Assembly: GCA_005116835.1 (NCBI GenBank)
Contig: SWDM01000019.1
Location: 124,001-188,000, forward strand
DNA from: Nitrospira sp.
GTDB lineage: Bacteria; Nitrospirota; Nitrospiria; Nitrospirales; Nitrospiraceae
Direction of reading: 5' to 3'
DNA length: 64,000 nucleotides
A program made the translations under genes and the position numbers. The notes beneath the pieces were generated by a model that worked only from the letters and a program-made list of their open reading frames with translations, made no database searches and was not told the DNA's origin. Every line of letters starts with the position of its first letter. Position 1 is the first letter of the stretch. Positions 1-64,000 of this stretch are shown here, piece by piece.

Positions 1-70
1 TTATTTTCAGCCAGCACCCACCTCTTGCTGCGAGAGGTGGAAATTCGTCATGACTGCCAGGGAGGTATCC

Positions 71-715
71 ATGAAAGGGGAGTATTGCGTGAATAAATTG
101 ATGCTCAGATCCAGCTATCGATTCGTCATCATCGTCTGTGGAGGGCTATTACTGAGCGGCTGTGTCATGGCAGAGAAATACGATGCAGAAAAGGCGCGCA
201 GCCTAAACTTCCAACGCCTGCTTGCTCAGGAAGAGAAACGCACAGGAGAGCTCGATAGTGAAGTCAGGCGGGCGAAGAATGAATTGATGGAGTACGAATC
301 CAGGAATCGTGAGCTCACGGCGCAAGTGCAAGCCACTCGGGACCAAATGGCCCGCGCGCAGGAGGAAGCCGAGGCTATGAAGGAGTCTGCGCTGCTAGAG
401 CGTAAAGCCAAAGCGGATATGAAACGCGCGCTCAAACCGACCGGTAAGGCGCCGGCTGGTGAATCGATGACGGATGCGGTGGATTTGAGAGCCGCCGGTT
501 CCAGGACCGCTCCGGAGGCATCTGCTGCACCGGTGGCGCCAGAAGGCTCATTGGGAGGTGCGCGATCCATGGTCCATGTCGTAAAGCCAGGCGAAACGCT
601 TTACCGGATCAGTCGGCGTTATGGCGTTGCGGTGGACAAGGTCAGAAAGTGGAACAAACTGCCTGACGACATCATTGAGGTAGGACAGAGGCTTGTCGTG
701 GGCCAAGAACAATAG
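71..715 (+). CDS. LysM-domain lipoprotein
   Basis: This is a predicted outer-envelope lipoprotein that binds peptidoglycan through a C-terminal LysM module. The N-terminus has a hydrophobic stretch ending in the lipobox LLSGC, with the lipidated Cys at about residue 31. Residues about 45-125 are charged and heptad-like, suggesting a coiled coil, followed by an Ala/Pro-rich linker. The last 45 residues carry the LysM signature (HVVKPGETLYRISRRYGV). The ATG at 71 is chosen because GGAGGT lies at 61-66; a GTG at 89 is an alternative. It ends 9 bases before trpE, so the two are probably co-transcribed, although no metabolic link is evident. A perfect 8-base inverted repeat lies just upstream (18-25/33-40) without a T-tract. 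Confidence 0.85.
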   Translation: MKGEYCVNKLMLRSSYRFVIIVCGGLLLSGCVMAEKYDAEKARSLNFQRLLAQEEKRTGELDSEVRRAKNELMEYESRNRELTAQVQATRDQMARAQEEAEAMKESALLERKAKADMKRALKPTGKAPAGESMTDAVDLRAAGSRTAPEASAAPVAPEGSLGGARSMVHVVKPGETLYRISRRYGVAVDKVRKWNKLPDDIIEVGQRLVVGQEQ

Positions 716-724
716 GACGATCAC

Positions 725-2221
725 GTGGCCTCGCCGCAATACTCGCTCAGTCTCGACCAATTCCGTCAATATGCCGGAAAGGGAAATCTCGTTCCACTCT
801 ATCGGGAGATTCTGGCCGACTACGATACACCAGTCTCAGCCTTTGCCAAAATCGATCATGGCCCATCAGCCTACCTTTTGGAGTCCATCGAGGGGGGTGA
901 AAAATGGGCGCGCTATTCCTTCCTCGGCAGCGGATCCCCTGTCGTAGTCTACGAGGACCGGGGCGATCTGCTTGTCGTTCGCGGAACCGGTAAGAAACGC
1001 ATTCCCAGCCGTGGAAACCCTCTCGAACGCCTGCGAGAGATGATGGAAGGTTATCGACCGGTGACTGTGCCGGGCCTCCCCCCATTCGTCGGAGGCGCCG
1101 TCGGATATCTGAGCTACGACATGGTGCGTACGTTCGAGGACCTGGCTGCCAGGCAGAAGGATCCACTCAATATTCCAGACTTCGCTTTTCTGCTCACCGA
1201 TACGATGTTGATCTTCGACAATGTCGCACAGAAGATCAAAGTCGTGGCGACCGCCCATGTCACGGTAAAGGGGGAGCGAGGCATTAAGGCCGCCTACCGT
1301 TCGGCAACAGAACGGATCGAGCGCATGATCGCGAGGCTCAAACGGCCACTCCGCCGGATACGTCCGCGTCGCCGCCGCAAGCCGGTGACCTTTACGGCGA
1401 ATATGAGCAAAGCGGAATTTGAAAAGATGGTTGTGCGGACCAAGGAATATATAAGGGCCGGCGATATTGTGCAGACGGTGCTCTCGCAACGATGGGAGAC
1501 CAATATACAGGCGTCTCCATTGCAACTGTATCGCGCGCTGCGTGTGGTGAATCCCTCTCCCTACATGTATTACCTCCGTATCGCGGGGGTAGAATTGGTC
1601 GGTTCTTCTCCGGAAACCCTCGTCCGTTGCGAAAACGGCGTCATTTCCGTCCGTCCGATTGCCGGCACGCGCCGTCGCGGCGTGAGTCCAGACGAGGATC
1701 AACAGATGGAGCGGCGGCTATTGACGGATGAAAAAGAACGGGCCGAACATGTGATGCTCGTCGATCTTGGACGTAATGACGTGGGCCGTGTCGCAAAGCC
1801 AGGCTCGGTCGTTGTGGATTCCCTCATGCATGTCGAGCGGTATTCGCATGTCATGCACATCGTGTCGAATGTCACAGGAGAACTGGATGAGTCGAAGACA
1901 TCGTACGATGTCTTGCGGGCCTGTTTCCCTGCCGGTACGGTCTCCGGGGCGCCGAAGATCAGGGCCATGCAGATTATCGATGAACTGGAGTCAACGAGGC
2001 GAGGCCCCTATGCGGGCGCAGTGGGCTACTTCAGCTTCTCCGGCAACATGGACATGTGCATCAACATCCGGACGGTCGTGGTGAAAAAACATCAAGCCTT
2101 CATCCAAGCTGGAGCCGGCATTGTTGCCGATTCCAATCCGGAACACGAATATGAAGAGACCTGCAACAAGGCCAAGGCCATGATGAAGGCGGTTGAGTTA
2201 GCGGAACAAGGGTTGGAATAA
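725..2221 (+). CDS. trpE: Anthranilate synthase component I
   Basis: TrpE converts chorismate to anthranilate using ammonia supplied by TrpG, the first committed step of tryptophan synthesis. The 498-residue length is typical. The N-terminal part contains the tryptophan feedback-site motif LLESIEGGEKWARYS (LLES, ten residues, then S). The C-terminal chorismate-binding domain contains GSSPETLVR, RPIAGTRRRG, LVDLGRNDVGRVA and FPAGTVSGAPKIRAM. The start is GTG with a weak AGGA upstream. The gene opens a complete trp cluster in the order E-G-D-C-F-B-A. A repeat-filled spacer of about 105 bases separates it from trpG, the only sizeable gap before trpB. Confidence 0.97.
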   Translation: MASPQYSLSLDQFRQYAGKGNLVPLYREILADYDTPVSAFAKIDHGPSAYLLESIEGGEKWARYSFLGSGSPVVVYEDRGDLLVVRGTGKKRIPSRGNPLERLREMMEGYRPVTVPGLPPFVGGAVGYLSYDMVRTFEDLAARQKDPLNIPDFAFLLTDTMLIFDNVAQKIKVVATAHVTVKGERGIKAAYRSATERIERMIARLKRPLRRIRPRRRRKPVTFTANMSKAEFEKMVVRTKEYIRAGDIVQTVLSQRWETNIQASPLQLYRALRVVNPSPYMYYLRIAGVELVGSSPETLVRCENGVISVRPIAGTRRRGVSPDEDQQMERRLLTDEKERAEHVMLVDLGRNDVGRVAKPGSVVVDSLMHVERYSHVMHIVSNVTGELDESKTSYDVLRACFPAGTVSGAPKIRAMQIIDELESTRRGPYAGAVGYFSFSGNMDMCINIRTVVVKKHQAFIQAGAGIVADSNPEHEYEETCNKAKAMMKAVELAEQGLE

Positions 2222-2223
2222 AA

Positions 2224-2320
2224 AGAGTCGAAAGTCGAATAGTCTTCATGTCCATCAAGTCTTCGGAGACTACGTATCTACCTTGTGACTTGACGACGTT
2301 CGACCTTCAGACTGTAGGAC
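2224..2320. repeat. AAGTC/GACTT word repeat, copy 1
   Basis: The trpE-trpG spacer is built from variants of AGTCGAA and AAGTCTTC in its first half and GACTTGACGAC and TTCGACCTT in its second half, so the halves can pair as an imperfect hairpin. A longer relative lies at 56181-56318 between lpdA and the comEA-like gene. The only ribosome-binding sequence for trpG (AGGA near 2317) lies at the edge of this element. Confidence 0.7.
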
Positions 2321-2327
2321 TATTGTT

Positions 2328-2891
2328 ATGCTACTGATGATCGACAACTATGATTCCTTCACCTATAACCTCGTGCAATACTTTGGGGAATTGGGTGAAG
2401 ATGTTCGGGTATTTCGCAACGATAAGATTTCGATCGCTCAGATCGAATCGCTGAAGCCCAGCCGTATCGTGATTTCTCCCGGACCCTGCACACCGATGGA
2501 AGCGGGCATTTCGGTCGAGACGATCAGACACTTCGGTGGCCGTCTACCGCTCTTGGGCGTCTGCCTCGGCCATCAGTCTTTGGCAGTGGCATTTGGGGGG
2601 GAAGTCGTTCGAGCTGAGCGATTGATGCATGGCAAAACGTCAAAGATCCTGCACGATGGAAAGACCATATTCCAGCTGTTGCCCAAACCGTTTGATGCTA
2701 CACGCTACCATTCTCTGATCGTGAAACGAGAGACGCTGCCATCCTGTTTTGAAATCTCTGCCGAAACAGCCGAGGGGGAAATCATGGGAATGCGGCATCG
2801 GTCGTTGGGCATTGAAGGAGTGCAGTTCCATCCGGAATCGATCCTCACCGTGGCAGGGAAAGATCTTCTCCGTAACTTCCTTAAACTTTAG
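2328..2891 (+). CDS. trpG: Anthranilate synthase component II (glutamine amidotransferase)
   Basis: TrpG hydrolyses glutamine and channels ammonia to TrpE; the same subunit often also serves aminodeoxychorismate synthase (PabA role). The 187-residue protein is a class I glutamine amidotransferase. It starts [14 protein letters not shown], has the oxyanion region SPGPCTP, the nucleophile motif LGVCLGHQS (Cys near residue 79) and the His-Glu pair in [10 protein letters not shown]. It follows trpE after a repeat and precedes trpD by 19 bases. No second pabA-like gene is seen in the window, so a dual role in folate synthesis is possible; folP lies far downstream. Confidence 0.97.
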
Positions 2892-2910
2892 ACCTGCCTG
2901 TCTTTGATCT

Positions 2911-3924
2911 ATGATTAAAGAAGCGATTGCTACTCTCGCCGATCGTGGCTCCCTCACCGAACTAGAAGCTGAATCGGTGATGCTTGAGATTATGGCCGGC
3001 GCGGCGACTCCGGCTCAAATCGCCGCCTACTTGATGGGGCTTCGTCTGAAGGGAGAAACCGTCGAGGAAATTTCCGGCTCTGTGCGCGCGATGCGCGCCA
3101 AAGCTGTTCGCATCGTGGTGGGAGATCCCCTGGTCGTCGATACCTGTGGCACTGGCGGTGATGGGGCCCACACGTTTAATATTTCCACCACGACAGCGTT
3201 TGTCCTTGCAGGAGCAGGTTTGACCGTGGCAAAGCACGGGAACCGTTCTGTGTCGTCGAAGTCAGGGAGCGCGGATGTCCTCTCGGCCCTCGGAGTCAAG
3301 ATCGACTTACAGATCGAGCGCGTGACCGACTGTATCAATGAAGTTGGGATCGGTTTTCTCTTCGCCCCGCTCTATCATGGAGCCATGAAACATTGTGCCG
3401 CTCCAAGACAGGAGATGGGGATCCGGACCATGCTGAACCTCTTGGGCCCTCTGACCAATCCGGCAGGAGCCACCATTCAAGTGCTCGGCGTCTACGAAGA
3501 GCGATTGACATCCCTGCTGGGGAAAGTGCTCATGCATCTGGGGTCGCAACATTGCTATGTTGTCCATGGGATGGATGGGCTCGACGAGATCACCCTGACG
3601 GCAAAGACTCAGGTATCTGAAGCCAAAGGGGGCTTGCTCTCGAACTATCTGCTGGATCCTGAGGAGTTTGGGCTGGCACTGGTTCCGGCGAAACAGCTGG
3701 CGGGAGGGACTCCTCAAGAGAATGCCTTGATTGCCCGCGAGATCCTCCATGGGCGAAAGGGACCCAAACGGGACATCGTCTGTTTGAATGCTGCGCCGGC
3801 TCTGGTTGCTGGGCGTAAAGCGGCAACGCTCCAAGATGGATTCCTCTTGGCTGGCCAGGCCATCGACTCCGGCGCCGCAGCCGAGAAATTGGCTCGGCTC
3901 ATCGCCTATACCAATAAGGGTTGA
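2911..3924 (+). CDS. trpD: Anthranilate phosphoribosyltransferase
   Basis: TrpD transfers phosphoribose from PRPP to anthranilate. The 337-residue length fits the family. The glycine-rich PRPP loop VDTCGTGGDGAHTFNIST and the KHGNRSVSSKSGSADVL motif are present, as are the anthranilate-contact RQEMGIRTMLNLLGPLTNP segment and a downstream VVHGMDGLDEIT motif. It lies 19 bases after trpG and 7 bases before the trpC start, consistent with one transcript. Confidence 0.97.
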   Translation: MIKEAIATLADRGSLTELEAESVMLEIMAGAATPAQIAAYLMGLRLKGETVEEISGSVRAMRAKAVRIVVGDPLVVDTCGTGGDGAHTFNISTTTAFVLAGAGLTVAKHGNRSVSSKSGSADVLSALGVKIDLQIERVTDCINEVGIGFLFAPLYHGAMKHCAAPRQEMGIRTMLNLLGPLTNPAGATIQVLGVYEERLTSLLGKVLMHLGSQHCYVVHGMDGLDEITLTAKTQVSEAKGGLLSNYLLDPEEFGLALVPAKQLAGGTPQENALIAREILHGRKGPKRDIVCLNAAPALVAGRKAATLQDGFLLAGQAIDSGAAAEKLARLIAYTNKG

Positions 3925-3931
3925 TCTGACT

Positions 3932-4753
3932 GTGATTCTCTCTCGTATCCTCGAGCATAAGAAAGCGGAGCTCCGGCACAAGCAAAGCCGGGGGTACCTC
4001 TCCGAGCTGAAGGCAAGGATTCAGGACACACCGGGCCCACTTGGTTTTGCCGTGACCCTTGAAGCCACGAGAACGGCTGGCTGCCCTGCGCTGATCGCCG
4101 AAGTGAAAAAGGCTTCGCCCAGTCTTGGGCTCCTCCGTCCCGAATTCTCCGAGCGGTTCGACTATCTCGAAATAGCGAAGACCTATCATACGCACGGAGC
4201 CTCAGCCCTTTCCGTCTTAACCGACAAGGATTTTTTTCAAGGAAGCCTCGACTATCTCCGTGAGATCAAACAGTCGGTGCCCATGCCTGCCTTGAACAAA
4301 GAGTTTATGGTCGAGGAGATCCAGTTCTATGAAGCCCGTGCCTACGGGGCCGATGCGGTCCTCTTGATCGTCGCAGCGCTTGAACGGCAGCAAATGATCG
4401 ATTTCTATGCTCTATCCAAGGGCCTAGGTTTGGATGTGCTTGTGGAGACGCATCACGAGCGTGAACTCGACAGGGTATTGGAACGGCTCCCGGATGTAAG
4501 GCTCATCGGCATCAATAACCGTGACCTCAAGACATTCACGACCGATCTGGGGGTCACCATCCGTTTGGCAAGCCGGATCCCAGCCGGCAAGCTGATTGTC
4601 AGCGAGAGCGGCATCCATCAGCGTGCCCACGTTGTACAGCTGGCCGAAGCCGGCGTCCATGCTATGTTGGTCGGAGAGTCGCTGATTCGGGCCGACGATA
4701 TCGGGGAAAAAATTCGCGAGTTACGAGGAGTGTCGGCTCAGGCAACCGCATAA
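3932..4753 (+). CDS. trpC: Indole-3-glycerol-phosphate synthase
   Basis: TrpC closes the indole ring of carboxyphenylaminodeoxyribulose phosphate. The open frame extends back to 3788 inside trpD, but the family N-terminus (ILSRILEHKKAELRH) begins at the GTG at 3932, giving 273 residues. The TIM barrel has the phosphate and catalytic motifs IAEVKKASPSLG, LSVLTDKDFFQGS, NKEFMV, AVLLIVAAL, INNRDL and SESGI. It is separate from trpF here rather than fused as in Escherichia coli. One base separates its stop from trpF. Confidence 0.95.
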   Translation: MILSRILEHKKAELRHKQSRGYLSELKARIQDTPGPLGFAVTLEATRTAGCPALIAEVKKASPSLGLLRPEFSERFDYLEIAKTYHTHGASALSVLTDKDFFQGSLDYLREIKQSVPMPALNKEFMVEEIQFYEARAYGADAVLLIVAALERQQMIDFYALSKGLGLDVLVETHHERELDRVLERLPDVRLIGINNRDLKTFTTDLGVTIRLASRIPAGKLIVSESGIHQRAHVVQLAEAGVHAMLVGESLIRADDIGEKIRELRGVSAQATA

Positions 4754-4754
4754 G

Positions 4755-5396
4755 ATGGCCGCTATACCCAAAGTCAAAATTTGCGGCATCACCAATGCCG
4801 AGGATGCCGCCGCCGCAGTCGCAGCCGGGGCCGATGCCCTGGGGTTCGTGTTGTATCGGAAGAGTCCCAGGTTTATTGAGCCGGCTCTCGCTCGTCAGAT
4901 CGTGATGAGCCTCCCTCCCTTGGTCATACCGGTGGGAGTGTTTGTGGATGAAGAACAACAAATGGTCAGAAACCTGATGGACGACTGTGGACTCACCATT
5001 GCGCAGTTACACGGAAACGAATCGGCGATCTATTGCAAAGAGTTAGGCCGTACGGTCTTGAAAGCGCTTCGGGTAAAGGATCGGAGCACCTTTCTCTCTT
5101 TAGCCGAGTATCGTGGGCGGGCCGGTGTTCGAGGGTTCGTCCTGGATGCCTTTTCAGATCAGGCCTACGGAGGCACTGGGCAGGTGATCGATTGGAATCT
5201 CGCGGCAGAAGTCGCCAAGGCCGCCAGTGTGCTCTTGGCCGGTGGGCTGACTCCTGACAATGTGGAGAAGGCCATTCAAGCAGTCAAGCCCTATGGCGTG
5301 GATGTAAGCAGCGGTGTCGAGCGGGAACCGGGGAAGAAGGATCACGAGAAAGTGCGTGCTTTTATTCACGCCGCCAGAGTTGTCTCTCCAACATGA
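4755..5396 (+). CDS. trpF: Phosphoribosylanthranilate isomerase
   Basis: TrpF performs the Amadori rearrangement of phosphoribosylanthranilate. The 213-residue barrel begins with VKICGITNAEDA, including the catalytic Cys of KICG. It has GFVLYRKSPRFI, the IAQLHGNE motif, a catalytic-Asp region FVLDAFSDQAYGGTG and the phosphate-binding LLAGGLTPDNV and GVDVSSGVE motifs. The start lies one base after the trpC stop, indicating coupled translation. Confidence 0.96.
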   Translation: MAAIPKVKICGITNAEDAAAAVAAGADALGFVLYRKSPRFIEPALARQIVMSLPPLVIPVGVFVDEEQQMVRNLMDDCGLTIAQLHGNESAIYCKELGRTVLKALRVKDRSTFLSLAEYRGRAGVRGFVLDAFSDQAYGGTGQVIDWNLAAEVAKAASVLLAGGLTPDNVEKAIQAVKPYGVDVSSGVEREPGKKDHEKVRAFIHAARVVSPT

Positions 5397-5440
5397 CCCC
5401 GTTTATACTGCACCAGGCCTAAGCAGGCAGAAGGATAACG

Positions 5441-6634
5441 ATGAGTGTTGTGCCCAATAAACAAGGTCGTTTTGGCGCCTATGGCGGGCGTTATGTCCCT
5501 GAAACGCTCATGCCGGCATTGCTGGAATTGGAGCAGGAATATGCTCTTGTCAAAAAGGACAAGAGCTTCCAGTCTGAGCTCGCCTATTACTTGAAACAAT
5601 ACGCCGGACGTCCTACGTCGCTCTACTTTGCGCAACGGCTCACCAAGCGACTGGGTGGGGCAAAGGTCTACTTGAAGCGCGAAGACCTCTGTCATACCGG
5701 GGCTCACAAAATCAATAATGCGATCGGGCAGGGGCTTCTGGCCAGGCGGATGAAGAAGCCGCGCATCATCGCGGAAACCGGGGCTGGACAACATGGGGTG
5801 GCGACCGCAACCGTCGCGGCGCTGTTCGGGCTTCAATGTGAAATTTACATGGGGACGGACGACATGCAGCGCCAGGCGCTGAACGTCTTCCGCATGAGAC
5901 TGCTTGGCTCGACCGTCACAGGAGTCGATGCAGGAAGCCGCACACTCAAGGATGCCATCAGCGAAGCCATGCGGGACTGGACGACGAATATCCGCACGAC
6001 CCACTACATTCTCGGTTCAGTGCTCGGCGCCCATCCCTATCCGATGATGATCAGGGATTTCCAATCCATTATCGGGCGCGAGGCTCGGCGGCAGATCTTG
6101 GCGGCAGAAGGCCGCTTGCCTGATTGCCTCATTGCCTGCGTCGGCGGAGGCAGCAATGCCATCGGCCTCTTCCATGCATTTATCAAAGACAAGAAAGTGA
6201 AGATGATCGGCGTCGAAGCCGGCGGCCTGGGAGTCGCGAGTGGAAAACATGCCGCGCGATTCGAAGGAGGAAAGCCCGGCGTCTTGCAAGGCACCATGAC
6301 CTATTTGCTCCAGGGTGAGGATGGACAAGTGAACCTAACCCATTCTGTTTCAGCCGGGTTGGATTATGCCGCGATCGGTCCCGAGCACAGTTACTTGCGG
6401 GATCAAGGCAGAGCGTCATACACCTCGGTGACCGACGACGAAGCGATGGCTGCATTCGATGTGCTGGCCAGAGAAGAGGGGATTATGCCGGCCCTCGAAA
6501 GCGCCCATGCCATTGCTCACGCGATGAAGGTCGCGCCCAAGATGAAGAAGAACCAGCTGCTGGTCGTGAATCTATCCGGCCGTGGCGATAAGGATGTCCA
6601 GCAGATTGCGAAGATGCGAGGGATCAGCCTATGA
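5441..6634 (+). CDS. trpB: Tryptophan synthase beta chain
   Basis: TrpB condenses indole with serine using pyridoxal phosphate. The 397-residue chain contains the PLP-lysine motif [25 protein letters not shown], the phosphate-binding [10 protein letters not shown] and a C-terminal [17 protein letters not shown] ribosome-binding sequence lies about 7 bases before the ATG, after a 44-base spacer from trpF. It overlaps trpA by four bases (ATGA), fitting the 1:1 alpha2beta2 complex. Confidence 0.98.
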
Positions 6635-7449
6635 CATCGAGGCTCGACCGTACCTTTGCACTGCTTCGTGAGCGAGGAGAAAAGGCTCTTATTACCTATG
6701 TGATGGCAGGCGACCCCTCACTGCAAACAACCGAAGAACTTGTCGTGGAGTTAGAACGGGCCGGGGCCGATATCATCGAGTTGGGCGTCCCATTTTCAGA
6801 CCCCATCGCCGATGGCCCCGTGATTCAACAGGCGGCAGAGCGAGCCTTGCGTAGCGGGACAACGCTTCGATCGATCCTTTCCATGGTCACAAGCCTCAGG
6901 GTTAAGACCCAGATTCCTCTGGTTCTGATGGCCTACTACAATAATATTCACGCATTCGGTCCTGAACGGTTCTGCCATGAGGCAGCCAAGGCCGGTATCG
7001 ATGGGCTGATCTTGCCCGATATGCCGCCGGATGAGGCTGGCCCGCTTAGAGGGCCGGCAGCAGCGGCGGGGCTCCCATTGATTTTTCTTCTTGCCCCCAC
7101 AAGTACGCCAGAACGGCGGACCTTCGTGGCGCGCCAGTCCCAGGGCTTCGTCTATTACGTGTCCTTGACCGGCATCACCGGCGCGAAACTGGTCAACTTG
7201 GACGACGTGGCGAAGAACGTCGAGAAAATCAAGAAGATCACCAAGGTTCCCGTGGCAGTCGGCTTCGGTGTTGCGACGCCGGAAGATGCCGCCAAGGTCA
7301 CGGCCATTGCCGATGGAGTAATTGTCGGCAGCGCCATCGTCAAGCAAATCGCCGCATACCAACAGAAGCCGGATATGGTGAGGCAGGTGGCAGAGTTCGT
7401 CCACTCCCTGAAAACCGCTATGAACGCGGCCTCGCTCAAAAATCGCTAG
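6631..7449 (+). CDS. trpA: Tryptophan synthase alpha chain
   Basis: TrpA cleaves indole-glycerol phosphate and passes indole to TrpB. The 272-residue barrel has the catalytic Glu in [15 protein letters not shown], the second acidic residue in [11 protein letters not shown], and the phosphate loop [13 protein letters not shown] and IVGSAIV. It shares an ATGA overlap with trpB and is the last trp gene. The following 580 bases have no clear gene, and no obvious T-tract terminator was found directly after it. Confidence 0.97.
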
Positions 7450-8032
7450 ACGACACCTGGCGATATTTCATCCGTCTATCCGGCAGGGCATGGTGGTTTG
7501 CTTCACCGAGAACATCTCACTTCAGTAAGCCGACGCGACCTCGCTGTCAGAGGGTAGGGTATCGTCGGATCGCAACGTCTGTTCTTCTCTACGCATCTCT
7601 TTGCTCGAAACCTCCTGACTGATCCATCCATCTTGCACGTCACCGGACGGCCTTGTAAGTTGGGGTGTGATGGACTCTTCATGCGCCCAGTCAGATCCCT
7701 CGATCATGGCCATTAAGTCCATAATCGAGCCTGACCCCACATCCTTGTGACTGCTCCATTGCCATTGCGGACGCAGATTCGTTTTCGTCAGGATAACCGC
7801 CCAGGTCGGTGATCGTCTTCACCCGTTGGGGGCGTCGCAGTCCCTGAAGCACACGAACTCTGCACAATAAGTCAATGGTCATGCCAATCCCCATATCCCC
7901 AACCAGGGATAGGAAACGTAACACGCAACAACCAGGTCATTGTGAAAAGTGGTCAAAACAGCTCAGACCGCAAGACTCCAGTAGCGCAGTATGCGGTGTT
8001 GAGTTGAGTGACATCTAAACAAGGAGGTTCTT
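7450..8032. other. Gene-poor stretch after trpA
   Basis: No gene can be supported in these 580 bases. A minus-strand frame at 7691-7924 (77 codons, containing RRPQRVKTITDLGGYPD) and an overlapping one at 7522-7740 (72 codons) are open, but neither has a good ribosome-binding site or a recognised family. They may be remnants of a decayed gene. The last 15 bases carry a strong AAGGAGG for the next gene. Confidence 0.5.
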
Positions 8033-8326
8033 ATGATATCTGTTCACAAATTTGTTGGTGTCTTGTCGTGTGGTTTCGTGCTGTGTCTCGGATTGGCATA
8101 TGCAGTGCAGGCAGAGAACGTCCCCGTACAGGCAGCTACTACTACGATCACGGGCGAATTGCTTCGCATCGAAGACGCAAACTTCATCGTAAAGGCAAAG
8201 GATGGTAAGGAAGTAAGTGTGCATACAGACAAAACCACCCAGATGATCGGACAAATTAAGAAGGGAGATATCCTCGAGGCGAAGGTGAACGATCGGGGTC
8301 ACGCAATGTTAATTCGCCAGAGATGA
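8033..8326 (+). CDS. Small exported protein, function unknown
   Basis: This 97-residue protein has a clear signal peptide (hydrophobic residues about 8-24, cleavage likely after AVQA). The mature part of about 70 residues reads as a small beta-rich fold: TITGELLRIEDANFIVKA, then a conserved-looking VHTDKTTQMIG and KKGDILEAKVNDRG. This resembles the short periplasmic beta-barrel domains (DUF5666-like) that often occur alone in Nitrospira-type genomes; that assignment is an inference. AAGGAGG lies 6 bases before the ATG. It stands alone, between the trp operon and a repeat. Confidence 0.75.
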   Translation: MISVHKFVGVLSCGFVLCLGLAYAVQAENVPVQAATTTITGELLRIEDANFIVKAKDGKEVSVHTDKTTQMIGQIKKGDILEAKVNDRGHAMLIRQR

Positions 8327-8636
8327 CATCACTCTGTCCCTTGATCCGATTCGGTACATCCAGCTAGTCCTACGAAGGCAAAAACTTGAAAAGGGTACGG
8401 TTGCTGTCCCCTTTTCTTAATCTCAGTTGTGCCAGTGTGCTGGTGCTCTGTGCGTTGGCGCCGATGCCAGAGGTTGACGACCAGCCGCAATACATCTATG
8501 CCGACTTGGGCTGTTTGGCGCAGGTGATTGATGAGTATGGGAAGGTGGCACTCATAACGTGTCGTTCGTTCTGGCAGGCTACTGGCCATTTTAATACGGC
8601 AGAGCTTCGATGGCAGGCACTTCAGAGGTAATTCAG
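8327..8636. other. Non-coding or uncertain stretch
   Basis: Opposed open frames overlap here (plus 8386-8631, 81 codons; minus 8329-8694, 121 codons). The plus frame has a weakly signal-like N-terminus but no good ribosome-binding site. The minus frame starts inside the adjoining AC-rich repeat. Neither resembles a known family, so no gene is called. Confidence 0.4.
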
Positions 8637-8744
8637 GTTTGTCTGGTTGATTTGGTTCATCTGGCCAGTTTCTTCCAACCACAAAACCAAACAAACTAAA
8701 TAAACCAAATAAACGAGATTGACCAGTTAGACCAAATGAACGAG
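8637..8744. repeat. GT/AC quasi-hairpin repeat, copy 1
   Basis: The first 45 bases are variants of the word TGGTTGATTTGGTTCATCTGG; the rest are AC-rich complements such as AACCAAACAAACTAAA. The arms can pair imperfectly. It lies just beyond the 3' end of the minus-strand lipoprotein gene at 8759. It is one of five copies in the window (others at 32461, 37570, 46661 and 51579). Confidence 0.75.
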
Positions 8745-8758
8745 AGCCGAGGAGGGGA

Positions 8759-9382
8759 CTATTGTTTCACTTGAGGAGGCATGGCCTTAATCATCTCGGC
8801 TGCCAGCTCTTTCGCGACATCCTTTAGATTTGGCCGGTAGAACATATAGCTGCTCGACCGTTCATGTCGCGCCTTCCACACGGTGGTGCCGGTGGTGGCA
8901 TCGACCAGACGGAGACTCAGGCCGACCCTGCCGACATTGTCTCCTTCCTTACGCATGTATTCCCAGGAATTCACTCGTACGACTAAGAACGAGTCCACGT
9001 TTAGCGCTTTCCCCAATTTCACGGCTGAGTCCTTATCGGACTGGCCTGTCATTTCCAGCCTGGAGAAATAGAACACTAGTGCGTCGAACGCTTCTTTTGT
9101 TGCCTGGAAGATATCCGTCACATTTTCGGGAGACACGACCCGCTCGATACCGGAGGTCTTGTTAATCTCGTCTGACAAGACCTGTTGGATATCTTCACGA
9201 GCGCTGTCGTATTGGCTCGCCATGGGGGGAAGCACCGCAATGGCTTGAGGTCTAAATATTCTTGCGCCTGGTCCTTCCCATACTTCCTGCAAGCCGCCAC
9301 AGCCGGCGATGAGTAAAGAAAGGAGGCAGAGGGAGATGACATGTCGAAGATTTTTGGATATGAACATGGGGCAGTATACCAT
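8759..9382 (-). CDS. Predicted lipoprotein of unknown function
   Basis: This lipoprotein of about 207 residues has the lipobox LLIAGC. The mature part contains RPQAIAVLPPMA, resembling the opening strand of periplasmic TolB-N/CsgG-like or GNA1162-type lipoproteins that assist envelope assembly. It continues with VDSFLVVRVNSWEY and GLSLRLVDATTGTTVW, which resembles their beta strands. The start chosen overlaps the stop of the upstream barrel gene (TAATG), suggesting coupling; an in-frame ATG at 9367 is an alternative. Pairing with an outer-membrane barrel gene supports an envelope role. The exact family is uncertain. Confidence 0.75.
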   Translation of the reverse strand: MVYCPMFISKNLRHVISLCLLSLLIAGCGGLQEVWEGPGARIFRPQAIAVLPPMASQYDSAREDIQQVLSDEINKTSGIERVVSPENVTDIFQATKEAFDALVFYFSRLEMTGQSDKDSAVKLGKALNVDSFLVVRVNSWEYMRKEGDNVGRVGLSLRLVDATTGTTVWKARHERSSSYMFYRPNLKDVAKELAAEMIKAMPPQVKQ

Positions 9383-10548
9383 TAGAAAGTCAAAGAGAGA
9401 GAGCCTGACACCAGAGCGCCCTGTTCCCGGAAATCATAGCCTCCTCCCACATCGGCACGGAAGGCAAAGAGGCGTAGGCCCAACCCTGCAGTGGGGGTAA
9501 AGGGGGTCCCGGCATCCTTCATGTTCTTGAAGGCGCCAAGGCGAAACGACAGGAATTCAGAAAAAATGGTCTGCTCGGCGCCCAGACTCAATATCTGGCT
9601 TTTGACGCCAGGCACAAAGGTCTTATTCGAGGTGGCATCTACATCTGCCGTCAAGGTCAATGTGGAATAGGGGTTGACCGCTACACCGCCACGGATTTGG
9701 GGAGTCAGTTTCAGCTCTCCTCCGCCTGCATCGTCAAAGGTCGGTTGATTGATGTCTTTCGCTACAAGGCCGAAGCGGAGCCATGAAGATGGGCGATAGA
9801 TGGCGCCGACATCGATGCCGAAGGCAGTCGAGAGGGTGCCCTTCCCAAAGTTGTCCGTAATGGTCACATCGGTCCCGCCGTTGAGGCCCATGCTTCCATT
9901 GTAGGCTGCGCCTTGAAGGAACTTTCCCGTCACTCCGATAGAAAACATCTTATCGGAAAAGGCATAGGCATAGGAGAATGCTGCCTGTCTGACCTCCAAT
10001 GCGCGGAGAGCCATTGTGCCGGTCAAGCACGCAGTAGGTGTTGAAACGGATATTGTGTCTGCGCAATTGGGGTTGGGATTAACGAATGCTCTTGCGGGGT
10101 CTGAAACGAACCCACCTCCAGTTGCAACGTCAGAAATATTGATACCGAATGCGTGCTCTCCTAAATGGCCTTTGATATAGAGACCAGCGGACCCATTAAT
10201 CGATACTGTTGCGCCGGGGCGGTTAATGCGATCGGCGATCTCTTGAGCCTTGGCTAGGTTAGCAGGGGAGGGATCCTTGAAATTTTCAAGATCATGGATG
10301 GCATCGGCGATGCCGAGGCGATCGATCACCTGCCCACCGATTTGAGCCCTGATGTCCACGGTCTGGGTCATCGCCAGCCCGGCAGGGTTCCAATAGGTGG
10401 CCAAGGAGTCAGTCGTGATAGCTACACCAGCCCCACCCATACCCATTGATCGAGGCCCTACTGAAACGAACTCAAGGGCCATTGCTTGAGCAGGAATTAT
10501 CAAGCCTAGCAAGATCAGAATGGCGCGAAGAGGCTTGTGATGGGCCAT
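9382..10548 (-). CDS. Outer-membrane beta-barrel protein, TraF/OmpP1-like
   Basis: This 388-residue exported protein has a signal peptide ending near QAMA and then SVGPRSMGMGGAGVA and ATYWNPAGLAM. Those motifs are typical of the TraF_2/FadL-like porin group. The chain alternates short amphipathic strands and ends in a terminal aromatic (SLSLTF), the usual barrel-assembly signal. The open frame extends to 10689, but AGGAGG lies about 9 bases before the ATG at 10548, which also gives a proper signal peptide. It is translationally linked to the lipoprotein gene at 8759-9382. Substrate and role are unknown. Confidence 0.85.
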   Translation of the reverse strand: MAHHKPLRAILILLGLIIPAQAMALEFVSVGPRSMGMGGAGVAITTDSLATYWNPAGLAMTQTVDIRAQIGGQVIDRLGIADAIHDLENFKDPSPANLAKAQEIADRINRPGATVSINGSAGLYIKGHLGEHAFGINISDVATGGGFVSDPARAFVNPNPNCADTISVSTPTACLTGTMALRALEVRQAAFSYAYAFSDKMFSIGVTGKFLQGAAYNGSMGLNGGTDVTITDNFGKGTLSTAFGIDVGAIYRPSSWLRFGLVAKDINQPTFDDAGGGELKLTPQIRGGVAVNPYSTLTLTADVDATSNKTFVPGVKSQILSLGAEQTIFSEFLSFRLGAFKNMKDAGTPFTPTAGLGLRLFAFRADVGGGYDFREQGALVSGSLSLTF

Positions 10549-10689
10549 AGAAGGACACCTCCTATTTATTCGCGAGACTTTGCTGAGTCTATTGGATGAA
10601 ATGGCTCTCGTCAAGGTTAGACGTGCGAATATCAAGAAAGTAACCGAGGGGGTGGGATCTTCATGTCTGAACCAACAGGAGAAAACCAC

Positions 10690-10862
10690 GCAGGATGCTC
10701 AAAATGTTCGTCCAGTAAGGCCGCAGCGAGCGAAGACCGGAGGCGTAGCATTCCTCACCCGCCCATCCCGAGCTGCCAAGACAGCTCGTTTCCCAAGTGG
10801 GGTAGGTTGAGGATCTGAGTGAGGCGAGAACGACGCTGGCGGACTTTTTCAGCATCCTGCTA
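10690..10862. repeat. MITE-like element, copy 1
   Basis: The ends are inverted: CAGGATGCTCAAAATG at the left and CTTTTTCAGCATCCTGC at the right. The interior shares the GGCCGCAGCGAGCGAAGA core with the copy at 23329-23456, which lies in opposite orientation. The right end overlaps the TAG stop codon of lolD (10860-10862). It carries no ORF of its own, so any movement would have needed help in trans. Confidence 0.75.
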
Positions 10863-11522
10863 AACGATTTGGCCGTCCTGCATATGAACGATCCGGTCGG
10901 CTTGCGCAGATAGTTTGTCGTTGTGGGTGACGATGACGAAGGTCGTCCCACGGGCCTTGTTCAGTTCGCGCATGATCGCAAAGAGCGCCTCACCTGTATG
11001 AGTATCCAGATTACCGGTTGGTTCATCTGCCAACACGAGATCTGGTTTCTGCAAGAGGGCTCGCGCAACTGCGACGCGCTGTTGTTCACCGCCTGACAAC
11101 TCACCTGGCTTATGATGCAGACGAGCTCCCAGCCCCACTTCCTGCAACAGTTTGACTGCTTCCGGTTCAATATCTGCCTGGGTTCGTCTTTGGATTAGGG
11201 CCGGCATACAGGCGTTCTCAAGAGCGGTAAATTCCGGCAAGAGATGGTGAAACTGGAAGACAAACCCGATCCGCCGATTACGAAAGTCCGCCTGTTCGCC
11301 TTCTGACATTTGAAAGATGTCCTGGCCGTCGAAGTGAACTGTTCCTGTCGTAGGGCGATCGAGCGTGCCGATAATTTGGAGTAGTGTGCTTTTGCCTGCT
11401 CCCGATGCCCCGACAATCGCGATTAACTCGCCGCTCTGAATCTGCAAGTTCACACCCTTCAGCACCGTGAGGGTTCGTTCGCCCATGGGGAAGGATTTGG
11501 TCAGATCGGTGATGGTGATCAC
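10860..11522 (-). CDS. lolD: Lipoprotein-release ABC transporter, ATP-binding protein
   Basis: LolD powers extraction of mature lipoproteins from the inner membrane for hand-over to LolA. The ATPase shows Walker [10 protein letters not shown], signature [15 protein letters not shown], Walker [13 protein letters not shown] and the H-loop IVTHN. The frame is open to 11639, but the family N-terminus ([10 protein letters not shown]) starts at the GTG at 11522, preceded by GGGAG at 7 bases; an ATG at 11549 is possible. This gives 220 residues. It follows its permease by 46 bases at the end of the lnt-prfB-lysS-lolC/E operon. Its stop codon lies inside the end of a MITE-like element. Confidence 0.95.
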
Positions 11523-11568
11523 GCAGGAACTCCCAATTGGAAGGAACATGCTGAAGGGGTTTGCGTGA

Positions 11569-12849
11569 TCATTCGTAGCGCAGCGCTGCCACCGGTTCGA
11601 GTTTAGCTGCCTGGAGCGAGGGATAGACCGTAGCGGCAAAGCTGATCAGGATTGCAGAGCCTGCCACAAGGACGACATCCATCGCCTGTACATGGACCGG
11701 GATCTTCGAGATGTAATAGACCGAGGCATCGAAGGTCCAGAATGTCTGGATCAGCCAGAGAAAGGTGTAGCCGAGTGGAATACCGATGGCGGTTCCGGAG
11801 AGGCCGATGATCAACCCGTTCAGCATGAAAATGCGCCTGATGCTCTTTCTCGTCGCGCCCATGGCCTTGAGGATCGCAATCTCCTTTTGCTTTTCCGTCA
11901 CGATCATGGTGAGGGTGCTCACGATGTTGAAGGAGGCCACGATCGTGATCAAGACCAACAACAGAAACATCATGGTCTTTTCGAGTTTGAGGGCCGAGAA
12001 GAGATTACGATTCATCTGCATCCAGTCACGCGCCCCATAGGCGAAGCCGAGCGTCTGCTCCACAGCCCTGGCTGTCTCGTCCGCGTGGAAGACGTCTGCA
12101 ACCTTAATTTCAATGCCCGATACTGTGTGCCCCATATTGAAAAACTTCTGGGCCTCGGCCAGGTCGATGTAGGCCAACGACGAATCGTATTCGTACATGC
12201 CGGATTGAAACAGCGCGACCAGCACAAAGGTGCGGATCTTCGGCACCATACCGATTGCGCTGATCGGACCGGCCGGAGGGGACACGACATTGACCGTATC
12301 TCCGACAAAGACGCCCAATCGCAGTGCCAACTCTTTACCCAAGATGATGCCGGGCTTTTCTGACTCGACTAGGGGGCCGTTCGGATCGTCGGCTGCCGGC
12401 TGCTTTACCTTGACCGGCTTACCGAGGTCAGCTAACTCGCCAGTCGAGAGATTCTTCGCTAGCTCAGTCACCGTCGCTTCTCGCTCCGGGTCGATACCGC
12501 GGATCACAATACCTTGTACGCCGCTCTGGGTTGTGAGCAGAACCTGCTTGAGCACAAAGGGGGTTGCAGCCACGACACCGGGCACAGTTGCGACTTGCTT
12601 GGCGACAGGATCGTAGTCGCTCATGGAGTCCTTCATCCGATCCTGCACGATGATATGGGCCGTTGTTCCAAGAATCTTCGCCTGAATGTCCTCTTTGAAG
12701 CCGGTCATGATCCCGACCGTCCCGATCAGGGCAGCCACACCGAGTGTGATTCCGGCAATGGAGACCACGGTATTGAATGAAATGGTCCGGTTCCGGCGCT
12801 TGGCGCGCAGGTAACGCAGACCGACAAAGATTTCGTAGGGGAGGGCCAC
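11569..12849 (-). CDS. lolC: Lipoprotein-release ABC transporter permease
   Basis: This LolC/LolE-family permease (426 residues) partners LolD. The N-terminus MALPYEIFVGLRYLRAKRR leads to the first membrane helix (IAGITLGVAALIGTVG). A periplasmic MacB-like core of about 220 residues follows, then three C-terminal helices with the coupling segment KQKEIAILKAMGATRKSI. Only one permease gene is present, so the complex may be a homodimer as in organisms with a single LolC/E or LolF; this is an inference. The gene starts 2 bases after the lysS stop. The symbol could equally be lolE. Confidence 0.92.
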   Translation of the reverse strand: MALPYEIFVGLRYLRAKRRNRTISFNTVVSIAGITLGVAALIGTVGIMTGFKEDIQAKILGTTAHIIVQDRMKDSMSDYDPVAKQVATVPGVVAATPFVLKQVLLTTQSGVQGIVIRGIDPEREATVTELAKNLSTGELADLGKPVKVKQPAADDPNGPLVESEKPGIILGKELALRLGVFVGDTVNVVSPPAGPISAIGMVPKIRTFVLVALFQSGMYEYDSSLAYIDLAEAQKFFNMGHTVSGIEIKVADVFHADETARAVEQTLGFAYGARDWMQMNRNLFSALKLEKTMMFLLLVLITIVASFNIVSTLTMIVTEKQKEIAILKAMGATRKSIRRIFMLNGLIIGLSGTAIGIPLGYTFLWLIQTFWTFDASVYYISKIPVHVQAMDVVLVAGSAILISFAATVYPSLQAAKLEPVAALRYE

Positions 12850-12851
12850 CG

Positions 12852-14333
12852 TTATTTCTCAGGTCTCAGTTGTGGGAAGAGGACAACGTCGCGGATCGAG
12901 GCCTGGTCGGTAAAGAGCATGATCAGGCGATCGATGCCGATACCTTCGCCGGCAGTCGGCGGCATGCCGTATTCCAAGGCCCGCAGGAAGTCTTCGTCGA
13001 CCAGATGCGCCTCTTCGTCTCCCGCCGCCCTCTGAGCCGCCTGTCCTTCAAACCGTTCCCGTTGATCCAGAGGGTCGTTCAACTCTGAAAAGGCATTCGC
13101 GATTTCCCTGCCTGCGATGTAGAGCTCGAAGCGATCGGTTAAGGCCGGATTCGAATCTTTCCGCCGAGCGAGCGGAGATATTTCAATCGGGTAGTCGGTA
13201 ATGAAGGTCGGCTGGATCAGATTCGGCTCGACCGTTTCTTCAAAAATTTCGTTCACGATATTGAAGAGCGGCCACTTTGGGTCGATCGCGATCCCCAGCC
13301 GTTTCGCCGCTGCGATCGCCTGATCCTTATCCTGCAGGACGGCAGGATCGAGGCTGTTTACCTCTAGAATTGCCTGGTGATAGGACCAGCGGCGCCAGGG
13401 AGCCGTAAGCGTGATTTCCTTGCCTTGATAGGTAATGACCGTTTTGCCGAGGATCTGCTGGGCCAACGAAGAGACAAGTTCTTCTGTGAGGACGATCAAG
13501 TCTTGATAGTCGGCATAGGCCACGTAGAATTCCAGCATCGTAAATTCAGGGTTGTGAATCGTCGAGATGCCTTCGTTCCGGAAATTACGGTTGATTTCAA
13601 AGACGCGGGGAAAGCCGCCGACGATCAATCGCTTTAAATACAGTTCCGGCGCAATGCGGAGATAGAGATCGACCCCGAGGGCATTATGGTGGGTGACGAA
13701 GGGTTTCGCCGCTGCGCCACCGGGAATCGGGTGCATCATCGGCGTTTCGACTTCAAGGAAACTCCGTTCGATCAAAAAGGCGCGGATGCCGGCGATGATT
13801 CTGCTGCGGGTGGCGAAGATGCCATGGACTTCAGGGTTGGCAATCAAGTCGACATAACGTTGCCGATAGCGGGTCTCCACATCCGTCAAGCCATGCCACT
13901 TTTCCGGAAGCGGTCTGAGGGCCTTGCTCAAGAAGGTCAGCTGCGTCACCTCGACGGTGAATTCATTGGTCTTCGTGCGAAAGAGCATACCGGTCACGCC
14001 GATCCAATCGCCCAGATCGAGCTGTTCAGCGACACGATAGGCCTGTTCCGAAAGATGGTCTTTCTTGAGATAGACCTGCAGGCGATCTGACCCGTCTTGG
14101 AGGACTGCGAAGCCTGCCTTGCCGAAGCGCCGAAGCGCCACGATCCGCCCTGCCAGCGTGCAGGATATCTTCTGTTCTTCCAGTACCTCTTTCGTCTTCT
14201 CTCCGTGGAGCTTGCTCAATTGGCCCGCGCGATCCTTTACTTCGAAGCGCGCGCCGTAGGGGGCCACGCCCGCCTCACGCAGGATGTCGAGCTTTTTAAT
14301 GCGTTGCTGCTGCTGTTCGTTCAGTTCATCCAT
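12852..14333 (-). CDS. lysS: Lysyl-tRNA synthetase, class II
   Basis: LysS charges tRNA-Lys. The 493-residue protein has an N-terminal OB-fold anticodon domain (about residues 55-150, with [19 protein letters not shown]). Its class II catalytic core has motif 2 in [12 protein letters not shown], the [11 protein letters not shown] strand, and motif 3 in [14 protein letters not shown]. The C-terminus [10 protein letters not shown] is typical. It sits between prfB and lolC/E, in a conserved prfB-lysS order seen in many bacteria. Confidence 0.97.
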
Positions 14334-14364
14334 AGATGTGGCCTATTCGAGTATCTATCCGTGA

Positions 14365-15514
14365 TCAGTTGTCGAACTCATCCGTGCCGGATTGTTGGTA
14401 GCTGAGAGCGGTGACCCCAAGCTGTTTCATCTTCAGATAGGCCTCGATGAACCCATCCAGGCCTCCGTCCATGACGGCTGCGACTTGACCCACTTCGTAG
14501 CCGGTTCGGAGATCTTTGACCATTTGATAGGGTTGGAATACATAGGACCGAATCTGGCTGCCCCAGCTTATATCCTTCTTCTCGCCGACGATTGCGTTGA
14601 ATTCCGCTTCTTTTTTCTTCAGCTCAAGTTCATAGAGACGCGCTTTCAACACCTTCATTGCGCCATTGCGATTCTGGAGCTGGGACCGTTCATTCTGACA
14701 TTGCACCACGATCCCGCTCGGCAGGTGCGTCATACGGATGGCCGTCTCGACCTTATTCACATTTTGGCCGCCGGCGCCGCCGGCCCGAAAGGTATCGATC
14801 TTGAGATCCTTGTCTTCAATCACGAGATCGATTTCTTCATTCACCTCGGGATAGACGAAGACCGAAGCAAAGGATGTATGCCGCCTCTTGTTGGCATCGA
14901 AAGGTGAAATGCGCACCAGCCGATGCACGCCTGCTTCGGCTTTGAGATAGCCATAGGCGTAGGGTCCTGTCACGGACAGGGTCACGCTCTTTATGCCCGC
15001 TTCCTCCCCCGGAAGGAGATCCAACGTTTCAACCTTGAATTTCTTACTCTCGGCCCAACGGACGTACATGCGGAGCAGCATCTGCGCCCAGTCTTGCGAT
15101 TCCGTTCCGCCGGCTCCGGGATGGATGGCCACAATCGCGTTGTTGAGATCCAACTCTCCCGAGAGCAGAAGCTCAAGCCGAAGGGCTGTGAGCTTAGGCT
15201 CAAATTGGTCCAGCTCGAAGGTCAACTCCTTCGTGAGCCCCTCGTCCCCGCTTTCCTCCGCCAATTCAAGCAACGCGTTCAGATCGTTCCTCTTTGTATC
15301 GATATCACGCCATTGCTGAAGGTCGCGTTCGATCGCGGCTTTCTTTCTGCTGATCTGGGCGGCTTTCTGCGCGTGGTTCCAAAAATCCGGCTGCGAGGTC
15401 TGTTGCTCCAGATGCGCTAATTCGGCAGTCATGCGGGAGAAGTCAAAGATGCCCCCGTAGTTCAGATACCATTTGCTCGACTGCCTTCACCCGATTCTTA
15501 ATGTCGTCTAACAT
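14365..15514 (-). CDS. prfB: Peptide chain release factor 2, with programmed +1 frameshift
   Basis: RF2 releases nascent chains at UGA and UAA. The reading frame from the ATG at 15514 runs 23 codons to an in-frame TGA at 15445-15443. After a +1 shift it continues as [13 protein letters not shown] for 359 further residues (382 in all). The mature protein has the stop-recognition tripeptide in RISPFDANK and the peptidyl-hydrolysis motif [15 protein letters not shown]. It lies 17 bases after the lnt stop and 31 before lysS. Annotation pipelines that ignore the shift would start it at the internal ATG at 15432 and lose 27 residues. Confidence 0.96.
15443..15456 (-). promoter_or_regulatory. RF2 autoregulatory frameshift site
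   Basis: On the minus strand the sequence reads GGGGGCATCTTTGAC. A Shine-Dalgarno-like G run lies a few bases before the slippery CTT and the in-frame TGA followed by C. This is the established prfB arrangement in which low RF2 lets the ribosome slip +1 at CTT-TGA and make more RF2. All elements (internal SD-like sequence, CTT, TGAC context) are intact. Confidence 0.95.
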
Positions 15515-15531
15515 GGAGCGATCCTTTCTCT

Positions 15532-17166
15532 CTATACAGGAGTAGCCGCGATTGCGTCCGGCTCAGGTTCTTTGGTGCGGAACATGCCGAATAGGAACAA
15601 AAGCGCGCAGATTATAACACAGCCATAGGCAAACACATCGCCGTACCGGCTGTAAAACGTATGGGGGCGCCAAACTTGTATCGTCGCCTTGGTCGCCTGT
15701 TCCGTGAAGATCGGTGTGGCTTCGATGATGCGCCCGAACGGATCGATGAACCCGGAGATGCCGGTGTTGGCTGAGCGGGCGAAGGCCAAATGATTCTCGA
15801 CTGAACGAAACACCACCATGGAAAAATGTTGCGTGGCGGCAGCTGAAGGGCCAAACCATGCATCGTTGGTTAGGGTCACCATAAACTCCGCTCCATTAGC
15901 GGCAAATTGCCGAACCAGGTTGGGAAAGATCACTTCGTAACAGATGGCCACCCCGAAATTTATTGGGCGTAGCGTCGATGCCGCGGTGCCTGTCGTTGCA
16001 GACTTGGGGTTGGGCGTCAGGGCCAAGACTGTCGGACCGGTCCCCGCTTCGAAATCGCCGATCCCTTCCACGAGTTTGTCGAGGAAAAACAGAAGCGACG
16101 ATTTGAACGGAATATATTCTCCGAAGGGGACTAAATGCTGTTTGTCGTAACGGCCCAATACCTGGCCGTCTGGGGAAAGGAGGTAGGCGCTGTTCATGAG
16201 ATAGGGTCGACGATCGGGATAGAAGCGCAGGGCAGGGCTTCCAAACAAGATCGGTGACCGGACTCGATTTGCGAGCGCAATCAGTTGGAGCTGATAACCC
16301 GGTTCACGTTCGAAGACGAAGGGGGTCGCCGCCTCCGGCCAGACCACTAAATCTGTGGCGCGGCCCAGCTTTTCCGTCAGCCGGTCGAACCGCGCGAGGG
16401 TTTCCTCTCTATAGGCCGTATCCCATTTCACTGCTTGATCGATGTTGGGCTGCACTACTCCGACCGTGATGGACGTTCGGGGCACATCGGAGAAAGGCAC
16501 ATCGGACAAGGTTGCAAGGCCATATTGCCACGAGAGCGTGACGAGCAATATTGCCATCGCCGCAAGTTCCCATGGGAGTCTTGCGGGACGGAAGTTCCGG
16601 AAGTACGGCATCAGCCAGGACAAAAATTCCGCCAGGGCGACGTTGACCAGTACTATAAGGAATGAGACACCGTATACCCCCATGTGATCAGCAATCTGAA
16701 TGATCTCGATGTGACGATATTGAGAATACCCGAGAAGGCCCCAAGGCATTCCACTCAGAGCATAGGTGCGGATCAATTCGAGGGTCACCCAGAGGCAGGG
16801 AAAAACAAAGTAACCGTAGCGAGGGATCAGACTTTGAAACCACGCAGCCCCGGCTGCGTAAAGACCGACATAGAGGCCGAGATAGCCTGTGAGCAGCAAC
16901 AGGATGCCATAGCTGACAACCAGGGGAACTTTGCCGTAGGTGGTCATGGCTGTGACCACCCAGGCCATCATGCCGGTAAAAGCGATCGTGCCGGACAGCC
17001 ATCCAATCCAGAACGCCTGCGCTTTGTTCTTGCCGTCCAACGCCCAATGCAACGGCACGAGGGCGATCCAGGCTAAGAATCCGAGATCTGAATTTGGGAA
17101 GCTCAGCGGGAGAAAAAGCCCGCTCGCGCCGGCAAGGACGAGTGAACGCGCGAGGGAATGGGTCAT
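15532..17166 (-). CDS. lnt: Apolipoprotein N-acyltransferase
   Basis: Lnt adds the third acyl chain to the N-terminal Cys of lipoproteins in the inner membrane, which Lol-dependent sorting usually requires. The protein is about 544 residues with six or more N-terminal membrane helices. Its periplasmic nitrilase-like domain carries the triad: Glu in VVWPEAATPF, Lys in YDKQHLVPFGEY and Cys in GVAICYEVIFP. The ATG at 17166 is preferred over 17202 because AAGGTG lies about 7 bases upstream. It heads the operon lnt-prfB-lysS-lolC/E-lolD, linking lipoprotein maturation to export. Confidence 0.95.
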   Translation of the reverse strand: MTHSLARSLVLAGASGLFLPLSFPNSDLGFLAWIALVPLHWALDGKNKAQAFWIGWLSGTIAFTGMMAWVVTAMTTYGKVPLVVSYGILLLLTGYLGLYVGLYAAGAAWFQSLIPRYGYFVFPCLWVTLELIRTYALSGMPWGLLGYSQYRHIEIIQIADHMGVYGVSFLIVLVNVALAEFLSWLMPYFRNFRPARLPWELAAMAILLVTLSWQYGLATLSDVPFSDVPRTSITVGVVQPNIDQAVKWDTAYREETLARFDRLTEKLGRATDLVVWPEAATPFVFEREPGYQLQLIALANRVRSPILFGSPALRFYPDRRPYLMNSAYLLSPDGQVLGRYDKQHLVPFGEYIPFKSSLLFFLDKLVEGIGDFEAGTGPTVLALTPNPKSATTGTAASTLRPINFGVAICYEVIFPNLVRQFAANGAEFMVTLTNDAWFGPSAAATQHFSMVVFRSVENHLAFARSANTGISGFIDPFGRIIEATPIFTEQATKATIQVWRPHTFYSRYGDVFAYGCVIICALLFLFGMFRTKEPEPDAIAATPV

Positions 17167-17422
17167 GAGTCGCACCTTAGCGAAAGCCGGAGTTGGATGC
17201 AACTTTCTGTTCGGTTACGATCTCCTGGCACGTATGCCTCGGTGGCGGAGCGAGAGATTTTAGGTTGACTGACCTCCTGTGAGCACATATAAGTAGTAAT
17301 GATACTCCCGCCTCTGCGCCCTCGTGAAGAGAGAAATAGCGGCGTGAGGCGATACTGTCGGACAGCCCTGACGCTGACGACGCGGTACGAGCGGTGATCG
17401 CGATACATTAGGAGGCTACACC

Positions 17423-17992
17423 ATGAATGCAAGAGTAATTGGTCTGGGTCTCAGTCTAAGCTTCGTGCTTCTATTCGCAGGCTGCGCTGGTAAGAACGTC
17501 TCTTCCTCGTCCGGAGATTCGGCCTCGCAGGCAGGTCAGGCCAAGACCGAACAGATTCAGCCGGATGCGATCAAGACGGTTCCGCTGGAGCGTTCGTTCG
17601 ATCGGCCGGCCGGCAGCGGACCATCCAATCCTGCAATTCCTCTGAGCGCCGTGTCCGCCGATGGCGCGCTGAGCGATGTATTCTTCGATTACGACCAGTC
17701 TCACATCCGCGTCGATGCCATGCCGCTCTTAGACGTGAATGCCGGATGGCTTCGCGCCAATGGAAGCAAACACATCGTCATTGAAGGCCATTGCGATGAG
17801 CGTGGCACGGCGGCGTACAACCTTGTCTTGGGCGAGAAGCGCGCGCGTACTGTGAAAAAGTATCTGGTGGACCTCGGCGTCCAGGCTAAGCAACTTCAGA
17901 TCGCGAGTTTTGGAGAAGCGAGACCCTTCTGCAAGCAGCAGAATGAAATCTGTTATCAGCAAAATCGCCGCGCGCATTTTGCTGCAAAATAA
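17423..17992 (+). CDS. pal: Peptidoglycan-associated lipoprotein
   Basis: Pal anchors the outer membrane to peptidoglycan as part of the Tol-Pal system. The 189-residue precursor has the lipobox LLFAGC, a Ser/Gln-rich linker of about 55 residues, and an OmpA-like domain. That domain contains FFDYDQSHIR, IEGHCDERGTAAYNLVLGEK and the peptidoglycan-contact tail NRRAHF. AGGAGGC precedes the ATG. No tol genes are nearby. The next gene encodes a second lipoprotein in the same direction, 64 bases on. Confidence 0.94.
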   Translation: MNARVIGLGLSLSFVLLFAGCAGKNVSSSSGDSASQAGQAKTEQIQPDAIKTVPLERSFDRPAGSGPSNPAIPLSAVSADGALSDVFFDYDQSHIRVDAMPLLDVNAGWLRANGSKHIVIEGHCDERGTAAYNLVLGEKRARTVKKYLVDLGVQAKQLQIASFGEARPFCKQQNEICYQQNRRAHFAAK

Positions 17993-18056
17993 CGACAGAT
18001 GATTCTAGCGGAAACTGTACGTCGCATCTCAAACCATCGCGTATAGAGGAGGCGTT

Positions 18057-18683
18057 GTGAAACACTATCGCATCGTAGGAATCGGGCTTTTCGCAAGTAT
18101 CCTGGCAGCCGGCTGTGCGGGCACGGGCGAGCGCATCGAATTGAAGGTTCCCATCGCGGGCATGGCCGGCAATAAGGCCGCTGCGATGAGTTCCGCGACC
18201 GTCGCGGTTCAGCCCTTTGAAGATCAACGGACGGACCGATCACATCTCGGCGCCAGATATCATTTATGGGGCGGGGAGAGCCGTTTTAATGTCCCCAGCG
18301 GTACACTCGGTGAGGCTACGGCGCAGGCGTTCGCCGACTATCTCAAAGGGAAAGGCTGGAATGCGACAGTCACGCAAGGGACCGAAGCAGCCGGGGCAGA
18401 CATCACCATCTCAGGCAAGATTGTCGATCTCAGCGTCGATGCCAGAAGCGGTATCGGGCAAACCACGCTTAATGCCAAAAGCCGAATGGTCGTCCATGTG
18501 AACAGTCTCGCCGATGGCAGCCAAGTTCGAGAGACCCTGAGCAGCACTGGAACCAACCAAGTATTCTGGTTCGACCCAGAGGATGCCCAAGAGTTGCTTA
18601 ATGAACTCTATAGCAAGAATTTTGAAAAGTTCGCGGCAGACACCACGCTCGACGGCAAGATCCTGAAACTCCGGCAGCGGTGA
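18057..18683 (+). CDS. YajG-like lipoprotein
   Basis: This 208-residue lipoprotein starts with GTG behind GAGGAGGC. The lipobox is LAAGC, and the mature part has VAVQPFEDQRTDRSHLG, a conserved opening in YajG-type periplasmic lipoproteins. It continues with AQAFADYLKGKGW and ADITISGKIVDLSVDA, then a beta-rich region. The function of the family is not established. It probably shares a transcript with pal. Confidence 0.8.
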   Translation: MKHYRIVGIGLFASILAAGCAGTGERIELKVPIAGMAGNKAAAMSSATVAVQPFEDQRTDRSHLGARYHLWGGESRFNVPSGTLGEATAQAFADYLKGKGWNATVTQGTEAAGADITISGKIVDLSVDARSGIGQTTLNAKSRMVVHVNSLADGSQVRETLSSTGTNQVFWFDPEDAQELLNELYSKNFEKFAADTTLDGKILKLRQR

Positions 18684-18730
18684 GTTCCATCTCTGCGTGA
18701 GGATCCGCGCGTGGGTAAATGCAGCAAAGC

Positions 18731-18759
18731 TTGACTGAGAGTTATCGGAAGAATATCGT
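18731..18759 (+). promoter_or_regulatory. Promoter of 6S RNA
   Basis: TTGACT (18731-18736) and TATCGT (18754-18759) are separated by exactly 17 bases. Transcription would begin about 7 bases on, at the 5' strand of the closing stem of the proposed 6S RNA. Confidence 0.65.
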
Positions 18760-18765
18760 ATGCCC

Positions 18766-18916
18766 GTGGGGGGGGCTTAACGCCCCGAGGGAATATGGTT
18801 CATAAGGGGATCGAGCGTTGGGATGGTGTGCAAGCCCGGCTTTACCGGGAAGCCTAAAGTCCCACCAAGGTCTCCGTCGTACCTAGCTGTCCTCGGTAGG
18901 TGCGCGCCCCTCCCAC
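18766..18916 (+). ncRNA. ssrS: 6S RNA
   Basis: 6S RNA mimics an open promoter and sequesters sigma70 RNA polymerase in slow growth. The ends pair over 11 positions (GTGGGGGGGGC at 18766-18776 with GCCCCTCCCAC at 18906-18916; one G-U). The apical part GGTGTGCAAGCCCGG, loop, CCGGGAAGCCTAAAG closely parallels the Escherichia coli 6S apical arm (GGTGAGCATGCTCGG, loop, CCGAGAAGCCTTAAA). The upstream bubble segment GAGGGAATATGGTTCATA also matches in pattern. Its own sigma70-like promoter lies directly upstream. The size of about 151 bases is slightly short for the family. No T-tract terminator follows, so the 3' end may be processed. Confidence 0.75.
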
Positions 18917-19107
18917 CCTAATCTCCTGCGTTTTCCGGTTGGCGGTTTCCCCCCGATCACCACCCCGCCATGGGCTGTCGCGCTCCTCTCACCACCGTGA
19001 AGAGGTTCGCTATCGATCGTAAGACATGCTTGTAAGAGGGGGACGATTGAAACAGTCTTGGCACAGTGCCGGTCGGGTGTTGTCACATAATTGATGTGAG
19101 AGGATGA
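18917..19107. other. Spacer between 6S RNA and top6B
   Basis: No gene or strong hairpin is visible. A minus-strand frame at 18883-19242 is a shadow overlapping both the 6S RNA and top6B. AGAGGA at 19099-19104 serves top6B. Confidence 0.4.
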
Positions 19108-21147
19108 ATGGCCAAGCATAAGGCAACTGCAACTGCGACAAAGAAATCTGATGTCCGTCCAGCTCCGGCAGTTACGGCGGTGGAAATGGGCGCGCGACAG
19201 CGTGAGATTTCCGTTTCCGAATTCTTCACCAAGAATCGGCATTTACTCGGGTTCGATAACCCGCGAAAAGCCTTGCTGACTTGTGTCAAGGAAGCGGTAG
19301 ACAACGCGCTGGACGCTTGCGAGGAGGCAGGAATACTTCCCGACGTCACGGTGCAGCTTGAGGTCGTGGCCGTCGGATCTTCGCCCCTGCTCCCTGCAAG
19401 CCAGGCCACCCGTTTTCGAGTGACCGTAGCCGACAACGGCCCCGGGATCGTACGCCAGCAGATTCCGAAAATCTTCGCGAAACTCTTGTACGGCTCCAAG
19501 TTCCACCGTCTGCGCATGAGCCGAGGCCAGCAGGGGATCGGTATTTCCGCGGCAGGCATGTATGGCCAACTGACGACCGGCAAACCGGTGAAGATCATCT
19601 CGCGCACCGGTCCCAAAACCTCGGCTCACTACTTCGAAGTGCAGATCGATACGAAGAAGAATGAACCCCTAGTCCATGAGAATAAGCAAATCGAATGGGA
19701 TCAGCCCCGTGGCACTCAGGTGGCGATCGAAGTCGAAGGTCGCTACCAGAAGGGCCGCGCGTCGGTCGACGAGTATCTCGAGCAAACGTCTATCGCCAAT
19801 CCACACGTGCGCCTTACCTATCGAACGCCGGAAGGCGAGACAAAGGAATATCCTCGGGCCTATCACGAACTCCCGCCGTCGCCGAAAGAGATCAAGCCCC
19901 ATCCCTACGGCATCGAGTTCGGGATGCTCCTCAAGATGCTCCAAGATGCCAAGAGCCACACCCTGTCCGAGTTTCTGGCAAGCGACTTTTGCCGGGTGAC
20001 GCCGGCGCTCGCGGATGAGATGTGTAAGGCGGCCAAGGTCTCGCCCAAGGCGAAGCCGCGCGACATTCGCGGGGCAATCGCTGAAACGCTCTATCACACG
20101 ATACAGGCCACAAAGATCATGGCTCCGCCGACCAACTGTCTTTCTCCGATCGGCGAGAAGGCGATCCTCTCAGGCCTCTATAGGCAGATCAAAGGGGAGT
20201 TTTATACAGCGGTGAGCCGTCCGCCCTCTGTGTATCGTGGCAATCCCTTCATCATCGAAGCAGGGTTGGCATTCGGAAAAGCGCCGGATAGCGCGGCGAA
20301 ACCTGAAAAGCCGTCCCAGCCCCTGGCTGAGGGGGAAGAGGAAGAAGGAGACTCGGAGCTTGCGCGAGTGATTCGCTACGCGAACCGGGTTCCCCTGTTG
20401 TATCAGCAATCCTCCTGTGCCACGTTTAAGGCGGTGTTGGCCACGACGTGGCGTAACTATGGAATCTCCCAGTCGCGAGGAGCCTTGCCGGCAGGGCCGA
20501 TGGTCATCTTCGTGCACATTGCCTCCGTCTGGGTTCCCTTTACCAGCGAGTCGAAGGAAGCAATTGCGGAATACGACGAGATCCACAAGGACATTACCCT
20601 GGCGCTTCGTGAGTGCGGTCGGCGGCTTGGACTCTTCCTGCGTCGGCGCGAACGGGCGGCGAGTGAGTTCCGGCGGCGGAATATTTTCGAACTATACATT
20701 GAGGAAGTCGTCGAAGCCTGTAATCGGTTGAAAGGCGGGAAGCTGTCGACCGAGAAGTTAAAAGCGCAGTTGCAGAAGATTGCTTCAACGAAGACCGGCG
20801 GCATCAAGACCGATGAAACACTCGGCAAGACCGGCGCCGGACCGGAGGGTTTGCCGCACTCGATCATTGTCACGGCTGAAGGAGTTGACGGCGCTGTCCC
20901 ATCGTTGCCTGAAGGATCTCATGTTATTGCGCCGCAGACTGATGTTTCCGGCGAAATACACAAAGAAGTGAAGAAGCCTTCCACAAAGCAGGGACGGAAG
21001 CAACCAGCAAAGAAGGCGGTTGGTAAGCAAGCCAAGATCAATCCCATAACAGTCCCCTCGATTGCTACGAAGGGTGGATCCTCACAGAAGCAGGCGGGCA
21101 AGGTTCGCAAGGGCAGCAAGGTTCACCTGACAGGGAAGAAAAAGTAA
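19108..21147 (+). CDS. top6B: DNA topoisomerase VI subunit B
   Basis: This GHKL-ATPase subunit of type IIB topoisomerase gates DNA double-strand passage together with subunit A. Visible motifs are the Bergerat-fold N-box LTCVKEAVDNALDACEEAG, VADNGPGIVRQQIPKIF and RGQQGIGISAAGMYGQL. The switch-lysine transducer region (FVHIASVWVPFTSESKEAI) follows. At 679 residues it is longer than archaeal homologues (about 530). The extra length is mainly a Lys-rich C-terminal tail (about residues 615-679) that could bind DNA. It lies 9 bases before top6A. Topoisomerase VI is mainly archaeal and plant, and sporadic in bacteria. Confidence 0.95.
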   Translation: MAKHKATATATKKSDVRPAPAVTAVEMGARQREISVSEFFTKNRHLLGFDNPRKALLTCVKEAVDNALDACEEAGILPDVTVQLEVVAVGSSPLLPASQATRFRVTVADNGPGIVRQQIPKIFAKLLYGSKFHRLRMSRGQQGIGISAAGMYGQLTTGKPVKIISRTGPKTSAHYFEVQIDTKKNEPLVHENKQIEWDQPRGTQVAIEVEGRYQKGRASVDEYLEQTSIANPHVRLTYRTPEGETKEYPRAYHELPPSPKEIKPHPYGIEFGMLLKMLQDAKSHTLSEFLASDFCRVTPALADEMCKAAKVSPKAKPRDIRGAIAETLYHTIQATKIMAPPTNCLSPIGEKAILSGLYRQIKGEFYTAVSRPPSVYRGNPFIIEAGLAFGKAPDSAAKPEKPSQPLAEGEEEEGDSELARVIRYANRVPLLYQQSSCATFKAVLATTWRNYGISQSRGALPAGPMVIFVHIASVWVPFTSESKEAIAEYDEIHKDITLALRECGRRLGLFLRRRERAASEFRRRNIFELYIEEVVEACNRLKGGKLSTEKLKAQLQKIASTKTGGIKTDETLGKTGAGPEGLPHSIIVTAEGVDGAVPSLPEGSHVIAPQTDVSGEIHKEVKKPSTKQGRKQPAKKAVGKQAKINPITVPSIATKGGSSQKQAGKVRKGSKVHLTGKKK

Positions 21148-21156
21148 GGACGACGT

Positions 21157-22263
21157 ATGCCGAAAACGAAGATAACGAAGAACGGGGTAGTCGAGAGGAA
21201 ACTAATCGGGCTGGCCGATCTGGTGATCACGGCCGCGCAGAAGGCCAAAGATCCGACGATGGCGATTCCGATCCGCGCCCTTTCGAATGTGTCCTTCAAC
21301 GAACGCAAGGGCCTGCTCGAAATGGGAGACAAAAAACAGTCTCGTTCGTTCTTCAATGTCGGCATGGCCAAGAAATTTATGCAGACGATATTGGTCGCAG
21401 ACGCCCTTTCAGAATTGCAACGCGCAGAATTGACGACGTCGCTCAGAGAGATCTACTACCGAACCAAGCACACCATTCAGGATTCGCACGAGAATACGTT
21501 CGATACCCAAGACGAATCGGATCCGATCATCGAGGATCTGGAAGTGTCGCTCACGGCGCTTCGCGAAGAGTTGCACGTGCGAGCGGAGAACGGCGGAAGC
21601 GTAGTCGGCCCTCTCGTGCTCGGCGACGACGGCGATCGTGTGGATTGCGCCAAGCTGGGAAAGGGTGGCTACTCAGTTCCCTCGATTGTCGAGCCTGAGT
21701 ATGTAGAGATCCGCCGCTGTACGGCAGACTTCGTGCTGCTGGTCGAAAAGGGTACGCAGTGGAATCGCCTTTCTGAAGACAAGTTTTGGCGTCGGTATAA
21801 CTGCGTGTTGCTGACTGGAAATGGACAGCCGCCCCGTGGGGTCCGCCGATTAGCTCGGCGATTGCACGAAGAATACAAGCTTCCGGTCTATGTCCTGGTC
21901 GATAACGATCCTTGGGGGTACTATATCTATTCCGTCGTCAAGCAGGGCTCGATCAATCTGGCCTTCGAGAGCCAACGGATGGCCATTCCCAAGGCCAAGT
22001 TCATCGGCCTTTCCAGCGCCGATCCAGAGCGGTACGAACTTCCGCGCAACGTCGGGATCAAACTCAATGAGAAAGATATCGCCCGCGCGAAGGAGTTACT
22101 CAACTATCAGTGGTTCCAGAAACCGGCCTGGCAGGCGGAAATCAAGCGGATGCTCGCAAGCGGGCTGAAGTATGAACTAGACGCCCTCGCCAACAAAGAC
22201 TTCCAGTACCTCACGAAAAAGTATCTGCCACGAAAACTGAAAGAAAAGGACTGGTTGGACTAA
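21157..22263 (+). CDS. top6A: DNA topoisomerase VI subunit A (Spo11-like)
   Basis: This DNA-cleaving subunit is homologous to eukaryotic Spo11. The winged-helix motif TSLREIYYRTKH contains Tyr100-Tyr101, of which the second is the probable nucleophile. The Toprim domain has the metal-binding acidic pair in YVLVDNDPWGYYIYS. The 368-residue length is normal. The B-A order with a 9-base spacing matches the usual operon. Both catalytic signatures are intact, so the enzyme is likely functional. Confidence 0.95.
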   Translation: MPKTKITKNGVVERKLIGLADLVITAAQKAKDPTMAIPIRALSNVSFNERKGLLEMGDKKQSRSFFNVGMAKKFMQTILVADALSELQRAELTTSLREIYYRTKHTIQDSHENTFDTQDESDPIIEDLEVSLTALREELHVRAENGGSVVGPLVLGDDGDRVDCAKLGKGGYSVPSIVEPEYVEIRRCTADFVLLVEKGTQWNRLSEDKFWRRYNCVLLTGNGQPPRGVRRLARRLHEEYKLPVYVLVDNDPWGYYIYSVVKQGSINLAFESQRMAIPKAKFIGLSSADPERYELPRNVGIKLNEKDIARAKELLNYQWFQKPAWQAEIKRMLASGLKYELDALANKDFQYLTKKYLPRKLKEKDWLD

Positions 22264-22301
22264 GACGGCCCCGTTTTTTCCATTCTATCCCGCTACCAAG
22301 T

Positions 22302-22526
22302 TTAGCTCGGGGGCAACATCATATACAGCCCGACCACAATGAATGGCGCCGCCACATACATCGCCTTCTTGCCGAAGCTATCGTAGACGCCATAGATCAA
22401 GATTGCGCCCATGAAGAAGAAATAGAGCTGTCCGATACCCCGATATCCCGCGCTATGTTCCGCCGCCAATGCGAGGGTGGGCGACCCCAGGATCAGTCCG
22501 GCTAAAAGGGCTGCTAATCGTTTCAT
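22302..22526 (-). CDS. Small membrane protein, function unknown
   Basis: The 74-residue protein begins MKRLAALLAGLILG with a signal-like segment ending near ALAA. A short loop (EHSAGYRG) is followed by two closely spaced hydrophobic stretches (GQLYFFFMGAILIYGV and YVAAPFIVVGLYMML). The ATG at 22526 has GGAGAT upstream and is preferred over 22592. A 31-base inverted repeat (22600-22630, CGCCCTC with GAGGGCG) lies in its leader. No family is recognised. Confidence 0.6.
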   Translation of the reverse strand: MKRLAALLAGLILGSPTLALAAEHSAGYRGIGQLYFFFMGAILIYGVYDSFGKKAMYVAAPFIVVGLYMMLPPS

Positions 22527-22769
22527 CGCAATCTCCGTTTCGATGAGGTGAAGACACAAGACTCGCTGTCGATGGCTGGTACTGTTGCACAAACAAGAAC
22601 GCCCTCATGGCGAAGTTTGCCAAGAGGGCGTAACTCTCTACGTGAACGATGCTGAGTGGCTGGATTGGGCGAAGCTAGCAAGGAGTCACAATACACCCCT
22701 GTGTCGTATGGATAAGAACGATCAATCTGCGCCTTCTCATAGCGGGAAGTCAAACTGGGACCAGTAAGG

Positions 22770-23060
22770 GGGTGAGGCGCGAAACGCGTGAGGTGTTAGG
22801 CGTAAGGGGTTAGGGGTGAGGGCAGCAGAATGGTTAATGCTGAATTATTAATGTGGAATGGTGGGCGGGAGGGGCGAGGGATGTGATGGCAGAGTGTTTC
22901 ATGTTGAATGATCAATGTGGAATGATGGGGATGAGCGGGGGAGGGGTAGGGGGCGAAGAAAGCGCTGGACCGCCGCGCGAGGAGGGTTGTCGGAGAAGTT
23001 ATCAAATGGTGCAATCGTTGTTATGCCCCGCGGTAGGCGTGAGGGGTAAATCGTAAGAAA
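22770..23060. repeat. GTTAGG/AATG word-repeat region
   Basis: This non-coding stretch is made of short variant words: GTGAGGTGTTAGGCGTAAGG-type at 22785-22825 and again near 23028-23048. A direct repeat of about 30 bases built on TGAATNATNAATGTGGAATG lies at 22834-22864 and 22899-22930. No gene is supported, and composition shifts from G-rich to A/T-rich within it. It marks the left part of the accessory region. Confidence 0.5.
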
Positions 23061-23095
23061 CAGAGGGGAGCGAAGTAGGGTATTAGAACTGGCTT

Positions 23096-23300
23096 TCAGG
23101 TTGAAAAATCAAAAAAGATTCCCGACCCCTTTGATTTTCCCCGACCCCTTTGATTTTCCCTTCGATGCCTGATGTATGTGCTGCTGACGAATGGCCATAT
23201 TGATCGGCGTGTCGTCAAAGTTACGCGATCCCACCGGGAAATCAAAAAGCCACTCGCCAAGGCGCCGAGAAACCTCGAAGTCAATCCCTTTCTGCTATCA
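23096..23300. mobile_element. Possible remnant of a REP-associated (Y1) transposase locus
   Basis: A perfect tandem 19-base repeat (23122-23140 and 23141-23159, CCGACCCCTTTGATTTTCC) is followed by plus-strand codons reading YVLLTNGHID. This resembles the YVLMTNHVH metal-binding HUH strand of Y1 transposases with an inserted residue. The frame is short and closed, so at best it is a decayed fragment. The assignment rests on one short motif. Confidence 0.3.
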
Positions 23301-23328
23301 CTTCGATTGCATCTGCTCAGCAGAGAAC

Positions 23329-23456
23329 TAGCAGGATGCTGAAAAAGTCCGCCAGCTTTGTTCTCGCATCGTTCAGAGACTCAACGTACCGAAGCGTACG
23401 CCTCGCCTCTTCGCTCGCTGCGGCCTCGCTGGACAGCCATTTTGAGCATCCTGCGA
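23329..23456. repeat. MITE-like element, copy 2
   Basis: The left end TAGCAGGATGCTGAAAAAG and right end CATTTTGAGCATCCTGC are inverted repeats. The sequence next to the left end matches the reverse complement of copy 1 over about 26 bases (through AGTCCGCCAGC). The core CTTCGCTCGCTGCGGCC also matches copy 1 in reverse. It is about 128 bases, the shortest and cleanest copy. Confidence 0.75.
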
Positions 23457-23525
23457 GCAGGTCTTGCGACATCACTATCCGTAAGGTCTAGTGAATTTTG
23501 AGCAGAAACTGAGCTTTTCAGCGGC

Positions 23526-23834
23526 CTACTTGAAGGGCTTCACGCCGTGAGCGTCACTCATGCCTATCGCATTACCCTGACACTTCGTGTAACCAAGAAA
23601 GAAATTGACCTGCTCGATATCGGAAGCCACGATGAGGTGTATCGATAGCCGGACTGCCCCGCAACGCGAAATGTTGAATTGCAAGACCAGATCCTCATTC
23701 TTGGGAACCGGCTGCGATTCAGCCCATAAGCCTTTGCGCCCCTCCCGCGCTTGCGTCTCGGCGTCGAATTGAAGAGGCCAAACGGGGTGGGTGACCAGAG
23801 GCCTTAAGAGCATGACCCCAGGCACCTGTATCAA
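23526..23834 (-). pseudogene. Nuclease-like (SNase family) C-terminal remnant
   Basis: Within this minus-strand frame, 23703-23768 encodes FDAETQAREGRKGLWAESQP followed by VP. This closely resembles the conserved C-terminal segment of staphylococcal-nuclease-like proteins (A-x-x-ARxxxxGLWA-x-x-PVP). The catalytic Arg-Glu-Arg core is missing upstream, and the sequence after it does not resemble the family. It is interpreted as a leftover of a decayed nuclease gene. The rest of the frame is not assigned. Confidence 0.45.
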
Positions 23835-23844
23835 TCCTAAGATA

Positions 23845-23873
23845 TTGACAGTATTCCCATCAAGCTGTAGGGT
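23845..23873 (+). promoter_or_regulatory. Candidate promoter of the 23.9-26.2 kb cassette
   Basis: A perfect TTGACA (23845-23850) is followed after 17 bases by TAGGGT (23868-23873), a weak -10 box. It lies 33 bases upstream of the first cassette ATG, which itself has AAAGGAG at 5-6 bases. Confidence 0.5.
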
Positions 23874-23906
23874 CTGTCACCAAACTAGGGAACGAAAGGA
23901 GTACCG

Positions 23907-24479
23907 ATGAGCGAAAAAGAAGTGGCGGATCTGCAAGTTTTGACAGAAGTTCTAACTGCACTCAGAAAGTTGGATCATGAAGGGCAAGAAAGAATGATTC
24001 AAACCATATGTACATTCTTGAACCTTGCTCCTGGATCACAATTACCTAAAGCTCCCTCACAAAGCTCCTCCAGCCCCTCGCATACATTTTCACGTGCAGG
24101 GAGTTTCTCTGAAGATCGTTCCATGTCAGCCAAAGATTTCATGTCGGACAAACAACCTCGAACAGATGTTGAGAAAGTGGTCTGCTTGGCCTTCTATCTA
24201 ACACATTACGCCAGTACTCCTCATTTTCAGACAGTTGATATAAGTAAGTTGAACACGGACGCAGCGCAAATTAAGTTTTCGAACGCAGCCTTTTCAGTGA
24301 ACAATGCTGTCCAATCCGGCTATCTGGCCCCAGCTCCGCAGGGGAAAAAGCAAATCAGTGCTGCAGGTGAACGATTTGTTCAGGCCTTGCCCGACAGGGA
24401 TGCTGCCAAGAAGGCAATGAGCAATGCGCGCCCTCGTCGGCCTAATCGAAAGGTAAATGCTCCTGAATCAGAAAGCTGA
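23907..24479 (+). CDS. Unknown protein, probable winged-helix domain (cassette gene 1)
   Basis: This 190-residue soluble protein has no recognised family. An N-terminal helical part (about 1-45, LTALRKLDHEGQERMI) is followed by a Ser/Pro-rich linker (about 48-75). A compact domain (about 85-170) follows: KVVCLAFYLTHYA, DISKLNTDAA, NAAFSVNNAVQSGYLAPAP, and ISAAGERFVQALPD. This spacing of a helix, a recognition-like helix and a Gly-Tyr wing resembles the winged-helix modules found in some defence and partition proteins (inference). The tail is basic (RPRRPNRK). It starts behind AAAGGAG, and the next gene begins 3 bases after its stop. Codon use looks more A/T-rich than the housekeeping genes. 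Confidence 0.8.
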   Translation: MSEKEVADLQVLTEVLTALRKLDHEGQERMIQTICTFLNLAPGSQLPKAPSQSSSSPSHTFSRAGSFSEDRSMSAKDFMSDKQPRTDVEKVVCLAFYLTHYASTPHFQTVDISKLNTDAAQIKFSNAAFSVNNAVQSGYLAPAPQGKKQISAAGERFVQALPDRDAAKKAMSNARPRRPNRKVNAPESES

Positions 24480-24482
24480 CCC

Positions 24483-25514
24483 ATGCCAGGAATTCATAAG
24501 TCAATTAAAAGACATTCTTCGAAACGCCTTGTCATCTTTAACCATAAAGGTGGCGTGGGTAAAACCACGCTAACCATTAACATCGCTTATGAACTCGCTT
24601 CGCTTGGGAAGAATGTATTGCTCGTTGATTCTGATCCACAATGCAATATCACATCTTATCTCGTTGATGATATGACCCTAGATGCTTTACTCGATAAGTC
24701 TGACGGTGATGATGGAGAGACGATCTGGTCGTCGCTTAAGCCAATCGTAGACGGTGAGGGTGGTCTCAACGAAATTGAGCCTATCAAGCATGGGCGAAGA
24801 TTGTTTTTATTGCCAGGAGATGTTCGACTTTCTGAGTTCGAGCAAGTGCTTAATGATCTATGGAGAGAGTGCGATCAGCGAAGGCTCAGAGGCTTTCGTG
24901 GCGTTTCCGCTCTGAGTGTTCTTGTAAACCAAACCTGTGTGAACCACGATATCGACTATGTCTTATTTGATTGTGGACCGAATATAGGGCCATTAAACAA
25001 AGCCATTCTGCTGGATTGTGACCATTTTATTGTTCCGGCAGCCTGCGATCAGTTTTCCGTCCGTGCTCTAAAGACTCTTGGTCATACACTTTCGGGATGG
25101 CTTAAGGACTGGGAAAGTGCTGTGCGCTTTGCGCCAGAGGGGATCTATCTGTTGCCTGGGAAGCCGAAATTTCTCGGATATATTCCTCAGCGTTTTAGGG
25201 TCTACCGAGGGCTACCATCAAGCGGCTATTCTTCCTACTTTTCGAAGATAGAGCGGAGCATCAGTTCTGAAATTGTTTCAGTTTTCCGCAAAGAGGATCC
25301 TGAGCTGGCATCACGTTCAATACGAGATTTACGAATTGGCACGGTTAAGGATTTAGGGCAATTGGCAAATGCAGGACAGTCTCAGGGTCTCCCAATATGG
25401 GACGTGGCTGAAGGAACCCCAGAGCAAAAGACTGAAGCGAGAAAACTTTTCGAGACAATCGCCAAGAACATCATCCGACTTACCTCCCATGCGGAAGCGA
25501 ATGCGAACACGTGA
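24483..25514 (+). CDS. ParA/MinD-type ATPase (cassette gene 2)
   Basis: This 343-residue P-loop ATPase has a deviant Walker A (FNHKGGVGKTTLTINIAYEL), then LLVDSDPQCNITSYL, the acidic Walker B region DYVLFDCGPNIGPL, and VPAACDQFSVRAL. It is of the AAA_31/ParA group, which dimerises on ATP and often binds DNA or positions partners. It is unlikely to be a chromosome-partition gene: no parB or parS is nearby, and an extra segment of about 100 residues (about 210-310) lies between the core and the C-terminus. It overlaps the next gene by one base, implying a stoichiometric complex or shared control with the RelA/SpoT-like enzyme. Confidence 0.93.
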   Translation: MPGIHKSIKRHSSKRLVIFNHKGGVGKTTLTINIAYELASLGKNVLLVDSDPQCNITSYLVDDMTLDALLDKSDGDDGETIWSSLKPIVDGEGGLNEIEPIKHGRRLFLLPGDVRLSEFEQVLNDLWRECDQRRLRGFRGVSALSVLVNQTCVNHDIDYVLFDCGPNIGPLNKAILLDCDHFIVPAACDQFSVRALKTLGHTLSGWLKDWESAVRFAPEGIYLLPGKPKFLGYIPQRFRVYRGLPSSGYSSYFSKIERSISSEIVSVFRKEDPELASRSIRDLRIGTVKDLGQLANAGQSQGLPIWDVAEGTPEQKTEARKLFETIAKNIIRLTSHAEANANT

Positions 25515-26209
25515 TGGCAAAATCACCTATTACGAAAAGTGAGCTTAGACAAATAGATCGACTCGTTACCCATTACAACAACAACCAAGAACTCTTTATT
25601 CGCTTCTCCGACAACGTTCGAGCGCTCTTTAGCTCTGACAGATTGGCACCCCATATTCACTCTACGAAATGGCGCATCAAGAAGCCTGATCATCTGAAGG
25701 ATAAATTAATTCGCAAGGCAGTCGAATTCAAATCAGCCGGGATGGAATTTGACATAACAGAAGAAAATCTTTTCGAGCGCATAACTGATCTTGTTGGATT
25801 CAGAATACTCCACCTCCACACCAGTCAATTTAAATCAATTAACAAGATCGTCCTAGATCTCATCAAGGAAGAGGAATGGGAGATTATCGAAGAGCCTACG
25901 GCAAGAACTTGGGATGATGAGTCTCGCGATTATTTTAACACTCTCGGCATAAAGACACGCGACAGCGAACGCATGTATACGAGCGTGCACTATGTCTTCA
26001 CGGCGAACAAAAAGAAGGCTTGCGCCGCTGAGTTACAGGTGCGAACCCTTGCTGAAGAGCTTTGGGGAGAAGTTGATCACAAAATCAATTATCCACACCC
26101 CACTGATCGTTCGTCCTGTCGTGAGCAAATAAAAGTTCTTGCACGTATAACCTCTGGTTGCACCAGGCTGGTCGATTCGATCTTTCACTCTCATCAAGAA
26201 AACGATTAG
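25514..26209 (+). CDS. RelA/SpoT-fold nucleotide synthetase (cassette gene 3)
   Basis: This 231-residue single-domain protein has the RelA/SpoT synthetase fold, without hydrolase, TGS or ACT domains. Visible family features are STKWRIKKPDHLKDKLIRKA (basic ATP-side segment) and ERITDLVGFRILHLH, which corresponds to D-I-x-G-I-R. Also present are MYTSVHYVF, corresponding to G-Y-x-S-x-H with the nucleobase-stacking Tyr and the His kept, and ELQVRTLAEELWGEVDHKINY, corresponding to E-I-Q-I-R-T and the trailing H-K. Likely product is (p)ppGpp, (p)ppApp or pyrophosphorylated tRNA, as in small alarmone synthetases and toxSAS toxins; which one cannot be read from sequence. The ATG at 25514 overlaps the ParA stop. 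No cognate antitoxin or hydrolase is adjacent. Confidence 0.9.
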   Translation: MAKSPITKSELRQIDRLVTHYNNNQELFIRFSDNVRALFSSDRLAPHIHSTKWRIKKPDHLKDKLIRKAVEFKSAGMEFDITEENLFERITDLVGFRILHLHTSQFKSINKIVLDLIKEEEWEIIEEPTARTWDDESRDYFNTLGIKTRDSERMYTSVHYVFTANKKKACAAELQVRTLAEELWGEVDHKINYPHPTDRSSCREQIKVLARITSGCTRLVDSIFHSHQEND

Positions 26210-26312
26210 ACCTCAATAAAAAGGCACCTTGCCAGTCCAACTTTTGTCACCTGTCCTGGCGCAATTGTATGTTCGGCAACATCAACAGGCAAATGGACAA
26301 GGAGGCACGAAC

Positions 26313-26464
26313 ATGCCTCGGAAGAACTCTCCCACCGACCTGCCCCCGTGCTCCACGACCTGTTGGCGCAGTCCAACGACCGCAAGTCGTTTAATCAGGC
26401 TGTGCTGCGAATCTTGAAGGGCACAGAAAATGTACTGAGAGTCTTTTCTGTAGGCCTAAAATGA
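26313..26464 (+). pseudogene. Small gene frameshifted in a C5 run
   Basis: AAGGAGG (26299-26305) precedes an ATG that encodes MPRKNSPTDLPP. At the CCCCC run 26343-26347 the coding signal jumps frame and continues as VLHDLLAQSNDRKSFNQAV through RILKGTENVLRVF to a TGA at 26462-26464. One extra C would give an intact protein of about 50 residues. It is either a recent frameshift, phase variation or a sequencing error. No family is recognised. It lies about 100 bases after the synthetase gene in the same direction. Confidence 0.45.
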
Positions 26465-26896
26465 TTCTTTCAAGCGTACTTGCTTCTCCACTCTTGGAAG
26501 AGCACCCATGTTGGTCTACGTGCAGCCTCGAAAGCTTATCCTCATATATGCATTCTCAACGAGAGGGCAGGCATAGTCTACACTGCGCGCATCGAGGGAC
26601 CATTGTTTAATCGTGGGGCCTCTGCGAGCACAGAGACTGTGCCAGCTTTCTCGCCTCCTACCCTTCATAGGGCGCGTGTTTAGGGAGCACAGGACCAACG
26701 TGAATGTTCTCTCGCCCGCTTCCTTTCTCCACCTTCTCTATAAGGGGGTGGCCAAGGTTGCCCTCGACTGCGCGCCTCGAAATGAGGGCCTTCCTAGACC
26801 GCGCGTTCTGCGAGCATTGGGCATTGATGAAGCTACCTAGACCATGATCCCCCTGTTGCGGGCACCCGTCAAACTAGGAAAATTCCGGTTGCCTCT
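26465..26896. repeat. Gene-free stretch with GC-word repeats (two copies)
   Basis: No gene is supported. Two variants of a composite word (CTGCGCGC, then TCGA and GAGGG, about 25 bases, then GCGAGCA) occur at 26582-26631 and 26768-26817. The second also has GACCGCGCGTT. Further copies lie at 27521-27560 and, inside the third MITE-like element, at 27857-27909. Confidence 0.5.
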
Positions 26897-26924
26897 TTGC
26901 AAGTAAACTGCCTACCGTTATAAT
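26897..26924 (+). promoter_or_regulatory. Promoter of hicBA
   Basis: TTGCAA (26897-26902) and a perfect TATAAT (26919-26924) are 16 bases apart. The first ATG of the open frame (26923) overlaps the -10 box, so translation more likely begins at the ATG at 26932, almost exactly at the expected transcript start. That implies a leaderless mRNA. Confidence 0.65.
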
Positions 26925-26931
26925 GGTTACC

Positions 26932-27123
26932 ATGGAATCGACCAAATATATCTATTGGCAGGATCAAGACCACTGGCTCGGCTACCTGCAGGACTACCCC
27001 GATTACTGGACGCAGGGAGAGTCGCTTGATGACCTGCAAGCCCATCTTCGCGATCTCTACCTGGACCTTACCAGCGGCGAAATCCCCGGAGTGCGGAAGC
27101 TCGCTGAGCTAACACTCCGGTGA
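26932..27123 (+). CDS. hicB: HicB-like antitoxin
   Basis: This 63-residue protein matches the short HicB partial RNase-H-like fold: a beta hairpin (YIYWQDQDHWLGYLQDYPDY), the hallmark TQGESLDDLQAHLRDLYLDL, and a short tail. It lacks an added DNA-binding domain. It neutralises the HicA mRNA interferase encoded immediately downstream with a GTGA overlap. The order antitoxin then toxin is common for this short class. The ATG at 26932 is preferred because an upstream one lies in the promoter. It is part of the accessory island. Confidence 0.85.
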   Translation: MESTKYIYWQDQDHWLGYLQDYPDYWTQGESLDDLQAHLRDLYLDLTSGEIPGVRKLAELTLR

Positions 27124-27299
27124 AACGCAAAGATCTGATCCGACAGATTGAAGCCGACGGTTGCGTGCTCGTTCGTCACGGCGGAAAGCATGATTGGTAT
27201 CACAATCCCATCACGAAGGTTTCCCAGCCCATCCCTCGCCACACCGAAATCAAGGAACACCTGGCAAAACGCATTCTAAAGATGTTGAGTAATCCCTAG
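27120..27299 (+). CDS. hicA: HicA-like mRNA interferase toxin
   Basis: This 59-residue double-stranded-RNA-binding-like toxin reads KRKDLIRQIEADGCVLVRHG, then GKHDWYHNP with the catalytic His, IPRHTEI, and a C-terminal helix LAKRILKML. These are the standard HicA landmarks. It starts with GTG overlapping the hicB stop (GTGA). It cleaves mRNAs when HicB is depleted. The gene is intact and likely functional. Confidence 0.9.
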   Translation: MKRKDLIRQIEADGCVLVRHGGKHDWYHNPITKVSQPIPRHTEIKEHLAKRILKMLSNP

Positions 27300-27735
27300 T
27301 TTTTCTTAACCCTACCGGAGCGACCTGTCGTTTTCCCTTCGCACAGGCAACTACCTCACCTGCTCATCCACGGGTAAATATTTCCCCCCCCGCATTACCC
27401 TCCGATTGCTTCCCAATCGAGTTCTCGTGGACGTGCCGTTTTCCCTGACGAGGGCCTTCCGATTCCTTATGCCATTCCTTACACGCCCACCCTATGGCAT
27501 TCCGAGACATGCCATTAACCCGAGCGAGGGGAGCTTGGGACCGCGCGTTGCATGAGCGCAGAAGATCATCAGGCTCCGTCCCATCCTCTGTTCTGCGAGC
27601 AAGGAAGGCATCTGGATGCTCTCGATCTTCTATTGATTCGAGTCCACCAGTCAGCTAGGCGGTGAGGTCGGCTTAGAAAAGAGGCGATAGTGCCTTGCTC
27701 TGAAATATTACAGTTGGTGCTGAGGCCTCAATACT
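27300..27735. other. Gene-free stretch after hicA
   Basis: No coding sequence is supported. A GC-word repeat copy (GAGCGAGGGGAG, then GACCGCGCGTTGCATGAGC) lies at 27521-27560. The remainder shows no recognisable pattern. Confidence 0.4.
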
Positions 27736-27951
27736 CAGGATGCTCAAAAAGGCCGGACTTCTCACCCGCCCAACCCTGGCGCGCCGAGACGCGCCTTTTC
27801 CCAAGTAAGGCCGCAGCGGATTGTCACTTTTATTATGGGGTGGCTGGGATGATCCCAACTGCGCGCGTCCAACGAGGGGAGTCTTCGATCGCGCGTTGCG
27901 CGAGCAAGGGGATTGTCCCAGTTACCCCGTCTCTTTTTTCAGCATCCGCTA
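27736..27951. repeat. MITE-like element, copy 3, with nested GC-word repeat
   Basis: The left end is CAGGATGCTCAAAAAGGCC and the right end CTCTTTTTTCAGCATCCGCTA. The right end contains the TAG stop codon of argJ (27949-27951). The interior shares CTCACCCGCCCA and AAGGCCGCAGCG with copy 1 and contains a GC-word repeat at 27857-27909. At about 216 bases it is the longest copy, consistent with a nested insertion. Confidence 0.7.
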
Positions 27952-29178
27952 AGATCGGTAGCTTGCGTTGATGCGGATATAGTCGAACGACAGATCGGTC
28001 GTCCAGATGTGGGCTTTGTGGCGGCCTTGTCCTAGGCTTACCGCGATTGTAAATTCTTTCTGGCGAAAGACCTTTGCAATGCGGGCTTCGGCAGCCAGTC
28101 CAAGTCCCATTCCTTTTGCGACCATCGGAACCCCGCCAAACGAGAGGCTCAGCTTTGACGGAGTAATCGGAACCCCGGCTCGCCCGATCGCCGCCATCAC
28201 CCGACCCCAATTGGCATCTTCGCCGAACAGGGCGGTCTTGACCAGGTTCGAGGTGGCAATGGTTTGGGCTACCTGCCGTGCCTGCGCCACGGAGGCTGCT
28301 CCACTCACCTCAATGTTCACCACTTTGGTCACGCCTTCCCCGTCGCGACAAATCGCCAGCGCGAGCGATTGGCAGGCTTCTGTCAGGAGCAGCAGGAATC
28401 GCTGAAAGGCAGGAGTGCCTTCTTTAATAATACGGTTCTCTGCCATGCCGTTCGCCAAACAGAGGACTGTATCGTTGGTGCTTGTATCTCCATCGACCGA
28501 GATGCAGTTGAACGACTCGTTGGCCGCCAGGTTGAGAGCCCGTTGGAGAGCGCCCTTCGTGATGGATGCGTCCGTAGTGAGGTAGGCCAGCATCGTGGCC
28601 ATGTTGGGATGGATCATGCCTGAGCCCTTGGCCATTCCGCCGATAGTAATCAAGCGACCGCCGATGGTGTCTTGGAGGGCGATGGTTTTTGGGCGAAGGT
28701 CGGTGGTCATGATCGCCCGAGCGGCATCAGGCCCTCCACGATCACTGAGTTGAGTGATCAGCTGCGGCAAACCTTTGACGATTCGATCGACAGGTAATAC
28801 ACGACCGATCACACCTGTGGACCCGACAAAAATCTGATGGGAGGGAACATGTAATTGCCGTGCAAGCAAGGTCGCAGTTGTTTTTGCGGCAGCTAATCCC
28901 TTGGCGCCAGTGCAGGCGTTGGCGTTGCCGCTGTTGACGAGAATGGCTCGCCCGATTCCCTGGCGTAAGTGCAGACGATCCACAATGACCGGCGCCGCGA
29001 CTACTTGGTTTTTTGTGAAGACGCCGGCGATGGGACCGCTCTTTTCAGAGACGATGAGCGAGAGATCCAGCAGGCCTGGCTTCTTGATGCCGCAATGAAT
29101 GCCGGCTGCGAGGAAGCCTTGCGGTGCTGTGACTCCACGGCGAAGAGATGCGATTGTTGATTTTTTGACCATAGTCAT
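27949..29178 (-). CDS. argJ: Glutamate N-acetyltransferase / amino-acid acetyltransferase
   Basis: ArgJ recycles the acetyl group from acetylornithine to glutamate in arginine synthesis and may also make acetylglutamate de novo. The 409-residue precursor self-cleaves at the Thr in MIHPNMATMLAYL (Thr195) to give alpha and beta chains. Other motifs are LVNSGNANACTG, GVIGRVLP and GEDANWGRVMAAIGRAG. A start one residue pair later (MVKK) is possible. Its stop codon is supplied by the end of a MITE-like element. It lies downstream of argC in the same direction. Confidence 0.96.
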   Translation of the reverse strand: MTMVKKSTIASLRRGVTAPQGFLAAGIHCGIKKPGLLDLSLIVSEKSGPIAGVFTKNQVVAAPVIVDRLHLRQGIGRAILVNSGNANACTGAKGLAAAKTTATLLARQLHVPSHQIFVGSTGVIGRVLPVDRIVKGLPQLITQLSDRGGPDAARAIMTTDLRPKTIALQDTIGGRLITIGGMAKGSGMIHPNMATMLAYLTTDASITKGALQRALNLAANESFNCISVDGDTSTNDTVLCLANGMAENRIIKEGTPAFQRFLLLLTEACQSLALAICRDGEGVTKVVNIEVSGAASVAQARQVAQTIATSNLVKTALFGEDANWGRVMAAIGRAGVPITPSKLSLSFGGVPMVAKGMGLGLAAEARIAKVFRQKEFTIAVSLGQGRHKAHIWTTDLSFDYIRINASYRS

Positions 29179-29289
29179 ATTCGTGTGAGCCGCGCGACAA
29201 GCGGTAGTAGGAGTGCGACTCGTGTGACGTGTAAGTCCTGTCCCTTACCAGTCACGCTTTTCTCGCCAGTCCCGCTCGTCTCGCCTGAG

Positions 29290-30363
29290 TTAGGGATAGG
29301 CAGCTGGAGCCGTCAAGCCCGTCTCCTCGGGGAATCCCAACATGAGGTTCATGGCTTGAATGGCTTGGCCTGCGGCGCCTTTCACTAGATTATCCAGCGC
29401 CGCCACTGTAATGACCGATCCTGAACGGGGATCGAGATAGACCCCGATGTCGCAATAGTTGGAGCCCTTGATGTAACGCGGATTCGGGATGGTCTCTTCC
29501 TGGAACCGCACAAACCGCTCACCCTTATAAAAGTCACGATACATGGCGCGTAGGTCTGGCAGTGACATCGGACTCGTTAGCTTGCAGTAGGCGGTACTCA
29601 AGATGCCTCGGTTCATCGGGACGAGGTGCGGGGTGAATGTCACGATGGGTTCAGGGGCTGCCTTTCCTGACGGTTGAGAGGTTCGTTGAAGCAAGCGGCC
29701 CAGCTCCTGTTCGATCTCAGGTATGTGGCGATGCCCCCCGAGTTTGTATGGCTCTATCGATTCATGGGCTTCGGGAAAGTGATAGGGGAGAGCCGGACTT
29801 CGCCCAGCTCCGGATATGCCAGATTTTGCGTCGATGACTACGGTGTGAGGCTGTACGAGACCCTGCGCGAATAGCGGAGCCAATTGCAGAATCGCCGCTG
29901 TAGGGTAGCAACCTGGCGATGCCACTAACTTCGCCTTGGCAATGGCGGCGCGATGCAATTCAGGGAGTCCGTAGACTGCATCCTTCAGCAGACCGGGATA
30001 GGTATGTGGTGTTTTGTACCATTGTTCATAGACGGTAGGATCCGTGAGGCGGTAATCGGCGCTGAGGTCCACTACCAGTTTGCCGGTTTTGATACAGGCC
30101 GAAACCGGCTCTAACGATTTGGTATGGGGGAGGGCCAAGAAAACCGCATCTGCCTGTTCAGCCAGGGCTTCCGGTGAAAGCGCTTGAAACGAGAGAGACA
30201 CGAGACCGGCTAGACTGGGGAAGACCGATCCGACTGCGGCCCCGGCGGATTTCTCCGATGTGACCGCGTGCAGATCGAAGTGCGGGTGGAGGGCTGCCAA
30301 TCGAACCAGCTCCGCTCCTGCATATCCACTGGCCCCTGCGATGGCGACTCGTACTTTTTTCAT
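29290..30363 (-). CDS. argC: N-acetyl-gamma-glutamyl-phosphate reductase
   Basis: ArgC reduces acetylglutamyl phosphate with NADPH. The 357-residue protein starts KKVRVAIAGASGYAGAELVR (Rossmann fold), has ALPHTKSLE and the catalytic Cys in LVASPGCYPTAAIL, and ends in the usual dimerisation region (GAAGQAIQAMNLMLG). The ATG at 30363 with AGGTGA upstream is chosen over the longer frame to 30396. It precedes argJ by about 110 bases; that gap has GC-rich, partly repetitive words. It is separated from rpsI by a strong terminator. Confidence 0.96.
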   Translation of the reverse strand: MKKVRVAIAGASGYAGAELVRLAALHPHFDLHAVTSEKSAGAAVGSVFPSLAGLVSLSFQALSPEALAEQADAVFLALPHTKSLEPVSACIKTGKLVVDLSADYRLTDPTVYEQWYKTPHTYPGLLKDAVYGLPELHRAAIAKAKLVASPGCYPTAAILQLAPLFAQGLVQPHTVVIDAKSGISGAGRSPALPYHFPEAHESIEPYKLGGHRHIPEIEQELGRLLQRTSQPSGKAAPEPIVTFTPHLVPMNRGILSTAYCKLTSPMSLPDLRAMYRDFYKGERFVRFQEETIPNPRYIKGSNYCDIGVYLDPRSGSVITVAALDNLVKGAAGQAIQAMNLMLGFPEETGLTAPAAYP

Positions 30364-30394
30364 GTGTATCACCTGCCATGTGTTCCACAGGCAC

Positions 30395-30427
30395 AAAAAA
30401 AGGGAAGGCGTGGAGCCTTCCCTTTTT
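30395..30427 (-). terminator. Rho-independent terminator of rplM-rpsI
   Basis: A perfect 8-base stem GGGAAGGC (30402-30409) / GCCTTCCC (30415-30422) has a 5-base loop. On the minus strand a run of seven T follows (A run 30395-30401 on plus). A T run also flanks the other side, so it could act on both strands. Confidence 0.9.
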
Positions 30428-30446
30428 CCGACTGTGGCTCCGATGT

Positions 30447-30839
30447 CTAGCGCTTTGAGTACTGGAACCGCTTTCTCGCGCCCTTCTGTCCGTACTTCTT
30501 CCGTTCCTTGACGCGGGAATCGCGGGTCAGCAACCCTTCCTTCTTCAAGGGTATACGGAGGGGTTGGTTGAGTTCCACCAATGCGCGTGAAATGGCATGG
30601 CGTAAGGCGCCGGCTTGGCCAACCTGCCCGCCGCCTTGCACCGTGGCTTTGATCGAGTACTGTCCCATGACCCCGCCGATTTCGAGCGGGAACTGAATGA
30701 TCTGCCTCAAGGTCAGGCGTGGGAAAGCCTTCTCCAGCGGTTGGTCATTGATCGTAATCTCGCCGGCCCGCCCAGTGACCCAGGCTCTGGCGATTGCACA
30801 CTTACGTCGTCCTGTCGCATATTGAGTCGCTACTGCCAT
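30447..30839 (-). CDS. rpsI: 30S ribosomal protein S9
   Basis: S9 sits in the 30S head and its C-terminal tail reaches the P-site tRNA. The 130-residue protein begins TQYATGRRKCAIARAW, has GGGQVGQAGALRHAISRAL, and ends with the characteristic basic tail KKYGQKGARKRFQYSKR. It lies 34 bases after rplM, the conserved L13-S9 operon. A strong terminator follows. Confidence 0.98.
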   Translation of the reverse strand: MAVATQYATGRRKCAIARAWVTGRAGEITINDQPLEKAFPRLTLRQIIQFPLEIGGVMGQYSIKATVQGGGQVGQAGALRHAISRALVELNQPLRIPLKKEGLLTRDSRVKERKKYGQKGARKRFQYSKR

Positions 30840-30873
30840 GTCGCAATGTCTCCTTCTTCGCGCACAGTGAAGT

Positions 30874-31302
30874 CTATAGGGTAATCGGTTCCGGTCGCTG
30901 CGCCTGGTGTGGATGGGTCGGCCCGACGTAGACGCGGAGTTTCTTTGTCATATGATTCCCCAAGGGATTCTTGGGGAGCATACCTTCGATCGCTTTGGTC
31001 AAGAGTTCTGTCGGATCTTTTCGGAATACATGTTCGGCTGTTGCGGTCTTGAGTCCGCCGGGAAACCCGCTATGACGGCGATAGAGTTTCGAGACCATCT
31101 TGTTGCCGGTCAGATGGATCTTTTCCGCGTTCACGATCACGATATGGTCGCCCATGTCGACATGGGGGGTAAAGGTGGGGCGATGTTTGCCACGCAACAT
31201 CCCGGCAACGCGGGCGGCTAATCGGCCCAGCGTTTTCCCTTCCGCATCGACGAGGTACCACTTCTCCTGCACGTCCAACGGTTTTTGCATATAAGTCAAC
31301 AT
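30874..31302 (-). CDS. rplM: 50S ribosomal protein L13
   Basis: L13 is an early 50S assembly protein. The 142-residue protein has [44 protein letters not shown] and [18 protein letters not shown], all typical. It is the first gene of the rplM-rpsI operon on the minus strand, about 30 bases after the end of the first nuclease-family gene. Confidence 0.98.
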
Positions 31303-31333
31303 CGTTCTTCCTGCTCCTTCACTGTCGAATGCG

Positions 31334-31831
31334 TTAGGTTTCTTGTACTTCCGGAGTGCCGATATCTTTCGTTTCCAGTTTTGCCAGCCAGGCGTCGAGA
31401 TTGGTCGTGCTCCGCCTCTTCAACACATCTTGGGTCACGTAAATCGGGCAGGGAGCCCGAAGAGCCAATGCAATGGCGTCGCTGGGCCTGGAATCGATTG
31501 CCCGTTCAAAACCCTTGTTGGAGACATGGACCAGGGCGTAATAGGTGCTGCTTTTGACGTCTGCAATCACGACACGCTGGATGTTAATGTTCAAATGTTC
31601 CGCAAAGCTTTTGACCAAGTCGTGACTCATCGGCCGTGGAGTGATCATGGTGTCGAGCGCCAATTTTATGGCGTTCCCTTCTGAGGCCCCGACCCAGATG
31701 GGAAAGGTATCGTGAGCGTCGTCCTGCCGTATGAGGACCACGATTTTCGTGTCAGTATTGGCCTCATCGAGAATGCGGTCGACTCGGAATTCAACGAGGT
31801 CTTGTTCTTTGGGGAGATCTGCGGTGCTCAT
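31334..31831 (-). CDS. Bifunctional nuclease (BFN/DUF151) family protein, copy B
   Basis: This 165-residue protein matches the DUF151/BFN family, for which DNase and RNase activity has been reported in plants and for which bacterial roles are poorly defined. Landmarks are [27 protein letters not shown] and the signature [15 protein letters not shown]. It is a tandem paralogue of the next gene upstream (31850-32305), with 18 bases between them. Its C-terminal tail is longer and charged ([17 protein letters not shown]). The pair runs toward rplM. Confidence 0.9.
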
Positions 31832-31849
31832 AGGGTGTCGTGATGAAAA

Positions 31850-32305
31850 TTAGGAATCAAGTTTGCCGAAATCTTCCGGCTTGAGATTTTCCAACCATTG
31901 CTCGAGCTCTTCAGAGCTTTGTTTGCTGATGACGGAATTGTTGGCAAACACCGGCGCATGGCTTCGCAGAGCCAGCGCAATGGCATCGCTGGGTCTGGCG
32001 TCGACGGTGTATTCCGAATCTTCGTACATCAAATGGACCTTTGCAAAATAGGTATGCTCCGTCAGGTCCGTAATCACCACACTAATGACTTTCGCATTGT
32101 AGGCATCGAGAAAAGACTTCATGAAGTCATGGGTCATCGGTCTGGGTGGCGTCACATTTTCCAGCGACATGCTGATGGCGCCGGCCTCCGACTTGCCGAC
32201 CCAGATGGGAAGCATGTCGGAACTTTCCTCGTCGCGCAGCACCACGATGTACGCGTTATTATAGGGGTCGAACATCAACCCCTTTACGTGCATCTGTGTA
32301 ATCAC
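31850..32305 (-). CDS. Bifunctional nuclease (BFN/DUF151) family protein, copy A
   Basis: This 151-residue protein starts MITQMHVKGLMFDPYNNAYI, with PIWVGKSEAGAISMSL, RPMTHDFMKSFLDAY and the family signature [16 protein letters not shown]. It is the upstream member of a tandem duplicate; the two copies are clearly divergent, so the duplication is old. A GT/AC hairpin repeat lies upstream of its start (32461-32578). Confidence 0.9.
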   Translation of the reverse strand: MITQMHVKGLMFDPYNNAYIVVLRDEESSDMLPIWVGKSEAGAISMSLENVTPPRPMTHDFMKSFLDAYNAKVISVVITDLTEHTYFAKVHLMYEDSEYTVDARPSDAIALALRSHAPVFANNSVISKQSSEELEQWLENLKPEDFGKLDS

Positions 32306-32460
32306 GCGAACCGACCCTTTCTACTCAACTGCAAGGGGAAACGTTGTCCCTGTGGACGGATCAGGAAGTGCGTAATCTAGCACTTCTGAAATCAGCCTGT
32401 CAACGAAGCCTGCGGGATCGCTGAAGAAATTCACGGAAGATCACAGCGATCAATGACCTA

Positions 32461-32578
32461 GCCTGGTCTGTCTGGTCCCTCTGGTTTGTTTTGATTATCT
32501 GGTTGATTTGGTTCATCTGGTTAGTTTCGTTTAAACAAATAAACCAAACAAACTAAACAGACCAGACAAACCAAACAA
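32461..32578. repeat. GT/AC quasi-hairpin repeat, copy 2
   Basis: The left arm (GGTCTGTCTGGTCCCTCTGG, then TGATTTGGTTCATCTGG) faces a right arm of AACCAAACAAACTAAACAG and ACCAGACAAACC words. The centre is GTTTAAAC. It lies between the 5' end of one minus-strand gene and the 3' end of the next. Confidence 0.8.
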
Positions 32579-32586
32579 CGATCTTC

Positions 32587-32865
32587 TTAGGCCGGTGGGC
32601 GATAGTTCTGATCGAGTTTTCCCGTATCGGTTTGCTCCCCAAGCTTGAGAAACGCCTTCATCTGTTTCTTCACGAGTTCTCTGCCGCTCTCGTCGCCCAG
32701 GTTGACCTGGTATTCGTTGATGACCATGACCCGCATGCCTTCCCACTTTTTCCAGCAGGGCTTGCAGACCTTGGTTTTAATATCGGCCTCCAACTTTCCC
32801 ATGAAAAGGGGGTCGGTGATAGGTTCTCCCGCTTGTCCGCATGTAACGCACTGGACATCTGCCAT
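32587..32865 (-). CDS. YggX-like Fe(2+)-trafficking protein with added Cys pairs
   Basis: This 92-residue protein contains the YggX core WKKWEGMRVMVINEYQVNL, then SGRELVKKQMKAFL. YggX is tied to protection of iron-sulfur clusters in enteric bacteria. Unlike Escherichia coli YggX it has two Cys-x2-Cys pairs (CVTCG near residue 6 and CKPCW near residue 34), suggesting a zinc-ribbon or iron site; that is inferred. The ATG at 32865 gives the family-length product; the open frame to 32967 has no supporting features. It stands alone between repeats and a tRNA. Confidence 0.8.
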   Translation of the reverse strand: MADVQCVTCGQAGEPITDPLFMGKLEADIKTKVCKPCWKKWEGMRVMVINEYQVNLGDESGRELVKKQMKAFLKLGEQTDTGKLDQNYRPPA

Positions 32866-33016
32866 AGTGTGAGAATCCTCCCGCCTAAATGATGAAGTGA
32901 TCGCGAGAGGGAATTCTAACATTGCGATCGAGCGAAGATAAAGAGCTAAACGGATTGACCCACACATGGCTTCGTGTTAAGAAGATTCGCCCTCAATATT
33001 GAACAGGGGTGAGCAT

Positions 33017-33103
33017 GCCCGGATGGCGGAACTGGCAGACGCGCCGGACTCAAAATCCGGTTCTCGCAAGAGAGTGGGAGTTCGACCCTCCCTCTGGGCA
33101 CCA
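33017..33103 (+). tRNA. tRNA-Leu (CAA)
   Basis: The 87-base gene has acceptor strands GCCCGGA/TCTGGGC, discriminator A and an encoded CCA. The anticodon stem-loop CCGGA-CTCAAAA-TCCGG gives anticodon CAA (codon UUG). A long variable arm (TTCTCGCAAGAGA region) and T-arm with TTCGACC fit a class II leucine tRNA. Confidence 0.97.
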
Positions 33104-33339
33104 ACGCTTTACAAGGCGTTGAAAAATTCGACATAGGAGTTTTACCAGTTTGGAGGATGATCTACTTGCGGGCGAAACCGATTCGATTTTCAGCCGCATG
33201 CCTTCTGTTGACATGTCTGAATGGGTAGCCTATATTTCGCGGAGAAGAGTGATGAACAAGCTTTGCAGCCATGCTGTTGGTCCCATCTTGTTATTCGTCA
33301 TCGCACTTCGTTCTCTCAATCTCACCAAGGAGGCAGCAC

Positions 33340-34095
33340 ATGCGTAAAGTGTTGGCACTGGGAGCGGCAATACTACTTGTCGGTTCGGCCGGTGCGTCAA
33401 TCGCTCAGGAACGCTTGCAGACCAACCAATCTGGCATGGGTGTGGGCGAAGGAGTTGGCGATGTGTCTGGGTCAAGCACTCGTGTGACCACCTTCGATCG
33501 AACCCAATTTCTCGATCGGTTGTCTCAGCCGGAGACGGTGTATGGGCGGGTATTTGCGCTTGACATGGCGCAGCACAGATTGATGATTGAAACAGGCGGG
33601 GCAGGGAAGATATTCGACCAAGGGCAGGAAGGCAAGGCAGGGTACGGGGCTCGGACAGTCATTGCCCTGGTCATTGATGAACACTCGAACATTCAGAGCC
33701 TCAAAGAAATCAATGTTGGGGACGACGTCAGTATCCAAGTCAGGGAACAGACTACGACTGACCATCCCTTTGGCACAGGGCAAAAACTTGTGCTGGAGGC
33801 GTCTGTCATTCATGTTGCTGATACCAGGCAGGGGTTCGGTGGACTTGGACAACGCCCAGATCCCCAGAATGAGCGCTCGATTGATACGAATCGTGGCGGC
33901 ATCACCGGTGGCATCGCTGGATCGGTGTTACCAGGAAAGATCGATTCCGGTATCACCAGCCCGGTTGGTGAATATACCGGTTCCGCTCCCTGCTGGCAGT
34001 GTGAGCCACAGCCGGGATGGGGCAATGGAGTCGGCAACAAGTCAGACTACGGGGCGGATTACAGCAAACCAAACTTGGTCAAGGGCTTGAACTAA
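33340..34095 (+). CDS. Exported protein of unknown function
   Basis: The 251-residue precursor has a signal peptide (MRKVLALGAAILLVGSAGA, cleavage probably after SIAQ). The mature part has a beta-rich middle (about 65-165) with ETVYGRVFALDMAQHRLMIE and KEINVGDDVSIQVRE, echoing the small exported protein at 8033. The C-terminal third is Gly/Pro-rich and low in complexity, with one CWQC motif. AAGGAGG precedes the ATG at 33340; the frame open from 33271 has no such support. A strong terminator follows, so it is probably monocistronic. Confidence 0.75.
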   Translation: MRKVLALGAAILLVGSAGASIAQERLQTNQSGMGVGEGVGDVSGSSTRVTTFDRTQFLDRLSQPETVYGRVFALDMAQHRLMIETGGAGKIFDQGQEGKAGYGARTVIALVIDEHSNIQSLKEINVGDDVSIQVREQTTTDHPFGTGQKLVLEASVIHVADTRQGFGGLGQRPDPQNERSIDTNRGGITGGIAGSVLPGKIDSGITSPVGEYTGSAPCWQCEPQPGWGNGVGNKSDYGADYSKPNLVKGLN

Positions 34096-34122
34096 ATCAC
34101 AACGTATTCCGTGAGCGTGTGA

Positions 34123-34155
34123 GAAGGGGCAGCGTTTCGCTGCCCCTTCTTTTTT
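34123..34155 (+). terminator. Rho-independent terminator
   Basis: A perfect 11-base stem GAAGGGGCAGC / GCTGCCCCTTC with loop GTTTC is followed by six T (34150-34155). It ends the transcript of the exported-protein gene. Confidence 0.95.
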
Positions 34156-34300
34156 CACTCACCCTGTCACTACAATTTCTGCAGCGCTGGCGAGGTCGCA
34201 GACCCCCTGTTAGGATTAGCGTCGAGCTAGCGCACGGCGAACAGTCAAGACGGTTGCGGAGGACCGCTACGTAGCCAGAAATGAGGAGGGGGATGCCACA

Positions 34301-34549
34301 GTGACTGCTCAACCAGATGCAGAATTGGATTTGCGAGGTGTGATTTGTCCCTATAACTTCGTCAAAACGAAGTTAAAATTGGAAGCAATGGAGCAGGGGC
34401 AGGTTCTTGCAGTGTTGCTGGACGATGGGGATCCGATAAGAAACGTTCCCCAGAGTGTGAGAAATGAAGGGCACACAGTTCTTTCGCAGGACTGCGTCGA
34501 GGGATCCTACCGAGTGCTTATTCGCCGCCGTGAAGATGAAGAGGAGTAG
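34301..34549 (+). CDS. TusA-family sulfur-carrier protein
   Basis: This 82-residue protein has the TusA (SirA-like) signature: DLRGVICPYNFVKTKLKLEA with the persulfide-carrying Cys-Pro, then VLLDDGDPIRNVPQSVRNEG. TusA relatives pass sulfur to tRNA thiolation or to dissimilatory sulfur and molybdenum-cofactor pathways; the partner is not evident here. It starts at GTG behind GAGGAGG. Its last 43 bases overlap the 3' end of rsmI on the other strand. Confidence 0.88.
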   Translation: MTAQPDAELDLRGVICPYNFVKTKLKLEAMEQGQVLAVLLDDGDPIRNVPQSVRNEGHTVLSQDCVEGSYRVLIRRREDEEE

Positions 34550-35298
34550 TGTCGCGATCCTGCCCCGTGCCCCTCAATGACAACCGTTACCGCCGATTCT
34601 TTTGGCACAGATCCTATCTGATCGAGTAACTCATCCGCTCGTCCGCGGAAGAGCGTTTCCTTGTCCGTCGTGAGATCCGTAGCAATAACCATCTGTCTGG
34701 TCGGGAGTGCTTGCGCCAGATTTTTCAGCAGTTTACCCAGGATTTTCTGCTCCACATAAAAGACGAGGGTTCTTCGCTCCTTACAAAGGGCAACGAGGTG
34801 TTGTGCTAGCCGGTGATTGGTTGAGGGAAGGTGTCCGTCAAAGAGGATCGCATCGCCGGGAAACCCAGAGATCGCTATCGCTGCCGTGATAGTAGAGGGT
34901 CCGGGAACGGTCTTGACCGGGAATCCTGCTCGATGGGCGGCAGCGACAAAGAGACAGCCTGGGTCATAGATGACCGGGGTACCGTTGTCTGAGACGAGCG
35001 CGATGTCCTCTCCCTGCTTAAGTCGATCGAGAAGGATCAGCATTTTTTCATGGCGATTTGCCGAGCCGTAGCTGGTGATGGTCGTGGCGATGCCATGGTG
35101 GGCCAAGAGAGCCTGGGTCGCACGAGGATCCTCAGATGCGATAATGGCGACCTGTCGCAGCACGGCAAGGGCTCGAAGCGTGATATCATCAGGGTGCCCA
35201 ATTGGTGTGCCGACCACATAGAGTGTGCCTCGGTGGCCGGGCGTGGCAGTCCGGCTTTCCCCTCCACGACCGTTCGGTTGACTCCCATCGCGCGCCAT
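34507..35298 (-). CDS. rsmI: 16S rRNA (cytidine-1402 2'-O)-methyltransferase
   Basis: RsmI methylates C1402 in the decoding centre. The SAM-binding fold shows GTLYVVGTPIGHPDDITLRA, IASEDPRATQALL, LVSDNGTPVIYDPG and VPGPSTITAAIAISG. The ATG at 35298 with AGGAAT upstream gives about 263 residues. The C-terminus (SSSSSRRR) is low in complexity because it overlaps the antisense 3' end of the TusA-like gene. It is divergent from the ccsA-like gene 62 bases away. Confidence 0.93.
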   Translation of the reverse strand: MARDGSQPNGRGGESRTATPGHRGTLYVVGTPIGHPDDITLRALAVLRQVAIIASEDPRATQALLAHHGIATTITSYGSANRHEKMLILLDRLKQGEDIALVSDNGTPVIYDPGCLFVAAAHRAGFPVKTVPGPSTITAAIAISGFPGDAILFDGHLPSTNHRLAQHLVALCKERRTLVFYVEQKILGKLLKNLAQALPTRQMVIATDLTTDKETLFRGRADELLDQIGSVPKESAVTVVIEGHGAGSRHYSSSSSRRRISTR

Positions 35299-35360
35299 CG
35301 ATATAATTCCTCGCTTAATGACTGTCTGTTTCCCCTGAGAAGTTGAGAGGATAGACATCT

Positions 35361-36164
35361 ATGTCCGCCATGTTTTTTGTGGTGACGATGGCCCTGTATT
35401 TTGCGGCTACCGTATCCTTTCTTGCCTACCTGATCTGGCCTTCTGAAACCCTGGCCAATGTTTCTCTAGGTATGACGGCGACGGGGTTTGCCTCACACAC
35501 AATCGCGTTGGGCGCAGGGATGCTCGGGGGCACAGACACCTCGGCGCCGGGATTTCATGAAGCCTTGTCGTTTTTCTCCTGGGTCTTGATTTTAGTCTTT
35601 CTTGCCGTGGAGTTCCGCCATCATTTGCACGTACTTGGGTCGTTCATTGTCCCTCTGGCGCTGGTCTCGCTGGTCTCTGCCGCCGCATTGCCGGAAACCG
35701 CTCCGACTCTCACTCCGGTGTTTCGGACCTTGTGGGTCCATGTCACCCTGAGCATGCTCGGGACCGTTGGGTTTGCCGTGGCCTTCGTGGCTGGTGTCAT
35801 GTATCTGATTCAGGATGGACTTCTCAAGTCTAAACGTTTCAATGTCCTCTACTCAAAACTGCCTGCCTTGGATTTTCTCGACCGCTTGAATCAACAGTCG
35901 ATCGTCACAGGATTCCCACTACTTACGCTTGGCATCATTACAGGGGCATTTTACGCAGAGTTGTCTTTGGGGTCCTATCTGAGCTGGAATCCCGAACAAA
36001 CTGGGGCGTTGGTGACCTGGGTGTTCTATTCTGTCGTATTGACAGGACGATTGACGGTGGGTTGGAGGGCCAAACGCGCGGCCTATCTCACGATTATCGG
36101 ATTTGCCGGAGTTATTTTGACCCTCATTGGTGTGGTCCTTAAGAGTCACGGCCCGGTATCTTGA
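35361..36164 (+). CDS. Cytochrome c assembly/HemX-type membrane protein
   Basis: This 267-residue integral membrane protein has about eight hydrophobic segments and belongs to the CcsA/HemX group. The haem-handling loop SYLSWNPEQTGALVTWVFY corresponds to the W-x-W-D-P-x-E-T-W motif of cytochrome c assembly proteins, with one Trp replaced. In many bacteria a hemX gene precedes hemA and is thought to affect glutamyl-tRNA reductase level. Here it ends 1 base before hemA, so a HemX role is likely. A cytochrome c synthesis role cannot be excluded. Confidence 0.85.
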   Translation: MSAMFFVVTMALYFAATVSFLAYLIWPSETLANVSLGMTATGFASHTIALGAGMLGGTDTSAPGFHEALSFFSWVLILVFLAVEFRHHLHVLGSFIVPLALVSLVSAAALPETAPTLTPVFRTLWVHVTLSMLGTVGFAVAFVAGVMYLIQDGLLKSKRFNVLYSKLPALDFLDRLNQQSIVTGFPLLTLGIITGAFYAELSLGSYLSWNPEQTGALVTWVFYSVVLTGRLTVGWRAKRAAYLTIIGFAGVILTLIGVVLKSHGPVS

Positions 36165-36165
36165 T

Positions 36166-37557
36166 ATGCACATTATTGTCGTCGGTTTGAGCCATAAGAC
36201 CGCTCCGGTCGAAATCCGGGAAAAACTCGCGGTTCCGGAGAGCCGGATGGGCGAAGCTTTGGCCCGCCTTTGCTCCTATCAGGGGGTGCGGGAAGGGGTT
36301 TTACTCTCAACCTGCAATCGCGTCGAGGTCTATGCCGTCGTCGACGAGATCGAGTCGGGGTATGGACGAATCCAGGACTTTCTGGCTGACGCCCACCTAT
36401 CGTTGTCCTCGGAGCAGTTGACTCCCCATCTCTACTGGCACGAGGGAGACCGGGCGATCAGCCATTTATTTCGGGTGGCTTCCAGCCTCGACTCCATGAT
36501 CGTGGGCGAATCGCAGATTCTCGGTCAGATTAAGGATGCCTTTGAGGTTGCGCTGACACACAAGTCGACCGGTATCATCTTGAACAAGGTGGTGAAGAAA
36601 GCAATCTCCGTCGCCAAACGTGTGCGGACAGAAACAAAAATTTCAGAAATGGCGGTGTCGGTCAGTTATGCCGCGGTCGAATTAGCGAAAAAGATCTTCT
36701 CGGATTTAAGCGAGAAGACGGTGTTGCTGGTAGGGGCGGGGGAGATGGCCAAGTTGGCGGCGAAGCATTTCATTGCGAGCGGTGTCCGCCATGTGCGGGT
36801 CACAACCAGGAGTCCGCAGCATGCGCTGGAACTGGCGAATAGATTCGGCGGCACGCCGGTTCCTTTTGAAGAATTTCGGGAGGACATGGCTTCCGCAGAT
36901 ATCGTCTTGGTCTCGACCGGCGCTGCGCATTATCTTGTGAGCGAGGATGACGTGCAGCGCTCGGTCAAGCAGCGGATGAATCGCCCGATGTTTTTGATCG
37001 ACATCTCCGTTCCGCGGAACATCGATCCGGCTGTGCGGCATGTGGACAATGCCTTTCTCTTCGACATCGACGATTTGAAGACCAGGGTCGAACAGAATCG
37101 CGGCGCTCGTTTAAACGAGGCTGAAAAAGCCGAGCGGATGGTGGTGGATGAAGTCGGGATTGTGAGGCAGTGGCTCCAGTCTCTGGAAGTCACTCCCACC
37201 ATTGTGGCTCTCCGCGCGCGGGCTGAAGATATCAAACAGGCAGAACTCGACAAGACCTTGGGGCGCTTGACGAATCTTTCCACGCCGGAACGTGAATTGG
37301 TCGAGGCGATGGCCGCATCTATCGTCAATAAGCTTATTCATAATACGATGGTGACACTCAAGGCTGAGGTGAATTCTTCGGAGGGCAGCGCCTTTATCGA
37401 GGCGGCGAGGCGGTTTTTCAACCTCGGTGACTCCGCGCCTTCGAATGTGAATGGGAGTCCGTCTTCCGACTCGGAAGCCTGTCATTCGTCGCAAGGGGAT
37501 AATCAGGTCGTCGACCCCGTCGCACCAAGGACTGGGTCAAAGATGCCGGATCATTGA
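36166..37557 (+). CDS. hemA: Glutamyl-tRNA reductase
   Basis: HemA reduces glutamyl-tRNA to glutamate semialdehyde, the first committed step of the C5 tetrapyrrole pathway. The N-terminus MHIIVVGLSHKTAPVEIREK and the catalytic Cys50 in LLSTCNRVEVYAV are present. GESQILGQIKDAFE, the NADPH fold VLLVGAGEMAKLA and a dimerisation helix also follow. The ATG at 36166 is one base after the upstream stop and gives the family start; the longer frame from 36127 is not needed. At 463 residues it has a short variable tail. A repeat separates it from hemC. Confidence 0.97.
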   Translation: MHIIVVGLSHKTAPVEIREKLAVPESRMGEALARLCSYQGVREGVLLSTCNRVEVYAVVDEIESGYGRIQDFLADAHLSLSSEQLTPHLYWHEGDRAISHLFRVASSLDSMIVGESQILGQIKDAFEVALTHKSTGIILNKVVKKAISVAKRVRTETKISEMAVSVSYAAVELAKKIFSDLSEKTVLLVGAGEMAKLAAKHFIASGVRHVRVTTRSPQHALELANRFGGTPVPFEEFREDMASADIVLVSTGAAHYLVSEDDVQRSVKQRMNRPMFLIDISVPRNIDPAVRHVDNAFLFDIDDLKTRVEQNRGARLNEAEKAERMVVDEVGIVRQWLQSLEVTPTIVALRARAEDIKQAELDKTLGRLTNLSTPERELVEAMAASIVNKLIHNTMVTLKAEVNSSEGSAFIEAARRFFNLGDSAPSNVNGSPSSDSEACHSSQGDNQVVDPVAPRTGSKMPDH

Positions 37558-37569
37558 GCCGTAGAAGAT

Positions 37570-37691
37570 TGTTATTGGGTTTGTTTGGTTTCTTTAGTCT
37601 GTTTGGTTGAATGAACTAACCAAATGAACCAAATCAACTAAATAAACAAAACAAACAAGATCAACCAGAGAAACCAGATGAACCAGACAGG
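37570..37691. repeat. GT/AC quasi-hairpin repeat, copy 3
   Basis: This is the longest copy: a left arm of GGGTTTGTTTGGTTTC and TGTTTGGTTGAATG words, and a right arm of AACCAAATCAACTAAATAAAC, ending AACCAGATGAACCAGACAGG. The right arm runs into the hemC start codon (37678) and encodes its first five residues or so. Confidence 0.8.
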
Positions 37692-38625
37692 CAATGAGCG
37701 ATCATCCGTTGTGCTTGGAACTCGTGGAAGTAAGTTGGCAGTGCAGCAGAGCGAGTGGGTGCAGGCACAGTTGCACAAACTGGCTCCGCACGTGACGGTG
37801 ACGTTACAGAGGATCCAAACATCGGGAGACAAGATTCTCGACGTTCCGCTGGCTCAAATCGGCGGGAAGGGGCTGTTTGTGAAGGAGATCGAGGAAGCCC
37901 TATTGAGCGGCGAGATCGATCTGGCAGTGCACAGTATGAAAGATGTGCCCACGGAGTTGCCCGAGGGCTTGGCCATTCTCTGCGTGCCGCCACGCGAGGA
38001 TCCACGGGATGCCTTGATTAGCCGTGATGGGCTGCTATTTCACGACCTCCCTCGTGGAGCCAAAATCGGGACCAGCAGTCTCCGTCGCCAATCGCAGCTC
38101 CTGCATGCCAGGCCTGATCTGACGATTGCCTTGTTGCGCGGAAATTTGGATACTCGTCTCAGGAAATTACGAGAGGGACAGTACGACGCCATCGTGCTCG
38201 CTGCAGCCGGGCTCCGGCGATTGGCCTGGGCGCATGAGATTACGGAATATCTTTCGCCGCAGATCAGTTTGCCTGCCATTGGCCAGGGGGCGCTGGGGAT
38301 CGAGGGCCGGCGGGACGATCTTTTTATTCGTTCATTGCTGAGCGGCTTGAATCATGCCTCGAGCATGACTGCGGTTCTTGCCGAGCGCGCCTTGCTTCAC
38401 CGGCTTCAGGGGGGCTGTCAGGTTCCGATCGCTGCTCATGCGACGGTGACGGGGACAGGGGTCAGGCTGGAAGGATTGGTATCCAGCGTGGACGGCAAAG
38501 AGCTTTTCCGCGAAACTGCTGACGGAACCATTGAAGATCCGGAGTCGATCGGTATTCAACTTGCAGAACGGCTGCTTGCGCGCGGTGGCGATAGAATACT
38601 CCGGGAGATCTACGGGAGCGCATGA
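37678..38625 (+). CDS. hemC: Hydroxymethylbilane synthase
   Basis: HemC polymerises four porphobilinogens into hydroxymethylbilane. The 315-residue protein has VVLGTRGSKLAVQQSEWVQ, AQIGGKGLFVKEIEEALL, DLAVHSMKDVPTE, GTSSLRRQSQLL and the dipyrromethane-cofactor Cys in LQGGCQVPIAAHA. The annotated ATG lies inside an AC-rich repeat and has no Shine-Dalgarno sequence. The first residues (MNQTGNE) come largely from the repeat, and no better in-frame start precedes the conserved VVLGTRGS. It overlaps cobA-hemD by four bases. Confidence 0.96.
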   Translation: MNQTGNERSSVVLGTRGSKLAVQQSEWVQAQLHKLAPHVTVTLQRIQTSGDKILDVPLAQIGGKGLFVKEIEEALLSGEIDLAVHSMKDVPTELPEGLAILCVPPREDPRDALISRDGLLFHDLPRGAKIGTSSLRRQSQLLHARPDLTIALLRGNLDTRLRKLREGQYDAIVLAAAGLRRLAWAHEITEYLSPQISLPAIGQGALGIEGRRDDLFIRSLLSGLNHASSMTAVLAERALLHRLQGGCQVPIAAHATVTGTGVRLEGLVSSVDGKELFRETADGTIEDPESIGIQLAERLLARGGDRILREIYGSA

Positions 38626-40187
38626 CAAAACTGAAAAGACCGGGGAAGGTCTATTTGGTCGGAGCAGGGCCGGGAGATCCTGGGCTGCTGACGCTGAAAG
38701 GAAAGGAATGCCTGGAGGCAGCCGATGTCGTGCTCTATGACTATCTCGCCAATCCCGCGTTATTGCAGTATGCTCCGGCCAGAGCGCAGCGGGTCTATGT
38801 CGGTCGGCGGGGACGCGGACAGTATCAAGATCAAGCCGATATCAATCGGTTGCTCATCGAACTCGCCCAAGAGGGCAATGTGGTGGTTCGGCTCAAAGGC
38901 GGCGACCCCTTTGTATTTGGACGGGGAGGAGAAGAGGCTGAAGCGGTGGCGGCAATGGGAGTCGATTTCGAGGTGGTGCCTGGTGTGACGGCAGCGGTCG
39001 CGGTTCCTGCCTATGCGGGGATTCCTGTTACCCATCGAACATTGGCTTCCACGGTGACGTTTGTGACCGGCCATGAAGACCCCACCAAACCCGGCACTCA
39101 GTTGGAATGGCCAAAATTATCCAGTAGCTCCGGGACTCTTGTATTCATGATGGGCATGAAGAATCTTCCCTCGATTGTCAGGCAGTTATTGGCAGAGGGG
39201 CGATCGTCCGACCAGCCGGTTGCGGCAATCCGTTGGGGAACCAGGGCCGATCAACAGACCGTTGTAGGGACATTGGGCGATATTGTCGAAAAGACCGAGG
39301 CTGTGCGGCTTGAACCGCCGACGGTGATCGTGGTCGGTGAGGTCGTACGGTTGCGAACACAGCTCAATTGGTTTGAAGCCAAACCCCTCTTTGGAAAACG
39401 GATTGTGCTGACCCGCGCACGGGAACAGGCGAGGGAGTTTTCCCAGCTGCTGGCAGCCTATGGCGCAGAACCGGTAGAAGTTCCGACGATTCAGATTGTG
39501 CCTCCTGCCAGTTGGCAGGCGATCGATGACGCGGTGGCTCGACTGAACAGCTATCAATGGCTTATTTTTACCAGTGTCAACGGCGTGAAGCCCTTCATGG
39601 ACCGACTGCATGGAGCCGGGAAAGACGCTCGCGCGTTGGCGGGACTTCGCCTCTGTGCGATCGGACCAAGAACTGCGCAGGAGCTTGGAGCGTATGGGTT
39701 GACTCCGGACGTCGTTCCGGCCGAGTTTCAGGCAGAAGGTGTGATCGACTCTTTGACTCGGATCGGAGTTCGCGGGAGCCGCATCTTGATCCCACGCGCC
39801 GAGGTTGCCCGCGAAATTCTTCCGGAACAGTTGCGTGAGTTAGGAGCAACCGTCGATGTCATTCCTGTCTATCGCACCATCGCCCCGGCGGTGGATGTCG
39901 CATCCTTGACGCAAGAATTTCAGGACGGGAGGGTCGCGGCTGTGACGTTTACGAGTTCCTCCACAGTTAGAAATTTTGTAGAACTCTTCGGGGGGCGGGA
40001 CGTAGTGAAGCCGCTTGTCGCCAAGGTCGTGATTGCCTGCATCGGGCCCATTACGGCAGGCACGGCAAAAGAGTATGGGTTGACGGTTACGGTCATGTCG
40101 GCTGAGAATACTGTCCCTGCTTTGGCAGAGGCGATCGTAAAGCATTTCAAGGGAGGGGATCGGGTGGCAGTGTCTACAGGCGGTTAG
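38622..40187 (+). CDS. cobA-hemD: Uroporphyrinogen-III methyltransferase / synthase fusion
   Basis: This 521-residue fusion has two enzymes. Residues about 1-245 are uroporphyrinogen-III C-methyltransferase: VYLVGAGPGDPGLLTLKG, VRLKGGDPFVFGRGGEE and VPGVTAAVAVPAYAGIPVTHR. Residues about 260-510 are uroporphyrinogen-III synthase (RIVLTRAREQAREF, WLIFTSVNGVKPFM, AIGPRTAQEL, VTFTSSSTVRNF). It sits at the branch between haem and sirohaem/corrinoids. Such fusions are known in several phyla. The ATGA overlap with hemC indicates coupling. Confidence 0.96.
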   Translation: MTKLKRPGKVYLVGAGPGDPGLLTLKGKECLEAADVVLYDYLANPALLQYAPARAQRVYVGRRGRGQYQDQADINRLLIELAQEGNVVVRLKGGDPFVFGRGGEEAEAVAAMGVDFEVVPGVTAAVAVPAYAGIPVTHRTLASTVTFVTGHEDPTKPGTQLEWPKLSSSSGTLVFMMGMKNLPSIVRQLLAEGRSSDQPVAAIRWGTRADQQTVVGTLGDIVEKTEAVRLEPPTVIVVGEVVRLRTQLNWFEAKPLFGKRIVLTRAREQAREFSQLLAAYGAEPVEVPTIQIVPPASWQAIDDAVARLNSYQWLIFTSVNGVKPFMDRLHGAGKDARALAGLRLCAIGPRTAQELGAYGLTPDVVPAEFQAEGVIDSLTRIGVRGSRILIPRAEVAREILPEQLRELGATVDVIPVYRTIAPAVDVASLTQEFQDGRVAAVTFTSSSTVRNFVELFGGRDVVKPLVAKVVIACIGPITAGTAKEYGLTVTVMSAENTVPALAEAIVKHFKGGDRVAVSTGG

Positions 40188-40239
40188 GCTGGAGGTCCGG
40201 CAGGATAACGGACGATATTAGGCAAAGGAGGGCACAGTT

Positions 40240-40632
40240 ATGGTTGCAGTCAAGTCGTTCATGGTTCCGAGAGAGAAGTTTATTACGGTGGATCGGGAGA
40301 CGGATGCGCAGACAGCGGCGCGGATCATGCGCGATCGGAGCATCGGGAGCCTGTTCGTGACGAATGGAAAGGAAATCATCGGCATCCTCACGGATACCGA
40401 CATGGTTCGCCGTGTGGTTGCCGCGGGAGCCGATACCCAGAAGACGACGGTAGAGCAGGTCATGTCGGCTCCGATCTTGACGATCGAAGAGGACAAGACT
40501 CTCTTGGACGCCAACGATCTCATGGCCAAAACTCATATTCGCCATCTCGGCGTGACGCAGGACGGGAAATTGGTCGGCCTCATTTCTGTGCGCGACCTCG
40601 TCTTGTTCTTGACCAATCTTCCGAGGAAGTGA
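40240..40632 (+). CDS. CBS-domain pair protein
   Basis: The 130-residue protein consists of two CBS domains (about 8-62 and 72-128): IMRDRSIGSLFVTNGKEIIG with ILTDTDMVRRVV, then PILTIEEDKTLLDAND with HLGVTQDGKLVGLISVRDL. CBS pairs bind adenosine nucleotides and regulate partners; stand-alone versions have no fixed role. It has AAAGGAGG upstream and lies 3 bases before hemB. A link to haem synthesis is suggested only by position. Confidence 0.9.
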   Translation: MVAVKSFMVPREKFITVDRETDAQTAARIMRDRSIGSLFVTNGKEIIGILTDTDMVRRVVAAGADTQKTTVEQVMSAPILTIEEDKTLLDANDLMAKTHIRHLGVTQDGKLVGLISVRDLVLFLTNLPRK

Positions 40633-40635
40633 CCG

Positions 40636-41607
40636 ATGGCTTTTCCGATTCAGCGCCTCCGTCGGCTGCGGCAGCATGAAGCCTTTCGTCGCATGGTACG
40701 GGAGACGAGCCTTGCCCCGTCCGATTTCATCTATCCGCTGTTCGTCGTCGAAGGGCGCGACCGGCGGGAGGAGATCGCGTCGATGCCGGGCCAGTTCCGG
40801 GTATCGGTCGATCTATTGTTGAAAGAGGCCAGTGAGGTTGCGGCCTTGGGGATTTCCGCCGTCATCCTCTTTGGGATTCCTGATCGGAAAGACGATCGCG
40901 GGAGTTCCGGATTCGATCCGAACGGTATCATCCAGCGCGCCGTCAAGGCAGTGAAGGACCATGTTCCTAATCTAATGGTTGTGACCGATGTCTGCATCGA
41001 TGAATATACGGATCATGGCCATTGTGGAATCGTCAAGGATGGTCGAATTCTCAACGATGAAACGCTGGAGTGCCTTCGCGCGATGGCCAGAACCCACGCG
41101 CAAGCAGGGGCCGACATGGTGGCGCCGTCCGACATGATGGATGGCCGGGTAGCGGCGATTCGGGCGGAATTGGATCAGGCAGGTTTTCCGGAGTTGCCGA
41201 TCATGGCTTATGCCGCAAAATTTGCATCCTGTTTCTATGCGCCCTTTCGGGATGCGGCCTTCTCGAGCCCGCAATTCGGCGATCGGCAGTCGTACCAAAT
41301 GGATCCCGCTAACCGCCGGGAAGCCCTTAGAGAAATTGCGTTAGATGTTGAAGAGGGTGCGGATATTATTATGGTGAAACCGGCGTTGCCCTATCTCGAT
41401 ATCATTGCCGCAGCCAGAGCGCAGATGTTATTGCCGGTGGCAGCCTATCAAGTGAGTGGGGAGTACAGCATGATCAAAGCCGCTGCCAAAGCCGGCTGGC
41501 TGGATGAATCTCGGGCGATGATGGAATCGTTGCTCTCGATTAAACGCGCCGGCGCAGATCTCATTCTAACCTATTTTGCCAAAGACGCAGCGCGTCTCCT
41601 CCGCTGA
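40636..41607 (+). CDS. hemB: Delta-aminolevulinic acid dehydratase
   Basis: HemB condenses two aminolevulinates to porphobilinogen. The 323-residue barrel has [16 protein letters not shown], the metal segment [15 protein letters not shown], both Schiff-base lysine regions ([16 protein letters not shown] and [14 protein letters not shown]) and [10 protein letters not shown]. The zinc motif of the animal enzyme is C-x-C-x7-C; here the middle Cys is Asp, giving a mixed ligand set. This suggests altered metal preference (Mg-type or mixed), which is an inference. It is tightly packed between the CBS gene and ribF. Confidence 0.97.
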
Positions 41608-41612
41608 CGACC

Positions 41613-42557
41613 ATGCTGAAAGTGACGCGTGGACTGTCGAGAGAGTATCCACGTGCCCGCCCGGTCGCCACGATCGGCAATTTCGATGGCCATCATCTAG
41701 GCCATCGAGCGTTGCTGCAGACGGTGGTCGAGACGGCCAGGAAAGCACAGGGAACTGCGCTTGTGCTCACATTCGAGCCGCATCCGGTGAAAATTCTTGC
41801 GCCCCATGTCGACCTTCGCTTTCTCACCAGTCCGGAGGAGAAGCTTGCGCACTTCGAAACCGCAGGGGTCGACGAGGTCGTATTCCTGGACTTTACTCCA
41901 ACCTTCGCCGCGATGAGCCCGGAGCAATTTGCCGAAGATGTTCTCCATCGTTCTCTCACCCTGTCCGAACTATTCGTGGGCAATCATTTTGCGTTTGGAA
42001 AGGGCAGGACCGGCAGGATCGAGGATCTCCTCCGCTTCGGCGTGGAGTACGGCTTTCTCGTGCATCCAATGACACCAGTGACGTTTGATGGAGACGTGGT
42101 GAGTTCAAGCAGGATTCGCCAGCTCATTCAAGAAGGGAATATGGCGCGCGCTGCCAAGTTGCTGGGACGCCCCTATGGTATTCGGGGCACAGTGGTGCAG
42201 GGCCTGCAACAGGGGAAGGCGATGGGCTGGCCTACGGCCAATCTGCGCATTCCGGCAGGCCGAGTCGTGCCGCCCGATGGAGTCTATGCCGCGAGGACTC
42301 TCCACGGTTCCCAGTTATACGATTCGATTGCCTACATTGGGACCAGGCCAACCTTTGGCGCAGGTGAACGGCTGATCGAGGTTAATCTCCTAGATTACAG
42401 TAGCGATCTTTATGGTGAAGAGATCACCGTACGGTTCGTCGAAAGGGTGCGAGGCGACCATGCCTTTGCCTCTGCCGAAGAGCTGTCGAAGCAAATTGCC
42501 CGCGATGTGGAGCAGGCCCGTATCAGCTTGAGGCATCTTCCGCAGGGAGTTCAGTAG
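41613..42557 (+). CDS. ribF: Bifunctional riboflavin kinase / FAD synthetase
   Basis: RibF makes FMN and then FAD. The N-terminal nucleotidyltransferase domain (about 1-180) has VATIGNFDGHHLGHRALL, LTFEPHP, FAFGKGRTG and SSSRIRQLI. The C-terminal kinase domain has GIRGTVVQGLQQGKAMGWPT with the conserved Gly-x-x-x-Gly-Trp-Pro-Thr, then PPDGVYAA and EVNLLDYSSDLYGEEI. It lies 5 bases after hemB and 2 before tilS. Confidence 0.96.
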   Translation: MLKVTRGLSREYPRARPVATIGNFDGHHLGHRALLQTVVETARKAQGTALVLTFEPHPVKILAPHVDLRFLTSPEEKLAHFETAGVDEVVFLDFTPTFAAMSPEQFAEDVLHRSLTLSELFVGNHFAFGKGRTGRIEDLLRFGVEYGFLVHPMTPVTFDGDVVSSSRIRQLIQEGNMARAAKLLGRPYGIRGTVVQGLQQGKAMGWPTANLRIPAGRVVPPDGVYAARTLHGSQLYDSIAYIGTRPTFGAGERLIEVNLLDYSSDLYGEEITVRFVERVRGDHAFASAEELSKQIARDVEQARISLRHLPQGVQ

Positions 42558-42559
42558 CA

Positions 42560-44044
42560 ATGGCTGCTGAGACGATGATCATGAAGCAACCGACCAAGCG
42601 AGCCACTCGACCGGCGCTGGTGACCAATCTGCTTCGAACAGTGCGCCAACAACAACTGTTCGTTCCCGGTCAGCACTTGTTGGTCGCGGTGTCCGGCGGG
42701 CCCGACTCGATTGCCTTGTTGTCTCTCCTCTATCGCATGGTTCGGTCCTGGCAGCTCAAGCTCACGGTGGTCCACTGTAACTATGGGTTACGCGGAGCGG
42801 AGTCCGACGGCGACGAATCGTTTGTCAAAGCTTTCTGCCGAGAACGAGACTTGCCGCTGATCGTCCATCGTCCCCTGCTGGTGAAGCGGCGACAGCGTTC
42901 GTCGCTTCAAGCAACGGCGCGCGATGCACGATATGACTTCATGAAGCAATTGGCTCAGGAAATCGGGGCCGACCATATTGCTGTCGGTCATACCGCCAAT
43001 GACCAGGCGGAAACGGTGTTGATGTGGTTAATGCGGGGCGCAGGCCTGGCAGGGTTAGCAGGGATGCGATACGTCCGTGAAGATCGGATTATTCGCCCGC
43101 TTCTCGCAGCCACCCGTGAGGAGGTCGAGGGATACTTGGACCATGAAGGGCTGACCTATCGTCGCGACTCGAGTAACGAGAAGCCGCTGTATCGTCGTAA
43201 TCGAATCAGGATGGAACTTCTTCCCGTCATTCTGGGTTTGGCGCCGGCTGCCGTTCGTGTGTTGCAGCGGCAGGCGGATGTGCTGGGTGAAGATGAACGA
43301 TATTTAGCCGGGGTGACAACTGAACTTGCAGGCGTACTTGTTCGCCAATGTCCAGGTGGTGAGCAACGAGTCGATCGCCAGTCCTTCTTGGGGTTGCCGG
43401 TCGCGCTTCAACGGCGTCTCGTTCGGCAGATTCTGCGGACCTACGACCAAGAAGAGCGGGCCAGCAGCCTTCAGGTCGTGGAGTCGGTTCGCAGTCTCTT
43501 CCTGAAGGGAAAGAGCGGGGCTTGGCTACGGCTGAAGCAGGCCCTCGTGCGATTAGATCGGACATCTGTGGAATTTAGCCCAAGGAGAGACCCTGATCAC
43601 GGTCCCGGGGCCGGCTCAGGGCCTGAGCAGAGAGAGACTCTACCCCTTCTTGTGCCTTCAACGGTGTATTGGGCTAGAACGAATCAGCAAATTCATGTAC
43701 AACTCATGAGTCGTCGAGCTGCCGAAACATTGGGCAGGGATCCCTCGAAGAGACAAGTATCCTTCGATGCTGCCCTATTCTCTGCGCCCTTGCTAGTTAG
43801 GACTTGGCAGGCCGGCGATCGATTCGTTCCCTACGGGATGAAGGGAAAGAGTAAAAAACTGCAAGATTATTTCACAGACTGCAAGGTATCCCGCCAGGAA
43901 CGTGATAGGGTTCCATTGCTGGTGGCGCCAGAAGGCATTCTCTGGGTGGTGGGAATGCGGCAGGACGAACGTTTCATGGTTCGTAGTGAGACGGCACATT
44001 GTGTGGTAGTCTCGGTGAGCGACAGGGCATCTGAGAAGGAGTGA
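42560..44044 (+). CDS. tilS: tRNA(Ile)-lysidine synthase
   Basis: TilS converts C34 of tRNA-Ile(CAU) to lysidine so that it reads AUA. The PP-loop motif LLVAVSGGPDSIALLSLLY is followed by HCNYGLRGAESDGDE and VGHTANDQAETVLMWLMRG. The C-terminal domain has TWQAGDRFVPYGMKGKSKKL and YFTDCKVSRQERDRVPLL. At 494 residues it is a full three-domain version. The order tilS-hpt-ftsH is conserved in many bacteria. Confidence 0.95.
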   Translation: MAAETMIMKQPTKRATRPALVTNLLRTVRQQQLFVPGQHLLVAVSGGPDSIALLSLLYRMVRSWQLKLTVVHCNYGLRGAESDGDESFVKAFCRERDLPLIVHRPLLVKRRQRSSLQATARDARYDFMKQLAQEIGADHIAVGHTANDQAETVLMWLMRGAGLAGLAGMRYVREDRIIRPLLAATREEVEGYLDHEGLTYRRDSSNEKPLYRRNRIRMELLPVILGLAPAAVRVLQRQADVLGEDERYLAGVTTELAGVLVRQCPGGEQRVDRQSFLGLPVALQRRLVRQILRTYDQEERASSLQVVESVRSLFLKGKSGAWLRLKQALVRLDRTSVEFSPRRDPDHGPGAGSGPEQRETLPLLVPSTVYWARTNQQIHVQLMSRRAAETLGRDPSKRQVSFDAALFSAPLLVRTWQAGDRFVPYGMKGKSKKLQDYFTDCKVSRQERDRVPLLVAPEGILWVVGMRQDERFMVRSETAHCVVVSVSDRASEKE

Positions 44045-44050
44045 GGACGT

Positions 44051-44590
44051 ATGGAGCGGATCTTTGGCCGGCCGATCGTGACACAGGAGCAAATGCGCGC
44101 TAGGATCCGGGAGTTGGGCAAGCAGATCACAATCGATTATGCGGGTAAGGATTTCGTGTTGGTAGGAGTGTTGAAGGGGGCCTATGCCTTCTATGCAGAC
44201 TTAGCTCGCCAAATTCGAATCCCCATGCGGGTGGACTTTCTTATGGTGAAGAGTTACGGGTCCGGCTCAAAAACATCCGGCAAAGTTAAGATGGTGACCG
44301 AACTGACCGAAGACATTAAAGGGAAAGACGTCTTGTTGGTGGAAGATATTGTGGACTCAGGGCTGACGGCCCAGTATCTGTTTAAGGCCTTAGAAAAAAA
44401 GAAGCCTCAGTCGCTTAAAGTTTGCACCTTGTTGAGCAAGCAGGATCGTCGAGTGACCGATGTTACGATCGACTATGTGGGGTTCAAGATTCCGAATAAG
44501 TATGTGATCGGGTATGGACTCGATTACCAGCAGAAGTATCGGAACCTTCCCTATCTGGCTGTCTTGGATGTGGAAGAAGATCGAGCGTAA
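44051..44590 (+). CDS. hpt: Hypoxanthine phosphoribosyltransferase
   Basis: Hpt salvages hypoxanthine (and often guanine) with PRPP. The 179-residue enzyme has VLVGVLKGAYAFYADLAR, VDFLMVKSYGSGSKTSG, the PRPP-binding DVLLVEDIVDSGLTAQYL and VDYVGFKIPNKYVIGYGLDY. It sits 6 bases after tilS and about 100 bases before ftsH, as in Bacillus subtilis and others. Confidence 0.96.
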   Translation: MERIFGRPIVTQEQMRARIRELGKQITIDYAGKDFVLVGVLKGAYAFYADLARQIRIPMRVDFLMVKSYGSGSKTSGKVKMVTELTEDIKGKDVLLVEDIVDSGLTAQYLFKALEKKKPQSLKVCTLLSKQDRRVTDVTIDYVGFKIPNKYVIGYGLDYQQKYRNLPYLAVLDVEEDRA

Positions 44591-44691
44591 GGCGTTGGTT
44601 GCACGGTTGTCAGTATGAATGCGCATATGGTAACATCACGCACAGTCGAGTTTTTTGACGGGGTGCGCGTACCATCCATAAGGAGATCCGG

Positions 44692-46503
44692 ATGAATTCC
44701 AGGACGAAGAATATACTTTTCTGGGTCGTCGTCGGCCTCTTCATGATTTTGCTGTTTAATCTCTTCAGTGTCCCGCACCATGAACCTGAAGAAGAAGTGA
44801 TCTTCAGCGAGTTTATGACTAAACTCGACAAGGGAGAGATCGAGCGGGTCATCATCAAGGCCAGCCACATCAGCGCCGTCATGAAAGACAAGACTCGTAT
44901 CCGGACTTACTCGGTGGAGTATCCCGAGTTGGTGCAAGTCTTGCGGGAGCGTGGCGTGCAGATCGAGGCCAAGCCACCAGATGAAAGCCCTTGGTACATC
45001 ACCTTCCTTGTGACCTGGGGCCCGTTTGTCCTGTTCCTGGGATTGTGGTTCTTCTTGATGCGACAAATGCAGATGGGTGGCAACAAGGCGATGTCGTTTG
45101 GGAAGAGCCGTGCTCGTCTGTTGACGGAGGAGCGTAAGAAGGTGCTGTTCTCCGACGTAGCCGGCGTCGATGAAGCCAAGGACGAAGTCCTTGAGATCAT
45201 CGAGTTCCTCAAGGATCCTCGCAAGTTTCAAAAGCTCGGCGGTCGCATTCCCAAAGGTGTCTTAATCGTCGGTCCTCCTGGGACAGGGAAAACTCTGTTG
45301 GCCAAGGCCATTGCCGGCGAGGCCAATGTGCCGTTCTTCAGCATCAGCGGATCGGACTTTGTTGAGATGTTTGTCGGGGTCGGGGCCTCTCGTGTTCGCG
45401 ACCTCTTTGAGCAGGGGAAGAAACACGCTCCCTGCATCATCTTTATCGACGAAATCGACGCGGTGGGTCGGCTTCGTGGGGCGGGATTGGGTGGCGGTCA
45501 CGATGAGCGTGAACAGACGCTCAACCAATTGCTCGTCGAGATGGATGGGTTCGATACGACAGAAGGCGTGATTTTGGTTGCGGCGACCAACAGGCCCGAT
45601 GTCCTTGACCCTGCCTTGCTCAGGCCTGGCCGTTTCGACCGGCAAGTAGTGGTGAATCGGCCCGACTTGCGCGGACGCGCTGAAATTCTCAAGGTACACA
45701 CGAAAAAGGTTCCCATTGCGGCGAATGTGGTGCTGGACAAGATCGCGCGCGGAACGCCTGGATTCTCAGGGGCCGATCTGGAGAACCTGGTCAATGAAGC
45801 GGCTCTCTGGGCTGCACGGCTCAACAAAAAAGAGGTTGAGCTGATCGACTTTGAAATGGCGAAAGACAAAGTGCTGATGGGTGCCGAACGAAAGAGCTTG
45901 GTCTTGAGCGATGAGGAGAAACGGACAACGGCCTATCATGAAGCAGGGCATGCCTTGATTGCTAAACTGATTCCGGGAACCGATCCGGTGCATAAGGTCA
46001 CGATTATTCCTCGCGGACGCGCCTTGGGCGTCACGATGCAGCTCCCTGTCGACGATCGGCACGGCTATTCGAAGGGGTACCTGTATAACCAGCTCGCGAT
46101 CCTCATGGGGGGACGTGTCGCTGAAGAGTTGGTCTTGAATGAGATGACGACCGGAGCAGGCAACGATCTCGAACGGGCGACCGACCTCGCAAGGAAAATG
46201 GTTTGTGAATGGGGCATGAGCGAAAAGATGGGGCCCCTGACATTCGGCAAACAAAACGAACAAGTGTTTCTTGGACGTGAGCTTGGGAGCCAGCGGGACT
46301 TCAGTGAATCGATCGCGATGGAAATTGACCAAGAAGTGAAGCGGCTTGTGATGGAGAACTATGATCGCACCAAGCGTCTGCTGACAGAAAATATGGTCAG
46401 TCTGAAGCGGTTGGCGGAAGCTCTTTTGGAAAAAGAAGTGCTTGACGGATCCGACATCGACAATATTCTCTTGCAGTCCTCATCGCAAGCAGTTCCTGCC
46501 TAA
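44692..46503 (+). CDS. ftsH: ATP-dependent zinc metalloprotease FtsH
   Basis: FtsH is a membrane-bound AAA protease that degrades regulatory and misassembled membrane proteins. The 603-residue protein has two N-terminal membrane helices (about 7-24 and 105-125) flanking a periplasmic part. Its AAA module has [28 protein letters not shown] and the second-region [20 protein letters not shown]. The zinc site is HEAGH, with [19 protein letters not shown] further on. AAGGAGA precedes the ATG. A perfect 12-base inverted repeat follows the stop. Confidence 0.98.
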
Positions 46504-46518
46504 TCATGCATACCTGAT

Positions 46519-46553
46519 CCCGGGACTCCATTTCAGGGCATTGGAGTCCCGGG
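46519..46553. terminator. Hairpin after ftsH
   Basis: CCCGGGACTCCA (46519-46530) pairs perfectly with TGGAGTCCCGGG (46542-46553) around an 11-base loop. There is no T run on either side, so intrinsic termination is unproven. It may instead stabilise the 3' end of the ftsH mRNA. Confidence 0.55.
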
Positions 46554-46660
46554 GCAGTACATCTGACCGACAATGCCGAGAAGGCGGCCTTCTCCTGTTT
46601 GGGCTCTGCCCTGCCTCTATACGGTTACGTGTAGGTGGCAGTGACGCATCAGTCTCGGCT

Positions 46661-46750
46661 GTCTAGTTGATCTGGTTTATTTGGGTTGTCTTGTTTACTT
46701 GGTTCTCTGGACAACCAGATGAACTAAACAAACCAATTCAACCAAATAAC
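46661..46750. repeat. GT/AC quasi-hairpin repeat, copy 4
   Basis: The left arm has GTCTAGTTGATCTGGTTTAT and GTTTACTTGGTTCTCTGG words; the right arm is ACAACCAGATGAACTAAAC and AACCAATTCAACCAAATAAC. It lies between ftsH and folP, ending 27 bases before the likely folP start. Confidence 0.8.
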
Positions 46751-46777
46751 ATGTTAATTAATCGGAGGCACAGTCGT

Positions 46778-47662
46778 GTGGTGAGAGAGCCTAAGTTATT
46801 GACCAGACAGGCAAAGGATCGGCTGATTGAGTTTCACGATCGGCCGTTGATTATGGGCGTCGTTAATGTGACGCCCGATTCCTTCTTTGACGGTGGCCGC
46901 TACTTGGATACAGATGCCGCTGTGGCCCATGCCGTTCGCTTGGTGGAAGAAGGGGCGGATCTTTTGGATCTGGGCGCAGAGTCGACGCGGCCCGGCGCTG
47001 AAATCGTGAGCGAAGACGAAGAACTACGTCGTGTGATTCCCGTTGTGGCCGCATTGGCAAAAGTCGTCACCGTTCCCATCTCCATCGATACCTCGAAGGC
47101 TGCGGTCGCGCAAGCGGCCCTCGACGCAGGAGCGGTCATTGTCAACGATGTGACGGCATTACGAGGCGACCCGGCGATGGTCGAGGTCGTTGCCCGTGCG
47201 GGGGCTGGAATCGTCCTCATGCACATGCAGGGCATGCCTCGTACCATGCAGCAAGCTCCCCATTACGATGATGTCCTTGGTGAGGTTTCTGCGTTTTTCG
47301 AGGATCGGGTTCGTTTTGCAATAGCGCATGGCATTGCGCGAAGGCAGATCATTCTTGATCCAGGGATTGGATTTGGTAAGCTGCTCATACATAACCTAGC
47401 GTTGTTAGCCCAATTGGTTCAGTTTCATCAGTTTGACTGTCCATTACTGGTCGGTGTTTCACAAAAGGGGTTCCTGGGTCAGATCCTCGATCGCCCGGTC
47501 CAGGAACGTCAATGGGGTACTGCGGCGGCAGTGGCCATGGCCGTCGATCGCGGAGCTGAGATCCTGCGCGTGCATGATGTGAGGGCCATGAAAGATGTGG
47601 TTCAAGTGGCAGCGGCAATGAGTCGAGAAACAATCGTATCGAGGAAAGCTCAACATGCGTAA
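46778..47662 (+). CDS. folP: Dihydropteroate synthase
   Basis: FolP joins para-aminobenzoate to dihydropterin pyrophosphate in folate synthesis. Motifs are [58 protein letters not shown] and [12 protein letters not shown]. The open frame reaches back through the repeat to 46667 and has an ATG at 46751. GGAGG at 46764-46768 instead fits the GTG at 46778 (9-base spacing), giving 294 residues; a GTG at 46781 is possible. It overlaps glmM by 8 bases. Confidence 0.94.
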
Positions 47663-49004
47663 ATTGTTTGGTACCGATGGCGTTCGCGGGGTCGCCAACC
47701 GCGATCCCATGACCAGCGAGATAGCGATGCAACTGGGGCGAGCTGCCGCGCATTTGTTTAAGCGCCGGGCTGGACGCCACCAGATTGTGATCGGTAAGGA
47801 TACCCGCATCTCCGGCTATATGTTGGAGTCGGCGCTGACCTCTGGGATTTGCTCGATGGGTGTGGATGTGTTGCTGGTCGGTCCGATGCCGACGCCGGCG
47901 ATTGCGTTTTTGACGAGGAGTTTGCGGGCGGATGCAGGGGTTATGATTTCAGCCTCGCACAATCCCTATCAGGATAACGGGATCAAGTTTTTTTCCAACG
48001 ACGGATTCAAGCTTCCGGATGAAATGGAAGCCCGCATTGAGGAGCTCATTGTTTCAAACGAAATTGCCCATCTAAGACCGACGGCTGATGACATCGGGAA
48101 AGCCCATCGAATCGACGACGCCGAGGGACGTTACATCGAGTTCGTCAAGCGATCTCTCCCTAAAGAGCTGGATTTCCAGGGGATTAAGATGGTGGTGGAT
48201 TGCGCGAATGGCGCGGCCTATAAGGTCGCGCCGACCGTATTGCGTGAGCTGGGGGCGAAGGTTGAGGTGATTGGGAATAAGCCTGACGGAATGAATATCA
48301 ATGCCGGCTGCGGCGCCGTGCATCCTGAACTATTGCAGAAGGCCGTACACGAGCATGGAGCTGATCTAGGGGTCGCGTTGGACGGGGATGCCGATCGCGC
48401 CATCTTTGTCTGCGAGCAGGGGCGTGTTGTGGACGGTGATCATATTATGGCGATGTTGGCGCTCGATCTTCAACGCCAAGGACAATTGGCAAAGCAGACG
48501 GTGGTGGGGACCGTCATGAGCAATTTCGGATTGGAATTGGCGATGACGAAAGCCGGCATTAGCCTTGAGCGGACTGCAGTCGGTGATAGATACCTGCTAG
48601 AACGGATGTTGGCGGAGGGATACAACTTCGGCGGCGAACAATCCGGCCATTTTATTTTCCTCGATCATAATACAACCGGCGACGGCTTGATCTCCGCATT
48701 GCAAGTCCTGTCGCTGCTGAAGCGCACAGGGAAACCCTTGTCCGAACTGGCTCAAGCCATGACGGCAGTACCTCAAGTGTTACTCAATGTAAGCGTCACG
48801 AAGAAGCCGAGCCTCGACAGGGTTCCGGAATTGCAACGCGCGATTTCAGAAAGCGAACAGCGGCTCAACGGGAGTGGACGCGTGTTGGTGCGCTACTCCG
48901 GGACCGAACCTCTGTTGCGAGTGATGGTCGAGGGGAAAAGCGATAGCTTGATTCGTGAAGTGGCCAATCATCTTGTAGAAGTCGTCAAGACGCATCTCGG
49001 TTAG
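47655..49004 (+). CDS. glmM: Phosphoglucosamine mutase
   Basis: GlmM interconverts glucosamine 6- and 1-phosphate for peptidoglycan and lipopolysaccharide precursors. The 449-residue protein begins [17 protein letters not shown] and has the phosphorylated Ser101 in [18 protein letters not shown]. The metal loop [12 protein letters not shown], the sugar loop [10 protein letters not shown] and the phosphate-binding [13 protein letters not shown] are also present. The folP-glmM order is common in bacteria. Confidence 0.98.
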
Positions 49005-49032
49005 GTTTTCTCATCCTCCCTGAGGCAGGCTG

Positions 49033-51576
49033 ATGCTGCCGTCCCTCGCCGCTACTTTCATTGTCGGACTATTCGTCGGTTCGCAGATTCAGTTTTTCCC
49101 TCTGTCCGCCTCATTCCTGCTTCTCTTCGCTGCGCTTGGCGCTTTCCTCCTCGAACGGTTGAATCGTTATTCTGCCAGTCAGGCGACATGGCTCTACGGA
49201 ACAGTCTTGTTTGGCGTTGTCTATTGGGCAGTGGCTGTCAACTTGACTGCCAAACCTCCAATAAACGAGTCATCGCCCGATTCGATAAGGGAGATTACCG
49301 GTCGTATTGTGGCTCCAGTTCAACAGGCGCCGCAACGTCTTGTCATGATCATACGATCGGACGATCGAATCGATGAGTCGGGACAGTCCAGACAGGTCAA
49401 ACTGACCTGGCGCGAGAATGAACGAATATTCTTTCAGGGCGATGTGGTCGCCTTTCGTGAAAAATTGCGCCGTCCGAGCGGATCCTTGAATCCAGGTGGA
49501 TTCGACTATGAAGCCTATCTGGAACGGCAGGGGATCGATGCGGTTGCCACGGTGACCGGACCAGAGACGGTGAGGTTCATTGAATCAGGACAAACGCATA
49601 TCTGGTGGTCTGTCTGGAATCGATTCGATCGGTGGCGGAGCAGTATCCGTCTCGCAGCAATACAGACTATTTCCCAGCCGGCGCTGGGGCTCTATCTGGG
49701 CATTATCATCGGCGATCGCGGCTATTTGGATCAAGATCTGAGCGATCAATTCATGGTGACCGGAACGGTCCATCTCCTGTCTATTTCAGGGAGCCACCTG
49801 GGTCTCGTTGCGCTGCTCATCTTTACGGTCGTCAGATGGTCCACGCTGTTATTGCCTGCGGATTGGCTTCTAACGCTGTCTCGGAGAATCACGCCGACTC
49901 GCCTGGCCGTTCTCTGTACCTTCCCTCCGGTTGCAGCCTATGCCTGCCTGGCAGGGGCGGAATTGGCAACGATGCGGTCGTTGCTGATGATGGCTGTGGG
50001 GCTGGGCGCGATCTGGCTCGGCCAGGAACGTCGTCTATTCCATGCCCTCTCTGCCGCCGCAATGGGGATGTTGCTGCATGATCCTCAGGCGCTGTTCGAT
50101 ATTTCCTTTCAACTCTCCTTCTTGTCCGTCATGGCGATTGTCGTGTGGATTTCCTGGCCTGCTACGAAGGAGCCAGAACCGGAAGAGGCGCCGGAGAAGA
50201 CGGCAACCATCAAAACCTGCCTTCGATGGGGGAAAGACTCCATGGTCATGAGCGGGGTTGTCACCCTGGTGACCCTTCCGCTTGTTGCATATTATTTCAA
50301 TCAATTTCCTTGGCTTGGCCTATTCACCAATATTATGGCAGTTCCTGTGATGGGGGTTCTGTTGGTTCCAGTCGGGCTATGCGCTGCTGTTTGGCAGATT
50401 TTGGGTGAGGCAAGCACCTTGCCTCTGGCTTCACTAAATCAGTGGCTGCTCGAATACTTTGTTATGGCGATACGTTTTGTGTCGATGCTGCCTGGAGGAG
50501 AATGGCATGTCGCAGCCCCCTCCGTTCCTACCATGTTGTTATTTTATGCTTGCCTAGTCGTCATCTGGAAGCACAAGGGGCGACCGGTATTCCGGTGTGC
50601 TGCGGGAGCCGGAGCGTTGTTGGTATTACTCTGGTGGGCCTGGTCGCCGCGTGTGTTTCTTGACGGGGATCGCTTCCGAGTGACGTTCTTGGATGTGGGA
50701 CAAGGCGATAGCGCGGTCGTTGAGTTGCCTGATGGACAGGTGGTCTTGATCGATGGAGGGGCGACCTATGAGCGATTCGACATGGGCCGTGGGGTGGTGG
50801 CTCCTTTTCTCTGGAACCGGGGAATACGTGTTATCGATCAGGTCATCGGCACACATCCCCAGCTCGATCATGTCGGAGGTCTGGCTTGGGTGGTACGCCA
50901 TTTCGGCGTGAACCGTTATTGGGGATCGGGAGAGACTCGTGAAGAATTGTTCTATAGGCGATTGCAGCAGTCATTGGCCGATCGAGGGTTACAAGAGCAG
51001 GTGGCCAAAGAGGGACAGGAGATTCTGTCGGTCGGTTCCTGCAGGATGGCAGTGCTCAACCCGTCGGACGATGCGCCACTCAACGTGGCACAACGCGATA
51101 GCAATGTGAGTGGACATAGGTTGAACAATCGTTCAGTGGTGACCCGGCTGACTTGTGGTGATCACAGGATGCTCTTCGCTGCGGATGTCGAGCAAGATGG
51201 CTTGGCACGGATGGCCCATGCACTGTCTCATGGTCCGGTCGAGGTTCTGAAGGTGCCTCATCACGGTGCATTGAGTTCGTTGAATCGTGATTGGTTGACA
51301 ACAGTGCATCCTCGGTATGCGGTATTTTCAGCAGGGCGCCATAATCGGTACAGACATCCGGCGGCTGCCGTACTCGATGCCTATCGGGCGGAGGGCAGTA
51401 TGCTCTTGAGAACTGATCATGATGGTGGAGTATGGTTTACCGGAGCAGTCTCCGACCCAGTGCTTCAAGTGCATCGCGCTCGGGAGCTAGTGGCACAGCC
51501 GACAAACCCTGCGTCGTGCTTCTGGAGCTGTGAACAAGCGAACTGGGTACGTGTATGGAAACGATGGCGCGAGTGA
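49033..51576 (+). CDS. comEC: DNA-uptake channel protein ComEC/Rec2
   Basis: ComEC is the inner-membrane channel for single-stranded DNA in natural transformation. The 847-residue protein has an N-terminal membrane pair and soluble OB-like region (about 1-190), a Competence-domain membrane block (HLLSISGSHLGLVALLIF) and a C-terminal metallo-beta-lactamase-like domain. That domain has FRVTFLDVGQGDSAVVELP, LIDGG, GTHPQLDHVGGL and VPHHGALSS. One metal-motif position is Gln instead of the usual acidic residue. A ComEA-like gene lies 5 kb on, so part of a transformation apparatus is present. Confidence 0.94.
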   Translation: MLPSLAATFIVGLFVGSQIQFFPLSASFLLLFAALGAFLLERLNRYSASQATWLYGTVLFGVVYWAVAVNLTAKPPINESSPDSIREITGRIVAPVQQAPQRLVMIIRSDDRIDESGQSRQVKLTWRENERIFFQGDVVAFREKLRRPSGSLNPGGFDYEAYLERQGIDAVATVTGPETVRFIESGQTHIWWSVWNRFDRWRSSIRLAAIQTISQPALGLYLGIIIGDRGYLDQDLSDQFMVTGTVHLLSISGSHLGLVALLIFTVVRWSTLLLPADWLLTLSRRITPTRLAVLCTFPPVAAYACLAGAELATMRSLLMMAVGLGAIWLGQERRLFHALSAAAMGMLLHDPQALFDISFQLSFLSVMAIVVWISWPATKEPEPEEAPEKTATIKTCLRWGKDSMVMSGVVTLVTLPLVAYYFNQFPWLGLFTNIMAVPVMGVLLVPVGLCAAVWQILGEASTLPLASLNQWLLEYFVMAIRFVSMLPGGEWHVAAPSVPTMLLFYACLVVIWKHKGRPVFRCAAGAGALLVLLWWAWSPRVFLDGDRFRVTFLDVGQGDSAVVELPDGQVVLIDGGATYERFDMGRGVVAPFLWNRGIRVIDQVIGTHPQLDHVGGLAWVVRHFGVNRYWGSGETREELFYRRLQQSLADRGLQEQVAKEGQEILSVGSCRMAVLNPSDDAPLNVAQRDSNVSGHRLNNRSVVTRLTCGDHRMLFAADVEQDGLARMAHALSHGPVEVLKVPHHGALSSLNRDWLTTVHPRYAVFSAGRHNRYRHPAAAVLDAYRAEGSMLLRTDHDGGVWFTGAVSDPVLQVHRARELVAQPTNPASCFWSCEQANWVRVWKRWRE

Positions 51577-51578
51577 TA

Positions 51579-51650
51579 CTGGTTTGTTTGGTTTTTTTGG
51601 TTGAACGAAACTAACCAGACAAACCGAAACAACCAAACAAACCAAATAAC
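51579..51650. repeat. GT/AC quasi-hairpin repeat, copy 5
   Basis: This is the shortest and most regular copy. CTGGTTTGTTTGGTTTTTT is followed by GGTTGAACGAAAC, then AACCAGACAAACCGAAACAA and CCAAACAAACCAAATAACG. The outer arms pair well (TGGTTTGTTTGGTT with AACCAAACAAACCA). It begins 3 bases after the comEC stop and precedes mtnA. Confidence 0.85.
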
Positions 51651-51704
51651 GTTTTTTCTGCCGGGGGCTTGCACTCAGCCGCAGTTCCCGCTACAAGATT
51701 CCTC

Positions 51705-52736
51705 ATGGTTCCTACCGTCGAATGGAAAGATGGCGCAGTACGGCTGCTCGACCAAAGCCGCTTGCCGGAGTTCGTTGAATTTCTTGACTGCCGGGATTAT
51801 CAGACCGTCGCCGAGGCTATTCGCAGCCTCAAGGTCAGAGGAGCCCCGGCCATTGGTGTGACCGCGGCCATGGGGGTCGCACTCGGCGCTCAATCGGTCG
51901 TAGCTACCGATTATGAGTCCTTCACGAAGGAGGTCCTGGTAATCTGCGGTCACCTCGCAGCCACCAGGCCGACGGCGGTGAACCTGTTTTGGGCCATCGA
52001 ACGAATGAAAAGCCTGCTTACCTCCTTACACACGCAACCCATTGCCTCTATCAAAGCCGCCCTCTTGAAGGAATCTCAAGTGATTCTCGATGAAGATATC
52101 GCCCTCTGTAAGGCGATGGGCCAGCACGGAGCGAAACTCATTGCGACTGGTCAAACGGTGCTGACCCACTGTAATGCTGGCGCGTTGGCGACCGCCGGGT
52201 ACGGAACGGCATTGGGCGTCATTCGCGCAGCCTGGGAGCAGGGGAAGAAAATTCAAGTCATTGCAGATGAAACCAGGCCGGTGCTGCAGGGCGCGAGGCT
52301 GACAGCCTGGGAGTTGATGCAGGACAAGATTCCCGTGACCCTCATTACGGACAATATGGCCGGCTCACTCATGCGGCAAGGGAAGATTCAGCTCTGTATC
52401 GTGGGGGCCGATAGGATTGCGGCAAATGGGGACGTAGCCAACAAGATCGGCACCTATTCAGTCGCTGTGTTGGCGAACGCTCATGGGATTCCATTTTATG
52501 TGGCCGCACCCTATTCCACGATCGATCTGAAGACCAAATCAGGAGAAGATATTCCAATCGAACAACGGAATCCCTCAGAAGTTACCACCATCCACGGCAG
52601 CCACCCCGTGGCGCCCAAAGGAGTCGCAGTCTACAATCCCGCGTTCGACGTGACCCCGGCAGAGTTGATCACCGGTATCATCACAGAACGAGGCGTCTTC
52701 AAGCCTGGCGAATTGGCCGACCAGTTTCGGTCATGA
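51705..52736 (+). CDS. mtnA: Methylthioribose-1-phosphate isomerase
   Basis: MtnA isomerises methylthioribose-1-phosphate in methionine salvage; homologues also act on related pentose phosphates. The roughly 343-residue protein has [36 protein letters not shown], the catalytic Cys in [19 protein letters not shown], and the Asp in [20 protein letters not shown]. The ATG at 51705 fits the family N-terminus; an upstream start at 51669 is possible. No other methionine-salvage gene is nearby. Confidence 0.93.
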
Positions 52737-52886
52737 CTTGCCGCTCCCATATCGTTCCCGCTGAATGATCTTCCAGCCAACGTCGACTTTCCAATCAAGA
52801 CTCTTGACCTGATCACACTCTGCCGAAGTTTGAGAAGGAAATAATGAAGCAATTCGGAGGGCGTCACCCAACGACCGATGGTTCAC
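52731..52886 (-). CDS. Small ORF coupled to HepT, function unknown
   Basis: A 51-codon frame begins at a GTG that overlaps the HepT stop codon (GTGA) and runs to 52731, crossing the mtnA stop on the other strand by six bases. The product reads [19 protein letters not shown], then [20 protein letters not shown] and [11 protein letters not shown]. It has coding-like composition and a plausible amphipathic helix plus a Trp-rich strand. No family is recognised. It could be a third gene of the HepT-MntA operon or the retained end of a larger protein. Confidence 0.4.
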
Positions 52887-53257
52887 GCGCGCGCGTTACG
52901 TAGGTGTTCATCCAGGGTTTTTAGCAGGGGGAGATGCGAGGAGAGCCGGCGATACACATCCTTGGCGAGCGCTTCGTCATAGGTGTGGGCAGTACGATTT
53001 CTGTCTTCGAGCATGGCCAGCCACCCGGCTTCGTCACCGATCCAGCCATTCTTGTATGCCAGCTTGAGGCAACCTTTCGGCGATTGGCAGTCTAGCCCTT
53101 CAGTACGCGCCTGTTCTTGGATCACTTTCCAGGCCAATTCAAAGCAAAACTCAAAGCGCTGGATGGCGGCATCTCGGGTGAGGTCTGTTTCCGGAGCCAT
53201 GAGGGCTTCGTTGAAGCGCACGATGGCGTGGCTGAAACTGTCGCGCCGTGTGGTCAT
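52883..53257 (-). CDS. hepT: HEPN-family toxin (HepT-like)
   Basis: This 124-residue HEPN protein is of the nucleotidyltransferase-substrate-binding type (HI0074-like). It has FEFCFELAWKVIQE and KAYKNGWIG-type family segments (here LAYKNGWIGDEAGWLAML) and the active motif RNRTAHTY, which fits R-x4-H-x-Y. In type VII systems this motif cleaves RNA and its Tyr is the site of AMPylation by MntA. It overlaps the upstream nucleotidyltransferase gene by four bases. All key residues are present, so an active toxin is expected (inference). Confidence 0.9.
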   Translation of the reverse strand: MTTRRDSFSHAIVRFNEALMAPETDLTRDAAIQRFEFCFELAWKVIQEQARTEGLDCQSPKGCLKLAYKNGWIGDEAGWLAMLEDRNRTAHTYDEALAKDVYRRLSSHLPLLKTLDEHLRNARA

Positions 53258-53562
53258 ACGCGGACTCCGTGACGAATGATTTCATTTCTGAACGCCTCGC
53301 CTACGGTGTGGAGATCTACGAGGTCGATTTCATGAAGCGTTGCCACGTTGTCCGCAAGTGCTCGGAGCTCGGCCAGTAGCTCAGGTGGGAAAGCCGTGGA
53401 ACCGGAAATTGCGATGTCCACGTCGGCGTGGGGCCTGGCTGTGCCTTTTGGCCAGGACCCAAACCAGATCACCTCGATGTCAGTGCCTAGGACGAGTCTG
53501 GCTAGATGGGCGACCTCTTGCGCGATCTGTCGAGGCCGAGCTATGAGTTCTTCGTGGAGCAT
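53254..53562 (-). CDS. mntA: MntA-like nucleotidyltransferase antitoxin
   Basis: This 102-residue minimal nucleotidyltransferase carries WFGSWPKGTARPHADVDIAI, the G-S-x10-D-x-D signature of polymerase-beta-like enzymes. In characterised pairs MntA polyadenylates or AMPylates the HEPN toxin on its Tyr and so inactivates it. It is the first gene of the minus-strand operon and overlaps hepT by ATGA. No strong promoter was recognised directly upstream. Confidence 0.9.
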   Translation of the reverse strand: MLHEELIARPRQIAQEVAHLARLVLGTDIEVIWFGSWPKGTARPHADVDIAISGSTAFPPELLAELRALADNVATLHEIDLVDLHTVGEAFRNEIIRHGVRV

Positions 53563-53782
53563 GTGCCCAGTGTAACGGTTCTAGCAATGATGTCAACAAG
53601 GCTGGCCTGATCTCTTGCCTTCTCTGATGGCCCGCCATCGACCTATTTCCACGTTATCTCCTTACGGCAATATGGGCGCCCTGTCAATTGAGTCGTTCCT
53701 GGCGACGAGCCACTTCACCTATACACTTCCAACGCAGAACACTGATGGAGCGAGGTCGAGGAATTTGTCGCATCTTCGGCTC
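53563..53782. other. Spacer between mntA and the ndk promoter
   Basis: No gene is supported. A 74-codon frame at 53615-53839 runs through the ndk promoter and has no family resemblance. Confidence 0.4.
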
Positions 53783-53811
53783 TTGCAAGCCTATTATCAG
53801 CCACTTATAAT
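53783..53811 (+). promoter_or_regulatory. Promoter of ndk-gcvH-lpdA
   Basis: TTGCAA (53783-53788), 17 bases, and a perfect TATAAT (53806-53811) lie 52 bases before the ndk start. A CTGGAGGA ribosome-binding sequence follows near 53840. Confidence 0.8.
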
Positions 53812-53863
53812 GCGCCAGCGCTGTTCAATCTATTTCTAACTGTCTGGAGGAATCTCAGAGCCT

Positions 53864-54283
53864 ATGAGTGAACGAACCTTAGCCATTATCAAGCCTGATG
53901 CGGTGAAGAAGAACGCGATCGGCGATATTATTTCCCGTTATGAAAAAGCCGGCCTGAAGCCTGTGGCCATCCGCATGATGCAGTTCTCCAAATCGACGGC
54001 CGAAGGGTTTTATGCCGTGCATAAAGCCCGTCCGTTTTTCGATAGCCTTTGCACGTTCATGGTATCAGGCCCGGTCGTGGTGCTGGTCCTGCAGGGTGAC
54101 AATGCGATCAAGAAGAACCGTGAGCTGATGGGAGCGACCGATCCGGCCAAGGCAGAGACCGGCACGATTCGCAAGGCCCATGGGGCGAACATTGAATTCA
54201 ACGCCGTGCATGGCTCCGATTCGCCGGAGACCGCCAAGTTCGAGATCGGATACTTCTTCGCTGAAATGGATTTAGTCGGATAG
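53864..54283 (+). CDS. ndk: Nucleoside diphosphate kinase
   Basis: Ndk equalises nucleoside triphosphate pools by a phospho-His intermediate. The 139-residue protein begins [20 protein letters not shown], has [20 protein letters not shown] and the active His in [20 protein letters not shown]. It starts a transcript with a near-consensus promoter and is followed after 20 bases by gcvH. Confidence 0.97.
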
Positions 54284-54303
54284 GACGACCGAGGGGAGAG
54301 AGC

Positions 54304-54690
54304 ATGATTCCTCAAGAGCTTCGTTACCACGAAGAGCATGAATGGGTGCGAGTGAGCGGTACACAAGCGACCGTCGGCATCAGTCATTTTGCCCAGGATG
54401 CATTGGGCGATATCGTCTTCATCGATATGCCGAAGCCAGGCTCTGTCGTCACGGCAGGGCAGCAGATCGGTGAAGTCGAATCGACCAAGACAACCTCCAC
54501 GATCTACACGCCCGTGAGCGGCACCATTGTGAAGGTGAATGCCGACTTGAAGGATCACCCGGAAGTGGTGAATTCAGATCCTTACGGCAAAGGTTGGATG
54601 GTGGTCATCGATTTGTCGAATACGGGTGAGATAGACAAGCTCATGACGGCTGCCCAGTACGAAACCTTTCTTGCCGGCCAGAAACATTGA
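54304..54690 (+). CDS. gcvH: Glycine cleavage system H protein
   Basis: This lipoyl carrier shuttles the aminomethyl group in glycine cleavage and, in some bacteria, donates lipoyl groups to other complexes. The 128-residue protein has YHEEHEWVRVSGTQATVGIS, FAQDALGDIVFIDMP and the lipoylated Lys in GEVESTKTTSTIYTPVSG. The GGGGAGAG ribosome-binding sequence is strong. No gcvT or gcvP is in the window; the adjoining lpdA supplies the L-protein. Confidence 0.96.
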   Translation: MIPQELRYHEEHEWVRVSGTQATVGISHFAQDALGDIVFIDMPKPGSVVTAGQQIGEVESTKTTSTIYTPVSGTIVKVNADLKDHPEVVNSDPYGKGWMVVIDLSNTGEIDKLMTAAQYETFLAGQKH

Positions 54691-54756
54691 ACCCTTGTGT
54701 GTGGGGAATTTTGGTGCATTTCGCAATGAATCACTCGGCAATGAGCCGGTGACTCA

Positions 54757-56211
54757 ATGACTTCCCTGAAGCACATCGCTGTTCTTGGGGCAGGGCCTGG
54801 CGGGTATGTCGCAGCCATTCGGGCTGCTCAACTTGGCGCCCGCGTCACCGTTATCGAATCCCATGCGCTCGGCGGCGTCTGTTTGAATTGGGGTTGCATT
54901 CCCAGCAAAACCCTCCTGTCGGTCGTCGAACTCGGAGACAAGGTCAACAAAGCAGCGGACATGGGCCTAATGGTCCAAGGACCGGTCACGTATGACCTTG
55001 CTCGGATGGTTGCGCGGAAGAACAAGGTGGTGGCGACTCTCGTGAAGGGCATTGCGACGCTCTTTAAGTCCTGGAATATCGAACAAGTGCAAGGAACCGG
55101 ATCGCTACGGGATCACCGGACTGTTGCGGTAACGGCATCAGATGGAGGAGTACAGGACATTCAGGTTGACGCTATCGTAATTGCCACAGGGTCGTCCTGG
55201 CCGAACCTTCCACAGTTTCCGATCGATGGACAACAGCTCCTCACGAGTCAGCACCTCCTGGACTTGGAATGTATTCCCGCCAGTTTGCTTATCGTCGGTG
55301 GGGGAGTCGAAGGGTGCGAGTTTGCGGCACTCTATAGCGGTCTGGGGACGGAAGTGACCATGGTCGAATTGATGCCGCGCGTGCTTCCTCTGGAGGATGA
55401 GGACATCTCCTCCACGATGGAGCGAGAGCTGAAAAAACGTGGTGTAACGGTTCTGACTGGGACGACCGTCGAAAAGCTCGAACGGTCGGCGACGATGGTG
55501 ACCGCTCACCTCAAAGATGGCTCGCAGGTGGTGGCTGAAAAACTGCTGGTGTCCGTGGGTCGAGGAATGAACAGCAGAGGTATCGGGCTAGAACAGGTGG
55601 GAGTACAGACGGGACGACGAGGGGAGATTCTCGTTAACGAGCGGATGGAAACGACTGTGCCTGGCATCTACGCCATCGGCGATGTCGTCGGCAAGGCTAT
55701 GTTGGCGCATGTGGCTTCGGCGCAGGGTAAAGTCGCGGCTGAGAATATCATGGGGCATCAGGCGACGGTTCGCTACGATGTCATCCCAGCCGGAATCTTT
55801 ACCCTGCCGGAAATCGGTCGTGTGGGCTTGACGGAGCAGCAAGCCCGTGAACGAGTTCAGGCTGCCGGGCAGAATCCAGATATGACGATCAAAGTGGGAC
55901 GTTTTCGCTATGCAGGGTTGGGGAAGGCGCAAGCGACTGGGGATACGACAGGGTTGTTCAAGGTCATTGCCGAGTCGCCGAGCGGCAAAATTCTTGGTGT
56001 GCATATCGTCGGAGCCCATGCAGCCGATCTGGTGCATGAGGCGGCCATGGCGATGCAAGTGGGCGCGACAGTAGCGCAAATGGCGGAGATGATCCATGCC
56101 CATCCGACGTTGTCCGAGGGTCTGATGGAGGCAGCAGAAGATGTCGAAGGGATAGCAATTCATCAAGCAAGAAGAAAAGAGGTCGTAAAGTCATCAAGTC
56201 GTCAAGTCTGA
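54757..56211 (+). CDS. lpdA: Dihydrolipoyl dehydrogenase
   Basis: This is the E3/L protein that reoxidises dihydrolipoyl groups. The FAD-binding start VLGAGPGGYVAAIRAAQLGA, the redox pair in GGVCLNWGCIPSKTLL, the NAD fold LLIVGGGVEGCEFAALY and IYAIGDVVGKAMLAHVA are present. The C-terminal catalytic motif HAHPTLSEGLMEA also follows. The last nine or so residues (VVKSSSRQV) are encoded by an AAGTC-word repeat that overruns the usual end of the gene, so the C-terminal tail is atypical. Confidence 0.96.
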   Translation: MTSLKHIAVLGAGPGGYVAAIRAAQLGARVTVIESHALGGVCLNWGCIPSKTLLSVVELGDKVNKAADMGLMVQGPVTYDLARMVARKNKVVATLVKGIATLFKSWNIEQVQGTGSLRDHRTVAVTASDGGVQDIQVDAIVIATGSSWPNLPQFPIDGQQLLTSQHLLDLECIPASLLIVGGGVEGCEFAALYSGLGTEVTMVELMPRVLPLEDEDISSTMERELKKRGVTVLTGTTVEKLERSATMVTAHLKDGSQVVAEKLLVSVGRGMNSRGIGLEQVGVQTGRRGEILVNERMETTVPGIYAIGDVVGKAMLAHVASAQGKVAAENIMGHQATVRYDVIPAGIFTLPEIGRVGLTEQQARERVQAAGQNPDMTIKVGRFRYAGLGKAQATGDTTGLFKVIAESPSGKILGVHIVGAHAADLVHEAAMAMQVGATVAQMAEMIHAHPTLSEGLMEAAEDVEGIAIHQARRKEVVKSSSRQV

Positions 56212-56318
56212 AAGTCGTCAGGTCATAAAGTCTTCGGATATTAGACTTGATGACATTCGACTTTGGACATTCGATGTTCGACATTCGACTTTACGACTTT
56301 TGACATTTGACCTGAAGA
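56181..56318. repeat. AAGTC/GACTT word repeat, copy 2
   Basis: The left half is AAGTCATCAAGTCGTCAAGTC and AAAGTCGTCAGGTCATAAAG words. The right half is GACTTGATGACATTCGACTT, GGACATTCGATGTTCGACAT and ACGACTTTTGACATTTGACC. The halves are roughly complementary. The left edge encodes the end of LpdA, and the right edge stops just before the comEA-like ATG. It is related to the trpE-trpG spacer. Confidence 0.75.
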
Positions 56319-56320
56319 CT

Positions 56321-56797
56321 ATGCTGTATTCTTTATTCATTAAGCTCGGGATGTTCGTGGCGACTATGGGAGTCGTCTTCTGGATTGGGTGGACCCTGCC
56401 TGGCTCATTCGATCGAACGCACGAGGTCACTGCCGACTCGTCTGAGGATAGGCAGGCTGAGATGGCGTTCAACGAGGAGAGTGCGACGGCGGCGAGCCCA
56501 TCTCCTGCAGGCATGTCGTCAGAGCGTCAGACGATTGCCGCGATTCCAAAACGGCCATCCAAGGGGCGACTTGATTTGAATCGGGCGACAAAGCAAGATT
56601 TCGATGCATTGCCTGGGGTCGGCCCAAAGTTGGCAGAGCGGATCCTGAAGCATCGGCAATCGGTCGGGGTTTTCCAATCGCTTGACGATTTGCTAGAGGT
56701 GAAGGGTATCGGGAAAAAGACGTTTGAGCGCATTCGTCCATTGGTCACGGTGACGCCAAGCGATCAGTCTGTAGAGAGGGTGAAACAGGCGACATGA
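56321..56797 (+). CDS. ComEA-like helix-hairpin-helix protein
   Basis: The 158-residue protein has one N-terminal membrane helix (about 9-30), a low-complexity linker, and a C-terminal double helix-hairpin-helix (about 88-150). That domain reads [20 protein letters not shown], then [20 protein letters not shown] and [15 protein letters not shown]. This is the ComEA-type DNA-binding module that hands DNA to ComEC. The ATG at 56321 follows the repeat directly; no clear Shine-Dalgarno sequence is seen. It overlaps tyrS by four bases. Confidence 0.88.
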
Positions 56798-58002
56798 GCG
56801 AGCTTTCCCGCCAACTTGAATTAATTCATCGCGGCGCCGTGGAGGTGATCCAGCAGGCCGAACTTGAATCGAAGCTCACGCGTTCCTTGAAGGAGAACCG
56901 TCCGTTGCGTGTGAAGGCTGGATTCGATCCGACTGCGCCGGACCTCCATCTGGGCCATACGGTTTTGATCCACAAGCTGAAGCATTTCCAGGAACTGGGC
57001 CACCAAGTCATTTTCTTGATCGGCGATTTTACCGGCATGATCGGCGATCCAACCGGCCAATCCGAAACACGCGTTGCGCTCTCTAAAGAGAAGGTACTGG
57101 AGAATGCCAAGACCTACGAGCGGCAGATTTTTAAAATCCTGGATCCTGCGAAGACCCTGGTTGAATTTAATAGCCGGTGGATGGGTACGATGACCGCGGA
57201 AGGGTTAATCCATCTGAGCGCGCATAGCAGTGTCGCGCGGATGCTTGAACGGGACGATTTTCATAAACGCTATCACGAGCAGAAACCGATCAGCATCCAT
57301 GAGTTCATGTATCCTCTCGTGCAGGGCTACGATTCCGTCGCGCTCAAGTCCGATGTCGAACTGGGGGGTACCGATCAGAAGTTCAATCTGTTGATGGGGC
57401 GTGAGTTGCAACGGGACTATGGCCAAGAACCCCAAGTGGTGATTACGATGCCGCTGCTTGAGGGGACGGACGGTGTGAAGAAAATGAGCAAGAGCGTCGG
57501 GAACTACATCGCGCTGGAAGAGGCGCCGAACGAGATGTTCGGCAAGCTCATGTCGATCAGTGACACGTTGATGTTTCGGTACTATGAGCTGCTCACGACG
57601 GAAGATTTGGCCGGAATCAAGGCGGCCCATCCGATGGAGGCGAAGCAAGCCCTCGCAGCGTTGATCGTGGCTCGGTATAACGGGGCGGAAGCCGGCCAAC
57701 AAGCGAGGGCGGCGTTTCAGCAGAAATTCCAGGAACGGGAATTTCCTAGCGAGCCGGACGTGCGGTTGACCTTGACCCTAGCAGACTTACGAGAAGGGCA
57801 GACCATCGGTCTTGTCGATCTGGTGACCAAAACAGGACTTGTGCCAAGTAAAAGCGAGGCCCGACGGCTGATTATTCAAGGGGGTCTGGAGGTCGATGAC
57901 CAGAAGCAGAGCGACGCGAATGCCCTGTTATCGATTGTGCCAGGAAGAGCGTATCGTCTGAAGGTTGGGCGCAGAAAGTTCGCGCTGGTGGAACTGCGTT
58001 AA
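56794..58002 (+). CDS. tyrS: Tyrosyl-tRNA synthetase
   Basis: TyrS charges tRNA-Tyr. This 402-residue class I enzyme has [20 protein letters not shown] with the HIGH-equivalent HLGH, and [13 protein letters not shown]. The selectivity segment is [20 protein letters not shown], followed by [14 protein letters not shown] with the KMSKS loop. A C-terminal S4 domain follows ([18 protein letters not shown]). It is of the TyrZ-like type with the short KMSKS spacing. It is convergent with the giant adhesin gene. Confidence 0.97.
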
Positions 58003-58057
58003 TTTCCCTTACAAGAAGCGTACTGACTAAAGCAGCCCCTCACGAACAAGTCTCTCG

Positions 58058-58096
58058 CTTACAGGGTCAAGAGGAGTATCCTCATGACCCTGTAAG
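58058..58096. terminator. Long hairpin between convergent tyrS and adhesin gene
   Basis: CTTACAGGGTCA pairs perfectly with TGACCCTGTAAG. Inside it GAGGA pairs with TCCTC around GTA, leaving only an A-A mismatch in a 17-pair stem. No T run follows on either strand, but the position between two converging genes fits a shared transcription end. Confidence 0.6.
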
Positions 58097-58107
58097 TCTG
58101 CAATCGT

Positions 58108-61100
58108 CTACAACAGGAAATTGGTGGCGCTCAGGACGTCGTCGGTCTTGACCTCGATCTGGAAGTCCACCACGCTGTCGCCGTTGATATCGCCCTGCAC
58201 GAGATATCCGCCCGCGTTCAAGGTCAGGACGAGCTGGCCGGCGACCCCGCTGAACCCAGACACGATCACGAAGGCGTTGTTTCCGACGGCGGCGGTATTC
58301 GCGTCGATCTGAGACAGATCGATTTTGTCGCCTTCGGACACGCTGAAGTCATTGATCTTGTCCTGCACCGTTACCGTGGAGTCCGAGACCAGGGTGTACT
58401 GGAAGGTATCGGCACCCGCGCCGCCTGTCAGATCGTCTCGATCTGCGCCGCCGGCCAGGATGTCGTTGCCGTCCCCGCCGTCGATCGTATCTTGGCCTGC
58501 GCCACCAAAGATCGTATCGGTTCCGCCGCCCGAGCTGACGTCGTCGTCACCGGCCTGACCGTAGATCGTATCGTTGGTATCGGCCGTCGTGATGATGTCA
58601 TCACCGGTGGTTCCCATGATCGATCCTGCCGGAGGCGCTTCCGGTGCGCCAAGCACCGTCACCGTGACGCGTGCCGTCGAGAGCGCCCCGCTGCTGTCCC
58701 TCATGGTGTAGGTGAACGTGTCGAGGGCTACTCCACTGTCCAGATATTGGAACGCCTGGCCGACGGTATAGACCACGCCAGACCCATCGGCTGCGATGGT
58801 TGCGGTCCCCTGCAGGCCTGTTGTATCCAGTGAGACGATCGTCTTTGTATCGCCGGCATCCAGATCCGTATCGTTGGCCAAGACGTTAAGAGCCAAGGCC
58901 GCGGCATCCTCGGAGATCGTGAGCCCATCGTTCACGGCCACTGGGCCATCATTGGCGCCAACGACGGTAACCGTTACAGTCCCAGTGGACTGGGCTCCTT
59001 TGCTGTCCTGAATCGTGTAGCTGAAGCTCTCGGTCGCTGGTGCCCCCGCTTTCTGATTCTGGAATGCGTTGCCAACGGTGTAGACGATGTTGCCGTCCTG
59101 GACCGATGCTGTCCCTTGCAGACCGGCGGTATTGATTCCCACGAGGCTAAAACTATCGCCAGCCTCGCTGTCTGCGTCGCTGTCGTTCGCCAGCACATCG
59201 ATCGATACCGGCGCACCGTTTTCAGTGGCCGTGGCGCTATCGGCTGCGGCGACTGGCGTCTGGTTGGTCCCGGTGACGGTCACCGTGACCGTCGCGGTCG
59301 ACTGCAGGCCCAGGCTATCCTGCATGGTGTAGGTAAACGTCTCTGTTGCCGTTTGGCCGAAGGTCAGATTGAGCAGCGAACCACCAGCCGTATACGTCAC
59401 CGCACCCCCGCCCACCGCAATCGCCACCGAGCCTTGCAGGCCGCTGCCGTCGACCGCGACAACGGTCTTGGTGTCGGGGATATCCACGGGCGTCGCGTCA
59501 ACGACAACGTCAAGCAGATCGACGATCGGCGGCTGTGGCGGGACGACGCGCTTGTCGGGATCCGTGTCGTTCGCGAGCACGTCGATGGTGAGCGGCGCGC
59601 TGTCGGCCACGACGGTTGCGCTGTCGTTCACCGCAGAGGGCGCGTCGTTCACGCCAGTCACTGTGACGGTCACCACACCAGTTGATCCGCCGGCGAGCGT
59701 GTAACGGAAGGTGTCGACGCCGACCTCGCCCTGGTTAAGGCTTTGCAATGGCGTGTAAAGGATGCTCTGCCCATCCGCGGCGATCGACACCTGGCCGAGC
59801 AAACGCGGGAAGCCTGGCGCGAACCCGTATTGGGTGTTGCCCGTTGCACTGCCGATCACGAAATAACCGCCGAACTGACCGCTGCCGTCGACCGAGTCGA
59901 TCGTCAGGGCGCCGCCGGGGTTCGCGTCGTTGGTATCGTTCGCCAGCACGTTGATGGTGATCGCTCCGCCATCCTCCGCAGCCACCGCATGGTCGGCCAC
60001 CGCCTTAGGCCCATCGGTCACGCCTGTGACCGTTAGGGTCACCGTCGCTGTCGATTGCGCTCCGGCGCGATCTCGCATCGTATAGGTGAAGGTCTCGGTA
60101 GCGGTTTCCCCCGCTATCAATGATTGGAAGGCCGACCCCGCTGAGTATAGAATCCCCGCCCCATTCGTCGCCACCCTGACAGTCCCGGCCAAACCAGTGC
60201 CGTTGACCGACACGATCGTCTTCATATCGCCCGCATCTGCGTCCGTATCGTTCGCCAACACTCTCAGCAACACGTTATTCGCGTCTTCCGTCACGGTCAG
60301 CGTATCCACATTGGCCACCGGCGCATCGTTCGCGCCCGTGACGATCACGGTCACGGCGGCTGTCGAAACAGCGCCGTTGCCGTCCTGCACGGTGTAGCTG
60401 AATCGTTCCGTCGCCGTCTGCCCTGTCCGGAGGGATTGGAATATATTGCCGACACTGTAGACCACACCTTGGCCGCCTTCATCAATCGTGGCCGTGCCCC
60501 GCAGCCCAGTGGTATTCAGCGACAGCACCCGCTTCGTATCGCCGGCATCGGCATCACGATCGTTGTTCAACACATTCAACAGGACCGGCGCACTGTCTTC
60601 AGAGGCGGCCGCACTATCCGCCACAGCCACCGGCACATCGTTCACGCCTGTCACCGTGACCGTGACCGTCGTGGCTGACTGAGCCCCAAGGGTATCAACC
60701 ACGGTGTAGGTGAACTGCTCCGTCGCCGTCTCGCCTGCGCGCAGCTGCTGGAATGCCTGGCCCACCGTGTAGATGATACCAGTGCCGCCCGGTGCGATCG
60801 CTACCTTACCCTGGAGGCCTGTATTGCTGAGACTGTGCACCGACTTGCCCTGACCTGCGTCCGGGTCGAGATCGTTTGCCAATACATCGATCGTGACCGG
60901 TCCACCATTTTCCGTGGCGGTGGCCACATCGGCCACTGCCACCGGCGCGATATTGTCGGCGGCGATCACCACCGTGACCGTCGCCGTCGATTGCACACCG
61001 GCCGAATCTTGAATCGTGTAGCTGAACGTTTCTGTGGCCGTTTCACCCGGCGGTAAATTCAGGAATGCGTCACCCACCGTATAGATGAGGCTGGCGCCAC

Positions 61101-63126
61101 CTGGCGCCAGCGCGACCGTGCCCTGCAAGCCGGTCGTATCGAGCGCCACGACTGTCTTGGTATCCCCAGCATCGGGATCCGTATCGTTCGCCAACATATT
61201 GATCGACACCGGCGCGGCGTTCTTTCCGATGGTGATTTGGTCCGCCACCGCGGTGGGTGCATCGTTCACACCCGTGATGGTCACGACCAGACTCGATGAC
61301 GATGTAGCTCCAGCTGCATCCCGCATGGTGTAGAAAATCGTTTCGGTGAGTACTTGACCTGCCCTCAGCGCCTGAAGGGCCTGGGTCGGCGTATAGACGA
61401 CGCCTTGACCGTCCGGCGCGATCGACACGGCGCCTCGGATTGCCGGAATAGCAGGGGTGACAACGAACGTGGTGAATGTCGAGGTATTAGCCGACGTAAT
61501 CACAATTTGAGACGGACGCCCGTTGCCGTCGACGGCGGTCACGGTCTTCGTGTCGCCCGCATCGGGATCTTGGTCGTTGGCGAGCACATTCACGGTGATG
61601 GCCCCGGTATCTTCAGACACTGACACGCGATCGCCGATGGCCACAGGCGCATCGTTGACACCGGTAATCATGACTGTCACGGTCGCCGTGGACTGCACGC
61701 CGGCGCTATCTACGACGGTATAGCGGAACTGATCGGTCGCCGTTTCACCAGTTGGCAGCACTTGATTCGGCGAGTAATAGATCATCGGAACCCCGCCGCT
61801 GGAGGCAAACGCCGTCGTTCCAACCGTCCCGGTCCTATCGATGGACAGAACCCGCAGCGCATCGCCGGCATCCGGATCCGTATCGTTCGCCAGGACGTTG
61901 ATCAGAATGGCTTGATGTTCTTGAGCCGACGCGCTGTCCGCGACGGCCACCGGACCATCGTTCGTGCCGGTGATCGTTACCGACACCACCGCAGTCGAAG
62001 TGGCGCCGTCCGTATCCCGCATCGTGTAGCTAAAGGTCTCCGTCGCGGTGGTTCCGGCTGTCAATGAATTGAACGCTTGCCCAACTGAGTACAGCAGGCT
62101 AGTACCATTTGGGGCTATGGATACAGTCCCTTGCAGGCCTTGGCTGCTTACCCCCACGATCGTCTTCGCGTCGCCGGCGTTTGCATCCGTATCGTTCGCG
62201 AGCACATCGATCACAATGTCCAGACCGTTTTCCTGCGCCGAAGCCGTATCAGCCACGGCGACCGGCGCGGCGTTCACAGAGACGACACCGCCTGCGATGG
62301 AACCGGCATTGACGATAGGGAGTGGCCCATTGTTGACGGTCAAGGCGCCGACCAGATCGGTCGCTATTGCCGTGAACGAGGCTAACGAACCTGCCGCGTT
62401 AATATTATTGAGCGTGAGGCGCCCATTTCCATCGGCGTTCGTCGTAATGGTCAGTGCCGTGGTCGCATCCGTTCCGGTCAGATGCACATCCCAGAGCTCG
62501 CCGTTCTTCACGACTTCGCCTGTGCCTGGTCCGGTGAGGCTGAATGTGGCGACGGTGCTGTCTGCGTCTCGCAGCGTCAGTGGCGTCTGGCCGGTCTTGC
62601 CTGGCACGGAACCGAACTGCCAGGCCACGTTGAGGGTACCACCGACAGCGACGTTGTTCGTTTCGCTGTTTTCGACAGTCGTATTGGCGTCGTCGACTTT
62701 GGCGAGCAACTGATAGGTTCCAGGGTCAAGCTGGGTTGAGATTGTGAATGGAACAGTAAAATCTTTCGATTGTCCGGCACTGACCCCGCCACCACTCACG
62801 GCAGTACCGATCAGGATATCGGACTCATCGAGTGTCGAGTCCTGTGAAATGTAGACCCCGACTTCCATACCATTGGAGTCCAGGGTGCCTTGGTTCACCA
62901 CCTGGACGATGGCAGAGCCTGCGCTCCCCTCAAGCGCGGGATTCGGCAGAACGGAAGATTGGATGACGCCGCTCAGATCGGCAGCCAGTAAGATGCGTGA
63001 TTCCAGCGGCTCAAGCTGAAAGGCACTGACAGACCGATGCGCTGATGCTCTTGCCCGTTGACGGCGCCAGCCCGCCAGGTAGACTCGAAGCGACTGTAAG
63101 AATGATGGGGGATCGATGGTGCGCAT
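58108..63126 (-). CDS. Giant secreted RTX/VCBS-type repeat protein
   Basis: This 1672-residue predicted surface or secreted adhesin begins with a basic segment and an LEPR-XLL-like motif (FQLEPLESRILLAADLSG, about residues 36-53). A CARDB-type Ig-like domain (about 60-165) follows. About eleven tandem cadherin/VCBS-like repeats of roughly 100 residues come next, each with a VLANDTDPDAGD-like calcium site and a TVTGVNDAPVA-like linker. The C-terminus has RTX nonapeptides (GGAGQDTIDGGDGNDIL) and ends ATNFLL, typical of type I secretion substrates. No secretion genes are in the window. One repeat (about residues 1210-1310) carries an extra Val/Pro-rich insert (KRVVPPQPPIVDLLDVVV). Confidence 0.9.
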   Translation of the reverse strand: MRTIDPPSFLQSLRVYLAGWRRQRARASAHRSVSAFQLEPLESRILLAADLSGVIQSSVLPNPALEGSAGSAIVQVVNQGTLDSNGMEVGVYISQDSTLDESDILIGTAVSGGGVSAGQSKDFTVPFTISTQLDPGTYQLLAKVDDANTTVENSETNNVAVGGTLNVAWQFGSVPGKTGQTPLTLRDADSTVATFSLTGPGTGEVVKNGELWDVHLTGTDATTALTITTNADGNGRLTLNNINAAGSLASFTAIATDLVGALTVNNGPLPIVNAGSIAGGVVSVNAAPVAVADTASAQENGLDIVIDVLANDTDANAGDAKTIVGVSSQGLQGTVSIAPNGTSLLYSVGQAFNSLTAGTTATETFSYTMRDTDGATSTAVVSVTITGTNDGPVAVADSASAQEHQAILINVLANDTDPDAGDALRVLSIDRTGTVGTTAFASSGGVPMIYYSPNQVLPTGETATDQFRYTVVDSAGVQSTATVTVMITGVNDAPVAIGDRVSVSEDTGAITVNVLANDQDPDAGDTKTVTAVDGNGRPSQIVITSANTSTFTTFVVTPAIPAIRGAVSIAPDGQGVVYTPTQALQALRAGQVLTETIFYTMRDAAGATSSSSLVVTITGVNDAPTAVADQITIGKNAAPVSINMLANDTDPDAGDTKTVVALDTTGLQGTVALAPGGASLIYTVGDAFLNLPPGETATETFSYTIQDSAGVQSTATVTVVIAADNIAPVAVADVATATENGGPVTIDVLANDLDPDAGQGKSVHSLSNTGLQGKVAIAPGGTGIIYTVGQAFQQLRAGETATEQFTYTVVDTLGAQSATTVTVTVTGVNDVPVAVADSAAASEDSAPVLLNVLNNDRDADAGDTKRVLSLNTTGLRGTATIDEGGQGVVYSVGNIFQSLRTGQTATERFSYTVQDGNGAVSTAAVTVIVTGANDAPVANVDTLTVTEDANNVLLRVLANDTDADAGDMKTIVSVNGTGLAGTVRVATNGAGILYSAGSAFQSLIAGETATETFTYTMRDRAGAQSTATVTLTVTGVTDGPKAVADHAVAAEDGGAITINVLANDTNDANPGGALTIDSVDGSGQFGGYFVIGSATGNTQYGFAPGFPRLLGQVSIAADGQSILYTPLQSLNQGEVGVDTFRYTLAGGSTGVVTVTVTGVNDAPSAVNDSATVVADSAPLTIDVLANDTDPDKRVVPPQPPIVDLLDVVVDATPVDIPDTKTVVAVDGSGLQGSVAIAVGGGAVTYTAGGSLLNLTFGQTATETFTYTMQDSLGLQSTATVTVTVTGTNQTPVAAADSATATENGAPVSIDVLANDSDADSEAGDSFSLVGINTAGLQGTASVQDGNIVYTVGNAFQNQKAGAPATESFSYTIQDSKGAQSTGTVTVTVVGANDGPVAVNDGLTISEDAAALALNVLANDTDLDAGDTKTIVSLDTTGLQGTATIAADGSGVVYTVGQAFQYLDSGVALDTFTYTMRDSSGALSTARVTVTVLGAPEAPPAGSIMGTTGDDIITTADTNDTIYGQAGDDDVSSGGGTDTIFGGAGQDTIDGGDGNDILAGGADRDDLTGGAGADTFQYTLVSDSTVTVQDKINDFSVSEGDKIDLSQIDANTAAVGNNAFVIVSGFSGVAGQLVLTLNAGGYLVQGDINGDSVVDFQIEVKTDDVLSATNFLL

Positions 63127-63501
63127 TTTTTAGACTCCGATATAGTTCGATATAGCTTTGGTTAGGGAACGTCTGATTAATTTCCTTTTCGTCGAGCAAT
63201 CGGTTCTTGGGGTGGTCAATTAGGGCTATCCGTCCTTAGTGCAGTGATGTAGTGGGACATAATGCCAATGTAGGGAGACATAATACTTATGTAGGGGGTA
63301 CATAATACTCGTGGATCCCTTCCGTCAAGAGAGAGGAAATACGTACCTGTTAGGTTAGACGATGGTCTTGCGTTGGCGTAAACGAAATAGAGAGATTTTT
63401 TCAGGATGGATGCCAGCTCATGATCACACCACATTTCATGTCGGCTGTGGAGCCAGCAGCTTCCTATGAGACCTTTCCCTCAAACGTTCTTTGCGCCGTC
63501 G
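63127..63501. other. Regulatory spacer upstream of the adhesin gene
   Basis: No gene is supported in these 375 bases. The only marked structure is the triple inverted-repeat array at 63247-63311. A minus-strand frame 63216-63434 merely translates that array. Confidence 0.5.
63247..63311. promoter_or_regulatory. Three-site operator-like array
   Basis: Three consecutive units start at 63247, 63268 and 63289 (21-base steps): ATGTAGTGGGACATAATGCC, ATGTAGGGAGACATAATACT and ATGTAGGGGGTACATAATAC. Each contains the inverted repeat ATGT-N6/7-ACAT. The 21-base spacing is two helical turns, so bound dimers would lie on one face. The array is about 120-185 bases upstream of the adhesin start. Confidence 0.65.
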
Positions 63502-63984
63502 TCAGGCGCGAGTCTCGCGTTTCTTTACCGGGGGCGTCACTGGTGGAGATTGAATGCGGGAAGACAGTTCCTTGTCCGTCACTGACTGATCCGACCATGG
63601 CTGAGGATGGTCCGTCAGGTGCTGGAGCATTCTGGTCTGCATATGGGGAACCAACTGTGTTTGCCACCTGTGAACGAGCGTAGGATCCGCCGTCCATTTC
63701 AGCACCCGTTGGGCCCGCTCGACAGTCAATGGATGGAGCGGATCATTGAACGTGTCTCCGAGGGAGGCGGTCAGCGTCGGGTGATTGATTACGGTTTGAG
63801 CATAGGCGCGCACGTTCGCGTCCAGGCGAAACGAGAGCATCAGCACGGTCGTCAGCTCGTCTAGGATCGTGGAGGGTTCGGACGATTCGAGGCCCCACTG
63901 AGACTGGGAGAGCTGGGACATTTCCTGAAACAGCGAGTAGACGAGGGCGTCGGATGCCTGCGTCTTGTCTTGAAAGGTCTGCAT
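63502..63984 (-). CDS. Unknown protein, possibly continuing past the window edge
   Basis: The 160-residue frame (from the ATG at 63984) is open to the end of the window, so the true start may lie outside. It is helical and Gln/Leu-rich (LVYSLFQEMSQLSQSQWGL, ILDELTTVLMLSFRL) with a C-terminal hydrophilic tail ending PPVKKRETRA. No family is recognised. It runs in the same direction as the adhesin gene, 375 bases upstream of it; a relation is possible but not shown. Confidence 0.55.
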   Translation of the reverse strand: MQTFQDKTQASDALVYSLFQEMSQLSQSQWGLESSEPSTILDELTTVLMLSFRLDANVRAYAQTVINHPTLTASLGDTFNDPLHPLTVERAQRVLKWTADPTLVHRWQTQLVPHMQTRMLQHLTDHPQPWSDQSVTDKELSSRIQSPPVTPPVKKRETRA

Positions 63985-64000
63985 GAGCTGCCTGGCATAT

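Follow-up and report, generated by a model that had tools for sequence, protein, structure and literature searches.

The window, a stretch of 64,000 nucleotides of Nitrospira sp. DNA, carries a compact cassette of three co-directional genes on the forward strand. Gene 1 (positions 23907 to 24479) encodes a protein of 190 amino acids, gene 2 (24483 to 25514) a 343-residue ParA-type ATPase (SIMIBI, AAA_31) that we propose as a switch, and gene 3 (25514 to 26209) a 231-residue RelA/SpoT-fold synthetase without a hydrolase, which we propose as a toxic effector. The coordinates confirm the 3-base and 1-base junctions reported in a preliminary description of this DNA: the gene 1 stop codon ends at 24479, three bases before the gene 2 ATG at 24483, and the last base of the gene 2 stop codon, 25514, is also the first base of the gene 3 ATG. 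A ribosome-binding site, AAAGGAG, can be read from the sequence in front of gene 1 (23896 to 23902, forward strand). The same description gave the cassette its own TTGACA promoter. The hexamer is present at 23845 to 23850, and with a 17-base spacer and TAGGGT as the corresponding -10 it forms a candidate promoter on the forward strand (23845 to 23873, likewise read from the sequence), but this -10 is weak and a consensus sigma-70 scan did not report the site, so we do not retain TTGACA as the promoter of the cassette. A frameshifted small gene at 26313, once suggested as a lost fourth part, was also set aside: its second match in the genome spans only 36 bp, no longer genomic repeat was found, and it has no counterpart in related cassettes.

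The G+C content of the cassette is 45.9%, versus 55.2% for the window, and lies below that of every sliding 2.3-kb window tested. This copy is chromosomal and outside any P2 prophage. In the genus, the interval that holds it is bounded by an argJ-like gene on one side and a gene for a small membrane protein on the other; in the window it contains the cassette together with a HicBA-like pair (HicA was confirmed by Pfam), in two congeners it contains other cargo (DUF5677 and LAGLIDADG genes in one, ThiF and ORF6N genes in the other), and in three congeners it is empty. Because the interval is variably filled or empty among congeners, the cassette is accessory DNA. Topoisomerase VI-like genes are further neighbors in the window, and the host genome also encodes one long RSH.

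Gene 3 matches the Pfam family RelA_SpoT (PF04607, 6e-17) over residues 54 to 195, and Pfam detects neither an HD/hydrolase domain nor any extra domain, in keeping with its earlier description as a bare synthetase domain. Both motifs named in that description, Y-x-S-x-H and E-x-Q-x-R-T, were located, as Y155-T-S-V-H159 and E173-L-Q175-V-R177-T178. The AF2 model is confident (pLDDT 93.6) and is nearest in fold to RelQ (Z 18.3) and RelP (16.5), followed by the exported synthetase 8vx3 (13.1), the anti-phage toxSAS CapRel (12.1), Tas1 (9.9), and FaRel2 (7.8). RelQ and RelP are growth-modulating (p)ppGpp synthetases, and since the fold is nearest to theirs, the product of gene 3 may be mild rather than toxic. 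Against the NCBIfam YjbM equivalog, the protein scores 35.6 bits, with a cut-off of 320.

FaRel2 contacts ATP through R64, K66, S70, K74, R77, D90, G93, R95, E145, and Q147 and the acceptor through Y128 (PMC11782079). By motif alignments rather than superposition, the gene 3 equivalents of the ATP residues are R54, K56, H60, K64, R67, D92, G95, R97, E173, and Q175, and that of the acceptor residue is Y155. These donor and acceptor residues, H60 included, are invariant in 25 synthetase sequences, and the change from Ser70 in FaRel2 to His60 in gene 3 is fixed in the family. Judged by its sequence, then, the synthetase active site is intact. Loss of catalytic geometry had been named as a point that would speak against the preliminary description; with the active-site residues kept and a confident model, no such loss was seen.

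ParA ATPases are textbook DNA-positioning machines. That gene 2 is ParA-like is evidenced by its match to AAA_31 (3.7e-28) and by a signature-lysine (deviant) Walker A motif, K22-GGVGKTT, as had been claimed, and the D49xD51PQ and D163 positions are conserved across the family. In its deviant Walker A and AAA_31 fold, gene 2 resembles the ATPase of ParABS partition systems. It differs from them in being followed by a RelA_SpoT gene and in having no recognized ParB partner: inspection, rather than a ParB-specific HMM, showed no ParB-type gene next to the cassette, either in the window or at related loci. Its scores against partition ParA models are far under the cut-offs (NF041546, 60.9 bits against 180; TIGR03453, 45.7 against 348), and its PADLOC matches are restricted to the region of the Walker A motif. 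A match to a described partition operon, another point that would have spoken against the preliminary description, was accordingly not seen.

Gene 1 is harder to place. Its protein consists of an N-terminal helical pair (residues 3 to 38), a low-complexity linker (about 42 to 68), and, tentatively, a C-terminal wHTH-like domain (about 75 to 172). It has no match in Pfam, PADLOC, NCBIfam, or PHROG and no significant match in the PDB. The earlier label of winged-helix-like survives in a tentative form, since the MarR-type structural matches of the model have an E value of 0.14, but no family match accompanies them, and the AF2 model itself (pLDDT 69.7) is too weak for a fold assignment. Gene 1 occurs in the same position in 13 of 36 distinct loci, namely the window and 12 others. 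A search of viral contigs returned a single trio, already known, and a search of plasmids returned none. A candidate paralogue of gene 1 ahead of the trio in locus L008 was dropped, as its hhalign probability was just 12%. Gene 1 is confined to one branch and most likely encodes a DNA-binding adaptor or an autorepressor that would work with the ParA.

The linkage between ATPase and synthetase is considerably more constant. In an initial gene 3 search of public genomes, all 12 relatives had a ParA gene immediately upstream, mostly with 4- or 1-base overlaps at the junctions. Half of them, from Acidobacteria, Pinirhizobacter, Rhodanobacter, Lysobacter, and Eremiobacterota, retained the full trio with its order kept, and the other six, from Bacteroidetes and one Elusimicrobium, had a two-gene form. 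Because the trio recurs elsewhere in identical order, its grouping is not due to chance. Extending the synthetase search to whole genomes and viral contigs, with near-identical copies counted once and the window included, gave 36 distinct loci from several phyla, many of them in prophages, and in every one the gene directly upstream of the synthetase is a ParA gene. Rare co-occurrence, which had been named as a point that would speak against the preliminary description, was not seen in these counts (36/36 for the pair, 13/36 for the trio). The synthetases score at least 255 bits against the profile in all loci except L031, where the gene is broken; among other imperfect loci, L019 retains only the ParA end at a contig edge, and the ParA start of L035 is seemingly disrupted. 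None of eight more distant, longer solo synthetases has ParA upstream. Per genome the cassette is rare, at roughly 1% in each clade, being found in 3 of 296 genomes of the window's phylum and, for two other clades, in 3/250 and 5/295, counts that leave out solo forms; a close copy of the L028 pair was absent from the E. coli genomes searched.

Prophage genes placed by PHROG matches, with P2 genes mapped by tblastn, revealed where the mobile copies reside. In P2-like prophages, the pair is flanked by replication gene A and portal gene Q in L020, L023, L026, and L028 (L022 is a copy of the L020 locus), lies next to Q in L021, and lies next to D in L029. Genes A and Q of P2 bound the old/tin hotspot, described for antiviral systems (PMC9122126). 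In L024, the pair adjoins a phage-type integrase, with an ogr-like match upstream. Defense genes are neighbors at several loci: AriA and AriB (PARIS) lie upstream of the pair in L025, a PD-Lambda-1 protein is encoded downstream in L009, and a TIR-TM protein is encoded nearby in L031. Copies outside prophages, including that of the window with only its HicBA-like pair, mostly have no recognized multigene defense system alongside.

A search of viral contigs with the ParA alignment yielded 80 loci, in which the gene directly behind ParA encodes the synthetase, a RiboL-PSP HEPN protein (14 loci), a SIR2_2 protein (7 loci), a cyclase-like protein (4 loci), or PglZ (1 locus), as assigned by Pfam for four HEPN and two SIR2 members and by sequence clustering for the others. 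Many of these loci have no co-directional gene behind ParA. The arginine-to-histidine motif of the HEPN proteins is kept in 14/14, as RNxxxH in 13 and as RHxxxH in L149. SIR2 proteins retain GxGVS, NFD, and the catalytic His, and the one tested, from L091, matches the ThsA, LmuA, and Dsr1 models. The cyclase-like group matched nothing in the PDB by sequence, and its name is a tentative one suggested by the motif pattern FxDxxGF/FSDS. Members linked to HEPN or SIR2 also occupy P2 positions, with L138 beside Q, L091 beside A, L089 near Q and int, and L097 beside ogr.

A single tree of 103 ParAs contains the synthetase-, HEPN-, SIR2-, and cyclase-linked members, on which effector types are strongly clustered (9 changes, versus 54 expected by shuffling). 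Within either the trio or the duo form, ParA and synthetase are both about 50 to 55% identical; between the two forms, the synthetases are 41% identical and the ParAs just 30%. Locus L068 combines gene 1 and a trio-type ParA (70 to 71% identical to those of trio loci L066 and L067, and 26 to 33% to those of duo loci, L063 excepted) with a duo-type synthetase (mostly 47 to 58% identical to duo loci and 39 to 45% to trio loci). L063 displays the same mismatch in weaker form. Because AU tests for effector exchange were not decisive (p 0.20 and 0.053), it is these pairwise identities that suggest a re-pairing of synthetase and ParA in the two mosaic loci. The immunity regions of both phage SE1 (P22-like) and an E. 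coli prophage contain related ParAs without an annotated partner. The ParA of the HEPN-linked locus L119 is identical to Pf1 orf317, and hence Pf1 has a ParA-HEPN pair in which the second gene lacks an annotation.

The preliminary description could name no described system that matched the cassette; this needs qualifying, since two relatives of the idea have been published. Anantharaman (2013) predicted a dyad of ParA/Soj and a MAE_18760-type HEPN protein to be a toxin-antitoxin system (PMC3710099). As outlined there, that dyad similarly couples a ParA-like ATPase gene to a small toxic enzyme, and the HEPN-coupled ParAs found here fall in the cassette's ParA tree; the effector of the cassette, however, is RelA_SpoT rather than HEPN, its branch adds a wHTH-like gene, and the 2013 description of the dyad mentions neither a synthetase nor a SIR2 or cyclase partner. 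GiPD474 (WP_000368620.1), published in 2025, is a solo AAA_31/ParA-like protein of about 360 amino acids from Gifsy prophages that causes a loss of about 5 logs in the plating of T4 and of Alf5 (PMC12724215). It shares with gene 2 the AAA_31/ParA type and with the family prophage carriage, and phage resistance has been demonstrated for it, but it works alone, without a synthetase. Common ancestry with this exact ParA family is likely, judged from its published description.

Comparison with other known systems likewise gives partial resemblances. Like the toxSAS enzymes FaRel2, CapRel, and PhRel, gene 3 encodes a small RelA/SpoT synthetase that has kept its catalytic residues without a hydrolase, and the cassette shares their prophage carriage and, likely, a growth-arrest effector. 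Unlike them, its synthetase is nearer in fold to RelQ/RelP than to FaRel2, and its partner is a ParA ATPase; neither gene 1 nor gene 2 matches the known toxSAS antitoxin types (Panacea, hydrolase, or fused pseudo-zinc-finger). RelQ and RelP provide the closest fold (Z 16 to 18) and active site, but the cassette synthetase is mobile and ParA coupled, carries the Ser-to-His change in its donor site and a WDD/P insertion, and scores under the YjbM family cut-off. PARIS, Septu, and other OLD-like pairs share the logic of an ATPase sensor with a separable toxic effector, as well as prophage slots, but their ATPases belong to the ABC/OLD class and that of the cassette to the SIMIBI/ParA class. PADLOC-DB 2023 has no model for gene 1 or gene 3, nor for the cassette as a named system. 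In the open-licence literature searched, which offers weak evidence of absence, the ParA-synthetase pair and the wHTH-like trio were not found described, no experiment on any such pair came up, and no account was found of one ParA family working with synthetase, HEPN, SIR2, and cyclase-like effectors alike.

With a probability of roughly 0.6, we propose that the cassette is a horizontally acquired anti-phage module of the abortive-infection type, with ParA as the switch and the synthetase as the effector, and that it most likely belongs to a modular anti-phage system as a branch not described so far. The pair is linked, conserved, and mobile, with intact active sites; copies of it reside in prophage defense hotspots, and varied effectors stand behind its ParA family. 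What we infer is how the switch works, what triggers it, which substrate is used, and that the outcome is anti-phage. The ATPase, as a nucleotide-dependent switch, would keep the co-translated synthetase inactive until infection, via a phage protein, phage DNA, or nucleoid damage, altered its state and thereby freed or activated the enzyme. The synthetase would then move pyrophosphate from ATP to a guanine or adenine nucleotide or to the 3' CCA end of tRNA, halting growth ahead of phage release, and gene 1 may act as an adaptor or repressor with ParA. The sensor/ATPase pair switching a synthetase in phage defense, as first envisaged, is a prediction that fits all of the findings, among them the linkage, the hotspots, and the SIR2 and HEPN sister pairings.

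The strongest rival is a toxin-antitoxin (addiction) module, in which ParA would act as antitoxin against a toxic synthetase, the module mainly stabilizing itself or its mobile element, with defense incidental or absent. Short overlapping genes, mobility, and the HicBA-like pair in the same acquired interval are what such a module would lead one to expect, and the same logic has been proposed for ParA/Soj-HEPN dyads (PMC3710099). We nevertheless consider it unlikely, as the slot between P2 genes A and Q and the SIR2 partners indicate defense, and solo ParAs persist without a toxin in prophage immunity regions. There is overlap between the two readings, as CapRel and other toxSAS pairs are toxin-antitoxin and defense systems at once.

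The nearness of RelQ and RelP in fold, along with a long RSH in the host that could clear ppGpp, would suit a housekeeping or stress regulator making (p)ppGpp in the manner of those enzymes, with ParA and gene 1 tuning it to growth or the cell cycle. Such a role is improbable given the rarity and mobility of the cassette: it is present in so few genomes of the phylum, has atypical G+C, falls far short of the YjbM equivalog, and has homologues that are prophage cargo. A role in partition or plasmid maintenance, with ParA positioning DNA and the synthetase serving as a post-segregational killer, would account for the ParA fold and its signature lysine. It is nonetheless the least plausible reading, and a very improbable one, because no ParB-type partner is recognized by inspection at the window or related loci and gene 2 scores so far under the partition cut-offs; copies also sit inside integrated prophages and chromosomes, and the gene behind ParA varies.

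Returning to the anti-phage reading, we posit, at about even odds, a general, as yet undescribed class of prokaryotic defense that relies on a single ParA/Soj-type ATPase as both sensor of infection and switch, with an exchangeable toxic enzyme encoded behind it. That enzyme could be a RelA/SpoT synthetase, a HEPN RNase, a SIR2 NADase, a cyclase-like enzyme, or none, and a wHTH-like adaptor would have been added in some branches. If true, this class would be the SIMIBI-ATPase counterpart of ABC- and STAND-ATPase-gated systems. Exchangeable effectors with known biochemistry on one ATPase lineage make the idea directly testable. The cassette would add a further route for infection-triggered RelA/SpoT-fold enzymes, and a ParA family that gates toxic enzymes would add a role in immunity to the ParA fold and could explain the many orphan parA genes in prophages.

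The acquired interval that holds the cassette is a slot flanked by a small membrane gene on one side and an argJ-like gene on the other (window positions 22302-27948), and comparison with six loci of the same genus (L170-L172, L177, L178 and L180) revealed that this slot is variable within the genus. Three congeners carry no cargo there, and two others have different cargo, either DUF5677/LAGLIDADG or ThiF/ORF6N genes. At L170, where the stretch examined does not reach the membrane gene, a PemK toxin gene follows argJ. Downstream of the cassette, after some 700 bases, the same acquired interval also contains a HicBA-like toxin-antitoxin pair (26923-27299); its HicA matches PF07927 (1.9e-11), while its partner resembles UPF0150/HicB weakly, with a score below the cut-off. 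Upstream, two neighboring genes (19108-22263) encode putative topoisomerase VI B and A subunits and, as read by eye, may represent an archaeal-type topoisomerase VI in a bacterial genome. This gene pair is kept in L171 and L172, to which the putative A subunit is 96-98% identical.

More distant from the cassette synthetase is a family of longer, solo RelA/SpoT synthetases (~260-390 amino acids) that lack a ParA (L036-L039, L064, and L069-L071) and are carried by plasmids and a tectivirus-like Vibrio phage. Additionally, a prophage copy of the synthetase gene (L031, 4869-5567) is split into two reading frames instead of one, and it is therefore probably inactive.

Other genes also follow related ParAs. 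At L101 (4022-7314), a full-length PglZ protein, a component of BREX/Pgl defense, is encoded directly after the ParA. In L086, L098, L104, and L145, the ParA precedes a small conserved family that shares the motifs FxDxxGF and FSDS with class III nucleotide cyclases; the members searched had no Pfam, NCBIfam, or PDB match. Finally, phage Pf1 (L155; AY324828) was compared with the HEPN-linked ParA locus L119 (4001-5549). The annotated start of the Pf1 ParA, orf317, is truncated, and an unannotated HEPN-type gene lies directly 3' of it; thus, Pf1 has a ParA-HEPN pair.
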